Assembly (NCBI RefSeq): GCF_042453785.1
Contig: NC_091668.1
Location: 813,501 to 877,500, forward strand
DNA from: Malus domestica
Lineage: Eukaryota; Streptophyta; Magnoliopsida; Rosales; Rosaceae
Direction of reading: 5' to 3'
Length of the DNA: 64,000 nt
Under the pieces are notes generated by a model, which did not search any database, was not told the DNA's origin, and saw nothing but the letters and a program-made list of their open reading frames with translations. Below, piece after piece: positions 1-64,000 of the stretch; position 1 is the first letter of the stretch, and each line of letters begins with the position of its first letter. The translations under genes and the position numbers were made by a program.

Positions 1-74
1 TTTTGGTGCATCCACCTGTCACCTTTCCATTCCCCCATCCGAACAAAACGTCACCGTTTCATTGGTCGAGCTCG

Positions 75-348
75 TCGCCCGGTTCCAATTAAAGAGAGAT
101 TTTTCAGTGTAACCGTCACACGAGATGATACACTACATGTTATTATACAAATAGTGAGGTATATGTCGTCCGGTTCCAATTAAAAAGAGATTTTTCAGTG
201 TGACCGTCACACGAGATGATACACTACATGTTATTATACAAATAGTGAGATATGTGTCGCCCGGTTCCAATTAAAGAGAGATTTTTCAGTGTGACCGTCA
301 CACGAGATGATACACTACATGTTATCATACAAATAGTAAGATATGTGT
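75..348 (+). repeat. Three tandem 91-bp copies of a MITE end
   Basis: Three direct copies begin at about 75, 166 and 257, each opening with a CCGGTTCCAATTAAA block followed by AGAGATTTTTCAGTGTGACC and an ACACTACATGTTATTATAC core. The same terminal motif recurs at 48.08-48.24 kb and 52.48-52.65 kb in elements that carry it as inverted ends. This array therefore looks like a tandemly amplified half of that MITE family, lying upstream of the TFIIS-domain gene. Confidence 0.8.
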
Positions 349-559
349 GTTAAAATGTTAATAATTTAAAAAATAAAATTTATTAATACTTATATAAAAA
401 CACGTAATATCCTATTCCGATTATAATAAAAAATTCCTCTAAGTAGATGAGAGCACGAGAAAATAAAAAAAACAAAACGAAAAATTAATCGAAACAAATT
501 AAATTCAGAATTTCTGGAAAAAGAAAAAAAAACAAGAGGAAACGGTAGACTCTCGTTTC

Positions 560-689
560 TCTCTCTGGTTCGAAAAGAAAGCTTCACAGAGAACAAAGCG
601 AGGGTTTTACGAAGGAGAGAGTGAGAGAGGGAGGGGTGAGAGAGATACAAATCCTGCGAGCTTAGAGAGAGAAAGCACAGCACATACAC

Positions 690-740
<51 letters not shown>

Positions 741-792
741 GAGGAGCTTCTGAATTGGACTGTGTCAAAGCTAGGGTTTTTTTTGTTCGCGA
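560..792 (+). other. Probable 5' UTR exon 1 of the TFIIS-domain gene, with a (GA)n tract
   Basis: A CT/GA-rich leader holds a pure GA microsatellite at about 693-738, followed by AGGGTTTT and a donor-like AG|GTAAAG at about 793. Further non-coding leader exons are likely at 1234-1287 (after TTTCAG, before GTACG) and from 3051 (after TTAATGCAG) to the ATG at 3123. The transcription start is not visible. GA-rich leaders are common in plant regulatory genes; a role in control here is inference. Confidence 0.5.
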
Positions 793-3122
793 AGGTAAAG
801 TAGACGACGAACTGCAGCTTCTAATTTTTTATTTTTTTGCCCTTTTCCATTACAATATTGTGAAATTAATTTGATTCCAATTCGGAATTAGCCTTAATTA
901 AGCACCATCTCTCGTGGCATTAATTCTCGTAATCCTGATTAATTTTTCCATATCCGTATATTTTCACACCACTTCTCGTTCGTCCGAAGCTTGAAAAGGT
1001 GGGATTTTGATCCTCTTCGCTTTCACTTCCCTGTTTTGGATATTAGGGTTTCCCTTGTTTGGATTTTATAGCATATACTTATAGCCAAATCAATGGAGCT
1101 ATATGATTAGTGGTTTAAGTCTAGGTTTTACTGTCTGATTCAGTGTGTGTCGGTAATTTTTTCCCCTAATCATGTTATACACTTCGGAATTTCTCTTCGT
1201 GCATTGAACTTGTTACCTCTTCGGTTGTTTCAGGATTAGGTTGCGTGTTATTTGTTGATGTGATCCAAAAGCTCCAATCTTCATCAGGTACGAATGCTAC
1301 TCTCTGCCTCTTATTCGTTTAATGAGAGATTTGTGATTTGGTATATGTAAATATGTTTTTTGTGTGCATGATATTTTTATTGTGAGCGTGCTTGGATGAT
1401 CGATTATCAGCATATTTTAAATTTGGTGGAGAAGCAAAATTTACACTTTGAATATGACTTCAATTTCATGATATATATTGAACAACGTAGCTTCATTTTT
1501 GTATGGTTCTATGTGGATTAGACTTAAGAACGCTAGATGTTGTTCGTGTGAGAGTAGGCAACTTTCTGTATTTTTATGCTAGCGTTCCTTTCCTATCTAC
1601 ACAATTACAGATCATATTTCTTAAAAGTTATTTGTTTCTTTGAACTTTAGTGACAAGTGCTTTTGTATGTGTTTCACACTCTTTGAAAAACCTCTCATTT
1701 ATTAATCCATTGTTTGGCTGCAAATGCACTTGTGTGGAGTAGTGGAAGACTTTAATTGAAATTTGATCATATTGGATTGTATAATAAGTTTATGATGGTC
1801 TGGTCAAGGAATCTCACAGTCTAGCAATACGTTTTGTTAGGCTATTATTTACAATGGGTTAATATACTGGATGTAAATGTGTGAATCTTGTATCTGAATT
1901 TTGGTATAACAGCAGATTCAGTCAAGTGGGAACATCAATGTTGATACATTGGTCACATAGTTCTAAATTTTGTGAGTTGAGTTCTGTAAGGGAGAAATAG
2001 TTCATTTGTGAATCTGTCGGATACGAACTTTACCCGAAAGGATCACTTCTAGTATAAATACGGCTTGTCTTATGCGTGATCATCATAATTTGATATTTTA
2101 TTTTATTTTTGAATTTTTTTTCTTAGCTTGGTTGAACCCAACCTTTTCCTCTCTTACTTATGTTATTGTCATCTTATCTCTGCGTGGTTGTAATTTGTCA
2201 ATGGTGGCAATTCATCACTTGGGGCTTATGTAATTATAGTTCAAACTCATGCTTGATCTATGCTTTATTTTCAAAGTTCTTAATTGGAAAGAATTGTTTA
2301 GTTTTAAATTGTTTGAGTTCATTTAATTCTTGAGCGTTAAATGTTATTAACTAATTGGGTTTGCAGGTATTCTGTCTTGCCAGTTTAGAACATATTAATA
2401 TTTATAATCATTGTTGCCAATTTAACAAATTTATGTTCAAGTCTCTACAAGCTTGATGTGGATCAACGTTTCCTCTTTAAGTTAGAATTTTCACATAATG
2501 TATTTGTTTGATTGATAGTGTATCAGATCATTTAATTAATTTTTTTTCTTATTCCATTTACTTTTTACTCTTTGCCTCTCTATAGAGTATTTTTATTGCA
2601 CTTATCAGATTTTGTATTGCTTGGGACAATCAATTCGTTTAAACTTCTTATACTTGGATAGTTAGATGTAGGTGAATATTTACTTGAATCTGTAATCAGT
2701 TCAAATCATTGTGTTCTCTTGACCTAATAATACTAGAAGTGTAGAATATGCACTTATGTTTCACATCACCTTTTGAATAAGAAGAAATGATATCAATGAC
2801 ATTAATAGTAATATGCCTTAAAGTTTTACTATTTGTTGCATGATTAGAGGAACTTATTAGAAGTTGGTGTGAAATTCATTAAATATAACCATGCCTGAGG
2901 CACCACCTGATCAAAAAGCTTTTCCTAAAAGTGTTCAATTCTGTCTTCCTAACCAGTTAAGGGACATAACAGTAAATTGCTTATGGTGGTATTAATTTCT
3001 GTGTAAGTTCTTTTATTGATTTTTGACGTAACCATTTGTAATTAATGCAGTTCTGAATGAAAATTAAAGCATTGGTGTTCTGCATGGAATTCTTGTAGCG
3101 TAAGCATGCTATGTAAAGCACC

Positions 3123-6100
3123 ATGACTCTCGAAGATTTCTTTACCTTAACTGAGATGAAAGATGGGCTCACAGCCCCATCGCGAGTTCAGGAGCTGGTC
3201 ACCGTAATGCAGAGTGAGAAAGATTCTGTCGTGAATAATATTGGCGATGCGACCCGGCAGTGGGCTGCTGTTGCAAGCACAATTGCTGCCACGGAGAATA
3301 AGGACTGTCTTGATCTTTTTATTCAATTAGATGGACTCATGTTTGTTGATAGATGGCTAAAAGATGCCCAAAACTTAGGTAAAGATACAAATGAGAACTT
3401 TGTAGAAGAGTCAATAACTTCTCTGTTACGAGCACTTGAAAAGCTGCATAAACACAATAAGAGGTCATTATCTTCAGGGATCTGGAGTACTGTGAAGAGT
3501 CTTCTTAGCTACAAAAGCTCCACGGTTCAGGATCAAGCGAGACTGCTGTTTGATAGCTGGAAGGAGGATGGTAATGCAGTTGACGTTGATGTTGAGAATG
3601 CTGGGGTTCTCTCAGATGATGGGAGTTCTAAGAGTTTGGAAGAAGATTCTAAGCCATCTGCTTTAAATGTTACTTCAGAAGTAGGTGATCACAGAGAAAA
3701 TCATTCATCAGGACATAACCCAGATGAAGTATTGCCATTAAGGACTTCGGTTGATCTTCAACCAGAAAGTGCTGATGCTTTACCAATACAACCTTGTAAC
3801 AAAGAGTCTCCCCCAACCCACAAACATTTAGACAGCGCTTACATCAAAGATGGATCTCTGGATACTTTGGCCTCTGCTGTTGTGTTGAACCCTATTCAAG
3901 AAAATCCTATAAAAGATGAATCCTCTATATGTTCTGTGGGAGGGATTACATCAGTTGGAACTTCTATTTTTCCGTTAGCAAAGCCGAACAGTGTTGATGA
4001 ACATTCAGATGGTCCAAAATTGAATGAGTCAAAAAATGAAAATCAGGACCACAAAGTCAACGGTTCCCCTAGGAAGTTGGGTGTGACAGACATCTCTTCA
4101 GGGTCTGGTTTGTTGGAACCTGGGACTGTTTATTCAGGTGCTGATAGTGCTACTTCCCAGGATGTGGCAACTGATTCTGCTTTGCAAAAAAATGCCAATC
4201 AGGATGATTCTTGTAAAAAATATACTGCTTTTGGCAGTGAAGGGACAACTGCATCTGATCCAAAGGGTGTGGTGGATGATACAAGAGCTGTCAATCCTTG
4301 CAGTACTACAGTTCAAGAGGGTGAATGCTGTTCAAACACACCGCAAGACTCGTCTGGGAATGGTAGTATTTCAGGAAAACTTGAAGATTTGGAGACTTCT
4401 TCCAAGATGGCTGTTGATGAAGATAAGGAGCATTCAAGCGATGAAGATGAGGAATTGACAATTCCTAATGAGTATCCTAAACTAGCAATTGATGCCAAAA
4501 GTCCTGACACAATTGATAAAAGAAGGTCAGATATTGAACTTGAGTATGGGATGGTTGACGCTCTAGAAGTTGCTCGACGGGTAGCCCAAGAATATGAAAG
4601 AGAAGAACCGGACTGCAGTTCATCTTCGGAGAAAACTTCAGAAGGTGGACTCAGACAGGTCAATAGCCTAGAATCTATAAATGCAGAACAGGACTTACCT
4701 GCTCAGGTTTCACCAAATGAGGCGCCAACTGAACAAAGTCATTCTGCAGAGCCAAATCCTGAGAGGGAGGACCACATAGATAGTTCAGAAAATCTGGGCA
4801 CTACTCCACATAGTCATTCGGCAGAGGCAAATCATGATATGGAGTCCTCTCAGGTGACTGAAGCAGCTCAAGAACCAGAAGTTTACCCAGAAAAGGGTCT
4901 TTGTAGTTTTGATCTAAATCAAGAAGTGTGCTCCGATGAAATGGACCGCCCAGTAAATCCCGTCTCTACGCCAATTCCTGTTTCAAGACCAGTAGCAGCT
5001 GCTGGCTTACCTGGAGCACCTTTGCAATTTGAAGGGGCTATTGGGTGGATAGGATCTGCTGCAAATAGTGCTTTTCGCCGGGCATCTCCTCGCAGACCCT
5101 CAGATGGTTATAAGAATCTTTCTACAGGGGCCACCAGTGATAGCTCAAAGCAGAGGCAAAATTGCCTTGACATTGATCTGAATGTGGCTGAGGGTGGTGA
5201 TGATTTAGGAAAACAAATTCTAGTGTCATCTGGCCTTCCTTCTGGGGAATCTTCAGTGGAAATGAGTCAGAATAGATCAGGGAGGCCCCATTTGGATCTG
5301 AATCGTATTGATGATGATGGTGATGCCTTACCATTGGATTCAAGGGTGGAAGGACAGTTCTTGTTCAACCGGGTTGGCCGTCGCAGCCCATCTCCTGCTT
5401 CATCATCTTCATCAATGCAGCCTTCTATGAGGAATTTTGATTTGAATGACAGGCCATATTTTCATATTGATTCTGTAGATCATGGGCCGGGTAAGTCTTC
5501 TCAAAACGCAAATGCATATGGATGGCCTAGACAGGATGCTTCAGTTATTTCTATCATGGGTACCAGAGTCGAGATAAACAGAAAAGAAGCTTCTCAAAAT
5601 CTGTCCCTGGCAAACGGCAAGGCTATTGAGGCCGCAACAGAAGCTACCATGGCAAGAACTGGAAGCTTTTTGGACATGGGTTCAACAGTCTCTTACTCTC
5701 ATCCTCCTGTTTTCGCCTACAATGGATTGGCAACTGGACCCACCTTGTCGTTCTCCTCAGCCATGTATGGACATGGTGGCACAATCCCCTACATGGTGGA
5801 TTCCAGAGGAGCCACGGTTGTACCTCAAATTATGGCCTCTCCGTCAGCTGTTCCTCCACAGTTCTCCCAGTCACCATTCATCATGAATTTGACTGGTGTG
5901 CAGCCAGGTCTAAATGGTGTAATAAATGGTGCTGGGCCATCGCGCCCCGGTTTTGATCTGAACTCCGGCGGCTTCATGGTTGAGGGAGGCAATAGGGACT
6001 CGGTGGGCCTGAGGCAGCTTTTCATTCACGGTCCGGGAAGGTCTATGGAGGATCATTTCAGGAATAACTCACAACCCCCTTCAAGTTCTACGGTTGGTGG

Positions 6101-6200
6101 GAAAAGGAAGGAACCAGACAGCGGCTGGGAACCATACCCGTTCAGCTACAGACAGCAGCAGCAGCAGCAGCAGCAGCAACCACCGCCGCCATGGAGATAG
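3123..6200 (+). CDS. TFIIS N-terminal-domain (LW/LEDGF-type) nuclear protein, 1025 aa
   Basis: One long coding exon preceded by spliced leader exons. Residues about 1-150 form a TFIIS N-terminal-like helical bundle (opening MTLEDFFTLTEMKDGL; later a W of RQWAAVAST and RALFDSWK-like VQDQARLLFDSWKEDG), a fold that docks transcription-elongation and chromatin proteins. The rest is long, acidic and Ser-rich, probably disordered, and ends in polyQ then polyP. Five xDLN motifs lie at about residues 597, 685, 725, 773 and 945; the one at 773 reads DLNDRP and fits the DLNxxP EAR repression motif that binds TOPLESS-type corepressors. There is no zinc ribbon, so it is not elongation factor TFIIS itself. 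The ATG at 3123 starts the conserved domain directly. Role in elongation or repression is inferred from domain and motifs. Confidence 0.9.
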   Translation: MTLEDFFTLTEMKDGLTAPSRVQELVTVMQSEKDSVVNNIGDATRQWAAVASTIAATENKDCLDLFIQLDGLMFVDRWLKDAQNLGKDTNENFVEESITSLLRALEKLHKHNKRSLSSGIWSTVKSLLSYKSSTVQDQARLLFDSWKEDGNAVDVDVENAGVLSDDGSSKSLEEDSKPSALNVTSEVGDHRENHSSGHNPDEVLPLRTSVDLQPESADALPIQPCNKESPPTHKHLDSAYIKDGSLDTLASAVVLNPIQENPIKDESSICSVGGITSVGTSIFPLAKPNSVDEHSDGPKLNESKNENQDHKVNGSPRKLGVTDISSGSGLLEPGTVYSGADSATSQDVATDSALQKNANQDDSCKKYTAFGSEGTTASDPKGVVDDTRAVNPCSTTVQEGECCSNTPQDSSGNGSISGKLEDLETSSKMAVDEDKEHSSDEDEELTIPNEYPKLAIDAKSPDTIDKRRSDIELEYGMVDALEVARRVAQEYEREEPDCSSSSEKTSEGGLRQVNSLESINAEQDLPAQVSPNEAPTEQSHSAEPNPEREDHIDSSENLGTTPHSHSAEANHDMESSQVTEAAQEPEVYPEKGLCSFDLNQEVCSDEMDRPVNPVSTPIPVSRPVAAAGLPGAPLQFEGAIGWIGSAANSAFRRASPRRPSDGYKNLSTGATSDSSKQRQNCLDIDLNVAEGGDDLGKQILVSSGLPSGESSVEMSQNRSGRPHLDLNRIDDDGDALPLDSRVEGQFLFNRVGRRSPSPASSSSSMQPSMRNFDLNDRPYFHIDSVDHGPGKSSQNANAYGWPRQDASVISIMGTRVEINRKEASQNLSLANGKAIEAATEATMARTGSFLDMGSTVSYSHPPVFAYNGLATGPTLSFSSAMYGHGGTIPYMVDSRGATVVPQIMASPSAVPPQFSQSPFIMNLTGVQPGLNGVINGAGPSRPGFDLNSGGFMVEGGNRDSVGLRQLFIHGPGRSMEDHFRNNSQPPSSSTVGGKRKEPDSGWEPYPFSYRQQQQQQQQQPPPPWR
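5439..5456 (+). other. EAR-type DLNxxP motif in the TFIIS-domain protein
   Basis: The codons read D-L-N-D-R-P. In plants DLNxxP is an established docking motif for TOPLESS corepressors. Four further xDLN motifs in the same protein do not keep the proline, so this is the strongest candidate site. Confidence 0.6.
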
Positions 6201-7400
6201 AAGTTTTTAACTACGCCCTGACATTTCTTTGGATCAGTTTCATAAATCCAACTAAGTGGTAGATTGATACACTCGATCCAGAAGTGGGTGAGCTCTTTCG
6301 CTTTAGCAGAGCCCGAATAAAGTTGGAGGGAGTTTTATCAAGGTAACATTATTTATGTGATTAATTGCTGGAGGAAGAAATTAGGTTCTTGTTTTTAATT
6401 TATTGGTTTTTTGTTTCTGTTTTCTCTTTTATGTTTCATTTCATAGAAGGCCAGGGCAGTGCAGTGCAGTGCAAAAATAGGGAGACTTTTTGGTACGATG
6501 TAGCTGTAATTTCTCTTCTATTCAATTTCTATGTATATCACACAAATTATAGGGACGAACAATTTCCTACATTATTTATTTTAGGCAGTCTCTCTTACTT
6601 TCGTGTTCCACCCCACGAAACTTGCCCCAATATGCTCTTATGTTTTCAGGTCTGTGTTCACTGGTTGTTGTTATGTTATGAGCTCGGCTTGTATTTTCAT
6701 TTATTGGTTTAGCAATCAAGTTTTGTTTTTAATATGACGATATCATTTACACTGAGCGGACAAGGACTAAAGTTACACAATGGGCTGCCATAATAAATTG
6801 TTATTCTTCGAAGTTAAAAATACCAGTAGATTGTAATGCAAATTGATCAAAATGGAATCTTTCACAAACATTATGAGCAATAATTCAAGGTTTTTAATCA
6901 ATTTTACGATTTACTAAGCAACAAGCCTTTTACGGATCTCAGGCTGAGTCCATTAACGCGTTAACCCAAAATTTTTCGTGAAAATTTAATTTTTGTGGTA
7001 GATTTTACATAATTATTAAGGAAAATTCTACAAGGCATTTGCAAGCGATTTTACTATTTATCGAACATTAATTTAAAATACTTATGGTGAGCCAAAGGTG
7101 AAAACATAGACTTAATGATGATCTTTGTATGTATTTATAAAACCGACTAAAAATCGTGAGTGATAATCTATATTTTTTGAGAAAAATGCAAATTTTATTT
7201 TCGCATTAAGTTTTAAAAGGCATTTGGAAGCAGGTTTACCATTTAGTGACCAACAAAAATATTTTTAATAAAATATTTAATTTGAAAACTAAAGAGTAAA
7301 GACTAAGTGAAATGAGACCCGGAACATTGCCAAAATGGGGCTTTCACTTCACACAATTTCAAAGGAAAGTCTCAAATTAATTTTGAAAAACCTCACGGTG
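6201..7400. other. 3' UTR of the TFIIS-domain gene, then AT-rich spacer
   Basis: After the stop the sequence is an AT-rich 3' UTR to about 6.7 kb, then non-coding spacer. From about 7.0 kb weak traces of the tandem array that follows can be seen. I see no other gene. Confidence 0.6.
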
Positions 7401-7479
7401 AGATGAAGGTGAACCAAATAGATTTAGTGATGATTTTTGTACTAATTTGTAAAACCAGCTAAAAAAGGTATTGTTAAAA

Positions 7480-9255
7480 TTCCCAAATTGATTTGAAACT
7501 ATGGGTAAAAATTGAAATTTTTAGTTTTAGGAATTTTTTTAGTGGGAGCTACGAAAAATGTCGCAAGACTTATGGATGGGATCCTACCATTTATTAGCTC
7601 CCGAAACTATTTTTTCATTGATTTTCAAATTTGAAAAATAGAAATTGATATAAACTAATAGTGGGCACCCAAATATTCTTTTATGTGTCAAATTTTTTTT
7701 AAATGTCCTTATTAGTTTTAGGAAACATGTGGTGCAATGAGAATAACTCCAATTTTGACTTATAATGAATTTTGTAAAAAATTTCAAAATCAATTTGAAA
7801 ATGTGGGTTACTCACAGTTTTTGTCAAAAAATTGAAATTTTAATTTTAGAAAATATATTGCCTGGGAGCTAAAGAAAATGTCAAGACATTTGGATGTGAT
7901 CCTACCATTTATTAGCTCTCGAAATTATTTTTTATTGATTTTGAATGTTGAAAAGTAGAAAAAAAAATACAAACTAATAGTGGGACTCGAAATATTTTTT
8001 TGTGTCAAAAATCTTTGAAATGTCTTAATTAATTTTAGGAAACATGTGCTGCCACGAGAATGACTCAAATTTTGGCTTATAATGAATCTTGTAAATTCTC
8101 AAAATCGATTTGAAAACGTGGGTTATAACTCACAGTTTTTGTAAAAAATTGTTATTTTTAATTTTAGAAAATATTCAATGTGAGATCTCAGGAAAATGTT
8201 TCAACACATTTGGATGTGATCCTACCATTTATTAGCTTTTTTTCATTATTTTTAAAGATGAAAAATAGAAATAATTAATGACCTAATGGTGGGCCCCAAA
8301 ATATTATTTTTATGTGTCCAAAATCTTTGAAATGTTATGAATAATTTTAGGAAGCATATCGTGCAACGAGAATGATTCAAAATTTGGCTCAAAGAACTTT
8401 GTAAAAATCAATAAATTGATTTCAAAACGTAGATTATAACTCACAATTTTTGTCAAAAAAATTGAAATTTTAATTTGAGAAAATATTTTGCGTGGGAGCT
8501 AAGGAAAATGTTTTAAGACATTTGGATGTGATCCTACCATTTATTAGCTCTCGAAATTATTTTTTATTTATTTTTAAAGTTAAAAAATAGAAAGAAAAAA
8601 ATAATGACCTAATGGTGGGGTTCCCAAACCTTTTTTTATGCGTTGAAAATTTTCAAAACGTCCTAAATTAATTTTAGGAAATGTATTGTGCGACGAGAAT
8701 GACTTGAATTTTAGATTAAAATGAATCTTGTAAAATTTTCCAAAATCGATTTGAAAACTTAGATCATAACTCACATTCTTTAGTTTTAGGAAATATTTTA
8801 CGTGGGAGCTAAGGAAAATGTTACACAACTTTTGGATGAGATCCTATCATTTATTAGGTCTCGAAACTATTTTTTAATTTGAAAAATAGAAAGAAAAAAA
8901 ATAAACTAATAGTGGGCCACCAAATATTTTTTTTATGTTGAAAACCTTAGGAATGTCCTAGATTAATTTTAAGAACATGTGGTCCCATGAGAATTAATTG
9001 AACATTAGCTTATAATTAATCTTGTAAAATTTTCAAAAATCGATTTGAAAATGTATGTTGTAATAACTCAGTTTTTGTGGGGAAAAAATAATGAAATTTT
9101 AGTTTGAGAAATTTTTTTTTTTGTTTTTTTATGTTTTTGCATGGGAGTTAAGAAAAATGTTGCAATACCTTTGTATGTGATCCTACCATTGATTAGCTCA
9201 TAAAATTATTTTTTATTTATTTTTTAAGTTGAAAGATAGAAAAAAAAAAGACCTA
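7480..9255. repeat. Decayed tandem array of ~310-340 bp units
   Basis: The landmark GATCCTACCATTTATTAGCT recurs at 7580, 7898, 8218, 8530, 8840 (one change) and 9179, giving spacings of 318, 320, 312, 310 and 339. Between landmarks the order is kept: GGGAGCTAAGGAAAATG, the landmark, GAAATTATTTTTTATT, a CTAATGGTGGG segment, ACATGTGGTGC and AAAATCGATTTGAAAA. Units have diverged by many substitutions and small indels, so the array is old. No coding capacity is retained. Confidence 0.85.
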
Positions 9256-9652
9256 ATGATGACCCCCTAGATAGACCTGGCATTCGTGTCATGTTATGTT
9301 CATGTCGTTTTTGTGTCATACCCGATATCTTAACAGGTGCGTGTCATGTAACACACGTTAAAATAAACGGGTAATATGATCCGAACCGAAATCGACTTGT
9401 TAATATTATGAGGTAATATGACCCATCCTGTTGCCCGTTAAGAAAAATATTTTAAATCAATAAATAATGAAAATGAAAAAACATAATTTGACCCAAAAAA
9501 AATTGTAAAATATAATACTAAATTAGTATATACATACCACATTATCACATAAATATTACTTCAAAACATAAAAAATAAAAAAAATAAAAGCATTTGTCTT
9601 TCAAGTATTACATATCTCAAAATAAGAGCCCAATAAAAAAATATTAGTACAT

Positions 9653-9657
9653 ATTAC
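9653..9657. repeat. Left target-site duplication ATTAC of LTR element 1
   Basis: ATTAC directly precedes the left LTR and is repeated at 15518-15522 after the right LTR. Confidence 0.85.
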
Positions 9658-10685
9658 TGTGAACACGAAAATTTCCTGAAAGGAAAGAGACAAGAACGTG
9701 CACAAAATAATATTTGTATTTGATGATTTTGGATTACAATCTCTCTCAAATTTGATCCTCTGATTCGATCTCCGTAAGGTGTTGATTTGTATATGTGCAA
9801 TTGATCCAAAGGGCCGTTGGGCTTGATCTAAGGATGAACGTTCTTCAAAGGCCGTGGGCTTGATCTTGAAGGTGGATTTGAGCGGATCTTCAAGGAGCCG
9901 TTGGGGCTTGATCTTGAGGATGAGCGTTTCTTCAAGGGCCATTGAGGCTTGATCTTGAATAACGGTGATGAACGGATCTTCAAGGGCTTTTGGGCTTGAT
10001 CTTGAAGAACAGTGATGAACGGATCTTCAAGGGCTTTTGGGCTTGATCTTGATGAACGGTTGAATGTATGGATTTGTTGACGTTGTTGATCCAAAGGGGC
10101 GTTGGGGCTTGATCTTAGGATGAATGGATGATGAACGATGAACATTTTCTTCAAGGGCCGTCGGGGTTTGATCTTGAATTGATGGAAGTTCTTCAAGGGC
10201 CTTTGGGGCTTGATCTTGAATTGGTGGAAGTTCTTCAAAAGGCCGTCGGGGCTTGATCTTGAAGGTGGATGATTGTTGATCCAATGGCCGTCGGGGCTTG
10301 ATCTGAGAAGAACGATGAACGAAGAACGAAGAGGGCTTTCTTGATTCTTCGGGAACCTGGATGCTTGAGAGCTTCGGAGTTTCGGAGTTTCAGAGTTTCA
10401 GAGCTTCAGAGCTTCAAGGTTTTGGTGTAATATGAATTCCTCCCCTTAAATGAATGAAATTGGCTTCTATTTATAGAATTTTCCAAGGCCTAATTTTGAA
10501 TATAATATTCCAGATGAAATAAGTCGTTTCTGCCAGGTGTTGACACGTGTCCTGTTTGATGACTTTTCCGACTCATTTCAATTTTTCGTCGAGTCACACA
10601 CTACGTGTAAAATTTATGTAATACATAAGCGTTGAAACTTTGATTTATCGGTCAACATTTATTTACCAAAATTTCGATGTCTAGA
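9658..10685 (-). repeat. Left (3') LTR of element 1
   Basis: Contains about a dozen ~28-30 bp tandem units built on GGGCCGTTGGGGCTTGATCT with TTCAAG/CTTGAA joints. It also has a GAGCTTCGGAGTTTCAGAG repeat at about 10366-10415 and a minus-strand TATA box near 10475. Nearly the same sequence forms 14539-15517, which has fewer tandem units. Confidence 0.85.
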
Positions 10686-11379
10686 AATGCCCCCACTTCA
10701 AGGCGCGTCGTATACATGTGCTTGTCACGTGTATGAGATGCGTTTTGAAATCCCTTATTGTAGATGTCGATCCAAGGGCCGTTGGGGCTTGATCTTGAAT
10801 TGGGCTGGAAATTTATTCAAGGGCCGTTGAGGCTTGTTCTTGAACTTTGTTTGAAATTTCTTCAAGGGTCGTCGAGGCTTGATCTTGAAGGTTGAAATTG
10901 GACCACAAGGAGCTTCATGTGGTAGATGATCTTTGGCTTTGGTAGTGGATGAATTGGCACGTATTTGTTTTTTGCGCTTGTTGACTTTCCACAGCTTTGA
11001 TCTTGAACTGGGTTGGAGGACTTTCTGGATTCCTCCAATTGTTGACTTTCCACAACTTATTCTTGAACTGGATTTGATTCAAGGGTGGTAGACGCTTGAT
11101 CTTGGATCAGACTTGTGATTTCCTCAAAGACCGTTGAGGCCTGATTTTGAATTTGGATGGAAGCTTCTTCAAGGGCCGTTGAGGCTTGATTCTTGAAGGT
11201 TGACTCGAACACATGACAAGCAAGCACGAGTTAAAGGTGACGACTTGTTGCTTTGTTCAATCTTTCTAATTCACACCTGAGCAGTTTGGTCAACGGTATG
11301 ATCTTCAAGATTGATGGGCTCTTCTTCTAGTTGGTGACTTGATCTTTAAGGATTTGATTCAAGGGTGGTAAATCAGCAC

Positions 11380-12761
11380 GTGCAGCCCACAACGCCTAGC
11401 AAGTTGACTCAAGAATTTGAGGGTCAAAATGAGTCCTCCACCCAAAGTGATCGCAACCCTGATGATATGCGATACTTTTGATTTTGAAGAAGTAGCGGAT
11501 GAATCGACACGTGTTTTGTTGTGCTTGTCTCCACATGCTTTAATGTATCATTTTCCATTCCTTAAATGTTCTCCAGGCAAATGTGGCATCTTCTCGAGTT
11601 CCTCAGCTCAGACTCTTTCTGCTGAGTTGAGTGTGCAGGCTGCAAGTTGAGTGTACAGGCTGCATTCTTCTCTACTTGTTTCTTCTGCACGTTGTCTCCA
11701 CATGCTGCAAGGTATCATTTTCACTTGTCTTATCTGTTTTCCAGGAAGATGTGGCAGCTTCTTTGGAAGTACAGCAGTAGTGGAAGACGAGTACTTGAGA
11801 GCAATGCCAGGTAAGCAACCAGGCAAAAGTTCCAGGTAGTCGATTCCTTACCCGAGTTTGAGTGGAGGTTTCGGCATATTGTTTTCTTTATCCTTGTCTT
11901 TGTAGGTAAGAACAAGGACAAAGGAAAGGACATGGAGAAAGCATGATATGAGATACTCTTGCTTTCTACCCTGGTGATATGAGATACTTTTGCTTTGGTG
12001 TCATTTGCTTGCAAAGGTCCCCCAAGGAATAAGGAACACTGAGTGACTCGAGAGGGTTTGTTGGAAATGCATTCTCAGAGATGAAGAAAGGTTGAGTATG
12101 TCTGCCTTGCTATGGAGGGTGAATGTGGACAGTTATAAGAAGTTCTTTAATACCTGTAGATGTACTATTCTTTCACTCATGTCGGCAACCGTTGAGTGAT
12201 TGATCAGTATGGCTTCACGTGCTTTTCTTTTTCATCAGAAATCTTTGACAAATTGTCCGTAATTTTCGCCAAGCTGAGTGTGCATGTGACATGTGTTGAC
12301 GAGGCTGAAAAAGACTGGCGCCTCTTCGATATCTGGGATTGGTGCTTCGACAAACTGCCCGTGATTTTCGCAAAGCTGAGTGTGCATGTGACAGATGGTG
12401 ACACGTCTGGAAAAGCAGATGCCTTTCCGATTTCTGAGTTTGCCTCTTCGAGTTCTGAGCTCCGTCGAGTGCAGAGGTTGCATGTGACAAGTGCGGACAA
12501 ATCTGGAAATGAAGATTGGCCCATGTTTTCTGAGAAAGCCCAGCTTTTGAAAAAGCTAGCACTTCTTCGATTTTTGAATTGGCCTCTTCGAATTTTGAGC
12601 TCACCTCTTCGATCTCTGAAATCCCATTGAGTGCTGATTTTTTATAGAGGCACGCAGTTTGTTTCAAAGCACACTTGAATTTTTTTGCTTGTAGAAACTC
12701 CCTTCTTGCACTTCTAAGATCTTGATTTGTCCGACCTCTTCTTTCTTCAACACCTTTGAAA
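11380..12761. other. Internal region of LTR element 1 without recognisable proteins
   Basis: Contains short repeats such as GCTGAGTGTGCATGTGACA (12258-12400) and CCACATGCT modules (11532-11705). Short open frames occur on both strands, but none shows a retroviral enzyme motif. Confidence 0.5.
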
Positions 12762-13370
12762 ATGTCTGGCCCTTCCGACCGTCGTTTTGACTTGAACCTT
12801 AGTGAAGAGGCAGTCCCGCCTTCTCCAGACAATATATGGCGCTCATCATTCATATCCCCTACTAGTCCTCTTACTGTTGGGGATTCGGTGATGAAGAATG
12901 ATATGACCGCTGCGGTGGTGGCCCAGAACCTTGTCACTCCCAAAGATAACAGACTACTTTCCAAACAGTCTGATAAGTTGGCTGTTAAGGATTCTCTGGC
13001 TCTCAGTGTGCAGTGTGCAGGTTCTGTGTCTAATATGGCCCAACGTCTATTTGCTCGAACTCGTCAAGTTGAATCATTAGCGGCCGAAGTGATGAGTCTC
13101 AAACAGGAGATTAGAGGGCTCAAGCATGAGAATAAACAGTTGCACATGCTCAGACATAACTATGCTACAAACATGAAGAGGAAGATTGACCAGTTGCATG
13201 AATCTGATGGTCAGATTTTACTTGATCATCAGAGGTTTGTGAGTTTGTTCCAACAACATTTGCCTTCGTCTTCTGGGGCTGTACCGCGTAATGAAGCTCC
13301 AAATGATCAACCTCCGGCTCTTCTTTTTCCCGGAGTTCCGCCAAGTGATGAGGCGCCATATGATCAATGA
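12762..13370 (+). CDS. Antisense coiled-coil ORF of LTR element 1, 202 aa
   Basis: Open from ATG at 12762. The protein opens MSGPSDRRFDLNLSEE. From about residue 95 to 145 it has a heptad-rich segment (FARTRQVESLAAEVMSLKQE, then IRGLKHENKQLHML) predicted to form a coiled coil, then a Pro-rich tail with two APNDQ/APYDQ repeats. It lies on the plus strand while the element's polypurine tract and TATA box point to minus, so it is antisense to the genomic RNA. Antisense extra ORFs are known in some plant Ty3-type elements. I recall similar proteins being annotated in rose-family genomes, but have not checked. Function unknown; no enzymatic motif. Confidence 0.6.
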   Translation: MSGPSDRRFDLNLSEEAVPPSPDNIWRSSFISPTSPLTVGDSVMKNDMTAAVVAQNLVTPKDNRLLSKQSDKLAVKDSLALSVQCAGSVSNMAQRLFARTRQVESLAAEVMSLKQEIRGLKHENKQLHMLRHNYATNMKRKIDQLHESDGQILLDHQRFVSLFQQHLPSSSGAVPRNEAPNDQPPALLFPGVPPSDEAPYDQ

Positions 13371-13671
13371 AGGCTCCTTATATTTGCTACTTGCACATTT
13401 GTAAAAAAAATTTGTTTGCATGTAGAATGCAATTTTATGTAATCTTTCCAGAGAAATAAATAAAATGGACTTTACTTCTCTCAATGCATTTTTTTTTTCA
13501 ACCATCTTCTGCTTTTGTGTTAGACATCCCTATTTCCATTATTGCCCTGTGTTGCCTTCAACAAAAGGCAAATCTTTGACAACTTGCACATACACACCAC
13601 ATCAAAAATTTATACTTTCTTATTTGCTTTCGGTGCCACTACCTTTCTTTACAATTATTATTTTTTTTTTT

Positions 13672-14526
13672 AATCATGCACCCACCCATTATTATTTTTA
13701 TATATTATTATTATTTTTTCATATGGTGCAATCCGCACCATCCCACCTCCCTACTTTCTTTTGCTCCTTCTTTTCAAAATGGGCTGATGGTGATGATCCT
13801 TTATAAAAAAAAAAATTTTAATCATGCACCCACCCATTATTTTTTATATATTATTATTATTTTTTCATATGGTGCAATCTGCACCATCCCACCTCCCTAC
13901 TTTCTTTTGCTCCTTCTTTTCAAAATGGGCTGATGGTGATGATCCTTTATAATTTTGTTTTTTTTTTACATGGTGCGGATTGCACCATATGAAAAAATAA
14001 TAATAATATATAAAAAATAATGGGTGGGTGCATGATTTAAAAAAAAAAAAAAAAAAAAGGGTTTCAGGAATGGTGCACCGCACCATGTAAAAAAAAATTA
14101 TAAAGGATCATCACCATCAACCCATTTTGAAAAGAAGGAGCAAAAGAAAGTAGGGAGGTGGGATGGTGTGGATTGCACCATATGAAAAAATAATAATAAT
14201 ATATAAAAAATAATGGGTGGGTGCATGATTAAAAAAAAAAATAATTATAAAGGATCATCACCATTAGCCCATTTTGAAAAAGAAGGAGCAAAAGAAAGTA
14301 GGGAGGTGGGATGGTGCGGATTGCACCATATGAAAAAATAATAATAATATATAAAAAATAATGGGAGGGTGCATGATTAAAAAAAAAAAAATTATAAGAG
14401 ATCATCACCATCAGCCCATTTTGAAAAGGAGCAAAAGAAAGTAGGGAGGTGGGATGGTGCGGATTGCACCATATGAAAAAATAATAATAATATGTAAAAA
14501 AAATAATGGGTGGGTGCATGATTAAA
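13672..14526. repeat. Head-to-head array of ~135-bp repeats (2 forward, 4 reversed)
   Basis: Forward units run from AATCATGCACCCACCC through CATATGGTGCAAT and CAAAATGGGCTGATGGTG to CCTTTATAA at about 13672-13805 and 13818-13953. Reversed units lie at about 13969-14038 (short), 14086-14232, 14245-14378 and 14391-14524. The junction at 13954-14086 makes a large imperfect palindrome. The array abuts the right LTR, where the primer-binding site is expected. Confidence 0.85.
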
Positions 14527-14538
14527 AAAAAAAGAAAA

Positions 14539-15517
14539 AGTGAACACGAAAATTTCCTGAAAGAAAAGAGACAAGAACAACGTGCACAAAATAATATTTG
14601 TATTTGATGATTTTGGGTTAAAATCTCTCTTAAAATTTGATTATCTGATTCAATCTCCGTAAGCTGTTGATTTGTAGATGTGCGATTGATCCAAAGGGCC
14701 GTTGGGCTTGATCTAAGGATGAACGTTCTTCAAAGGCCGTGGGCTTGATCTTGAATGTGGATTTGAACGGATCTTCAAGGAGCCGTTGGGGCTTGATCTT
14801 GAGGATGAGCGTTTCTTCAAGGGTCGTTGAAACTTGATCTTGAATAACGGTGATGAACGGATCTTCAAGGGCTTTTGGGCTTGATCTTGAAGAACAGTGA
14901 TGAACGGTTGGATGTATGGATTTGTCGACGTTGTTGATCCAAAGGGGCATTGGGGCTTGATCTTAGAATGAACGGATGATGAACGATGAACACTTTCTTC
15001 AAGGGCCGTTGGGGTTTGATCTTGAATTGGTGGAAGTTCTTCAAGGGCCTTTGAGGCTTGATCTTGAATTGGTGGAAGTTCTTCAAAGGGCCGTCGGGGC
15101 TTGATCTTGAAGGTGGATGATTGTTGATCCAAGAGCCGTCGGGGCTTGATCTGGGAAGAACGATGAACGAAGAACGACGAGGGCTTTCTTGATTCTTCGG
15201 GAACCTGGATGCTTGAGAGCTTCGGAGTTTCAGAGTTTCAGAGCTTCAAGGTTTTGGTGTAATATGAATTCCTCCCCTTAAATGAATGAAATTGGCTTCT
15301 ATTTATAGAATTTTCCAATGCCTAATTTTGAATATAATATTCCAGATGAAATAAGTCATTTCTGCCAGGTGTTGACACGTGTCCTGTTTGATGACTTTTC
15401 CGACTCATTTCAATTTTTCATCGAATCACACGCTACGTGTAAAATTTATGTAATACATGAGCGTTGAAACTTTGATTTATCGGTCAACATTTATTTACCA
15501 AAATTTCGATGTCTACA
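14539..15517 (-). repeat. Right (5') LTR of element 1
   Basis: Direct repeat of 9658-10685 with a few unit losses and point changes. Its right end is the canonical TCTACA, followed by ATTAC. Confidence 0.85.
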
Positions 15518-15677
15518 ATTACAAAATACCAAATGTCCAAAGATATGAAAATTGAAGGGAGTTGTGTTTCAAGATTGAGAAACCTTGCACGTTTTCATCA
15601 ATCACCAAGGAAAATAGTATTGAAACTTTGGCTTGATATATTATCTTCAAAGGTTATATTGACGATATTTTCACTAA

Positions 15678-16040
15678 CACTATGTTTGAAAGAAGAAATT
15701 TAAGATTACTAAGGAATTTTAAAATGACGAAAATTGAAATGACCAGATTTTATTTTCAAGAATTTGTAAATTTTCTTGTTTGGTTAATCTAAAAGAACAA
15801 TGGAATTGAATATTGAATTTGTTATTTTTAAACTCTAAATCATAGAAATTGGGAAATGACACCTATTTACATGGAATTTGAACTTGGGAATTGAAGGTCC
15901 CAAATTCCAAGTTTTTTTTCCACGCGAAAATTCTAAATTTCTATGTTTATGAATTCAAACAAGGAAATTGGTGCATGTTAATTTATAAATTCTAATTTTT
16001 ACCAAAATTTCAAGTTTATTTCTCTCATCCAAACATAGTG
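15678..16040. mobile_element. Tourist-like (Harbinger-type) MITE, 363 bp
   Basis: Ends CACTATGTTTGAAAGA and, inverted, CACTATGTTTGGATGAGAG, with the 3-bp direct repeat TAA on both sides (15675-15677 and 16041-16043). A 3-bp TWA target is typical of Harbinger elements. The interior is AT-rich and non-coding. Confidence 0.75.
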
Positions 16041-16043
16041 TAA

Positions 16044-17103
16044 AGCTTTCCACATTAGCACTCTCTTCCACATATTTCCACATTAGCCTCTCTTCCACAT
16101 AAATTATGTATCAAAAACCAAACATTGTAAACCATTCAAATTACGGTTTTGCACTCAAATAATTGTTATTAATTTTGCACTCAAATAAAAATCATTGTTA
16201 ATAATTGTAAACCATTCAAAACTGACCAAAAACCGTAAGTGTTAGCCCACCCTTTTTTTTTTTTTTTTTTTTATGGAAAATAGAACCAAGGAACTAATGT
16301 AGGCCTAAGGTCAACAAAAATCAGGTCCGACGAGCTAAAAAATAAAAGTTGCTTTGTTTTACTAGTACAGTAACGTAGGCAAGTCACTGAAATAACAAGA
16401 GAAAAGAACCCTGCTTACTGCCATAAATTCCAAGCCAAACGCAGGCAAGTCGCTAATCGAATTGGAAGGTCCTAAAACGGCAAACTCTTTCACCGATTTG
16501 TTCAGTATCATCGGGAATCTGGATCACACACACTACTCAAATTGCAAGACTTACTGCTACCTACTAAGAAACAACACTTGATATCTATGAACATGCAGCT
16601 CGCTTAACGGCAATCCTACAATTCTGAACTATTGAGTAAGTTTACTGGTATTGCTACTACTCTAATTCAAGAAACGGAGACAAACCTCAACCGCATCTGT
16701 CGGAGAAATGGAAAACGTCTAGGTAGTTAAACACACATCTGAAAAGCATAACAACGAAAGTTATATCAATCACAAGTTTCTACCACCCGAAACTCCCACG
16801 ACAGGATGGCACATATCAAAGCATCATCCATTGCTCTAGACTCTGGACCAAACATTCACATTGACGGCGCAAACAAAGAACATGCAAGGCTATATAGCGA
16901 AAGGGGGCAATGAACACATAAGGCATCCAATGATTTGCTCCTAAACAATATATCCATGGAACCACAAAAGATGCAAAGGTTTAAGACAAATGCGGCGTCT
17001 CTCTCCAACTAAATTGCCGTTTGCAGCGTCTCTAAATCAGAAATACAAACGGGTTTAAACAAGATATAAAGCACCTACATGAACATGAAGTCCTTTGTGT
17101 ATT
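16044..17103. other. Gene-free spacer
   Basis: Holds a T-tract at about 16253-16272 and low-copy-looking sequence. I see no gene or clear element. The part nearest 17.5 kb probably includes the 3' flank of the RING gene. Confidence 0.4.
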
Positions 17104-17329
17104 GTGTTTGTGGGAATTGGATCCGCTCCAGACCTTAGTGTCCACAGCCTAGGGATCAATTCATCTGGGCCGCACAAATTGAATGCAACGGTCCCCATTA
17201 ACTTATTTTCCTGGCCCACCACACAACCAACGGCTCTGATTTCTTTTACACACCAATCAGCGGCCCAAATGATTTGATCCCTAGGCTTCGGACACTAAGG
17301 TCCAAAGCGTATCCAATTCCGTGTTTGTG
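17104..17329. mobile_element. Mutator-type MITE, 208 bp, with intact 9-bp TSD
   Basis: The element spans 17113-17320. Its two ends are ~60-bp inverted repeats, GGAATTGGATCCGCTCCAGA... and inverted GGAATTGGATACGCTTTGGA..., continuing through CCTTAGTGTCC and GCCTAGGGATCAA. The 9-bp target duplication GTGTTTGTG is identical at 17104-17112 and 17321-17329. TSD length and long terminal repeats assign it to Mutator-like elements. It sits about 220 bp beyond the stop codon of the RING gene. Confidence 0.9.
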
Positions 17330-17549
17330 TACCATGTGAGAAGACCGAGGCATTAAACATGAGCAAACACTAACAGAAAATTTGAGTTAAAATAAATTAT
17401 TTACATCCAGAAGAAAATGGGAAAACATGAAAACAAATATCAATTTCTTCTTCGAAACGACTACTAAGCTAATAACAAGCAAATAAAAGCAAGTAAATCA
17501 ATTACAAATGCACCAAGGAAAAGTGAGGAAATGGCGATACCGATTTCAA

Positions 17550-18674
17550 TCAATGAGAGATTGAATTATCTCCGCCAGAACTGGAAGCTCCAGCCGCGCT
17601 AACAGACACAGCTCGCTTCTTCCTCTCCTCCTCGTATTCCGGATCATCGGTTGGCAGCTCGAACCGGCAAACCGGGCAAGTATTTCTGGAACTCAGCCAA
17701 GGAACGATGCAATCGCCGTGGTAACCATGCCCACACGGCAGCTTCTTCGACATGTCACCAACATTCACCATGTCCTTGCATATGGCGCACACCACGGCCT
17801 CATCCTCTGCCGCAATCTTGACCGATGGTAACTCCGACACAGCATTCTTCCCCGCCGGTGGAGCCCCTCTCCTTCCAGCATTATCGCTCTCAGCCAAGGT
17901 CTGCAGCAAAGCCTCATAGCCGGCTGCGTCCACGTAATCCTCGGGATTGCCGATGTACCGGTCCGATTCGGGCATTTCGAGCCGGAATTCGATCGAATTG
18001 TCCTCCAGCCCCATCAAGATCTCGGCCCAATCCAGAATCCGGTTCCTCCCGCTGCTCGCTCGGGTTGCAATCTCTCGGATGTGGAGACGAAGCACGTCTC
18101 GACGATGTCGTCGCATGTCTTCTTCATCTCTCTCTTGCTGATCTTCCTGATTCTCTTCATCCTCGTTATCCGATCTATCTTCTTCTTCTTCCTCCTCCTC
18201 CTCCTCTTCTACTTCCTCTCCAGCTTCTTCGTTATCCTCGCCGTCGTGGTTGTGAAACTCGACACTGTGCGCATCTTCGTCGTCCTCGTCCTCGTCGTTG
18301 TCCCACCCCTCCATCTCAATCCTAAAGAAATCGTCATCAAGCGAGGGGTTTTCAGGCTGCGGCGGGGGCGCATCCTCCTCACGCGCCGCCTGAGCGATTA
18401 GCCTCAGCACCTGGAGAAATGGAGAGCCGAAAGTCGGGTCATCGACCTGATCGGACGATCGGGAAGGAGGATCCCACTGCGGATATGACGCGGCCGGGAT
18501 GGATTCGACGAAACCATTCTTGCACTCGTGGCAAACGATGTCAGGGAGATTCGCCACGGTTTCGATGGAGACGCGTTTGTTGCAGTGGTAGCACCAGTAC
18601 TCCATCGTCTCCGTCTCGGCCTCAGACGCAGATCGCGGCGGCGGCGGCGGCGTCTGGGATGGAGTTTCAGCCAT
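17550..18674 (-). CDS. Zinc-ribbon plus RING-H2 E3 ubiquitin ligase, 374 aa, intronless
   Basis: Starts at the ATG at 18674 (MAETPSQT); the open frame runs further upstream but without a better ATG. Residues 24-60 form a plant zinc-ribbon (YWCYHCNKRVSI, then CHECKNGFVE). Residues about 125-190 are a long Asp/Glu run. Residues 296-336 form a RING-H2 finger (CAIC...CGHGYHGDCIVPWL...CPVC) with all eight ligands. The order zinc-ribbon, acidic middle, C-terminal RING is that of plant RING ligases such as the CRT1/RDUF-like group. The role is transfer of ubiquitin from an E2 to unknown targets. The residues expected at the E2 interface are present (I after the first C pair; W in PWL). The Glu-rich stretch is a simple-repeat codon tract and could vary in length between alleles. 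Confidence 0.93.
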   Translation of the reverse strand: MAETPSQTPPPPPRSASEAETETMEYWCYHCNKRVSIETVANLPDIVCHECKNGFVESIPAASYPQWDPPSRSSDQVDDPTFGSPFLQVLRLIAQAAREEDAPPPQPENPSLDDDFFRIEMEGWDNDEDEDDEDAHSVEFHNHDGEDNEEAGEEVEEEEEEEEEEDRSDNEDEENQEDQQERDEEDMRRHRRDVLRLHIREIATRASSGRNRILDWAEILMGLEDNSIEFRLEMPESDRYIGNPEDYVDAAGYEALLQTLAESDNAGRRGAPPAGKNAVSELPSVKIAAEDEAVVCAICKDMVNVGDMSKKLPCGHGYHGDCIVPWLSSRNTCPVCRFELPTDDPEYEEERKKRAVSVSAAGASSSGGDNSISH

Positions 18675-19212
18675 AGGGTTTGGGTTTGGAATTAGAGGTC
18701 CGATACGGCCAATAAAGACCAAAAGAAAGACGAAGGAGCGGGGAAAGTGGGTGGGGGTTGCAGATTAGATTCTTGGGGACAAGTACGCCGAGAGTGCCAA
18801 AGGAGTGCTTCGGTGCTGCGAGGTGCTTGTTTCCCTTGCATTTGGTCCGTTGGATGAAACTTACAATTTGTTGATCTGTGGCGGAGAAAACATATCCTAT
18901 GAGAGTATAAAGTTGTTGGTAATGCAATAACTAAATAATGATTGGGGATTTTTTTCCTTTCTTTTTTTTTTTGGCAAATTTTTTCTTTTCTTTTTATGGA
19001 GAGGATTTTTTCAATAACTAAATAAATAAGAAAGATTCCATTCCTTAGAAAACTAGATTATAATGAAGAAATTTGGACAAATACAAAAAGATTATAATAA
19101 AAAAAGTAATCTTACACAGGTCCTCAAATCTAAATGCCCCTATGAGATATTAGCATTTTAATATACTAGTCATGCACATCATGCTTCTTCTTTTTTTTGT
19201 ATTTTCACGTTA
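18675..19212. other. Promoter and leader side of the RING gene, then spacer
   Basis: Divergent upstream sequence of the minus-strand RING gene. Nothing beyond AT-rich tracts (18.94-19.0 kb) is recognisable before the Mutator element. Confidence 0.4.
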
Positions 19213-19257
19213 TACATTATAGGGTAAAGTACAAAAAACTACCTTAACTATTGGTCT

Positions 19258-19588
19258 TGTTGATGCACAAAACCAGAGAGGTTTTGGAACAACGTAAATC
19301 CGACCGTGAATCTGCAAGAAAGTAAATAACACAAGATGTATCGTGGTTCACCCCAATGTTTGGGCTACGTCCACACTGATATTGTGAGGGAGCTTCTGAG
19401 GGTGAGAGAGCTCTTCCCCTTGCCTAAGAATTGGCCTCTTCAAATAAGGAGGGTGAGGAGTCCTTTTATAGACTAAGGGCTCCTCACTTATTACATATTT
19501 GCCCCTTCATTTATTACATAATTACATTTGAGTCCTCCGAGTATTTATACGAGATTTAAATACGAAGGCCCTAAGTATGGTACAAACA
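19258..19588 (-). repeat. 3' LTR of element 2
   Basis: Left-hand copy, 331 bp, ending TACAAACA next to the polypurine tract. Confidence 0.9.
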
Positions 19589-19603
19589 GTAGTCCCCCAA
19601 GTC
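19589..19603 (-). other. Polypurine tract of LTR element 2
   Basis: The minus strand reads GACTTGGGGGACTAC directly before the 3' LTR, the expected position for plus-strand priming. Confidence 0.75.
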
Positions 19604-19799
19604 TTCAGCCAATAGAGTCTTTTGGCTGGAGATTTAAAATTCAGTTCATGTGTGGACCGAAATAACTAGATGTCGTCTACAACTGATACTCGATATGAGG
19701 CGGTGCTCAATCTAAAATGATGTTTAACTAGAAGTGGCACATGTTGCGAGACTGCTCAGTTTGTGGCTTATGTTGCCTTGATTAGCTCGGCTTATGGCG

Positions 19800-20065
19800 T
19801 TGAATGTGAGGGAATCCCTTTTATAGAATAAGGGCTCGCTCCTCAATACATAAGTGATGGGTTAGGAGTGATGCTCGTGGCGAGGCGGTTGCTCAGCTGG
19901 CGGTGATGCTCTCTAATGAAGGTGAAGGAGTCCTTTTTATAAAATAAGGGTTCGCTCCTCAGTACATGAATAATGGGTGCTCTCTAATGAAAGTGAGGGA
20001 GTCCTTTTTATAGAATAAGGGTTCGCTCCTCAATACATAAATAATGGGTTAAAGTCCCCCTAGTA
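19800..20065. repeat. LTR-derived direct repeats inside LTR element 2
   Basis: Three copies of a ~50-bp block, GGAGTCCTTTTTATAGAATA then AGGGTTCGCTCCTCAATACAT, at about 19808, 19922 and 19997. The block resembles the LTR segment containing the same TATAGA motif, so it is probably a rearranged LTR piece. Confidence 0.7.
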
Positions 20066-20510
20066 TTTTTCATGAGGCCTAGTTGAGGTCTAATGTATGG
20101 TACATAATGTAATCCCCCAAGTCTTCGATCAATAGAGTATGTTGGCTGGAAACTTCAAATTGAATCCATATATGGGCCGAACTGGCGGTTGTTCGGAGAC
20201 GGTATTTGTATACCCTGCACTGAAGCTTTGTAGGTGAAGTTTTGCAAGTGAAGCTTTGAAGCTGGAGCTTTTGTAAATGAAGCTTTTGAAGCTGAAGCTT
20301 TCGAAGCTAGAGCTTTGTAAATGAAGCTTTCGAAGCTGATTGACATGAGTGATGCTCATGAATGTTTATGTTGATTGACATGAGTGATGTTCATGGATGT
20401 TGACATGAGTGATGCTCATGAATGTTGACATGAATGATGTTCATGAATGTTTATGTATGATTGACATGAGTGACGCTCATGAATGTTTGACATGAGTGAT
20501 GCTCATGTAT

Positions 20511-20825
20511 AATTTTGGAGTATTGAACGTACTTTTGATCACCTGGTTGGTGATAATAGCGGCAGACTGCAGAATAATTTTGGAGCACTCGGCGTACTTT
20601 TGATCACCTGGTTGGTGATAATAGCGGCAGGCTGCCAAATAATTTTGGAGTACTGGGTGTACTTTTGATCACCTAGTTGGTGATAATAGTGGCAGGATGT
20701 CGAATAATTTTGAAGTACTGGGCGTACTTTTGATCACCTGGTTAGTGATAATAGCAGTAGACTGCCGAATAATTTTTTGTAATATTGGACGTACTTTTGA
20801 TCACCTAATTGGTGATAATAGAAGG
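20511..20825. repeat. Five tandem 65-bp units inside LTR element 2
   Basis: Units start at 20511, 20576, 20641, 20706 and 20771. Each runs AATTTTGGAGTACTGGGCGT, ACTTTTGATCACCTGGTTGG, TGATAATAGCGGCAG. Upstream are shorter arrays: AAGCTTT-based units (20220-20340) and CATGAGTGATGCTCATGAAT units (20343-20508). Confidence 0.9.
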
Positions 20826-21261
20826 CCTGGCTCTTTTGGGCATATGGGTCTTCGCCCTCCACATAACATTACAGCCCATTATTTTGGGCTTACCCTTTTT
20901 TTTTTTAATTACCCTCTGATGTGGTTATACAAATGTCTCCGAAAGATAAGAAAAATAAAACACATCATTCAAAAAATAAGAAAAGTAAATCACATCATTC
21001 TGGTGAGATGTTTATTCCTTGCTTTTGCAGTATCCCCATGTGCCTCCCTTTTGCTTTCTGCTTTTTCTCGGTTTTTTTTCTGCTTTGCTTTTGCTTTTGT
21101 TTTCCTGCTTTGCTTTTGCTTTCTCTCTGTTTTTCTTTCTTTTGGCAGATGGCAGACAAAAGAAATAATAATAGACTGATTATTAAGAAAGCTTATCTTC
21201 TTCTTCGATCTAGTGGTCGGTTTTCCATACTAGATGATGGGAGTTTTGGGAGGCAGCATCC

Positions 21262-21340
21262 ATTGAGGAAGCAAAGGCGATGGTGAGGAGAGGTGAGACT
21301 CCGGCATTGGAGAGAATGCCTAGCCACACCGTGTAGTCGC
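21262..21340 (-). pseudogene. Captured thaumatin-like protein fragment
   Basis: The minus strand encodes CDYTVWLGILSNAGVSPLLT, the start of mature thaumatin-like proteins. It closely matches the intact paralogues at 39.5 kb and 50.3 kb in this window. Similarity fades after about 27 codons. Confidence 0.85.
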
Positions 21341-21394
21341 ATCAGAGATGAACTTCACAGCCTCGCTCTCACCTTGTGCCCGGATAATTGTAGC
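21338..21394 (-). pseudogene. Captured prohibitin fragment
   Basis: The minus strand encodes ATIIRAQGESEAVKFISDA, matching the RAEGESEAAKLISDA block of prohibitins (mitochondrial inner-membrane scaffold proteins of the SPFH family). Only about 19 residues remain. It is fused directly to the HSF fragment upstream and the thaumatin-like fragment downstream; three bases (GCA on the plus strand) are shared at the latter junction. Confidence 0.75.
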
Positions 21395-21395
21395 C

Positions 21396-21640
21396 CGCCT
21401 CTTCCTTCCCTGAAACCTTTCATTTGCAAACTCTCACCTGTCCGGATCAACCTTTCTGAACCCATAAGTGTTGAGCTGGAGAATGAAGCTTGAGAAATTG
21501 TTGTCCTTGAAGTGTTTGGGCAGCAGTCCTGGAGAATTCGTACAAGTCCTAAACAATGAAGTTCTGCCAAGCATCACTCCACGAAACGATCGAATCGGTT
21601 TATGGGTCGTCCACCATCTGAAATGTCTTGTTCAAGAAAC
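21396..21640 (-). pseudogene. Captured class A heat-shock transcription factor DNA-binding domain
   Basis: The minus strand reads KTFQMVDDP, stop, [16 protein letters not shown], stop, DLYEFSR, then after a one-base shift [20 protein letters not shown] and GFRKVDPDR, stop, EFANERFQ. This is most of the HSF DNA-binding domain, including the recognition helix segment. In plant HSF genes an intron usually interrupts this domain, but none is present here, which favours capture from spliced RNA. Three stops and a frameshift make it non-coding. Confidence 0.88.
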
Positions 21641-21879
21641 AACCACAACATCTACAGTTTCTTCTTTCACCTTTAGCAATTCAGCCGCTGGGTTCAGCAG
21701 AGCGGTGGAGGAAGAGGAAGAGGATGACCTGGTCAAAGTTTATGCCTTTGGAAAAAGTCACCGCCTTTTCTTTCTTTTTTTTCAGTTCAGTCACTTATTC
21801 TTTGGCACAATAAAGCTCGTTCTTAGCTTCTTCTAGATCTTTGGCACAATCAAGCTCGTTCTGTCAACTGGGTTCTGCC

Positions 21880-22345
21880 TCATGAATGTCAACTGGGTTC
21901 TGATCATACCGTCGTCGTCACTGTCGACGCCGCCGATCATCTTCCGGCACTCGTCGATCGAACATTCGTCTCCCAAGCTCCGGAGCACTTTCGTACAATT
22001 CCTCTGCCTAAATATACCTGTTCTTATCAATGTCGTAGACGGAGAAAGTGTCTTTGAGATTTTCGAAGGCCTCTGCATAGTCGACCCCTTTAGTGTTGAA
22101 CTCTTTAAAGTTTATGAAGCTGTCTCCGTCAGAATCGACCTTGGAGATCATGCTGTTTGAGCTCCTCGTCGGAAGACGGCTGCCCCAAGCTGCTCATGAT
22201 GGCTCTAAGCTCGGAATACGAGATCTTTCCGTCGTCATTGACGTCGAATTTCTTGAAAACTTGGTTAAGCTCGGCGATCTAGGCACGCGAATGGAAGGGG
22301 GGTTCGCGAGTGGGCTGAAGCGGCGGCGGGGTGGGCAGTGATGGC
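21880..22345 (-). pseudogene. Captured calmodulin-like (EF-hand) gene fragment
   Basis: The minus strand encodes AELNQVFKKFDVNDDGKISY, a complete first EF-hand loop (D-x-N-x-D-G-x-I-x-x-x-E). After a frameshift comes VDSDGDSFINFKEF, then YDIDKNRYI with a stop inside the third loop. After another shift come RSLGDECSIDECRKMIGG and VDSDDDGMI, the fourth loop. All four hands are traceable in order without introns, so the source was mRNA-like or an intronless CML gene. At least two frameshifts and one stop disable it. Confidence 0.88.
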
Positions 22346-22764
22346 GAATATCAGCTGGTCTGAGTTAGGGTGAGTTGGAACAGAGCCGAGTCCAACCGAG
22401 TTGAAGACTTTATCTTTACAGGGAAGTGGGTCGGGGAGGACTGAGCCCAGGTTTTTAAAACCAATACAGGAAAGTGGGATCAGGGACTTCTTGGGAAAAC
22501 GTGGAAAAGTCAAGCAAATTTGTGAGGAAAAAATGGGCTCAAAGATAAAGGATGATAAAATTTCAGATTAAACCCAGAATATGTGGGTTTCTCAATGTGC
22601 ATATATATAACCTAGCTCAGACGATGGTGGAGATCTGTGAATATGTGGGTGTGTCTCTGAGTGTGGGCATTGGGTTGTTTGCAGATTCACGGTGGATATT
22701 GTGGTGAGGTCTCACGGTGGTGAGATGAAAAAAATAAAAGAGAACCGACATAGCTTTTCGTGTC

Positions 22765-22784
22765 GATTCCTACAGACGGCGCCA
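22765..22784 (-). other. Primer-binding site of LTR element 2
   Basis: The minus strand reads TGGCGCCGTCTGTAGG two bases after the 5' LTR end. TGGCGCCG starts are typical of plant Ty3-type primer sites (tRNA-Asp-like); the match to a specific tRNA beyond the first nine bases is not established. Confidence 0.75.
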
Positions 22785-22786
22785 AA

Positions 22787-23142
22787 TGTTGATGCACAAA
22801 ACAGGAGGAGTTTTGGAACAACGTAAATCCAGCCGTGAATCTACAAGAAAGTAAATAACACAAGATGTAGCGTGGTTCACCCCAATGTTTGGGCTGTGTC
22901 CACACTGATATTGTATTTCTCTGAGAGGATTGTGAGGGAGAGAGAGCTTCTGAGGGTGATAGAGCTCTTCCCCTTGCCTAAGAATTGGCATTTTCAAATG
23001 AGGAGAGTGATGAGTCATTTTATAGACTAAGGGCTCCTTACTTATTACATATTTGCCCTTTCATTTATTACATAATTACATTTGAGTCCTCAAAGTATTT
23101 ATACGAGATCTAAATACGGAGGTCCTAGGTATGGTACAAACA
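22787..23142 (-). repeat. 5' LTR of element 2
   Basis: Right-hand copy, 356 bp. It contains an extra ~25 bp GAGAGGATTGTGAGGGAGAG segment relative to the left LTR. Otherwise closely similar with scattered substitutions. Confidence 0.9.
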
Positions 23143-23269
23143 GGTCTCACGACACTTTCATACCTCATTTTTTTAAATGACAATGTCATACCTCATCTTA
23201 CGAATTTGTGCCAATGTCATACCTCCGTCAGTTTTTCTGTTAAGTGCTGACGTGGCTATATACGTGGCC

Positions 23270-24580
23270 ACTCACTAATCCAACTGGATTAAAATATAAT
23301 TAAATATATTTTTTAAAATTTAAAATTTTAAAAAAATTATATTAAATCTCTCTCTCCCTTCTCTTTCTTGCCTATATCTCTTCTTTGCATCCCTAAAACC
23401 CATTCCCACCCGTCCCCCTAACCTTCCTCCACCACCCTCTTTCTCTCGCATCTCTCTCTCCTTTCCACTGTAGTCTCCTTCCTCCCCACTTCTCTCTCTC
23501 GCCGTGCCCATAACCCCCCAAAACCCACCTGGATTTTTTCATCCGCCCTCCTTTCTCGGATCTACCTGCAAGCTCCGACCCGCTTCCCTCTCCCACTTCA
23601 TTGCCCACGACCGATCTGTTGTCATTGCTGTCTCTGAAGCTGTTAAGGAGAAAGGGAGAGATGAAGAACTGTCAAGGTCGGGGCCGACGAGGTTGTCGTC
23701 TTCCCCTAACCCAAACCCAGATCCCACCCCAAACTAGCCACTCCCATTACCACCAGGTGCCTCTCTTCTCTTCCTCCGCCGTTCTCTCTATTTCTAACCT
23801 ACAAGCATGCATAAAAAACAAAGCACCCACCAATCCTGAGAACACACCATTAACAAAAGTTCAAAAATCCATCTTCCAGTTTACCTCACTTTTCTAAGAA
23901 AATGGAACCTTCAAAATAAAAAAAAAATTCATTTCCTTTCTCCCACATTTTTCGAGCAACCAAACAAAGCAAAACCATTCAATTTTTCTCAGAAAAAAAA
24001 ACCCAATTTGTATTCACAAGAGACTTGGCAGCGGTGGTGGGCGCTGGATTGCTGCTGTGTTTTGCTGGGCTTGAAGATGGTGCTGGGCTGCGGAAGCAGA
24101 GGGAGGTGGCAGAGGCGGTCCTCAACTTTTGCAAACCCGATGACGAAGTCGATTACTTGGCAATCATGGGGCGACAAGGTTGTCAAGATTTTGCAGAAGT
24201 ATTCGAACCCATATGGGTAGTTTGGTAAGGAAGGGGATGAGATCAATGGAGGGAGTGGGTACCCGGAGAAAGGTAAGGTTGGTGTGCCAGAGATCGGCGA
24301 CTTCGATGTCGTCAGTTAGAATGGGGAAGAAGGTGATGGTTATTGGTGGATGGAGTCGACGATGAATAGGAGAGAAGGGAAGGTGAGTGCGAGTTGCAGA
24401 TGAGAGAAAGGTGGGTGGGGTTACAGATGAGAGAAAGGAGAAATGAGGTCGATGGGGAATAAATGGGGTGGATCGGATTTGGGGAAGACATGAGGGGGAA
24501 AGGGGGTGGGTCCCCATGTAAAAAAAATTAAATGATTTTAATTTTTTAGTTTTTAATATTTAATTAACTTTTTAATATTT
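23270..24580. other. GC-richer interior of the Mutator-like element, possible captured gene pieces
   Basis: Between the terminal repeats lie stretches with exon-like base composition and short open frames. Examples are plus-strand HDRSVVIAVSEAVKEKGRDE near 23.6 kb and NFCKPDDEVDYLAIMGRQ near 24.15 kb. I do not recognise either. Pack-MULEs often carry host gene fragments, so this is a candidate, not a call. Confidence 0.35.
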
Positions 24581-24796
24581 AATTAATTTATTTAAGCCAC
24601 GTCACTATTTAAGTAAAGCCACGTCAACACTTAACAGAGAAACTAACAAAAAAATTGACGGAGGTATGACATTGGCACAAATTCGTAAGATGAGATATGA
24701 CATTGTCATTTTAAAAAGATGAGGTATGAAAGTGTCGTGAGACCAATAATTGAGGTAATTTTTTGTACTTTACCCTACATTATAATAAATGTTTTT

Positions 24797-24885
24797 TTTA
24801 ACAAACGATATTATTTATAATAAAAGGGAGAGATGTGAGTTTAGTCTCACGATGACTAGCAATAGTGTAGTTCAATATACGAAAA
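24797..24885 (-). repeat. Fragment of a tRNA-derived SINE
   Basis: Matches the 3' half of the SINE copies at 28.31 kb and 29.77 kb (TATTGCTAG and TCTAACATT-type segments, inverted), next to the Mutator element's right end. Confidence 0.4.
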
Positions 24886-26205
24886 ACAAAACATCAACTC
24901 ACAAACTGTCATGCCAAAAGTAGCGATTGACTTGATAATTTAGCAAATAGGAAGCAAGTGTAATATTTTTAAATTTATAAGATTTCTTTGTCAACCTATA
25001 AAATATATGGACTATTATGTTATTACTCCACAATGAGGTTTGTAACTTAAGTATTTTAGACTTTAGAGCATTGTTATCATTGTATTTGAAATTTTGCGTT
25101 TATCCGTCTTTGTGCTCAAAATCTCAAGTCAGATTTTCCCTTCTCAGGTAGCCAACATTGCTTTATATTGAGAAAATATAGTATCCTATCAATATCTTGG
25201 ACGTTAAAATATCCTTTTTGAATAACCACTTTCACCGTTTTTTTTTTTTTTTGTCAAAGGTTACTTTATTACCACAACACAACTAATTACACAAATTGAA
25301 GCTCATATAAAATAACCACGCAAGCAAAAAAAAGAACCTCAATAGTAACTTAAATACCCAAAAACAATAAAAAACACTGAAACTAACCCTAACTGTTTTC
25401 TTTCAACAACACCGCCGAAAGCACCGATCACAAAAATGAGAGTGACTACACTTCATGATTAATAGGTTGACTATCCTCCACTAAGAACAACCATTTCAAC
25501 AAAATTGTGTTCGGCGTTTGGTTCATTTTCATTAGCATGAGAACCAGAGTCTGCTAAGCATTCCATTTGGGTCCTTGAAATTTGATCAAACGATTGTAAT
25601 TATTATAACTTTTAGAATGGTCATTGTTTGTAGCTGTTTGATCAGATTTCAAGGCCCTAGATGGGTTGCTCAGCAGGCTTCGGTCCCATGCTCAGGAGGG
25701 GATCCGGCTCCGTTCATTTCAGTTAGCAACCTAGCATGCCTTGCCTGCCAATATAGAACACGAAAAGACACCTTTTATACTGACATTAGGCTTCACCGGC
25801 CGGGGCATCGGTTCTTATAATATGAATGCATCGGTTTTTATTTTCGATATTTGATAATTTAACCTATTAACGCTATTATTTATTAAAAAATAAATAAAAA
25901 GACCCAATCTTCGTTAGCACACCCTCTGAACTCTTTTCAGTCAAAAGACACCGTTTGAACTTTAAATAATCAAAAGTGAGGCCAATTTATTTATAACACA
26001 AAATTGCTAAATATCATCACCTTGTCCGGAATAATTATTTATTTACAATCATATCCCTCGCTCCATCCAAAAAGCAAACCTCTGTATTGGCGTTAGTAGA
26101 TTTACTAAATAAACAAGATACATACACACCAACGACCAAGAAAGAGAGATTTCACCCACCTCAATCTTTTCTTTTTCATTTCCCCCCCCCTGTTATTTAT
26201 CAAAT
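24886..26205. other. Gene-free spacer
   Basis: AT-rich. At 25560-25665 a segment (GAAATTTGATCAAACGATTG ... CTGTTTGATCAGATTTCAAGG) resembles the core of the MITE at 40.4 kb. No gene seen. Confidence 0.4.
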
Positions 26206-26544
26206 TTACGAAGAGCCTCCATAGCCGATTTGTTGCGGGAGCCTAAACCGGACGTCCGAAGCCGACGATCGGACGCGCACGCCGTGCCAGCAAATACCAC
26301 CCTTGCACGTCTCATGAGCAACGGGAGGAGGATTGTCGTCGCGCGAAACTGCGTACGTGGCTTTACGGGAGACGTCCCACGCCAGAGTCAGGAACAGGAT
26401 AAGGCACACCACGGAGGTGGAGAGGATTAACACAAAGGCACCACCGAAGCTCTGCCCAAACACCACCCCGTACGCCTTGATGGCGACGATGACCGCCACG
26501 TAAATCGTCGTCAAGTTCCTAACCACCGCGTCAGAAACCGCCAT
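26206..26544 (-). CDS. Small predicted two-helix membrane protein, 112 aa, unknown function
   Basis: ATG at 26544. Residues about 10-30 (TTIYVAVIVAIKAYGVVFGQ) and 34-54 (GAFVLILSTSVVCLILFLTL) are hydrophobic and likely to span a membrane. The tail is polar with a CKGGIC pair. High GC and a clean frame in an AT-rich region support a real gene. An upstream CT-rich leader and AT-rich flanks fit a single-exon plant gene. I do not recognise the family; the short DUF-type plant membrane proteins are the nearest idea. Confidence 0.7.
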   Translation of the reverse strand: MAVSDAVVRNLTTIYVAVIVAIKAYGVVFGQSFGGAFVLILSTSVVCLILFLTLAWDVSRKATYAVSRDDNPPPVAHETCKGGICWHGVRVRSSASDVRFRLPQQIGYGGSS

Positions 26545-28309
26545 CTGCTGGGTCTGGGTGGGGCTCTGAGAATTTGAGGGACACTGATCAACTTAGCTCT
26601 TTGACCTCTCTTTGACAAGTCTAGGGTGGAGTGGCGGCTATTTAAAAGAAAAACTAAAGGGGTCCACAATTAAGTGATTTAATCAAAGGTTGCTTCTATT
26701 AACCGCTAATCTTGACTACTTTGGAGGAAATTATTGGAACTTTGGAGGGTTTTTTAAGTAAATAAATAAGGATCAATCTCATGTACATAGAGGTTAGGTC
26801 CGTTGATTAAAATTCCGCATCATCTTTTAACACTCAATTTAAATACTATCAGTTAAACGACAAATAATCAGTCACATGTAATTCTATGTTAAGTCAATTA
26901 ATTATGACACTGCCTCATCTTCTAAACCCCATTATTCTTGTTTAGACCTAAGAATCCATCACACACAAAAATACGTCAAAGTCAGTTAATTAGAATATTG
27001 TACCATCTTCCTCCATTCGAATTTAATCATTAATTCAGTTGATTTGAGCAATTTAGAACACTGTCTCGTAAAAAAACAGTCTTGATGTTTCTATCTTGAG
27101 CTTATCTTTAGTTTTTGGGCGTTTCTTGAAAGGAGATCAATTTAATTATTAAGCTGGATGTATGTGTTTCTAGACTCGCGACTTGCGGTTGCTTGAAGTT
27201 TTCCCTTCTCACCAATTTAATTATTAAGTTGGATCAAAAAGTTGGATCAAATTGAGATGGTAAGGAGAATCTTAGCATGTGATCTTTCACCATACTCAAA
27301 ACTCAATGACGATTTCAGAGCATTTAGTAAGTAGATGAGATATGTAAGTAGTCTTTCGTCATACTAAAAAGGCAATGATGGATATAGATATTTTTCTCCT
27401 CTGATAAGTATATGAAATATGCAAGTCAAAATAACGACCTATCGTGGCTCATCAAACGTCCAACTAATGAAGACTGTCAACGTAATAGACAATTTTACTT
27501 GCATCATTAGTGTAGAGTACATAAGAACGTATTAAACACTTTGTGGATCTATCAATGTTCACATGTTAATAAAAATCAAATGTAATTGGCCAAAACTGAA
27601 AATTGGATTCCAATTTGATCGATGGTCCTATGCCTTGTTCTAAAGTATGGTTGATGAGGCCAATCAGATGCAACGAATTGAAGCTTCATGATCGATGAAA
27701 CGATATAAATCTCGAAAGGCATAAAAGGCAGCCAAGATTTGAGATCTAATGGCTCAAAAGCATTGCATCTACATCGGATTCAATTTCATAAAATATTAAC
27801 CAATTAAATTTAAAGCCTAGGTTAGTGTGTGGGGGCAATTTGGCAATGGCCTCATTCGTTGAGCTAATTAGAAATAAGCCCCAACTAGCCTAAAGGCGTA
27901 AAAGAAACTTTGGCGTAACGCGAAAGCATACGTATTTTTTGTAAAGATAATGTAGGGCTGGAATTATTTTAATTAAGAAAGAACTTAGCTACTGAAAAAA
28001 ATTAATCACTTAAACATGTGTCTATATGTGATTGGTGAGCAGCAGGAACTGCTATTGATTTTTCAGCAGCCAAGTTCCATTCATTTAATTAAACAATGAC
28101 TAAGTTTTTTATTATTTGATAAAACATAAAAGCTGTTTTATTGTGTCTCATAAATATTTGGCTAAACTTTTGTATTGTATTTGATTATGTTTTTCTTAAA
28201 AGGTTTGCTAGTGGCTTTATTACGACAGTTCACTTCAGTCACAATTGTGTAATTTATCAGCGCTATAAATCGAACCCATAATACATCCAATTAATTGTTA
28301 ATATATGAC
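26545..28309. other. Gene-free spacer
   Basis: AT-rich intergenic sequence upstream of the small membrane-protein gene. A near-duplicated pair of phrases (TTTAATTATTAAG(C/T)TGGAT at about 27143 and 27219) is the only repeat I see. No gene recognised. Confidence 0.4.
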
Positions 28310-28470
28310 TATTTAGTATTACGGTCTAGTAGTATTCCTCTTCACTTGTAAGTGAGAGGTCATATGTTTGATTATCGCCAAATGCAAATTTGAACCACAT
28401 TATTGCTAGCTCATTGTGAGGTTAAGCCCACCTCCTCCCCCTTAGTGTAGATAATATTGTTTGTTAGAAA
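28310..28470 (+). mobile_element. tRNA-derived SINE copy
   Basis: Has an A-box-like GGTCTAGTAGTAT and B-box-like GTTTGATTATCGCC about 40 bp apart, then AACCACATTATTGCTAG and a TTGTTTGTTA end. An inverted relative lies at 29768-29945. Confidence 0.55.
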
Positions 28471-28693
28471 TAATATTAATATATGACATATTTACTTATT
28501 TTAAGTAGATGAATTAAGGCATTGAAATTATGAAAGACAAGGAATGGGGAAAAAATCAATTAGGGATAAGTAGTTACTCCAATTTATGATTTTGAAAATA
28601 TTTGACAACTAATTATATAATCCATAAGTTGTGTATTAGCAAAAGTGATGAAGCTAGAAACTGGAATTATTTCTTTTTCTTTTTAATACCCTA

Positions 28694-29612
28694 TGCATTT
28701 GTTGCACCAGATTATCTCGGATTTGATTAGTTTCAGGGACTAAGCTGGATTGGCTTAGACTAGACTAAGCTGGAATAACTTAGTGAAACGTTTGGTGCAG
28801 TGTCGGACTAAAAAACAGAATAATTAATAAACTATAATATTATATTAATTCATGCATATATAGTAATATTTTATATTATTTAATGTTTATATAATAATAT
28901 TTAATGTTTTTAATGCATATTTATTCCCCTTTTACTTTACTCCAAAAAGACTACCCTCCAAAACCATCTTTTCTTTTCTTCTCCCTCTGGCTCCTCCCCA
29001 TTTATTCTTTCCTCCATATTTTTCCTGCAAAACGCAGGTGTAAAGTTCATCGCAAATCCTTCAAAACAAGCTCATCCTCTTCACCCTCTTGCCATTGTTA
29101 AGCATTTCCACCTTCCTCATCCTTTTTTTTTCCCAAAAATTTTCGGATCTCTCTCTCCTTCCTTTGATACATGCGTTGGCTTCTCCGCCTACAAAGCCCT
29201 CTCATAATTTTCTGGCAATGGGTGGATTTTGAATTTTGGGTTGGATTTTGTTGTTGTTATATTTTTGCTTTTTTTCATTTTTTTCATTTTTTTTTACTTT
29301 TGTGGTTGGATTTTGAGGTTTGGGCTATAGGTGGAGCTTTGTTTCAAATCTGAGCAGTGATTAAAGGGTGTTGCAGAGGAACGCTTGCAAACGACGCGAC
29401 GGGCAAACAAAGCAGGTTTGAGGACAGGACTAGCAATCCCATACATATTGGGGTTACTCACTAAGACTACCTAGTGAAAGACTTAGTCGGTGCGAGTTCG
29501 ACGTAGTCTCATTAATGGTAATCCTTGTTCGCATCAAACACCGGCTAGCAATTCCAGATGAGCCAGTCCAATCCAAGGAAGTTTAGTGAGGGCAAACAAA
29601 CGCCCCCACAAA
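28694..29612. mobile_element. Probable non-autonomous DNA transposon
   Basis: Left end GCATTTGTTGCACCAGAT and inverted right end GCGTTTGTTTGCCCTCAC show a short related terminal repeat. Both arms are rich in ACTTAGTC/GACTAAG and CTAGTGAAAG/CTTAGTGAAAC motifs. The interior (28.9-29.35 kb) includes CT-rich, leader-like sequence and a short open frame with no recognisable domain. I could not find a clean target duplication. Confidence 0.4.
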
Positions 29613-29767
29613 ACAACTAAGCTTGTTTGTATTTTTTTCTTTCTATTTTTTCAAAACATGTATTAAATTTGAACGTGCCTTCATTTAAAAGAAAAAACTA
29701 TAAGATGAGGTGAGGAGCTACCTTCTTTTTTTTTAATTATAAATAGGAGCTACCTTTTTTTTTTAAT

Positions 29768-29945
29768 TTTATTTATATTTTTAAGTACGATATTATTTAC
29801 ACTAGGAGGGAAGGGTGAGGTTTGGTCTCATAATGTGCTAGCAATAATGTGATTCAAATTCACCTTTGATGAAAATCGAACTTAAGACTTCTCACTTACA
29901 AGTTAAAAGCAATATCATTTTACCGTAGTACTAAGTGGCTGGTAA
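29768..29945 (-). mobile_element. tRNA-derived SINE copy (inverted)
   Basis: Read on the minus strand it runs ACTTGTAAGTGAGAAGTC, TTAAGTTCGATTTTC (B-box-like), ATCACATTATTGCTAGC, and ends in a GTGTAAATAATATCG segment. It is the same family as 28310-28470. Confidence 0.55.
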
Positions 29946-30197
29946 GGAGCTACTTAATTCATTATTCCAAAAAAATCATCACAAAGTTTTTCTTAATGAA
30001 ATTGGAGAGACGAATGAGAATAAGATGACTATTTTAAACGCATAACAATTCTCAAGAAAAAAAAGGGTCAAGTAGTAAGTGCGGATAAATACTCAATTTT
30101 TAGGGGTTTATTCAAATTGATTTTTAGGGGTTTATTCAAATTGATCTCAACTTTTAAAATTTTTATAAATAACTACCTAATGTTTTAATAATTGACA

Positions 30198-31183
30198 TTT
30201 GTCAGCAATGGCGGATCCAGGATTTTAACAATGGGTGGTCCTAATATAAAAGTTCCAGAAAAAAAAATGAAAATAACATAGAAAAATAAATGGCAAACTA
30301 CAACTTTGACAAAAAATATGTATGAACTAACACTGTAACACAATCTTCTACAAAAAAAAACACTATAACACATTTCAAGTAATATCAGAAAATCCTAACG
30401 AATGAACAATAAATATGTATGAACGAACAATAAATATGTATGCACTAACACTAAAATAGATATGAAAAAATCCTAAAAAATTAACAATGAATAAGGTTGA
30501 ACTTAATTTAAAACCCGTTAGTGTGTAATTGTTTGATTTTTTATCAAAAACCCTTACCAAAAACCAATATCAAAGACCCTTACATATATGTATTCATTGT
30601 TCTATCTTTTGTTTTTAATTAGTGTTCTTTAAAAAAAAATTAAAAAAAAAATCCTAACAAATTAACAATAAATATGTATGAACTAACGCTAAAAATAAGT
30701 ATAAACTAACACTAAACTAAACTAGAAAACTTATAGAAATTCTGAAATTGCTGTTGATGGCGTTTGCTGGCTTGGGTGGCGTGAGGAATAGGAGCGGCAT
30801 ACAATTAGGTATATTATATTTGATAAAGTTGAATTTGATTGAAAGCAGACTAATAAAAAGCCATGGGCTTTTATTAAATTTCAAATTGTTTGACTTTTTA
30901 ATAAAAGATGGTGAGTGCTATTACGTGAAAGCTCTCTCGTGGATTTTAAATTTTTTGTTAATGACTTGATTCAAAACGACGTCGTTTTGGCCAAATCATT
31001 TAAAAAAAATACCTTTCTTCTTCCTCTTGTAGTTTTGCACAGCGCAACAGCCACGGCTGCTGCTCTACTCTACCATTGCCCAGACTTGGGTGGTTCTAGG
31101 AGGTTTTCACAACCATTTATCTGAGCTTCCGGGTGGTCCCGAGACCACCTTGATCCCTTAGTAAATCCGCCCCTGCTCGTCAG
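30198..31183. mobile_element. Non-autonomous hAT-type element, ~970 bp
   Basis: Left end CAATGGCGGATCCAGGA and inverted right end CAGGGGCGGATTTACTAAGG (30206-31175). The CAGGGGCGGAT start is characteristic of plant hAT elements. The 8-bp flanks TTTGTCAG and CTCGTCAG agree at six positions, fitting an aged hAT target duplication. GGTGGTC motifs sit inside both ends. The interior is AT-rich without transposase. Confidence 0.65.
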
Positions 31184-31545
31184 GTAACCAATGTTAAGTG
31201 ATAAGGTCACAAGGATTAACTCATGACGTGGACAAATACAATTTATTTTTTCCGTCATTTATGGAACTTTAAATGCCCAAAATCAATGGCTTTGATTCTA
31301 AAATTTGCTTGATTAAAAGGGGTGGATTCAGGGACTCATAGCTCCATATATAATGCGACAGTAAAAACCCTCTTTAATACTTTTTTACGTCATAACTTAA
31401 TGTTAATGACCTAACAGATGTCAATTGGAATCACTCCCGAAGATTGGTTATTAGTTGTGTAGATTATGGAGGCCCAGCCCAATCGTAATTGGGCTTTGAT
31501 AATTCAAGCAGATCAGAACCACAGCTGTTTTTTTATATTATTTCT

Positions 31546-31553
31546 CCACGTCA
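31546..31553 (-). promoter_or_regulatory. UPR element TGACGTGG, distal
   Basis: The minus strand reads TGACGTGG, the ATF6/bZIP28-type unfolded-protein-response element. It lies 404 bp upstream of the endoplasmin ATG. Confidence 0.6.
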
Positions 31554-31568
31554 AGGACGAAACAAGCG

Positions 31569-31587
31569 CCAATACTAGACTGCCACG
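31569..31587 (+). promoter_or_regulatory. Perfect ERSE-I (CCAAT-N9-CCACG)
   Basis: CCAAT at 31569-31573, nine bases, CCACG at 31583-31587. This is the exact ER-stress response element bound by NF-Y with ATF6/bZIP28-type factors. It is upstream of an ER chaperone gene, where such control is expected. Confidence 0.75.
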
Positions 31588-31694
31588 TCTAACCAGCAAA
31601 CACCAGCCCTACGATCATCCACGGTGGTAGCACAAGCTCTGATCTGACCCGTCAAAGCAAGACTGGAATTCTCAAGTCGTCGGTGGACCCGTCT

Positions 31695-31702
31695 CCACGT
31701 CA
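31695..31702 (-). promoter_or_regulatory. UPR element TGACGTGG, proximal
   Basis: A second TGACGTGG on the minus strand, 255 bp upstream of the endoplasmin ATG and 150 bp from the distal copy. Confidence 0.6.
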
Positions 31703-31840
31703 AGGAAATAGAGAAGGCCCAATAAAAACCATCCACATATTCCCCAAACAAATCAGAGACCATCGATTTGTCCACGCTGGCAAAACCAAGCCAATCACCG
31801 TTAGACGACTCTTGCCCCCGTCTAAACGGCAGGAGCCAGA

Positions 31841-31847
31841 TATAAAA
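31841..31847 (+). promoter_or_regulatory. Probable TATA box of the endoplasmin gene
   Basis: TATAAAA about 110 bp before the ATG, between the ER-stress elements and the coding start. Confidence 0.6.
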
Positions 31848-31956
31848 TCCGAAGCTGTGGGAGATGCTGGCAAGCAGCACACACTGAATCGGATAAATCT
31901 CAGTGAGCGAAGTTACTAGAACTTGTTCTTCTTCGAAGTGTTTTGGAGTCGCAACG

Positions 31957-34900
31957 ATGAGGAAGTGGACGATCCCTTCCGTTCTGCTTCTGCTCTGCCT
32001 TCTCTCCCTCCTCCCCGATCAAGGTACGCCTAGGGTTTCTGCTCGCATTTCTCTTCGTCTGTGTAGATCTCGATTAGTTGAATGGTGAATGATGCATTGC
32101 TATGAGTAAATGTTTCTGAAATCGAACTTCGATTTGGAGATTTTGAATTGATCAGGGTTTTCTGGCGATCTGTGTTTGTTCAGGTCGGAAATTACAGGCC
32201 AACGCGGAGGCTGATTCCGACGAGCTCGTAGATCCGCCGAAGGTGGAGGAGAAGATCGGCGCTGTTCCCAGTGGGCTATCCACCGACTCCGACGTCGCCA
32301 AGAGGTAAGAGCTTTGTTATTTCCAATATCCGAGCTCGAAAAATTCGAAGGCCTAGATTCTGAGTGGATGCATTTTTCTTGTGGTATTTTTAGGGAGGCA
32401 GAGTCAATCTCGAAGAGATCGCAGCGCAGCAACGCGCAGCACTTCGAGTTCCAGGCGGAGGTGTCTCGGTTGATGGACATTATCATCCACTCCCTCTACA
32501 GCAACAAGGACATTTTCCTCAGGGAGTTGATCTCCAATGCTTCCGATGTAACGCGTTGACTTTAATCTAACATTCAATGTTTTATCGTTGACCTGACATG
32601 ATTTCGATTGCTAATCGGAATTTTTTTCGATCTCAGGCACTGGACAAGATTAGATTCCTCGCCCTCACGGACAAGGATGTTTTGGGCGAAGGCGATGACA
32701 CTAACCTCGAAATTCAGGTAAGTAGTGGTTCTTGCTTTGCTTTTCACTTAATGAAGCATACGAAATGATATGTTTAAGAGCGTTGTCGCACTGGTTTGAA
32801 AAATTTGTAGATTAAATTAGACAAGGAGAAGAGAATTATCTCCATTCGCGATAGGGGTATCGGTATGACAAAGGAAGACTTAATCAAGAACTTGGGAACC
32901 ATAGCTAAATCTGGAACTTCAGGTACATGCTTGTTTTTTATTTGGAGATCAAAATTTTGAGTGGAACTGAGTGTTTGTTTCTACTTTATACTGATTGAAC
33001 TTTGATTTTACGCTTGCAGCCTTTGTGGAGAAGATGCAGACTAGCGGCGATCTCAATCTTATTGGGCAGTTTGGAGTTGGGTTCTACTCTGTGTACTTGG
33101 TTGCCGATAATGTGGAAGTCATCAGCAAACACAATGATGATAAACAGTAAGGGTTTATAACAAGTTACTCTTTCGTTCATTTTTTATGCTAACAGGTTTT
33201 TTAGGGGATACTTAACTGTTTAATGTTGACAATGTAAATTTCATGTGCTTCAGGCATATTTGGGAGTCAAAGGCTGATGGGTCATTCGTAGTCGCCGAGG
33301 ATACAGAAAATGAGCCACTAGGACGTGGTACTGAAATTAGACTGCACCTTAGAGAGGAAGCAGGGGAGTATTTGGAAGAGAGCAAACTAAAAGTGAGTGG
33401 TTTCCCCATTTGGGACTTCTAACCAGTGATTACTTGGTTTTATTTCGATTTGTGCTCACGTTGGTTCCCTTATTTTGTAGTACAAACAATTTATCCCTTT
33501 CTTATTCAATCCTATTAGAATCAGTAACGTTCTGCATTTTTCTTGTTTTTGTTTAACGGCCAAACATTCTGCCACGTAAAGAAGATAATGATAGTTCTAC
33601 ACATTAATTATAATGTAGTGGTTATGTTAAAATGATGGTTCATGATAACTTACTTATTGTTTTGTTTTTCAGGAGTTGGTGAAGAAATATTCTGAATTTA
33701 TCAACTTCCCCATCCGTTTGTGGGCAAGCAAAGAGGTAGATGTGGAGGTTCCTGCTGATGAGGATGAGTCCAATGATGAAGAGGAATCATGTATGCAGCC
33801 GTGTTCAAACTCCTTTTTCAAATTTACTTTTAAAATCTAGTACTTAATTCCTAATATATGCGTAGTCTCATATATTTTGATACAAATTCTCACATATTGT
33901 TTCCTCCCTGCACTCAACAATTGTGAACAGCTGAAACTGAGAAAAGCGAAGAGGAAACTGAAAAAGGCGAAGATGAAGATGAAGATGCTGAGAAGAAACC
34001 AAAGACAAAGACAAAAAAAGAAACTACTTATGAATGGGAACTTCTTAATGATGTTAAAGCTATATGGTTACGCAGTCCGAAGGAAGTGACCGATGAAGAG
34101 TACACCAAATTCTATCACTCTCTCGCCAAGGTAACTTTTGTATATGATACATATGATGGTTGCTTGACCTTGTCGAATGTTATTTTGGAATCTAAATCAC
34201 CTTTTATACTCTGTATTCATCAATGGCACATATATTGTTCAACAGGATTTCGGTGATGAGAAGCCTTTATCATGGAGCCACTTTACTGCTGAAGGTGATG
34301 TGGAATTCAAGGCTGTCCTGTTTGTGCCTCCTAAGGCTCCTCATGATTTATACGAGAGCTATTACAATGCCAATAAATCCAACTTGAAGTTGTATGTTAG
34401 AAGGGTTTTCATATCAGATGAATTTGATGAGCTCTTGCCAAAGTATCTAAACTTTTTGTTGGTAAGTTCTTGCAATCAGGTTTATGGGATTGGTTTTATA
34501 CATGCTAGCCTCAAACTGGATTTTACATTGATGATTTTTCAAACAGGGTCTTGTTGATTCCGACACCTTGCCACTCAATGTATCCCGAGAAATGCTTCAA
34601 CAACACAGCAGTTTGAAGACCATCAAGAAGAAACTTATCCGCAAAGCTCTTGATATGATCCGTAAACTTGCTGAGGAAGATCCTGATGAGTCCAGTGACA
34701 AAGACAACAAAGGTATGGAGCTTAATTTATGCAACCAGTTATCTTTACAGTTCTGGAAGTATTCAATCTGAACATATTAATTGCTGTATAGTATAGATGT
34801 CATAATGACCGCAGTCTGGACTTGCTTGCATCAGTTCCATCACTTGAAAACTGAAAACTTAAAAGGAGTTTTGTTTTTCATTAATTGATCACTTTTGCTT

Positions 34901-36223
34901 CTTGAATTTTGATGTGAAAACAGAGGTTGAAAAAAGTGAGGATGACGAGAAGAGAGGCCAATACACAAGATTCTGGAATGAATTCGGCAAGTCCATTAAA
35001 CTTGGTATCATTGAAGATGCGGCTAACAGGAATCGTTTGGCAAAACTCCTAAGATTCGAGAGGTATTTATAATTTTTATGTTACTATTTATGTTTCGTTT
35101 TATTGACAGCATAGTACATCTTTATAGTCGTCTTCATGTGGTTGAATGACTAATTTGAATTCTCTGGCAGCACCAAGTCAGATGGCAAATTGACTTCACT
35201 AGATCAGTACATTTCAAGGATGAAATCTGGGCAGAAGGACATATTCTACATTACTGGAGCCAGCAAGGAACAATTGGAAAAATCTCCATTCCTCGAGCGG
35301 CTTAAGAAGAAAAACTTTGAGGTAAATACGAAAATCTCCAATTCTTTTAGTTCTTTTCTGGCTTTTTTTTGTTTTGTTACTTTCAGTCATGAAATGGCAT
35401 GTTTTGTATGTTATTTACCTCTTCACTTGTATTGTTGCAGGTTATTTTCTTCACAGATCCAGTTGACGAATATCTGATGCAATACTTGATGGACTATGAA
35501 GACAAGAAATTCCAGAACGTGTCAAAGGAGGGCTTGAAACTCGGCAAAGACTCAAAGGACAAGGAACTCAAGGAATCATACAAGGAGCTCACTAAATGGT
35601 GGAAGAGTGCTCTTGCCAGCGACAATGTGGATGATGTAAAGCTGTCCAACCGTTTGGCCGACACCCCTTGTGTGGTTGTGACATCAAAGTATGGTTGGAG
35701 TGCAAACATGGAGAGGATCATGCAGTCTCAGACATTATCAGACGCTAACAAGCAAGGATACATGCGTGGCAAGAGGATACTTGAGATTAACCCAAGGCAC
35801 CCAATCATCAAGGAGCTCCGCGAGAGAGTAGTAAAGAACGCCGAGGTATGTTCTAAACTTCTTTAATGTGGTTTATCTGTAGAATTGCTGACGAATGTGG
35901 TTTATCTGTAGAATTGCTGACGAATGTGGTTTATCTTACGCAATTATTTGTTTGCTCTTCAGGATGAGAGTGTGAAGCTGACAGCGCAGCTTATTTACCA
36001 GACCGCACTCATGGAGAGCGGCTTCAATCTTCCAGACCCTAAGGACTTTGCTTCCCGCATCTACAGTTCAGTGAAGTCTAGCCTAAACATCAACCCTGAC
36101 GTTGAAGTTGAGGAGGAAGATGATGCCGAAGAAGTTGAGACAGAAACTGCTGCAAACGAAGCTGCAGCTACCCCCGAGGCTGAGGCTGAGATCGATGCTG
36201 ATTCACTTAAGGACGAGTTGTAG
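31957..36223 (+). CDS. HSP90-7: Endoplasmin, ER-lumenal HSP90 (GRP94/SHEPHERD type), 818 aa, 15 exons
   Basis: ATP-driven chaperone of the ER lumen that folds secreted and membrane proteins (in Arabidopsis, CLAVATA pathway proteins). Exons: 31957-32023, 32184-32304, 32394-32547, 32637-32717, 32811-32922, 33020-33146, 33254-33392, 33673-33790, 33931-34130, 34246-34461, 34547-34712, 34924-35062, 35171-35321, 35441-35845, 35963-36223; all introns GT-AG and the phases close. A signal peptide ([11 protein letters not shown]) occupies exon 1. The N-terminal ATPase domain has [30 protein letters not shown] and [13 protein letters not shown]. The charged linker is Lys/Glu-rich (exons 8-9), and the middle and C-terminal dimer domains follow. 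The C-terminus is a Glu/Ala-rich tail ending KDEL, the ER-retention signal. The length matches the plant family (about 820). Confidence 0.97.
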
Positions 36224-36735
36224 GTTGACTTGAGAAGCGGGAATTCGAAACGTTGCAGTTATGTGATTCCGTTTGGTTTAGTTAAGACGTTAGGTTGAAT
36301 AGAGTTACTGTAATCATATAAACCAGAATTTTGTCTCCAGCATCTAAGTGATGAATTGCAGAGACTAATCAATGCCGTGATGTATTTTCCTTGCAATTAC
36401 AATGTTCAATCTTCTGTTTCTGTTTCTTTTTCTTGGTTATTTATTGTTGCTTGACTATGATAGTTATCACACATGATAGGAATGGCGTGCGTTCGGTAGG
36501 GGACCAAAATACATGCCAATCTCCTAATAAATGTGAGAGTGGCATAACTTCGATGATTAGACTGTCCCACCCAAATTTTCGGTCATTGGCACAAATTAGT
36601 TTTTCTGGATCTTAAGAATTAGATTGATTTTTCAAAGAAATAGCCATACGACCAAATCAGCCACCAGAATAAACTATAACGGAGTGGCTTCTTTTCGGCC
36701 CCTAAAATAGTGAAAGGCTTAAGAGAAGCCCAACA
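36224..36735. other. 3' UTR of the endoplasmin gene and spacer
   Basis: AT-rich 3' UTR without further open frames of interest, ending at the MITE that follows. Confidence 0.5.
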
Positions 36736-37199
36736 AGAGCATCTCCAAATAAGATGTCAAAATGTCTACATAAGTTATATAACAGTAAAAAAAAAAACCA
36801 CACTAATGTTCTTCAACCGAAATGTCAAATCTTATGTGGCAATGACATGATTTGACAACAAGAGAGTTGTTGTCAAATTTGACAGTAGCTTCAAAATTAA
36901 TTGTTAATGCTTTTTATTAATTTTTTGTTAGTTTAATCATTATTACAATGAATGCTTGGTTTGACCCGAGCATTCATGCCTCTTTGGTGCATTTGATGAA
37001 CATTCCTGATTTAGTAAGTATTAAATGTCTTTAATTAAATTTTTATTTGTTTAATAATTTATTTTGTAATATAATAAAGTAATAATTTAATTTGACATAT
37101 TGGATGGAGAGTAAAACTTTAAAAGATGTCAAAATGCCACATAGACTGTCAAATTTAAATTTTATGTTTAAAATTTGACATCTTCTTTAAAGATGTTCT
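36736..37199. mobile_element. MITE, ~460 bp, unassigned superfamily
   Basis: Left end AGAGCATCTCCAAATAAGAT plus GTCAAA is mirrored, inverted, by AGAACATCTTTAAAGAAGAT plus GTCAAA at the right end. The interior is AT-rich with repeated GACAT/ATGTC motifs. I could not define the target duplication. Confidence 0.65.
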
Positions 37200-37309
37200 G
37201 AAGATCTACAAAAAGAAAGGAAGGCCAATGCCCAAAAGGACAAAAAAGAAAGGAAAACCAAGGCCCAAAAAAGGAAGGGGAGACCAAGGCCCCATGGGAT
37301 TAGAAAGTG

Positions 37310-37992
37310 ACAACCCTGATCGTTATGGATGACCGCTCAACGATAGGGCTTGCCTGTTAGTGATGAAGTGAGCACCTTCTCATAAAGTATTTTCCGACTG
37401 CTGGCAGCAAGTTGGCATATTGAAAACTTTATGGCATGAAGTACAGGGACATGCCTACTTGGACATCAACCCCAAGCCACGTGTTGGTCATTGGTGAGAG
37501 CAAAAGCCCATGAAGGGACATAGAGGCTAATTGTTCAAGCGCTTGGGCATGGGTATCCTCGAACCTCAAGGACGAGCAAGGCGCTCGGTACTCTTTAGCC
37601 CAATAAAACATGCAAGTGGACTTCAACTAAAGAACGGAGGGGCAGCTAGAAGGTCACGTCTATATACTTGGTTCATTAAATTCGAAGCCGGTGGAAGATT
37701 CAAGTCTAGAGACTTTTGGGACTCACTAAGGGCCTATATAAGAGGGTTGAGAACCAATTATAACGAGTCGGACAAAAAGGAAAGAAAAAAGAGACTAGAT
37801 TATACCAAGCGCTTAGTATAACATTCAATTAATATATCTGAGCGCCTCAGTGGATGTAGCCTAGTTTTTAGGGTGAACCATTTAACTCTTGTTGTTAAGT
37901 TCTTGTTGTTTGAATTGTTTCTATCCGGAGCCCATCAAAGACCGACCACACTAATCTTTTTTAAACTCCCAAATTTGAATTGAGTGTTAACA
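37310..37992 (+). mobile_element. Possible solo or truncated LTR
   Basis: A ~680 bp block begins TGACAACCC after a purine-rich run (AAGGAAGGGGAGACCAAGG, polypurine-tract-like). It contains TATATAAGAGGG at about 37735 and ends GAGTGTTAACA, an LTR-like CA end. No partner LTR or target duplication is evident. Confidence 0.35.
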
Positions 37993-38422
37993 AGTAGCAT
38001 TGTTCATTTTCGAATCTCAACAAGATTCTTAGGAGGAAGACGAAATCATTTGCAAGAAATAATGATTACAATCCATTGAGACTGACGGGGGCATAAATGT
38101 CCAGACCTACCAAAGCTTGTGATTCCAGCAAAGTTCGTTTTATTTTACAGGTCACCAACCAAATTACATTTCCTTAGATTCAAAGATAAGCAAACACTTT
38201 TACTAATGTAATCTCCATTTAAATCAATTTTAATATATAATTAATGACATTGCCTCAATCTCAAAAAGCTTTTTCTTTGATGCCGAGTAACACTAATCAA
38301 CTTAATTACAAAATTGTTCAGAGAAAGTATTGAATACGCTAATTAATATATATATATAATTAATCTATACACGTGTCTTGATCCAGCCATTGAGGATCCA
38401 TGTGCAGTAGTGCATCGTACGA

Positions 38423-39704
38423 TCAATAAGGCAAGGAGATAAGGTAGACAATGGCAGCCGAAGCAACCAACGTATAGTGAAGAGCAGCAGAAGAGATGGT
38501 CTTGGACGAGTCTCCGGTGTAAAAGTTTGGTAACCATGACGGATTACTTTTTCCTGCCACCGTCGGCAGCTCCCCGGCCGTCGTCCCACTCCCACCTCGG
38601 GAACCTGACCCGGTATTTGTTGTGCTTGTTGATGTATCTGTTGCCGATTTTTGACTGCATGTATATATACACAACATATATAAAGTTAAATTAAAGTGAC
38701 GAAAACGTAATTATAATTTATAAAGAGTCAAATTACTCATTGTTTTTAGATTAAATTATTTCATTAAAGTTTATATAACAAAAAAAAGATAAAATTAATG
38801 AAAAGAATGAAGAAAAATTAAAGATTTTTGCTCTGAGTGAATTGTGATAATCCATATGATCCTTACCTTGTAGTAGAAGGGCAGAAGGTTATGGTGTAAT
38901 CAGCTCCACTACATGTAAACGTACTCGTGGCATCGTCGTACGCGTAGCTATACGATCTCGGACATGCCGACTTAAACATCTCCGAGTACACCGACGGCTT
39001 GCACGTGTCCGGCGTAGCAAACGCGCCGTTGCAGCAGTATTCCGGGCTCCCAAACGCCTCGCACGCACTCTTACACGCCGCGCCGTTCCCGAACTGCAAC
39101 TCAGCGGGGCACCGTTGGTTCAAGTCGGTGGCGCACCCGGTCGACAAACAATTACCGGAACCGCCGCTAGGTTCCACCATCATGGGCAAATTGTATCCGT
39201 CAACTAAGCTGACATCATAGAAGTCCTGGTTGTCAGAGCCGCCAATTGTGAACTCAGCCAGAGTAGCGGGCGGGGTTGCACCTGCACCATTGCATTCCAT
39301 CTGGTTGGAGCCACAGTCGGCGGTGGCACAGGTGCCAGCCCCGGTTGTGGGGTCAAAGTTGCAGCCTGTTCGACCCCAGAACCGGCCGGACCAGTTAGGT
39401 GGAGATTGAAAGGAACGTGAGCCGCCCGGTTGGAGCTCAAGGCCGGTGCTGTCTAAACTGGTAGTCCCCGCATTGGATAGAATTCCCGGCCATACTGTGT
39501 AGTCGCACTTGTTCATCATTGTAAATGTAGCTCCTGATATTCCTGCAACATATTTGGTTTATATTTATTTCAAATTTGAATGATAATTTTTTAGGAAATT
39601 AATTAACTGCAGAACTGATTTGTTTACATACCTTTGCAGCAAATTGCAAACAAAATTAGAGTGATGTGAAGAGGAGAATAATGGAAAAAGGCCATCAGAT
39701 CCAT
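38423..39704 (-). CDS. Thaumatin-like protein 1 (PR-5 family), 326 aa, 3 exons, GPI-type tail
   Basis: Exons (minus): 39632-39704, 38867-39542, 38423-38654, joined by GT-AG introns with phases 1 and 2. Exon 1 is a signal peptide (MDLMAFFHYSPLHITLILFA). Exon 2 holds the entire thaumatin domain with 16 cysteines, GRFWGRTGC, and FYDVSLVDGYNLPM, which carries part of the acidic REDDD cleft set. Exon 3 adds a Ser/Thr/Gly-rich linker and a hydrophobic end (ALHYTLVASAAIVYLISLPY), typical of a GPI-anchor signal. Most pathogenesis-related thaumatins lack such a tail, so this is a surface-anchored type. Likely role: apoplastic or cell-wall glucan binding. A second gene of the same layout lies about 9 kb upstream in transcription sense. 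Confidence 0.93.
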
Positions 39705-39880
39705 ATATCTTGAAGAATACGTACGGATGATTGGATCTTTGTGTACTGAAGTATGGATGCTTGCATTCCCCAGAAGATTTACTAGTTAATGCAGGAGAAA
39801 TAGAATTTGGTGGTGATGAAATTTTTGAGTTGATTTTGTGGAGGCTGTGATTGCTTGGTGTTTTGGTTTGCATGTGAGTG

Positions 39881-39894
39881 CTTATAAATATAAA
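39881..39894 (-). promoter_or_regulatory. Probable TATA box of thaumatin-like gene 1
   Basis: The minus strand reads TATATTTATAAGC about 180 bp before the ATG. Confidence 0.4.
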
Positions 39895-40424
39895 GATGGT
39901 GGGTTGTGTGATGAAAAAAATTATATGAGCCATGTCACTTGCGTAGGTCAAACACTCAATCTGAGGGAAAGTTCTGCAAAGGGAAATAACAAAATCCTAT
40001 ATATGATATAGTGCTGTCTCTCAGTCGACAGACTTTTTGAAGTACCGAGTATTCAAGGGATACTTTATATATCATAATAGAAATAAAATAAATAATTTTG
40101 TTTTTGTGTTTTTCTATTTAAATACCAGACACTTGAAACAATTTCTATGTTTCTTAGATCAATAATTTTGTTCAACGTGACACTCTAGAAGAGATGAACT
40201 TTATTATTGCATGTGAATGTGGAATTATATTATATAATTTATAAAATACAATATTGCTTAATAGAAAAGCTTAAGTTTCAGTGCCACGCATATTATATAT
40301 AAACAAGTTTGCAAAACAAAACAAAATAAGATGAAAACAATTAATGTTTGTTGCACTTGATTATATAGTAAATTACTCTTCTCCTTTATTCTATCGAGCA
40401 TCTATTGATTTGGTATGTACCTAG

Positions 40425-40623
40425 GGAAAGGGATCCTCTCCGGATTCATTTCTTATAATCCATCAAATAAGAGGATTCGTGCCATTGAAATTTGATAAAA
40501 CAGTTGAAGTTATTATAACTTTTAAAATAGACCCTTGTTGGTAGTTGTTAGATCAAATTTTAACGACACGAATCCCTTAATTTGGTGAATTAAGAGGGAG
40601 GAATCCAAAGAGGATCCCTTTCT
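40425..40623. mobile_element. MITE with long imperfect terminal inverted repeats, ~200 bp
   Basis: Left GAAAGGGATCCTCTCCGGAT and inverted right GAAAGGGATCCTCTTTGGAT continue as imperfect repeats for about 80 bp each (AAATTTGAT...AACA). Almost the whole element is palindromic. A relative of its core is at 25.56 kb. Confidence 0.7.
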
Positions 40624-41865
40624 TGTATCAAGTATCAACAAATTCCACCTAAGAGACGTGTTACGACCACTAAATTATATACATGTTTCTTGAGAATCTT
40701 TGCTTTTCGATCGTTTTCCAAATCCAATGATTCAATCAATGGGGGAAGCATCCTCAATTTCTATGGGGTTGACAACATTTCTACATGGAATTGGATGCTC
40801 AAATCTTATATATATATAGGAAATCTTTAAGGGAACATATTTTCATTTTTTTATAAAAATAGGGATTAGTTGTGAGGTCTACACTACATCGAACTTTAAC
40901 GATCTGAATCATCTATTTTTCAAGTTGCATCTCATATATCATCCTTACAAAATATTAACCAAATCGGAAATGTTTAAGACATCTAATTGGGTCCAAAGAA
41001 ATTAATGGATGCTTTGTTATATAAGAAACAATTAAATTTTATCTTGATAATTAAATAAGCAAATGGTTTCTGATTGAATTGAATTTTTGCAAGGATAATC
41101 TATGAATTAAGACTTACAAAATAAACGGTCCGGATCATTGACGTTCGTTGTGGAGTGAGCCCACACCTAATTCCCATTTTTTGAAAAAAAAAATGGGGAT
41201 CCTTATGCATAAAGGATATATATATGTCGGGTTTTTTACACCATTTTTGACACATTTTTGTGAGATCCACTCTGTAATATATTTTAACTCTCTGAACGTC
41301 TATATTTTAAAATATCATTCATAGATCATCTTATTTGCAAAAAGTTTGACAAATTCAAAACTATTAAGACATTTATTTATAGTAAAAAAAGTGGACGAAT
41401 ACGATTCTCTAAAGAAACCCTAAATCTTTAATTCAACGATTGTGTAGTTTCAAATTTGAATGGTCTTTTTGTAGAAATTTATTTTTAAGAATTAATTTTA
41501 CAAGTTTTAGCACAGATAGTGAACCGAATCACATAAAGAAATGGAGATTTCTTAGAAGAGAACATTTTCATCGGAAAAGTTAGAAGAATTTACAATGTAG
41601 CATGCACGTACATGCCCATGCAAAAGAATTTATTTCGTTTTTTATAAGAAAAATTCAGCAATTATATAATTGATATTAACTTCATCTATGCAAGTTTATG
41701 TTACGCTGCAAGTTCCAAGTCCGAATAAAATTGAAAAGAGAGTGCATCAGGTAGTCGATAGTTAACATGCCAGAAGAAAATCTTTGCTAAACCAAATTTC
41801 GATTTACCTAATAAAAAGGTGTTAGTGAAATTGACTAATTAGTGCTTAAACGTGTTTGGATTGTT
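40624..41865. other. Gene-free AT-rich spacer
   Basis: Contains two loosely similar passages (GATCTGAATCATCTATTTTT near 40.9 kb and an AACGTCTATATTTTAAAATA passage near 41.3 kb) of the kind left by old MITEs. No gene seen. Confidence 0.4.
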
Positions 41866-41869
41866 TATT

Positions 41870-42080
41870 TTCCCAGATCCTCAAATCACATTCGTTCATC
41901 GTACATCGTGCGGTTGAAAATCATTGTAGTTTTTTTATTTAAAATTGAATATAAACAGTACCAAACAAAAACTGACTGCACAATATACGATAAACATATA
42001 TGATTGAAGAATTCCAAAATCTTCATAAAGAAGATTCCGAGATCCTCACTAAGAGGATCCGACTGATCCTCTCTCTTTAC
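41870..42080. mobile_element. MITE, partial copy of the family at 48.84 kb
   Basis: Shares about 190 bp with 48870-49058, including TTTATTTAAAATTGAATATA, AACAGTACC and the GGATCCTCTCTCT end. The left terminal part is missing. Confidence 0.6.
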
Positions 42081-42615
42081 TTTCGATACATACATGTCAT
42101 GACTGATCCCTGAGTATGTGAGACTGAATTGGAAAGCGAACTCTTTGCACAATGATGGGAAACCCAGCACGTGGGATGGTGGACGCATAGCTGTTGTGCT
42201 CTGTAACTCGCCACGTGTACTGTCTGTGGATGTCTATAATTTTACTCCTGCCGCCGAAAAAAATTAAACAAAAAATGATCATGTTTACGTGTGTCTTTTT
42301 GGTTAAACTGAAATTAGTCAGCTTGGTCACAAATCTTAATTATGGTTGATAACTTGCTCATATATGCTTAGCACATTTTCAGAATCCAGGAAAAAAAAAA
42401 AAAAACAAGCAAACCAAGTGATTAGATGTGTATATTACATGAAACATGTTTCTATTAATTACAAATTTTATCTCTCTTAATTTTCACTAAAAATGAATTT
42501 AAATCAAATTATTATGGCTAATTTATTGTGAAGTTTAACAAAGCTGGAGTCATGAAGGGACCAAGATGGTCCTAGGCCCCTCTTGACACTTTTTCCACAC
42601 ATAAAAGTTTAGTGT

Positions 42616-42800
42616 CACTACTAGAAAATATTATTTTGCCGACAAATTCTAAGCCGACAAAGAAAACTTTTATCGGCACAAAAGCCCTCTTCCGACGAAT
42701 GTTTTAATTTATTGGCTGAATATTCACACTATAACCAATTTATAGTGCCAATCTTAGCCGACAAAAATTCAGACCATACCCGATAAAAATTCATGTTGTA
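42616..42800 (+). mobile_element. One end of a CACTA (En/Spm) element
   Basis: CACTACTAGAAAATATTATT is the characteristic plant CACTA terminus, followed by subterminal GCCGACAAA-type motifs (42637-42765). I found no matching opposite end (TTTTCTAGTAGTG) nearby, so it is truncated or decayed. Confidence 0.65.
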
Positions 42801-43469
42801 CTTATGATTTTCAAGGTTTTTCAAAGGCTTGGCTCAGGCCCCGAATCCGGCGTTTTTACTTTTATTTCTTTCATCAAGTTTGATTTGAGGTTGGTAGCTT
42901 CTATGAAGTTTAAGCTATCTATTACTACTGTGAGCTTTGATGAGGACTTTGGTTCGAGGATCAATGGAGGGAGAGAGGAAGAAAGTCAAAGATGATTGGG
43001 GTTTAGGTTTAAGAAAGAGGACGATGATGATAATACAAATACCAGAACCGAAACAAGTTGATCGGTTGCTCACTGATCGGGAGAGCATTTCGGACTGAGA
43101 CATTTGAGCTCCTGTTAGTCTAAAATTCTGGCTCTGCTGCTGAGACTCAATCCACTCTTCTACCTTTAATGTAAATAATATAATATGTAATAAAAAATAA
43201 AGAATTATAATTGCTTGTAAGTTATAGGATCCAAAATAAGTTTATGGATGTCGATCATCGATCAACCTGGTAAAGCAAAAGCTTTGGAGTGACCGACATT
43301 GCTGATAAGGCTCCACGTAAGAGCATGCATGGACAATGGTGGCGTGGAATGCACTTCCCGCTGTGGGTCTCCTGCTTTAAACTTTACACATGGAGCCGCG
43401 TCTTTGTTAACGATTGTCAAATACGCACATTTTAATTAAGTAAACGGAGTTAAGAAAGTTAGAGCACAA

Positions 43470-43553
43470 GTCAGGATGGCCGAGTGGTCTAAGGCGCCAG
43501 ACTCAAGTTCTGGTCTTCGAGAGAGGGCGTGGGTTCAAATCCCACTTCTGACA
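43470..43553 (+). tRNA. trnL-CAA: tRNA-Leu (anticodon CAA)
   Basis: 84 bases including the discriminator A. The acceptor GTCAGGA pairs with TTCTGAC, the anticodon stem CCAGA pairs with TCTGG, and the loop CTCAAGT puts CAA at 43504-43506 after U33. It has a long variable arm, as in class II tRNAs, and a T-arm GGGTTCAAATCCC that serves as B box. A T5 run at 43562-43566 is a likely Pol III terminator. No intron. It decodes UUG in cytosolic translation. Confidence 0.95.
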
Positions 43554-43561
43554 AATGTATC

Positions 43562-43566
43562 TTTTT
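43562..43566 (+). terminator. Pol III terminator of tRNA-Leu
   Basis: A TTTTT run nine bases after the tRNA 3' end, the usual Pol III stop signal. Confidence 0.7.
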
Positions 43567-43569
43567 GAT

Positions 43570-45760
43570 AGTTTTATTTTCTTTTGAATAATTTTTTGCT
43601 TCAACTCAGTGCCTTTGAGAATTCAGCGGCCTCACAGACATAATTCAAAAGAAATTTTGACTTTATTTTTTAAGTTATCCATGAATTACACGAAAGCTTA
43701 TAAGTTTAGTAATTAAATTGGGTATCTGGAACGTCAACAAAGCAAAGCACATTGTATGCATGCATGTGTGCTTTTGGTGCGATGACTTGCTAGCTATATA
43801 CTGCTTTTGCCTACATGAATTGACGTGGGAGCTTTGGTTTGTAGAGATATGTAGCATTGCAGCTCAAAAGAGTACTTTTGCTGTTGAATTTAGTTGGAAC
43901 GGCCGGGTTTAGCGTTTAATACAAACTCATGTGTAAGACTCTCTCTTCCTATGATCTTGTATTAGTGGTTGAGAGCCCCACGCAATAACAATGAAATTGT
44001 TCAATCTCTCTCCGCATAACATAATGTACTTTAAATATGTAAATCACACTTAAAGCCGGGATGTTAGCATTACAAACGATTAATCACTCAATAAGCAGAG
44101 TTATATAGTTGCTTAAAACATGTTGCGTATATGGATAATCCAAAACCCTAGCACACCAAATTTTCTGCTTTTAAAACGAAATGAATAAATAAAAATTGGT
44201 GGTTTTGAGACTTTTGACCATCATGCATGCAAAAGTGCAGAAGGTTCGATAGCTTAGCTAGGTTATCAAGTTGGCGGTGGAGGGAACTCTGCATAATACG
44301 TATGATGATGACATGCAACTGATGCGAGTGGAATGTCGACGCTGCATGTTCAAAAGGTGCCCGCGCTCCCTGGAAAGTCCCATGTGGAGTTGCAGCATGT
44401 GCAAAAATTGACCTCATCAGAAAGTTCTTCCCTTATCTTAATTAGACCCCTTTAATTTTGGGATGACCATGGAATATTTGCAGCACTGCACAGGTACTAA
44501 CTGTTAGGCTGTTAGCTAGGCGATGACTGTTTAGTTTATACTTTTTAGCAACTTGCATGCATTTGCAACGGTGGTCCAATGAAAGGAGATCAGATCGATA
44601 TCTGTTGATCGAAACCGCGATACGAAAACATGTTTCTCTAATTTCTTTCCCCCTTGTTTCTGACTTTTAGATTGTTGATCAGACATTGTGTACTGTTGTA
44701 GAGGATATAAATCTAGCTGATAGGGTATCTTTTTTGGTAAATTGCTTTTTCTCTCTTCTTTTTACTTTAATTGTGCACAAATGGCTGATGTATATGGACC
44801 CTCCCTAACTATAAAAAGTGATTTTATTAATCTAAAGTAAAAGTATTACATCGAAGGGAAAGATCGACTTGTAAGTTGTAATAAGGGGCAGCTGACAAAG
44901 TGATGGCATGGAAGGTAGGTGCCATGCAATTTAACCTTTATATCAATAGTAAAACAAGTTAACTCGTTATTCATGAAAGCTCGAACTTAAAGACACCATA
45001 TACTGTTATACCGTAGTGCTAGGAACATCCTTTTTTTCTTTCTTAAATATGCATATAAATACCAATTCGGAGTTTCAAAAGAATGAGGTTAGGATCGGAA
45101 GCTGATTTGAGTAAAGTGCAGTTTGTCTGAGTCGTGTGTTTGGCCCAACACACATACTTTGCATATGATTTTGCTTCATTGGGCAAGATGGGCTTAGCTC
45201 TGCAGACTTTCTATAAAAGCTTATTTGGGTGGACTTTTCGATTTAACAAACAAGAAAAAAGACAAAGGAAAGAGATTGAAAGTAATAGTTTTTGTTGGTT
45301 GAGAACTTTGGAAAATCCAATAACTTATGGATACCGCAGTTCGGCGTTTAGAATATGCAACTAGCATTGTTTGGCATGATCCAAACAAAAGAATCTGCAA
45401 CTAGCAATTTTATATATTTTATTACAAATTTCTCTGAGGTATTAAGTTTGACAAAAAGTTAATATACAGTGGAGATTCACTTATTCTGGTTTGATAATTA
45501 ACTCACACACCAAAAAAAGAATAAAGTAATTTCCTTTCCAACAAAGGATTATAGGTCAAAAATGGAGGCTAGTTTCACATTCAGATCATTATCCAGAGTC
45601 CCCTTTAATATAGTTATTTTTGTCTGTTAATTATATATGTATATACATGTTCAGGCGGCAATATATATATATATATATATAAGTATGTATGTATATATCA
45701 TATTCTTCAAATTTCAGGCTGTATTTGTTCTTATTGGCGATAATGATGCCCCAACGAAAA

Positions 45761-45797
<37 letters not shown>

Positions 45798-46135
45798 GCT
45801 TTTAGTTTGTTCATATATATGCATGTATAGTCGAGTCATTTATGTAAACATAAGGGTAGAAAACTAATGCAGGAGGTAGTAGTTAAGTAGAAGTTTAGTT
45901 TTGTGTGAGTCAAGTTGACAAGACAAAAGTGTGGCCGCACTGCACTTTGGTCCAACATCTCATTCATCATGACTCGGAATTCAATTAGCGGTAATCATCC
46001 TTCTTCAAATTTCATTAAATAAACAATAATACAAGCAAATTATTAGGAATAATTTTGACAAGCAAGCAACTTGAAGGGTTTGCCAACTTGAAAACAAAGG
46101 AATCATTTTGACAAGCAAGCATCATGAAGTGTTTG
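43570..46135. other. Gene-free spacer with TA microsatellites
   Basis: Short TA runs at about 45660-45681 and 45763-45795. Several short open frames exist on both strands without domain or codon signal. No gene supported. Confidence 0.4.
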
Positions 46136-46139
46136 CCAG

Positions 46140-46655
46140 CTTCAAAACAAAGTTTCCCGGCTGCATTTGACGAAATCAGTGGTAGTGGATTCGATGGCTT
46201 TTCACCATCTCTAAGAGCCCCAACAAGAAGTATTTGAGCTTGATTGGACATAAAGGGGATCCAGCTTCACTGTTCACAAAGCGACATGAGTCCTTGTATT
46301 GATTGTTTCGTATCATGTATTGATCATATGGCGTTTTAAATTCTATTTTTGAGTCAAAAAATACAAAAGTATTAAATTTTACACGATCGTAATGATCACA
46401 AAACGGTAAATTCATTATCATATCCCGCCCCAAATATACCTGTTATGAAACTGGTTGTGCATGAACATATATGTTATATGCATAAGCTAATTTGGACACA
46501 TGCCGAAAATTCTTGACCCGAACCAGAAAATAACTAAAGGGGCACACACGCACACCAGAGTGGAATGGAATATACGGCGCTCCACATCTCTCATGAGTTA
46601 TATATACATAATTTATATGATTAAAAATTTAATAAAATAAGATAAATAAAATGAA
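46140..46655. repeat. Duplicated block, uninterrupted copy
   Basis: 46140-46251 matches 59036-59139 and 46247-46655 matches 62430-62876. In this copy the two halves are contiguous (TGATTGGACATAAAGG), so it shows the target before the solo LTR entered the other copy. Confidence 0.9.
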
Positions 46656-48070
46656 GGGTGGTGTGGTGGTAGCGTGGATAAGGCAGGCCAAGCCAGCCAC
46701 TGAACCATCGTGCGTATGACGGATGCTGCGCATGCAGCGGCCGCAGCAGCACCACCAAACGAAGGACGTGCGTTTCTTGATTCTTGACACCGACCTCCCT
46801 TGGCCACTTCGAAACCTCTAACAGTCACCACCCACCACATATATAATCTTAACCTTATTATTGTTTGCTTACACACTTGACACTTACAACAATCAAATGA
46901 GCCACACTTTCCAGAAAGTGAATTTGGATAAACAGACACTTGTTACAATTCAATCCACAAGTTTTATTCTAGAAAATCTTTAACACATATACGACATCTG
47001 TTTTATGAGGTCAATTTAAGGTTGTTAAACGATATTGTCGAGAATTCTATAATTTACTTGTATGTGGGATGCATCAATGCATTAGTTAGACATATAAATT
47101 TACATTTGACAATCTCAATTTAGCATTGAAACAAGTTATGCTTAATTAGTTTTGTGATATATTTTGTTATGATGAGAAAGTAAGTTCATAGGGATATTGG
47201 GACACAATCATTAACGCAATCACCAAACCTTTGTTTCCAAGGATTATGATAACATCAAATAATTAAAAGAAAGAATAACCATGGATGACGCAAATGTGTC
47301 ATAATGTCTTGTCAACATAAGTTAGTTAGGGTTTATTACCGATGATAGGGTCATTGCAAACTCTAACATAATTAGTTTAGCCATCATGTATTCTCACAGT
47401 TTTCAAACTATAATTATGAATACTTTTGTGAAAATGTAGAAACGTTGTTGATGCACAAAATCTGGTTGAAATCGATTGCGAGAACTGATATATAGTTTTT
47501 CGTGAAAATTGTAAAGTGTGGTAATTGATAGACAGAGATTGCGAAAATCACTTCTCAAACATTAATATTAAACACAGAAAAAGTGAATGATTAAGGTCAT
47601 CTCATACATAACCATCCACATATTTGAATAATCAAAATTCAAAAAGCTTTATTATTTACATTATCCTCGTCCCATTATTGCTTCATATAGTGTCAAATTT
47701 AAATGATACAAAAATACATACAAAATGCTGAGTGACAAAGTGACATCAAATGGAAATAATACAAGCTTAGCAAAAACAAAAACTTTATTATCTTAGTACC
47801 AAATTAAGCAGTTAACATCATATAAATTATATATTGTATATTTTACATATGATGTGTATCACTACATTCCCCACAACAAACAAAAATGAATTTCGACCCT
47901 CCATTTAATATAAAGAATTGGATGACGAAAAACAATAAAAAATTTCAAAATGAGCCACAATAATTTTTCCATATATAATCCCTAAATTCTAATCTAATTA
48001 CCTAATAATCCAATAATCTAATCTAATCTAACCTCCGTACAACTTGCCAATTGGATTTTAGAAGCTGACG
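46656..48070. other. Gene-free AT-rich spacer
   Basis: Includes a GC-richer patch at 46.68-46.8 kb (GCATGCAGCGGCCGCAGC) without a convincing frame. Nothing else recognised. Confidence 0.4.
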
Positions 48071-48075
48071 GGTGG

Positions 48076-48238
48076 GTGTGGAGAAATTTTTTATTGTGAT
48101 TGAAACACGGATGGTACACCACGTGTTTTTATATAAGTGGTGGAAAATTGCATTTTTTAATACATATATCTCACCATTTATATAACGACATGTAATATAC
48201 CATGTATTCCGATCATATTGAAAAATCTCTAGTAGATG
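48076..48238. mobile_element. MITE of the AGAGATTTTTCAGTGTGAT family
   Basis: GAGAAATTTTTTATTGTGAT at the left is mirrored by inverted AGAGATTTTTCAATATGATC at the right, with CACGTGTTTTTATATAA inside. Related to 52480-52650 and to the tandem array at 75-348. Confidence 0.7.
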
Positions 48239-48399
48239 GGCTTTTCCCATCACATGACTCTAATCCACGTAACCACGGCCATCCATGTGGGTCCACCTCC
48301 CAAAAATCACATGGGCAGAAAAGAAAAAAGTTGAAAGGTCCACCATCCTAAATTGGGCCCATGTTATTGAATCACATGGCCCAACCAACAGCAACTCAG

Positions 48400-50556
48400 T
48401 TAGAACAAGAGCTGCCATAGCAGAGCGATGACGCCGACCGCACTCATTACACGTGGTTCGAACGTGTGAATGGACGCGGCCGAAAATGAATCGTACGAGC
48501 CGCCATCGTACTCCATTGTGTTGTTTATCTCCTGCGGCGAGGTTGAGGTGGTTGTCGACGGCGGTGTAGTTGTCGGCTGCGGCTGTGTGTTGTCCTGTGA
48601 CGCTTTCTGGCTGTAAAATTGCACAACATTCAGTCAGTACAATTACCGTTACAAAATTAAATACCATGAAAAATGTAAATTATGGACCGTTGCAAAAATA
48701 ATGTGATGAGTTTTGGAGTGTGTGCTGAGTTTTAATTAGTTAAAGAAAGGGAATCGGATCTCTAGATTCCGAAAAGAGCATTGGGATCTGCGTTGTGCTC
48801 CGGCATCGGAGACCGCATGTGGAATGCTAAATGGAGTGAGGATCTCGCCGGATTCTTTTTGTGAAGATCTCCGAGATCCTTAAATTACATCCGTTTATCG
48901 TACATTGTGCAGTCAGAAATTATTGTAAATTTTTTTATTTAAAATTGAATATAAACAGTACCTAACGAAAATTGACCACACTATATATAATGAACAAATG
49001 TGATTGAAAGATCCTCAGGATCTTCATAAAAAGAATTCGACGAGGATCCTCTCTCTTCTAAATGGACCAGCCTGGAATTCTATAAGTGCACCACTCTACC
49101 ACTTTATTTGAAAAGACCGTTTTGACCTTCATTTGTTTAATCCATTTGGTGGCTGGCACACATTCATAAATTATTAATGCTACGTAAACTCTTTGTAGAT
49201 TTTCTGTCACCTTATGTTTTTAGCACAATATTTTAAAATATTGATATTGAATTCGACGTTAAAATGTGAAGTGACAGAGTTCTTATACCATCTTGTGAGG
49301 TGACGAACAAATTTTAAGATTAGTTTTGACTTTTACAATTGAATTGCCACACTATCATGCTAAAAAAAAAATCAAGAGAAAGACTTCCATGAAACATGCA
49401 TGCGACGATGACAATATATTTAGCTAATCAGTTAAAATGCATGATAATGTGTAATTGAAAGCGTCGGCGGGAGAGCCGTCGTCTGTTAGCGCCCATCACT
49501 GACAATGACTAGTGACCTTTCGGATATTCCGTTGAGTTAAACCGACTTAACGGAAAAAACCTAGCACCAGGAAGTAAATGAGTGAAAAAATTTCACCCCT
49601 AACGGCTTCATACGAAGCTAATCGGGAGGACGAAACTACCCTTACAACGGTCGAAAAAGGAGGGAAGCAGAATGTAAAGGATAATTCCGGAAATTTACCT
49701 GGTACTGGGCGATGGGCAGAAGATGATGGTGTAGTCGCCGCCGGCGCATGTGAATGTGCTGGTCTTGTCGTCGTAAGCGTAACTGTATGCCTGCGGGCAC
49801 GCGCTCTTGAAAATCTGAGAGTATTGAGAGGGCTTGCAAGTGTCGGGTGAACCGTAGGCTCCGCTGCAACAGTACTGCGGCTGGCCGAACGCCTCGCACG
49901 CGCTCTTGCACGCGACTCCTGCAGCTCCGTCGGCACCGGTGACCTTGAGGTCGGAAGGGCAGATGGTGTTGAGGTCGGTAACGCAGCCGGTCTTAGTACA
50001 GTTGGTCCCAGTGCCGCCATTGGGGACCACCAGCATAGGGAGGTTGTACCCGTCCACGAGGCTGACGTCGAAGAAATCAAGCCCGCCGGAGCCGTCGAGT
50101 GTGAATTCAGCGAGAGTGGCGGGCGGGGCGGCTCCGTTGCCTGAGCATTCTAATTTTCCTGAGCCACAGTCCGCGGTGAGGCAGGAGAATTTGCCGGCGG
50201 AGTCGTGGGAGCAGAGGGTTCGGCCCCAGAAGCGGCCGCCCCACGAGGCTGGGGCGGAGATTGTTTTCGTTTCGCCCTTTGCGAGGGCGAAGCCGGTGGT
50301 CGGAAGAGGTGAGATCCCGGCGTTGGTGAGAATGCCCGGCCACACTGTGTAGTCGCACTTGTTCTCCATTGTGAATGTCCTTGAAACAACACCTGCATGT
50401 TAATAAAACAGAGCAAAATTAGTACACAAATTAACAAAATTGGACCCAGAATTGTAAGAAAGCTGTGGAATTTAATTTGGATTAGAGATTATTACCAGAT
50501 GTTTGTAGCCCCATGATGGTTAACAGAGAAATTAACAATGATGGTAATCGAGCCAT
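48400..50556 (-). CDS. Thaumatin-like protein 2 (PR-5 family), 321 aa, 3 exons, GPI-type tail
   Basis: Exons (minus): 50496-50556, 49699-50392, 48400-48610, with the same intron positions and phases as the paralogue at 38.4 kb, although the second intron here is about 1.1 kb. Signal peptide MARLPSLLISLLTIMGLQTS. The thaumatin domain has 16 cysteines, GRFWGRTLC, LAEFTL and FFDVSLVDGYNLPM (R, E and D residues of the acidic cleft). Exon 3 gives a Thr/Ser/Pro-rich spacer and a hydrophobic end (VMSAVGVIALLWQLLF), a likely GPI signal. Probable extracellular, membrane-anchored defence or wall protein. The long second intron contains a MITE (48.84 kb). Confidence 0.93.
48836..49058. mobile_element. 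MITE in intron 2 of thaumatin-like gene 2
   Basis: Left GAGGATCTCGCCGGATTCTT and inverted right GAGGATCCTCGTCGAATTCTT are the arms, continuing with TTTTGTGAAGATC on both sides. About 220 bp; shares its core with 41870-42080. Confidence 0.75.
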
Positions 50557-50632
50557 GGATTCAAAGCTGGGATTTGGAGAGAGAACAGAGGAGAGGGTGT
50601 GCGGGATTTTCTGAAAAGGTGGGAGGGCAGAG

Positions 50633-50640
50633 TATTTATA
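50633..50640 (-). promoter_or_regulatory. Probable TATA box of thaumatin-like gene 2
   Basis: The minus strand reads TATAAATA 77 bp before the ATG, a normal plant spacing. Confidence 0.65.
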
Positions 50641-51027
50641 GAAGAATAGGGGAGAGGAAGAGTTGAAAGCTTGTAACTTTGCGTCTTCCATTCCATGTTG
50701 CGTAAGGAAAGTTTTTCACGTTTTACTTTCTGCCAGTTTTTTATTTTTGTTTCCATGAATCAGTTGGAAAATCAATTTTAATTAGGGATATACATTGAAA
50801 AGGGCAAGTCTTTCTCTCAAGTAAAACAGAGGGCAACTAATCCAAATGACTTGATGCATGGTTTATTTTGCCACACTTTTCTCAAAGGGTATACATTTTT
50901 CTCTTCCAACTTACCTCCAACTAGTTTTGTTTCCTGTTCCTCTGAAAAAGTGATTGTTACGTTTCTGTTTTCTCATTCCGCACTTCTTCTTTAATTTATG
51001 TCCATTGATTTTCTTTTGATTTTTTTT

Positions 51028-51222
51028 TCTCTTAAAAGGGAGATCAGTCGATGGTTTCACTACAACAGTCCACCCTCTTGGGGCTCGGGAATACTCACAA
51101 AGGCATTTCAGCCTCTTCTAGCCAGCATCATGTGATTTACCAACATTAGGAATCAAACATATTACTTGATATGTTGGCTTGTAATTTGTCTCCAACCGCT
51201 GGACCACTCCGAGATGGTTATT
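51028..51222 (-). mobile_element. tRNA-derived SINE copy, second family
   Basis: Shares AGTCCACCCT, CATTTCA(A/G)CCT and CCACTGAG/CGCTGGACC-type ends with 54152-54347. On the minus strand an A-box-like and a B-box-like motif sit near the start. Confidence 0.45.
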
Positions 51223-51910
51223 TTTTTTAATTCGTTGAATGCAAAAGAGAGGAAAGAATGGAAGAGTTCGAGAAAACTAAAGCTTATGGTTTATATTTTA
51301 ATAATAGTACACAAGATAATATGGATCAAGGAAAGTGAATTTTAGGTGACAGGCAGGTGTGATGAACTCTATTGATATGTCAATTTTATTACTATTAATT
51401 TCATAGGTTGTTCTACCATACTCTTGTACTAGAATTTCTTAGGTTCGTACAACGATAAAACTTATGCAACATGCAAAATAATCCATGATAAAGTATTAAA
51501 AATCTACATAAATGTTCATTTGCACCAAATCAAGCGCAAAATTCTTCATGTAACTGGTTAATTCTCACTTTCTATCTATGTCGCACATCACGCCTGATAT
51601 AAAAGATAATCAAGTGCAGAATTATTACATTTATTCATTAGTCACGCTCCAAATAGATAAAAAGAGATATATATATAACTGGAATATGAAACAGTAGTCG
51701 ATAATTAGATCTTGGTAGATTCCCATTTTACCTTTCTAGAATCTCACGATTAGCAACATAAGATGGCTACAAAATAAAAGATTATAGTGTTTTTTTACTT
51801 CTAGAATCCCATGATTAGCAACATATAGCCTCTGGAATTTTCGTTTCAAACGTACACGATGATTTCCCAGATTTTGGCAAACACACAGTATTTGTGTAAA
51901 CGCATTGTAT
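51223..51910. other. Gene-free spacer with short duplicated phrases
   Basis: CTAGAATCTCACGATTAGCA at about 51736 and CTAGAATCCCATGATTAGCA at about 51802 repeat each other and recur at 63.53 kb. No gene. Confidence 0.45.
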
Positions 51911-51914
51911 TGTA

Positions 51915-52080
51915 TGAGAGTTTTTTTTTTTTTTTTTTTCTATATCTTACATACGGAATAGAACACCACATGACATTATACAAATAGAAAAACATTTAAA
52001 AAAAATTTCTGCAATTGTATGATAACACGTGATATAATATCCAACCCATCTTTCGAACACACTGGAAAAAATTCTCTTAT
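51915..52080. mobile_element. Degenerate MITE, same family as 48.08 and 52.48 kb
   Basis: T-tract start, CACATGACATTATACAAATAG, and a CACTGGAAAAAATTCTCTTA end correspond to the family core and terminus, with many changes. Confidence 0.45.
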
Positions 52081-52479
52081 CGTATGTTGATGGAAATTGA
52101 AGTTTGTCAAGAGATAGCGACTGCCACGAGCAGAAGTAGCAGCCTCGTCGGGCAGAGTCAAATATATAAAACCTGGGCGGTTGGCATTCGGAGAATCGCT
52201 GCAGACAGTCGTTTCTGGCTAGCTTTTTATTTAATTAACGCATGTTTCTTATGGTTCCCGCACTTGGGAAATAAACTTGGGCGTATCGCTCAAATCGTTC
52301 GACCGGTACTGGGTTAATCTTAATTCATAAGGATAATTAAGGTCAATATTGTCTCACCACAATACCTAGTTGGCTATCTGTCTGTTATATATATAACAAA
52401 TGGGCCAACGGCGTCGATTTGCAATAAAGAGACGCATTAAAGGGTTAGCTTCATCTTCCCTTAAACTGTTCTACAAACG

Positions 52480-52650
52480 AGAAATTTTTTATTGTGATCG
52501 GAATACGAGGGATACACTACGTGTTTTTATATAATTAATAGAAAATTTTACTTTTTAAGTTATTAACTTTTTAACACACATATCCCAAAATTTGTATAGT
52601 GACACATAATGTACCATCCCATGTACTGATCACACTGAAAAATCTCTCTT
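52480..52650. mobile_element. MITE of the AGAGATTTTTCAGTGTGAT family
   Basis: Left GAGAAATTTTTTATTGTGAT and inverted right AGAGAGATTTTTCAGTGTGA, with CACTACGTGTTTTTATATAA near the left and ACACATAATGTACC near the right. Confidence 0.75.
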
Positions 52651-53500
52651 ACAAAACCTATATATATATATATATATATATAATTGTTGAACTACCACAA
52701 TAATTTTGAAAGAATTGGATACTATTCCCCAGAAAATATCTTACAAGAAAGCAACTGCATGCTCAGATTCATTGGTTTTTGTTGATCATTTTACTCATAA
52801 ACATAATGGTTTTTTAGTCAAAATGATTTTTAAGATTGACATAACTCCTATTTGGTTTTTGACATTGAAAATCGAGAGAAGTGATCCTTAAGTTTATCCA
52901 TCAGAAATTATTTTGATCATTCTATGAGAAATCTGTTAATATCCTCGTGAAGTAAAAGGGTTAGTTTGACAAAAGGGTGATATTGTCCACACATTCCTCT
53001 TAATTTTTGGTTGTTAGATCAAATGAATTGAAGAAGATTAAAGAACAAAAATTAATAAGAGTTATGTGGGAGATGAAAATGCATGTGTGGATAGCACACT
53101 CTTGGCAAAAATACTCTTAAAAAGGTAATAATGTGGTTGTTCACGTGATAATTTAATGAGAATATTGACATATTTATAACGAAATAACCAAAATAATTTA
53201 CAGTGGACAAATTCAATGATCACTTTTAACAATTTTCATTATCAGAGACCAAAATGAGAAGTTGTGCCATTATCCAAGATCATTTTGACTAAAAAACGTA
53301 AACTCAATTAAAATGATTAAAACCATTAATCACCATCAGAGGCATTAGCCACCTTAGACCGAAACAGTTGAAGATAGTGGTATTCAGGTTTTACAATCCT
53401 TCGACTTATCGGCCGTGGTGTCAACCTCAGTCATGGCAGCCATTATTCAACGCCGGAGACCGTAGACAACGAGACACTTGGGTTTTAAGTGTCGAAGTAA
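52651..53500. other. Gene-free spacer
   Basis: A TA run at about 52660-52683, otherwise AT-rich low-information sequence. No gene seen. Confidence 0.4.
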
Positions 53501-53505
53501 CATAA

Positions 53506-53913
53506 GTGTATTGAATTGAGAATTTGAGAGACTTTAATAGATTTTTATAGAGTTTAATTGATTTGTAGATATTTCATATAAAATTTTGATTCAATTCCCT
53601 CAAAATCTCATGAGGAGACGTGAGATTTGTGGATGCTTAAAATACACTACGAAATCTCTCTAATTCCCTCTAATTCCTCAACTTTATCAAATTCTTTAAA
53701 ATCAATTTCTAATTGAATACATCTGGAATGTTATAAACTTCTTTAAAATCTTAATTGAATACACATGGATTTCTAAGGATTTTAATAAATTATCTTAAAA
53801 CTCTAATTGAATACCCCTTGAATTTATGGAATCACCTAAAATTCTGATTGAATACCCTTATATTCATTAAAACAACTAAAATCTCTAAAAATCCCAATTG
53901 AATACACCCCCTA
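53506..53913. mobile_element. MITE, ~400 bp, GTGTATTCAATTG ends
   Basis: Left GTGTATTGAATTGAGAATTT and inverted right GTGTATTCAATTGGGATTTT. The interior contains five more copies of the TAATTGAATAC phrase (53.71-53.87 kb), so the right arm is internally repeated. Target duplication unclear. Confidence 0.65.
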
Positions 53914-54151
53914 AGTTAATCGATCAATTTATTAATTTAAATTATCCTTTTAATTTAGCATGCCTACTTTGATTCTTGAATAGTTTGTCCTATTTCCTTG
54001 AGCACTTCCGTCCTTGACTGTAATTTGATGTTAAGAGGGTTGCATAATTATTATGCTTGAATATTATGTTATTTAAATCCTACTATTTGTCTTGTATAGG
54101 TAGAGTGTCTTACTCTTGAACAATTAATTTGTTAATTTATTATTATTATTA

Positions 54152-54347
54152 TTTTTTAAATGGGGACCAGCTGGCGACTTTACTACAGCAGTCCACCCTT
54201 ACGGGGGCCAAGAAGACTAATAGATGCATTTCAACCTTCCATAGCCATCATCCTCTGATTCATAGATCTAAGAATTGAATCGAGAACGTGCCGTGTAAAA
54301 TACAGACCTATAATTCATTCTCAACCACTGAGCCAACCATGGTATTT
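54152..54347 (-). mobile_element. tRNA-derived SINE copy, second family
   Basis: On the minus strand it starts TTGGCTCAGTGGTTGAGAAT (A-box-like) and carries GTTCTCGATTCAATTC (B-box-like) about 45 bp on. Related to 51028-51222. Confidence 0.6.
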
Positions 54348-55336
54348 TGTTAATCTAGTTTAGTGTGGCAGAATTATCACAAATGAATGCATTAGGCTTA
54401 TCTCATCTACTTGTCCCCTTACACTAACACCTCCACACATGCCGCTCTATTTTCATGCTCGAGTATTCTGGGGTCAACAATTATTAATAATGTTCAACAT
54501 GTGTTTAGGGAGAGCTGAGCTTCTGGGTTTATCACGGCTACTTGCTTGCATCCTTCATTGTAGTCGCATAAAAATCATAGAGGACTTTGTATATACTACT
54601 CAAGACATTGTGGCAACTTTTCGAACGAATGACACAAACAATATTTTATTAATTTGAAATACCGTCAAAATAAAACTCACGTACACTCTAATGCTACGGC
54701 ATGGTTTGACATGCTTTATCGTCTCTGTTGTCTATAGCAGTCTCAATAAACGATTCACTAGCGGTGGATGCTCCCAAGTGCTAACTGCCAAATCCCCTTA
54801 TCATTGTGGTCCAATTAACAGGAAATTTATCCAACTCCCCATATGGTGGTGGTCCAATTAATAGGAGATTTTCAGTGTCCTCGAAACATAAATACAAAAT
54901 CCATATAATGTTATGTAATTAGAGCAAACATTTGAAAAAACAAGATTTTTTTTATTTACTTAATAATATATATCGTATCGTTCTATATTTCCAGCACATT
55001 AAATTTTTGTTCCCGTCCATGCCCAATTGCCCATATCGAGGAGATTTAAGGACCACAACACTAATTTCGTCAAAAAGCAGCCCTCATTTATTGTTATGAA
55101 ATAAAAGTAGCTACTAATACAGCTAACATCCGACCGCTCCTTTCCTTGTAAACAGGAAGTTTCCTGACGATATTTTCTCCGACCAAATAAAATATCTTCT
55201 TTTGCTCTTATCACAACAGAAAAATATCTCCTTTTGCCTTTCTACAAGAGCACGAAGATTCTGCATGTTCAACCCAACTTCTGGTAAGTATGTGATTCAA
55301 AGTGATGCGACAAAAACATATGCATGATTGTGTAAC
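54348..55336. other. Gene-free spacer
   Basis: Short open frames only, none with a recognisable domain. Leads into the 81-bp minisatellite. Confidence 0.4.
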
Positions 55337-55816
55337 ACTGATGATATCGTAAATTGCCTCCAAGATTGTTAGAGATACGCTACCACAAGATTCAATCAAT
55401 ACAAATACCAGCGTACAACTGATGATATCGTAAATTGCCTCCAAGATTGTTAGAGATACGCTACCACAAGATTCAATCAATACAAATACCAGCGTACAAC
55501 TGATGATATCGTAAATTGCCTCCAAGATTGTTAGAGATACGCTACCACAAGATTCAATCAATACAAATACCAGCGTACAACTGATGATATCGTAAATTGC
55601 CTCCAAGATTGTTAGAGATACGCTACCACAAGATTCAATCAATACAAATACCAGCGTACAACTGATGATATCGTAAATTGCCTCCAAGATTGTTAGAGAT
55701 ACGCTACCACAAGATTCAATCAATACAAATACCAGCGTACAACTGATGATATCGTAAATTGCCTCCAAGATTGTTAGAGATACGCTACCACAAGATTCAA
55801 TCAATACAAATACCAG
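55337..55816 (-). repeat. Minisatellite: six near-identical 81-bp units, open in one frame
   Basis: Units start at 55337, 55418, 55499, 55580, 55661 and 55742 and are virtually identical, implying very recent expansion. Because 81 is a multiple of three, the minus strand stays open and would encode a 27-residue repeat (LIESCGSVSLTILEAIYDII...). The frame runs from about 55880 to 55211 but has no ATG at its start, so a protein is not supported. Confidence 0.95.
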
Positions 55817-56239
55817 CTTCCACCGGTTGCTACAATTTTGGAGAACATTTCTCCCAGCTGATTGATCAAACGTGCTTTACAGCAACGTCACCATTTGCGT
55901 GGATGCCCCTTCACATCAAATAATAAATGAAATGAAAAAGCAAGCCAATTTGATCACTCAAAACAACGTTATTGTGTCTGAAGCGTGACAAGTCAGTTGT
56001 TGTCATTAGCTTGCATTCTATAGTGTGTGTATCTATCTGTCCTTCTGGCCGAGTAATATGTTTTCGTCCTATTTTCTATCCCCTTCCCCTCCCCTCCTGG
56101 TCCCATTCGATGGATCTTTGGCCAGACAGCCACATGGTGCGCGGGAGTTTGCACGGAATAACTCTTCCTAAGCCAGGTCCTATACGATGTAATCTAATTG
56201 AGAGAACACAGGGCAAATGGACCGACTTTTAAAAATAAA

Positions 56240-56923
56240 TCATGAATTTCAACCCTCCGGTTTTCAGTACAAGCCCGCTAGAACGATTTTATTTCATTTC
56301 CCTGCGGGTGATAGTCAGTCCAAGCTTTGGTTTGGTATGATTTAAACCCAAATCCTATGCTTCAACATTTAACACAGAACTCCCTTTACACTTCTTTTTT
56401 TCCGTCTTCTGTTGCAACAATTCAACTAGTAAAACTGAGGCTACAAAGCGGAGCCGGTCTGGATTAGGCCTAAAAGTTCATTGTTCAGACGATTAAATCA
56501 TACTGGACAACGACAACAAAACCACGCGGAGTAACAGGACTATAGGATGTGCATACACTTAAGATTAGACAAACGTAACCTAGTCATGCCAATGGGATGA
56601 ACACCCTGGGTCAACTGCCAGAAAATGATTTTGTACAACTTAAATGGAAGATACTCGACAACACAGTTTGCACCAAAGCCCGTATAACCTATGAATTTCA
56701 ACTCCTTTGCCCATGGTGGCTAACTACAATCTAGAAATACTTGGTGTGTACTGAATTACTAACCAACTTGGACTACTAAAAAAGAACTACGTTGTTATCG
56801 AGACCAGACAACATGAATCTATGCAAGAAAACAAAAATTGCACCTTACAACCAAGAGAACAAAAACTGCATTCTTTAAGAAATATTATGTAATGACACAT
56901 AAATAATGATGGAAACTAAAATA
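56240..56923. other. Probable 3' flank of the DarP-like gene
   Basis: AT-rich sequence downstream of the minus-strand gene, with no other feature recognised. Confidence 0.4.
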
Positions 56924-58577
56924 TCATATATCAATCTCTAGGCTACGTTTAGCAAGGGAACGAAGGAACCTGGTGAGTGCCTTTTTAGCACTCGCTCTCA
57001 CTGCATCAATCTTTCCCGTATTTTCCTCCAAATCAACCTTCTGTTCCAATCTAGAATGCACACTTCGGACAAGTTTCCATAGTTCCTGTCAAGTGAAGCT
57101 AGCATTAGCAACACAGAGCAACAAACAGAACACTATGCACCCTTACGATAACGGAACAATTGGCATGAGAGTTAATCAACTGACTCAAGTGAATATAAAC
57201 TGGCTGGGCTTCTACATAATCTGGTGGTTCAAGTGAATCCAACTCCATAACCAGCCCTCGCGAAGGACTTTTTATCAGGAAATCAACAGTGTCACTTAAT
57301 CAGACCATCCCACTCCATTAAGGATGTGGCGGAAAAACAGAAGTACAAGTGACCGAGGCAGCAAAGGAACTGAAAACCTTTTACACTTAGGAAGCATGTT
57401 ATGACTGTTTAAACACATTATTTGACATTAAAGACACTGATGTTGCGATGGCATTCAACTTACCTGACGGTCAAAATCAACACTCGAAATTGAATATACT
57501 TCATTGGTGATCTTAATGTCCTTACTGATCAGACCATCAAACCATCTGGTTGCGTCATCAACGTGAGAACCCTGCATTTGATGCTCAAGTAATCAGACGA
57601 AATATGTCCATAAACAGCTTACCAAATTTCAGCAATCTTTCTTGCACAATTTCAAACAAAGTAAATGTAACATACCTCTTCTTCCTCCTCAAAATCAGTT
57701 TCTTCCGCTTCTTCTTCGTTGGCAACATCATGAACCCCCAATGTCTCCGGACCTAATAAAGCTTGCAGCTTACTTTCGTCGCTATCCTTTGTAGCCTGAA
57801 TCAAAGCATCCATCAAGTCGGCCTCCACATCCCGCAGCAGTTTCCCTTAACACGAATTGAAAGTACTTTGTAAGATAAGATCACAAATTCACTAGGCATA
57901 CACAAATGTAAGAAATGATTGAACTAAACAGATTCCAGGCAGGGCACAAAGCTGTTGCATCACATACCAACATAATTGAACTGCCTTCGCTTCCCTTCTC
58001 GAACATCCGGTCCTAGTTTCTGCGGCATTAACACAAACACCTTAGCTGCAACAGCTGAAATCAGTAGCTAACACTCGTTTCAAAAGAAAAGAATAAACTA
58101 ACCAAGCACCTTCACTAGGATCACAGCATCCAACACGTCTTGGTCCAGAGAAGCCACTCTGCATCCCCATCAAATTAAAATCCATAATTCGAAATAACTA
58201 AATTTACAGGGACTTTTTTCAAAAGTTGAAGTTTTAGGGGGTGAACCTGACAATGCGTTTGATTTGAGGGGTGGTGGAGGAGGCTAGGTCCATAGCCCAA
58301 CAGACGGCGCGGCGGGCGTCGCGCTTCAATTCATTGCGGCTCTTGTACGTGACTGCATCCGAATCCGAACCTGAACCCGAACTGGCGGTGTTGGCGTCTT
58401 TTGTAATCGGACTGTCTGAGCCCGCGTAATAGTTTATGGACGCCGCGAGTGGCCAGGTGGACGGTGGTCAAAGACGGACGACGGGAGTTGGTTCTGGTGG
58501 TGACCGGAAGTAAGGGGGAGAAGATAAGGTGGTGGAAGGCGGCGTTTGAGCAGCAATGCTGCTGCCACATCGGCCAT
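56924..58577 (-). CDS. DUF615/YjgA (DarP)-like protein, organelle-type, 6 exons, exon 1 disrupted
   Basis: Exons (minus): 58248-58577, 58110-58158, 57968-58019, 57676-57845, 57464-57571, 56924-57085; introns GT-AG, and phases close from exon 2 on. Exons 2-4 encode LVKKLGPDVREGKRRQFNYV and GKLLRDVEADLMDAL, the conserved RRRQ-YIGKLMR-type core of bacterial YjgA/DarP, a factor in late 50S ribosome assembly; exon 1 ends with KSRNELKRDARRAV. Exon 4 then has a Glu-rich linker. The start MADVAAALLLKRRLPPPYLL is Arg-rich and would fit an organelle-targeting peptide. Two one-base deletions appear in exon 1: one at about 58430-58460, where the N-terminal frame meets a stop, and one at about 58256-58260 (AACGC where AAACGC would keep frame). 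Either it is a failing gene or these are assembly errors. Confidence 0.72.
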
Positions 58578-58689
58578 TGCCTAAGAAGCCGTCCCGCGTG
58601 AGCAGCCATCGCCTCTCTTTCCCTCTCGCTGGTGATTTGCTATACCACGTGCAACACATTTTATCTTCCTTGTCTTAAAAAATAAATAA

Positions 58690-59035
58690 ATGAGCTAAGG
58701 CCCAGGCCCATTATTAAAGACTTCAAACGGCCTGCAGTTGAACTGGGTCCCCCTAAGACTCAGCACATGAGTAAAATGTTTTTTGACATCAGAAAGCATT
58801 TTGGATGTTCGAGATTTGTCGATAGATGCTAACAACTTCATATGCATGTTCTCAAAATTTACGTTGAGTTGAGGAATGAGGTCAAAATTTATCGACAAAT
58901 ACCCAAACACTTTCGTTGCAGGTAGTCAAAATCTATCAACATACGATTGAGGCATGCTACCTAGATTTTCAATAGGTAATGCTAGGTTTGCGAATGTAGT
59001 ATAAAATTTGGTTTCTGTATCATTATCCTTTGTCA
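58690..59035. other. Gene-free spacer upstream of the DarP-like gene
   Basis: No recognisable element. AAATTTATCGACAAATA-type phrases are locally repeated. Confidence 0.35.
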
Positions 59036-59424
59036 ATGGCCTCCCGGCTGCATTTTGACTAAATCCGTAGTAGTGGATTCAATGGCTTTTCACCATCTCT
59101 AAGAGCCCCAACAACAAGTAGTAGAGCTTGATTGGACATTGTTGAGCAAAAATTGTACACAATATGTAAACAAATAATTCACTTGACACAATTTCACCCT
59201 CGTTCATTTTTTCCGAATAGGGTTTTATTAATTTGAGTTCGACCCATTATAGACTATGTGTCTATTAATTACAATCATTCATTAAAAGGAAAAACCCTTT
59301 GATTCCAATATGAATAAATCATAATTTGGGGATTTTGGTGTTTGATTTTGCGACTGAACCTAGGTCGAACCCTAGATTGCCTACGTACCCTCGTTGAGGG
59401 ATCAAGTCACTCATAGTTCTTTAT

Positions 59425-59825
59425 GTATTTTTTGGGGTTTGATGCCTTGTGCAGTTTTGGCTCGTGCAAGCAATGAGCGTTTGATGCCTTGTGCAATTTA
59501 GGCTCTTGCAGGCGAGAACTTTGAGCCATTGGAGCATTACACAGCTTTGTGCCATTTGAGACTTGTCGTGGCTTCGTGCTATTTGGGATTTGATAGGGCT
59601 TCGTGCCATTTGGGATTTGATATGGCTTTGAGCCATTTAAATTTTGACATGGATTCATGCCATTTGAGATTTTTCTTCGGCTTTGTGTCATTTGGGATTT
59701 GATACGGCTTGGTGCCTTTTGAAACTTGACGTGGCTTCGTGCAATTTGAATTTGGAGTGACTTTGTGTCATTTGAATCTTGACGTGGCTTTGTACCATTT
59801 GGGATTTGAATAATTAATAGGCAAA
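59425..59825. repeat. ~28-bp tandem array inside the solo LTR
   Basis: About a dozen variable units based on GGCTTCGTGCCATTTGGGAT plus TTGATA. Minus-strand open frames here are by-products of the repeat. Confidence 0.8.
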
Positions 59826-61032
59826 TGACCCATTAATTAGAATTTGAGTATGACATTGATTTCGAATGAATTTGGCTCAAACGAATTTGGAATTTGAGTG
59901 AATGGGTGGGTGACCCATTGAAGAATTTTCGTGGTTTTGTACCACTAGAATTTGGTTTATTCAATTAGCCCCATGATTTGGAGGCGAGCAGCAGATATTT
60001 TGATGTAGTCTAGAATTAGACTAAATATTTAGCATGGTGCATTTGGTGGTTTTAGATATGCTCCATTTTTCGCAAAAGAATTGAATATTTTGATTGCCAC
60101 GTCACATTCACTTGATTTTTTTAAAGGGAACTTGATGGTGCACTTGTCTTGCTGCACTTCTTTTCTCCATTTTTTTTATGTTTGGTGTCGATGACATAGG
60201 GTTGTCCATTTTTTCTTGGGAGTTTTAACAAAAAGCTCACAGTGCTGTTCATTTTAACGAAAAACCACATTTTTACACTAAAAAGTCAAACCTGCTACTA
60301 TTCACTTTACTCTTTATTTTGTCTTTATCATTAAAACTCAAAGTTTTCAAGCACTTTTTATTAGTTTTCTTTTTTTTCTTCCTGCTTTTCTCTGTCATGG
60401 GACCTCTGTCAGCTTGTCTCCATGCATGTCACTTTGTTGTTTGCCATCCTTGCACAACAGCACAAGTCCCTGCTTTCATATTGTTTAATGGAAATACAAA
60501 AGCAAGTGGCAGAACTCCTCCTCTTTTATCAATGTCTTTATGCATTTATAGAAAGCTTTGCTCTTGCACTTTTGACATTAAGCTTTTATGCAAACAGTGA
60601 TATATTTGCTTTGGTTTGGTGAAGCCTTCAACTTACTGTCCCCGATACTTTGGAGGTGCAGACTTCAGAGTAGCAAAAGCTTATTGCCTCTCTTCTTTCT
60701 TCACTCTTTGTTAGCAAGGAAATTGCCTTCCTTTCCATTATCAATTTGGACAACAGCTGTTACATGGCACACTTTGCACGTTATGAGGGACAGACAGTGG
60801 GGACGAGTTACTTTCTTTGTCTTCATCCGCTGCAGGTTCATGCTTATTGTTGTTGCAGTGTTTAAAATCTTCAAATTTAGGAAGACGGAGAGTTGGGGCT
60901 GCTGCAATGTTGCCGTTTTCTTGTTGGCTGAGAAGCGAGCTACATGCTAGATTCTCTGATTGGCAAATGGCTTTGGGATCGACGCGGGAGGTTAGGCACG
61001 AAGCAGGTGGCTGGGCAACGGAGAGTATGGAC

Positions 61033-61345
61033 TTAGATTTGATTGGAACTTCACAGGGTGGTTTAGACCACCTCAAAGAAATTCATGGGACTAACGGCAG
61101 CGACAAGGAGCTAGGTTGTGGTCAAGGTGGAAGACCGCAGAAGGCTTCTTTCTCGAGATGGAGCATGGACGATGAAGAGCATCAATCACTCAAATTTGAT
61201 TGGAACTTAACAGGGTGGTTTAGACCACCCATAATAAATTCATGGACTAACAGTAGCGACAAGGAGTGGAGAGCTTATGGCCATAGAGCTTCGTCTCAAG
61301 CTCCGTCGGGTGGTCTGGACCACTTAAAAATTTACGGCAACCGCC
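61033..61345. repeat. ~155-bp direct repeat with a palindromic GGTGGTTTAGACCACC core
   Basis: Copies at about 61036-61110 and 61192-61265 share GATTTGATTGGAACTT, the palindrome and AGCGACAAGGAG. A third partial copy of the palindrome (GGTGGTCTGGACCAC) is at 61309. It lies inside the solo LTR, in a frame open from about 60.82 to 61.37 kb of unknown meaning. Confidence 0.7.
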
Positions 61346-62978
61346 TCCGTTTTTGCTCGGGGCAATGAGAGAGGTTAAAAAAGCAAATTGCTTCTTTTTC
61401 TTTCTTTCTGCAAAGTAGAGAGAAACAAAACAAAACACAAAGGAAAGATTGACCTAAAAAATGGATTTATACATTTTGAGTCCTTGCTTTTCCTTTTTGT
61501 CATCCACCTCTCCTCTGTACTTTTTTGTTCCCTCACTTAGAGTTCTTCGTCTTCATTTATGACTGAGAGAGATGTAAACTTTATGTGGTTATATAATTAA
61601 AACACAAACAAGGAGTTGGCTGACCTAATCGTGAAGCAATAGCCATTGGATACCAAGGGGAATGATGTAGGATGCGGTAACACCAAAGTCTTTTACAAAG
61701 CACCTAGGCGGATACAACTACTTTATGGGAAGCGTTTGTTGTGTATCTAGGGTTTGCAGGGACCTTAGTATTTATATTGGCTAAGGTATTAAGGTTCCGT
61801 CCATAAAGGAATCCCAAATCCTACTTTTTTAGCCTATCGGTTAGGTATCATAATCACATAAAATCAAGGATTTCATCAATCTTACTTGTATTACAAGACA
61901 CCTAATATAAGATTGATATCTTTAGGAAATCAAATTACAATATCTACATTAGTCTCCAATATTACATTCCTATTATATGTTGTAGACCATTTAAAGTTGA
62001 TTTACATCAGAATAAATCCAACAAGAGATTCTTGCTCGCTTCTCACTTCCTCCGCACTTTGTCTTCTGCAAACCTTCTTGAGTTTCAGCAGAGTTTTGGT
62101 TCTCCTTTCGCTGCTTCTCTCTACTATCTCTCAGCCGTTTGCCCTCTCTCCCTTTGCTTCGGCTTAATGCCTTTTATAGGCAAAATGTGGAAACGGAAGT
62201 TGTGGTTAGTGGGTGAGTGCTACCACGTACTCTGCACATTGGGATACCCGTAGAAAACCACCCACGTCTCCAATTGTGAAGTGATGCTATTATCCCTTAT
62301 ATATATAGGAAATAAACAACCTCCATATTGTTTTCACTCCTTAAAAATAGGCACTTGCAATCCCCACATATCTCCACATCTACTCCACTTCTTTTATATT
62401 TTTACTTTGTGAAAATATATGGTTCAACAGACATAAAGGGGATTCCGCTTCACTGTTCATGAAGCAATATATATATATATATATACTTGCATCTTTGTAT
62501 TGATTGTTTCTTATCAAGTATTAATCAGATGATGCTCTTAATTCTATTTTTGAGCCAAAAAATACAAAAGTACTAAATTTTACACGATTATTATGTGGTC
62601 ATAAAATGGTAAATACGAGATCACTATCATATCCCACCCCAAATATAATTGTTATGAAACTCGTCACGCATGAACATATATGTTATATACATAAGCTAAT
62701 TTGGACACATGCCGAAAATTCTTGATCCGAACCAGAAAATAACTAAAAAGGCACACACATCGACACACGCACACCAGAATGGAATGGAATATACGGCGCT
62801 CCACAGTGAGTTATATATACATAATTTATATGATTAAAAATTTAATAAAATAAGATCAATAAAATTAAGGGTTAGAAATATTATTTTAATTTTTTTGTGG
62901 TGTCAAAAGCCCATGGGAAACGACATTTTTGCCGACTACAATCGTTTAGTAGTATTAGTCAATTTAATTAATAATAAA

Positions 62979-63364
62979 CATTAAAAGGTCAATTAATTTA
63001 TCTTTCAATTCAACTAAAAAATTTCATAAAAAATGAGATCGACCGAGATGACCAACACACTGTGTGTAAATATAAAAGATTTAAAAAAAAATCTCTACTA
63101 ATTAATAAAACACTCATTGTCAACCAAAATTCTATGAAACTACCAGTTTAACATTCTAATTAAAACAAAACATTAAAAGGTCAATTAATTTCTCTTTCAA
63201 TTCAACTAAAAATTTTCATAAAAAATGAGATGGACCGAGATAACCAACACAATGTGTGTAAATATAAAAGATTTAAAAAAAATCTCCACTAATTAATAAA
63301 ACACTCATTGTCAACCAAAATTCTTTGAAATTACCAGTTTAACATTCTAATTAAAACAAAACAT
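62979..63364. repeat. Tandem duplication of a 192-bp unit
   Basis: CATTAAAAGGTCAATTAATT starts at 62979 and again at 63171. The two copies differ at only a few positions through AACATTCTAATTAAAACAAA. Confidence 0.9.
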
Positions 63365-63944
63365 GAATAAGAAATATAGAGTAGAAATGTAATTTCACAC
63401 AACCAGATTTTTTTTTTCCGAAGGCGGGAGAGAAGAGTAGAGGAAAATGGAAGAGGAATACGTGAAAGCTTTTTACTCCATGCTGCGTTGGTCAATAATT
63501 CGATTAGCAACATCAGATCCCCATTTGACCTTCTAGAATCTCATCATTAGCAACATAAGATGGCAACAAAACGGAATATTGGAATATTAGAATATTAGAT
63601 CCCCATTTGACCTTCTAGAATCTCATTATTGGTTATGCATGTAATAGCAAAGTATATAAATTTTATGATTTGAAAAATCGTGTCATAATTGAGTCACTTG
63701 ATGTTGCTTTTTATAAGAATAAGTTTCCTTTTAATCTTTGAAATAGTGAAGGTTCTAATTATTCCAGAATTTATGAACCTATTGTAGAACATAATGAATC
63801 TGTATTAGAACATATGTGAAACCCCGCCCTAAATTAATTGTAATTTCATATTAACAGGAATTATGAGATTACCATTTTACCTCCCTATCCATCACCCTAT
63901 CCGGATCCCACTTCCCTTTTTAGATTTTATGTTATTATTTTATA

Positions 63945-63953
63945 ACACTCACA

Positions 63954-63986
<33 letters not shown>

Positions 63987-63993
63987 TCCCTCC
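63945..63993. repeat. CT microsatellite
   Basis: A run of CT dinucleotides with one GT interruption, near the window end. Confidence 0.9.
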
Positions 63994-64000
63994 CTCCTTA

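Follow-up and report, generated by a model that had tools for sequence, protein, structure and literature searches.

Pieces of five host genes within one LTR retrotransposon of apple, from a family in which strings of host exons seem to be normal

The capture of host genes by LTR retrotransposons has so far been argued mostly from single cases. The locus described here, in apple (Malus domestica), raises the question of how pieces of several host genes came to lie in series, and in one orientation, between the ends of a single element. The window, meaning the whole stretch of 64,000 nucleotides that was analyzed, is C8:813501-877500 of a genome of 651 Mb in 19 contigs. Positions without a contig name are those of the window.

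The element in the window is a non-autonomous LTR retrotransposon of 3,885 bp (19258-23142, minus strand) with the following parts.

19253-19257: target-site duplication GGTCT, left copy
19258-19588, minus strand: 3' LTR, 331 bp
19589-19602, minus strand: purine-rich stretch adjoining the 3' LTR, possible polypurine tract
19589-21194, minus strand: 3' module, in large part common to the family; includes tandem repeats (65-bp and others)
22355-22579, minus strand: module common to L009, L054 (C13), L055 (C1) and two C16 loci
22653-22786, minus strand: leader common to other family members
22769-22786, minus strand: TTTGGCGCCGTCTGTAGG, resembling a primer-binding site and adjoining the 5' LTR
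22787-23142, minus strand: 5' LTR in the element's sense, 356 bp, TG...CA
23143-23147: target-site duplication GGTCT, right copy

Two LTRs, TG...CA ends, and a 5-bp duplication mark the window copy as an LTR retrotransposon, and the LTR boundaries with a perfect duplication claimed by the initial annotation were recovered. The LTRs are 92.1% identical (331 aligned sites; K2P 0.084), which, at substitution rates of 1.3e-8 and 7e-9, gives an age of about 3-6 million years. Directly after the 5' LTR comes TTTGGCGCC; the TTTGGCGCCGTCTGTAGG stretch at this end is taken to be the primer-binding site, and TTTGG(C/T)GCC occupies that position in all 12 elements whose LTR pairs were measured. The purine-rich stretch at the other end may function as the polypurine tract. 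Among the other 11 elements with a measured LTR pair, the target-site duplications match in L011, L028, L029, and L030 and are imperfect in the rest, and the LTR ends of L013 and L027 are off by one or two bases. The measured members of the family are 3.4-4.8 kb long. Ten open frames of the window element gave only weak, sub-cut-off Pfam matches, none of them a retroelement domain, and no pol was detected in the element. The hallmark of retrozymes is a hammerhead ribozyme in the LTR; an Rfam search of 19000-23400 (E up to 1) returned two matches under the gathering score, neither a hammerhead, and a retrozyme identity is unsupported. The cargo had no match in a plasmid collection, and viral and GTDB collections contained no exact match to a 25-base LTR pattern.

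The surroundings hold other repeats. An inverted-repeat element (19213-24784) encloses the LTR element, with arms at 19213-19257 and 24740-24784 (45 bp, 87%) and further matching arms at 23143-23242 and 24644-24744. Elsewhere in the window, at 55337-55817, there is a tandem array with an 81-bp period and copies that are 100% identical.

The cargo between the 5' and 3' modules, listed in the element's sense, consists of five host-gene pieces and a weak candidate for a sixth.

22580-22665, minus strand: weak candidate for a sixth host piece, 86 bp, matching one C15 locus at 94%
21900-22346, minus strand: CML25 (calmodulin-like) piece, native gene on C16; 2 stops, 3 frameshifts
21397-21881, minus strand: HSFA2-like piece, native gene on C2; short duplications near its 5' end
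21335-21402, minus strand: prohibitin piece, 92.6% over 68 bp to native genes on C17 and C9
21271-21341, minus strand: thaumatin-like piece (apparent exon 2), native gene on C15, 84.5% over 71 bp
21195-21290, minus strand: fifth host piece, gene pair C3/C11; exons inferred from GT...AG

All five pieces lie in the sense orientation. The four that the initial annotation had named are real, each with a native DNA match in the genome, whereas its count of four donors was too low, the fifth piece having been missed. Some of the limits also had to be redrawn. The calmodulin-like identity of the first piece is borne out by an EF-hand found by Pfam in a single open frame (2e-9) and by a match to the C16 gene of 88.6% over 458 bp, but not all four EF-hands are complete; placed against the presumed position of the EF-hand 4 loop, the piece stops inside that hand. 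A heat-shock-factor DNA-binding domain was likewise found (Pfam HSF_DNA-bind, 6e-9, in a single open frame), in a piece that extends beyond the domain, from about 21881 to 21397, and matches the C2 gene at 90.7%, 93.3%, and 95.8%. This piece has a 143-bp deletion at 21638/21639 that is absent from a copy on C12, L009. A separate coiled-coil gene between the CML piece and the HSF domain was considered and rejected; the stretch is the HSF N-terminus together with short duplications.

The two shortest pieces are the hardest to name from their peptides. Neither the prohibitin nor the thaumatin-like (TLP) piece has a Pfam match. Against PDB, the prohibitin piece reached a best E of 0.04 with prohibitin or HflC in all six matches, a shorter query gave nine matches (seven prohibitin or HflC and two designed proteins), and the reversed control gave two unrelated ones; the TLP piece gave none. 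After these weak profile results, both identities are settled by the native DNA matches. The matching stretch of the C17 prohibitin gene is an intact open frame, with a peptide nearly identical to that of the captured piece. The TLP piece proved to be an apparent second exon and not the start of the gene, as had been thought, while its thaumatin-like identity held. Two intact thaumatin-like frames occur in the window itself, at 38863-39558 and 49695-50399 on the minus strand, and a further match lies just beyond it at C8:883915, and these may form a small TLP cluster. As donors, the two intact genes (39.5 and 50.4 kb) were weighed and set aside, the piece being closer to P0122 (20 of 24 residues match, against 18 of 24 for the 50.4-kb gene); at the DNA level, a TLP gene inside the window matches the piece at 81.7% over 71 bp.

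The fifth piece matches exon 1 of the C3 gene at 55 of 56 bp and then the start of exon 2 of the C11 gene at 30 of 37 bp, and over 64 bp it is 91% identical to C11. Exon 2 was absent from the 3 kb of C3 that were examined and was found in C11 alone (81% over 37 bp). The 86-bp piece near the leader may be a sixth host capture; no match to it was found in the C12 copy. The native loci are on C16/C13 for CML25, C2/C15 for the HSF gene, C17/C9 for prohibitin, C15 for the TLP gene, and C3/C11 for the fifth gene, and the four pairs among them are presumably homeologous.

Introns show what kind of template was copied. Alignment of the HSF piece with its native gene, in agreement with what had been proposed for it, shows the clean loss of a 512-bp intron, the exons being joined exactly. 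The intron of the C11 gene (about 100 bp, GT...AG) is missing from the fifth piece. Two other members of the family agree: exon-by-exon genome matches show a 14-3-3 piece in L033 without one native gap of about 240 bp and a V-ATPase piece in L046 without two native gaps of about 1.7 and 0.8 kb. Introns are thus absent in five of five tested (one in HSF, one in the C11 gene, one in 14-3-3, and two in V-ATPase), the splice sites having been read for HSF and the C11 gene and the other introns being inferred from the exon-by-exon matches. The CML, prohibitin, and TLP pieces cross no native intron and therefore give no proof of an RNA template. The element as a whole carries host exons, intron-free and in sense between LTRs, as in Bs1-like LTR gene transduction.

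The joins between the pieces are also informative. The initial annotation had noted a 3-base overlap at one junction. When the native genes are compared, the shared bases are instead AGAGGC (6 nt) at the HSF/prohibitin join and TGCGACT (7 nt) at the prohibitin/TLP join; the chance of 6 or more and of 7 or more matching bases at random joins is 0.0013 and 0.0004, respectively. The CML/HSF join is untidy and full of short duplications, which speaks against one clean switch at that point.

Has the chimera moved since it was formed? The initial annotation had suggested searching for further copies, and L009 on C12 carries the whole chimera, fifth piece included, at 91-95% identity to the window copy. 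It has its own LTR pair (93.5% identical) with an imperfect duplication, GAATT/AAATT. The captured form has therefore moved, as a second whole chimera stands between LTRs on another contig. Counted at sites where the two native CML genes agree, the window copy and L009 have 10 identical derived substitutions in common, with 19 and 15 private changes, respectively, and two sites changed differently.

Other elements carry parts of the combination with other neighbors. L010 (C16) has prohibitin and TLP with the same join as the window copy, and L016 has 804 bp of prohibitin. L011 and L012 have CML and HSF pieces with a gap in between, and L011 also carries an AAA-lid domain. With one difference in 383 LTR sites and TACTT at either side, L011 points to recent movement of the lineage. 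L013 has an HSF piece with an FtsJ match and a marginal NAM match that is below the Pfam cut-off. L015 has a CML25 match spanning 737 bp with few derived changes in common with the window copy, and to judge from these it may be a separate capture; self-comparison found no LTR pair in L010 or L015, and their limits are provisional. In L023, FLZ and papain-propeptide pieces lie upstream of TLP and the fifth gene, and the TLP/fifth-gene join differs slightly from that of the window copy, so one extra event is needed. The 5' module of L054 and L055 agrees with that of L009 as far as the CML border and diverges beyond it, as if the same point were reused for new cargo. A STICHEL-like match in the cargo of relatives is weak. 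L013 and L014 (C13, about 65 kb apart) have near-identical matches to the window element and equal LTR divergence, perhaps as a segmental duplication or an assembly duplicate; L014, as a near copy of L013, was left out of the comparison of partial combinations.

Such cargo has also entered public protein sets. P0001 and P0002 are annotated as hypothetical proteins of Malus, and P0001 (Malus domestica) matches L023 at 93-98% in three pieces. P0002, in which EF-hands are joined to an HSF domain, looks like the cargo of another such element.

The wider family was then sampled. First-look searches gave 4,114 LTR candidates and 1,886 leader candidates (which are not copy numbers), and the best 40 were scored in each. 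Twenty-five elements were picked blind to their cargo, namely five whose two LTRs both ranked among the top 40 LTR matches and the leader matches ranked 2-21, a sample biased toward relatives of the window's leader and LTR. Their common leader has a median of 134 bp and their middle a median of 1,395 bp within the 2-kb stretch that was read. In 23 of the 25, about 80% or more (rounded) of the middle was unmatched in 31 other elements by plus-strand blastn at E 1e-5. L041 was discarded as a case of normal cargo, since another LTR begins to intrude about 510 bp from its leader and its score is inflated, which leaves 22 of 24.

The middles are rich in host coding sequence. At E <= 1e-3, 60 sense frames from the 20 leader elements, covering about 1.4 kb of each, gave 16 kinds of host domain (WD40 counted once), not necessarily one per element. 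They are 14-3-3 (1e-68), DUF630, WD40-type repeats, P450, LRR, and PPIP5K2_N, together with thaumatin (5e-34), nodulin-like, ANTH, C2, V-ATPase, DUF3511, WD40, DnaJ, MIP, GRAM, and RRM; the PPIP5K2_N and DnaJ matches fall under Pfam's own cut-offs, that of RRM is marginal, and C2 and GRAM may be one gene. No retroelement domain was found by Pfam in these frames, and 60 antisense frames of the same elements gave 0 Pfam families at E 1e-3. Among the five elements with LTR pairs, HD-ZIP_N and Homeodomain occur in L027 and Tubulin in L029, all in sense, while L026, L028, and L030 have no Pfam domain; nine antisense frames of L026, L027, and L029 reached a best E of 0.0011, with nothing above the Pfam cut-off. 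Single frames searched individually likewise had no Pfam domain in 6 of 10 cases. Given both results, some of the cargo may have a source other than host mRNA. Nine of the 25 elements were mapped individually (L027, L029, L033, L034, L044, L046, L047, L048, and L049), and the open frames of L032, L037, L040, L045, and L050 are taken to resemble P450, LRR, WD40, C2, and WD40, respectively. L048 (C15:43551851-43553851) has a much longer thaumatin-like piece, corresponding to P0122 residues 50-210 at 55%, and probably acquired this TLP sequence independently. At C12:17256775-17257680 there is a second copy (88%) of the L033 leader and 14-3-3 cargo, and this chimera may also have transposed. Strings of host exons, it seems, are normal in this LTR family.

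The best explanation, and one that can be advanced with considerable confidence, is that in the course of reverse transcription the template was switched serially to spliced host mRNAs. The switching put forward in the initial annotation has gained support from the lost HSF and C11 introns, the two microhomology joins, the second copy, and the sub-combinations. The family would supply the ends only, that is, the LTRs, the leader with its primer site, and the 3' repeat module. A reverse transcriptase from a trans-acting partner would copy the element's RNA, and host mRNAs would share the partner's particle by co-packaging. The minus-strand cDNA would jump at matches of 6-7 nt from the 3' part of the element RNA to a spliced host mRNA and then from one mRNA to the next, and a return to the leader of the element RNA would leave a string of sense host pieces between constant ends. 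Such chimeras could later be re-transposed, trimmed, and recombined with one another. The co-packaging, the partner, and the course of the jumps (their direction and order) are inferred. Upstream of TLP and the fifth gene lies prohibitin in one arrangement and papain in another; this agrees with a 3' part that was kept and 5' pieces that are newer, as expected if the jumps happen during 3'-to-5' copying.

Several other origins must be weighed against template switching. The pieces might have been taken up as DNA, by genomic copying in gap repair or by insertion of a DNA transposon in the manner of Pack-MULEs or Helitrons. Gene pieces are often taken up by Helitrons and other DNA transposons, according to the available part of one survey (PMC2774510), and the possible sixth piece, from C15, contains a run of TATATATA and may come from genomic DNA and not from a transcript. 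Against this stand the five absent introns and the restriction of Pfam domains to sense frames. For HSF, the fifth gene, 14-3-3, and V-ATPase, capture at the DNA level can be regarded as largely refuted, and as an account of the cargo it is quite improbable. Chance similarity or a false assembly join might be suspected from the prohibitin and TLP pieces, which are short and have no Pfam match, but the native DNA matches of 84-98% exclude chance. The second copy on C12 makes an assembly join an unlikely source of the chimera, and public apple protein models contain related fusions (P0001 and P0002). Taken together, chance or misassembly has a vanishingly small probability.

It could also be supposed that a chimeric or read-through host transcript of the five genes existed beforehand and was captured once, which would suit the joins that the C8 and C12 copies have in common. 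However, the closest native matches are on different chromosomes, subsets of the pieces occur with other neighbors in other elements, and the two-donor loci among the best matches listed (C12 at 9.3 and 25.4 Mb, C16 at 32.09 Mb, and C17 at 25.97 Mb) all carry the family LTR or leader, though the C16 locus, L010, showed no LTR pair; a ready-made transcript is very improbable indeed. The alternative of most substance is that the mosaic arose mostly by recombination among elements that had each captured a single gene, with few jumps from mRNA to mRNA. It overlaps with the best explanation and does not exclude it. In its favor, prohibitin occurs over 804 bp in L016 and beside TLP in L010, and in L023 other genes precede TLP and the fifth gene. 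Yet no single-gene element with the HSF or CML breakpoints of the window copy was found among the loci examined, apart from the HSF start of L013, and the first capture of each gene still requires a jump to mRNA. As the main source of the mosaic, recombination between elements is a possibility to be taken seriously, though on balance doubtful; as a contribution to a mosaic begun by template switching, it is probable.

Beyond this locus, serial template switching leads to a broader reading, toward which the evidence tips slightly: a large LTR family that traps spliced host transcripts in general, with only the ends needed for copying kept. If this is true, the interior of an element is whatever string of host mRNAs was copied through jumps of the reverse transcriptase, different multi-gene sense chimeras would be present in hundreds of copies, and the family would have been active at some time in about the last 0.1-0.2 million years (from L011, at commonly used substitution rates).

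One family in one genome now offers many captures, along with the donors they came from, their breakpoints, incomplete forms, and one young copy. Stepwise gene capture by LTR elements becomes directly traceable through the cargo of related elements, and it becomes possible to measure how often capture happens, in what order the jumps occur, and what part microhomology plays. There is also a warning for annotation, as what P0001 records as an apple protein is the cargo of L023. It may be conjectured that sense pieces of working genes within repeats feed small RNAs against their donors.

How does this family compare with known systems? Pack-MULEs and Helitrons join gene pieces between transposon ends but are DNA elements. 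The captures of Pack-MULEs include introns as well as exons (PMC4717578, in the portion available); a Pack-MULE identity was rejected here, the cargo being bounded by LTRs and the tested introns absent. Host gene pieces inside LTR elements are a likeness to the surveys of grasses, of which the accessible text reports 425 such elements with at least 189 captures in maize (PMC2774510) and further examples in rice and sorghum (PMC3726574). The maize survey differs in that, under its conditions and in the part available, it had no element with more than one standard nuclear gene (PMC2774510). Transduced frames are described as occurring in one or a few copies, at least in the excerpted account (PMC7264820). 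Chimeras of Veju and BARE are explained by switching between co-packaged RNAs, but the added sequence is another retroelement or DNA of unknown source (PMC13317346, as far as its available text goes). In the literature on apple, Malus, Rosaceae, and multi-gene capture, surveyed by title and start of abstract with subscription papers mostly outside its scope, no description of the present family was found.

The closest likenesses are with TRIMs and Bs1. According to the available part of one report, gene-carrying TRIMs are small non-autonomous LTR elements with 5-bp duplications and exons only, without introns; they number 30 elements in seven subfamilies of the 289 searched, two of them carry more than two genes, and GmaRetroS15 of soybean carries three host genes (PMC4717578). 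They are exceptions among TRIMs in that account, whereas cargo is present in most members examined here, and at 1,172-1,449 bp against 3.4-4.8 kb they leave the apple elements outside the TRIM size range (PMC4717578). The phenomenon in apple is ordinary in its class of mechanism and unusual in its extent, with five donors in one element. Bs1 of maize is likewise an LTR element with pieces of several host genes, three acquired in three transductions, and template switching is treated as a route in the portion of the source available (PMC13317346). The difference is one of scale: three donors there and five here, and here a family in which each sampled member has its own cargo.
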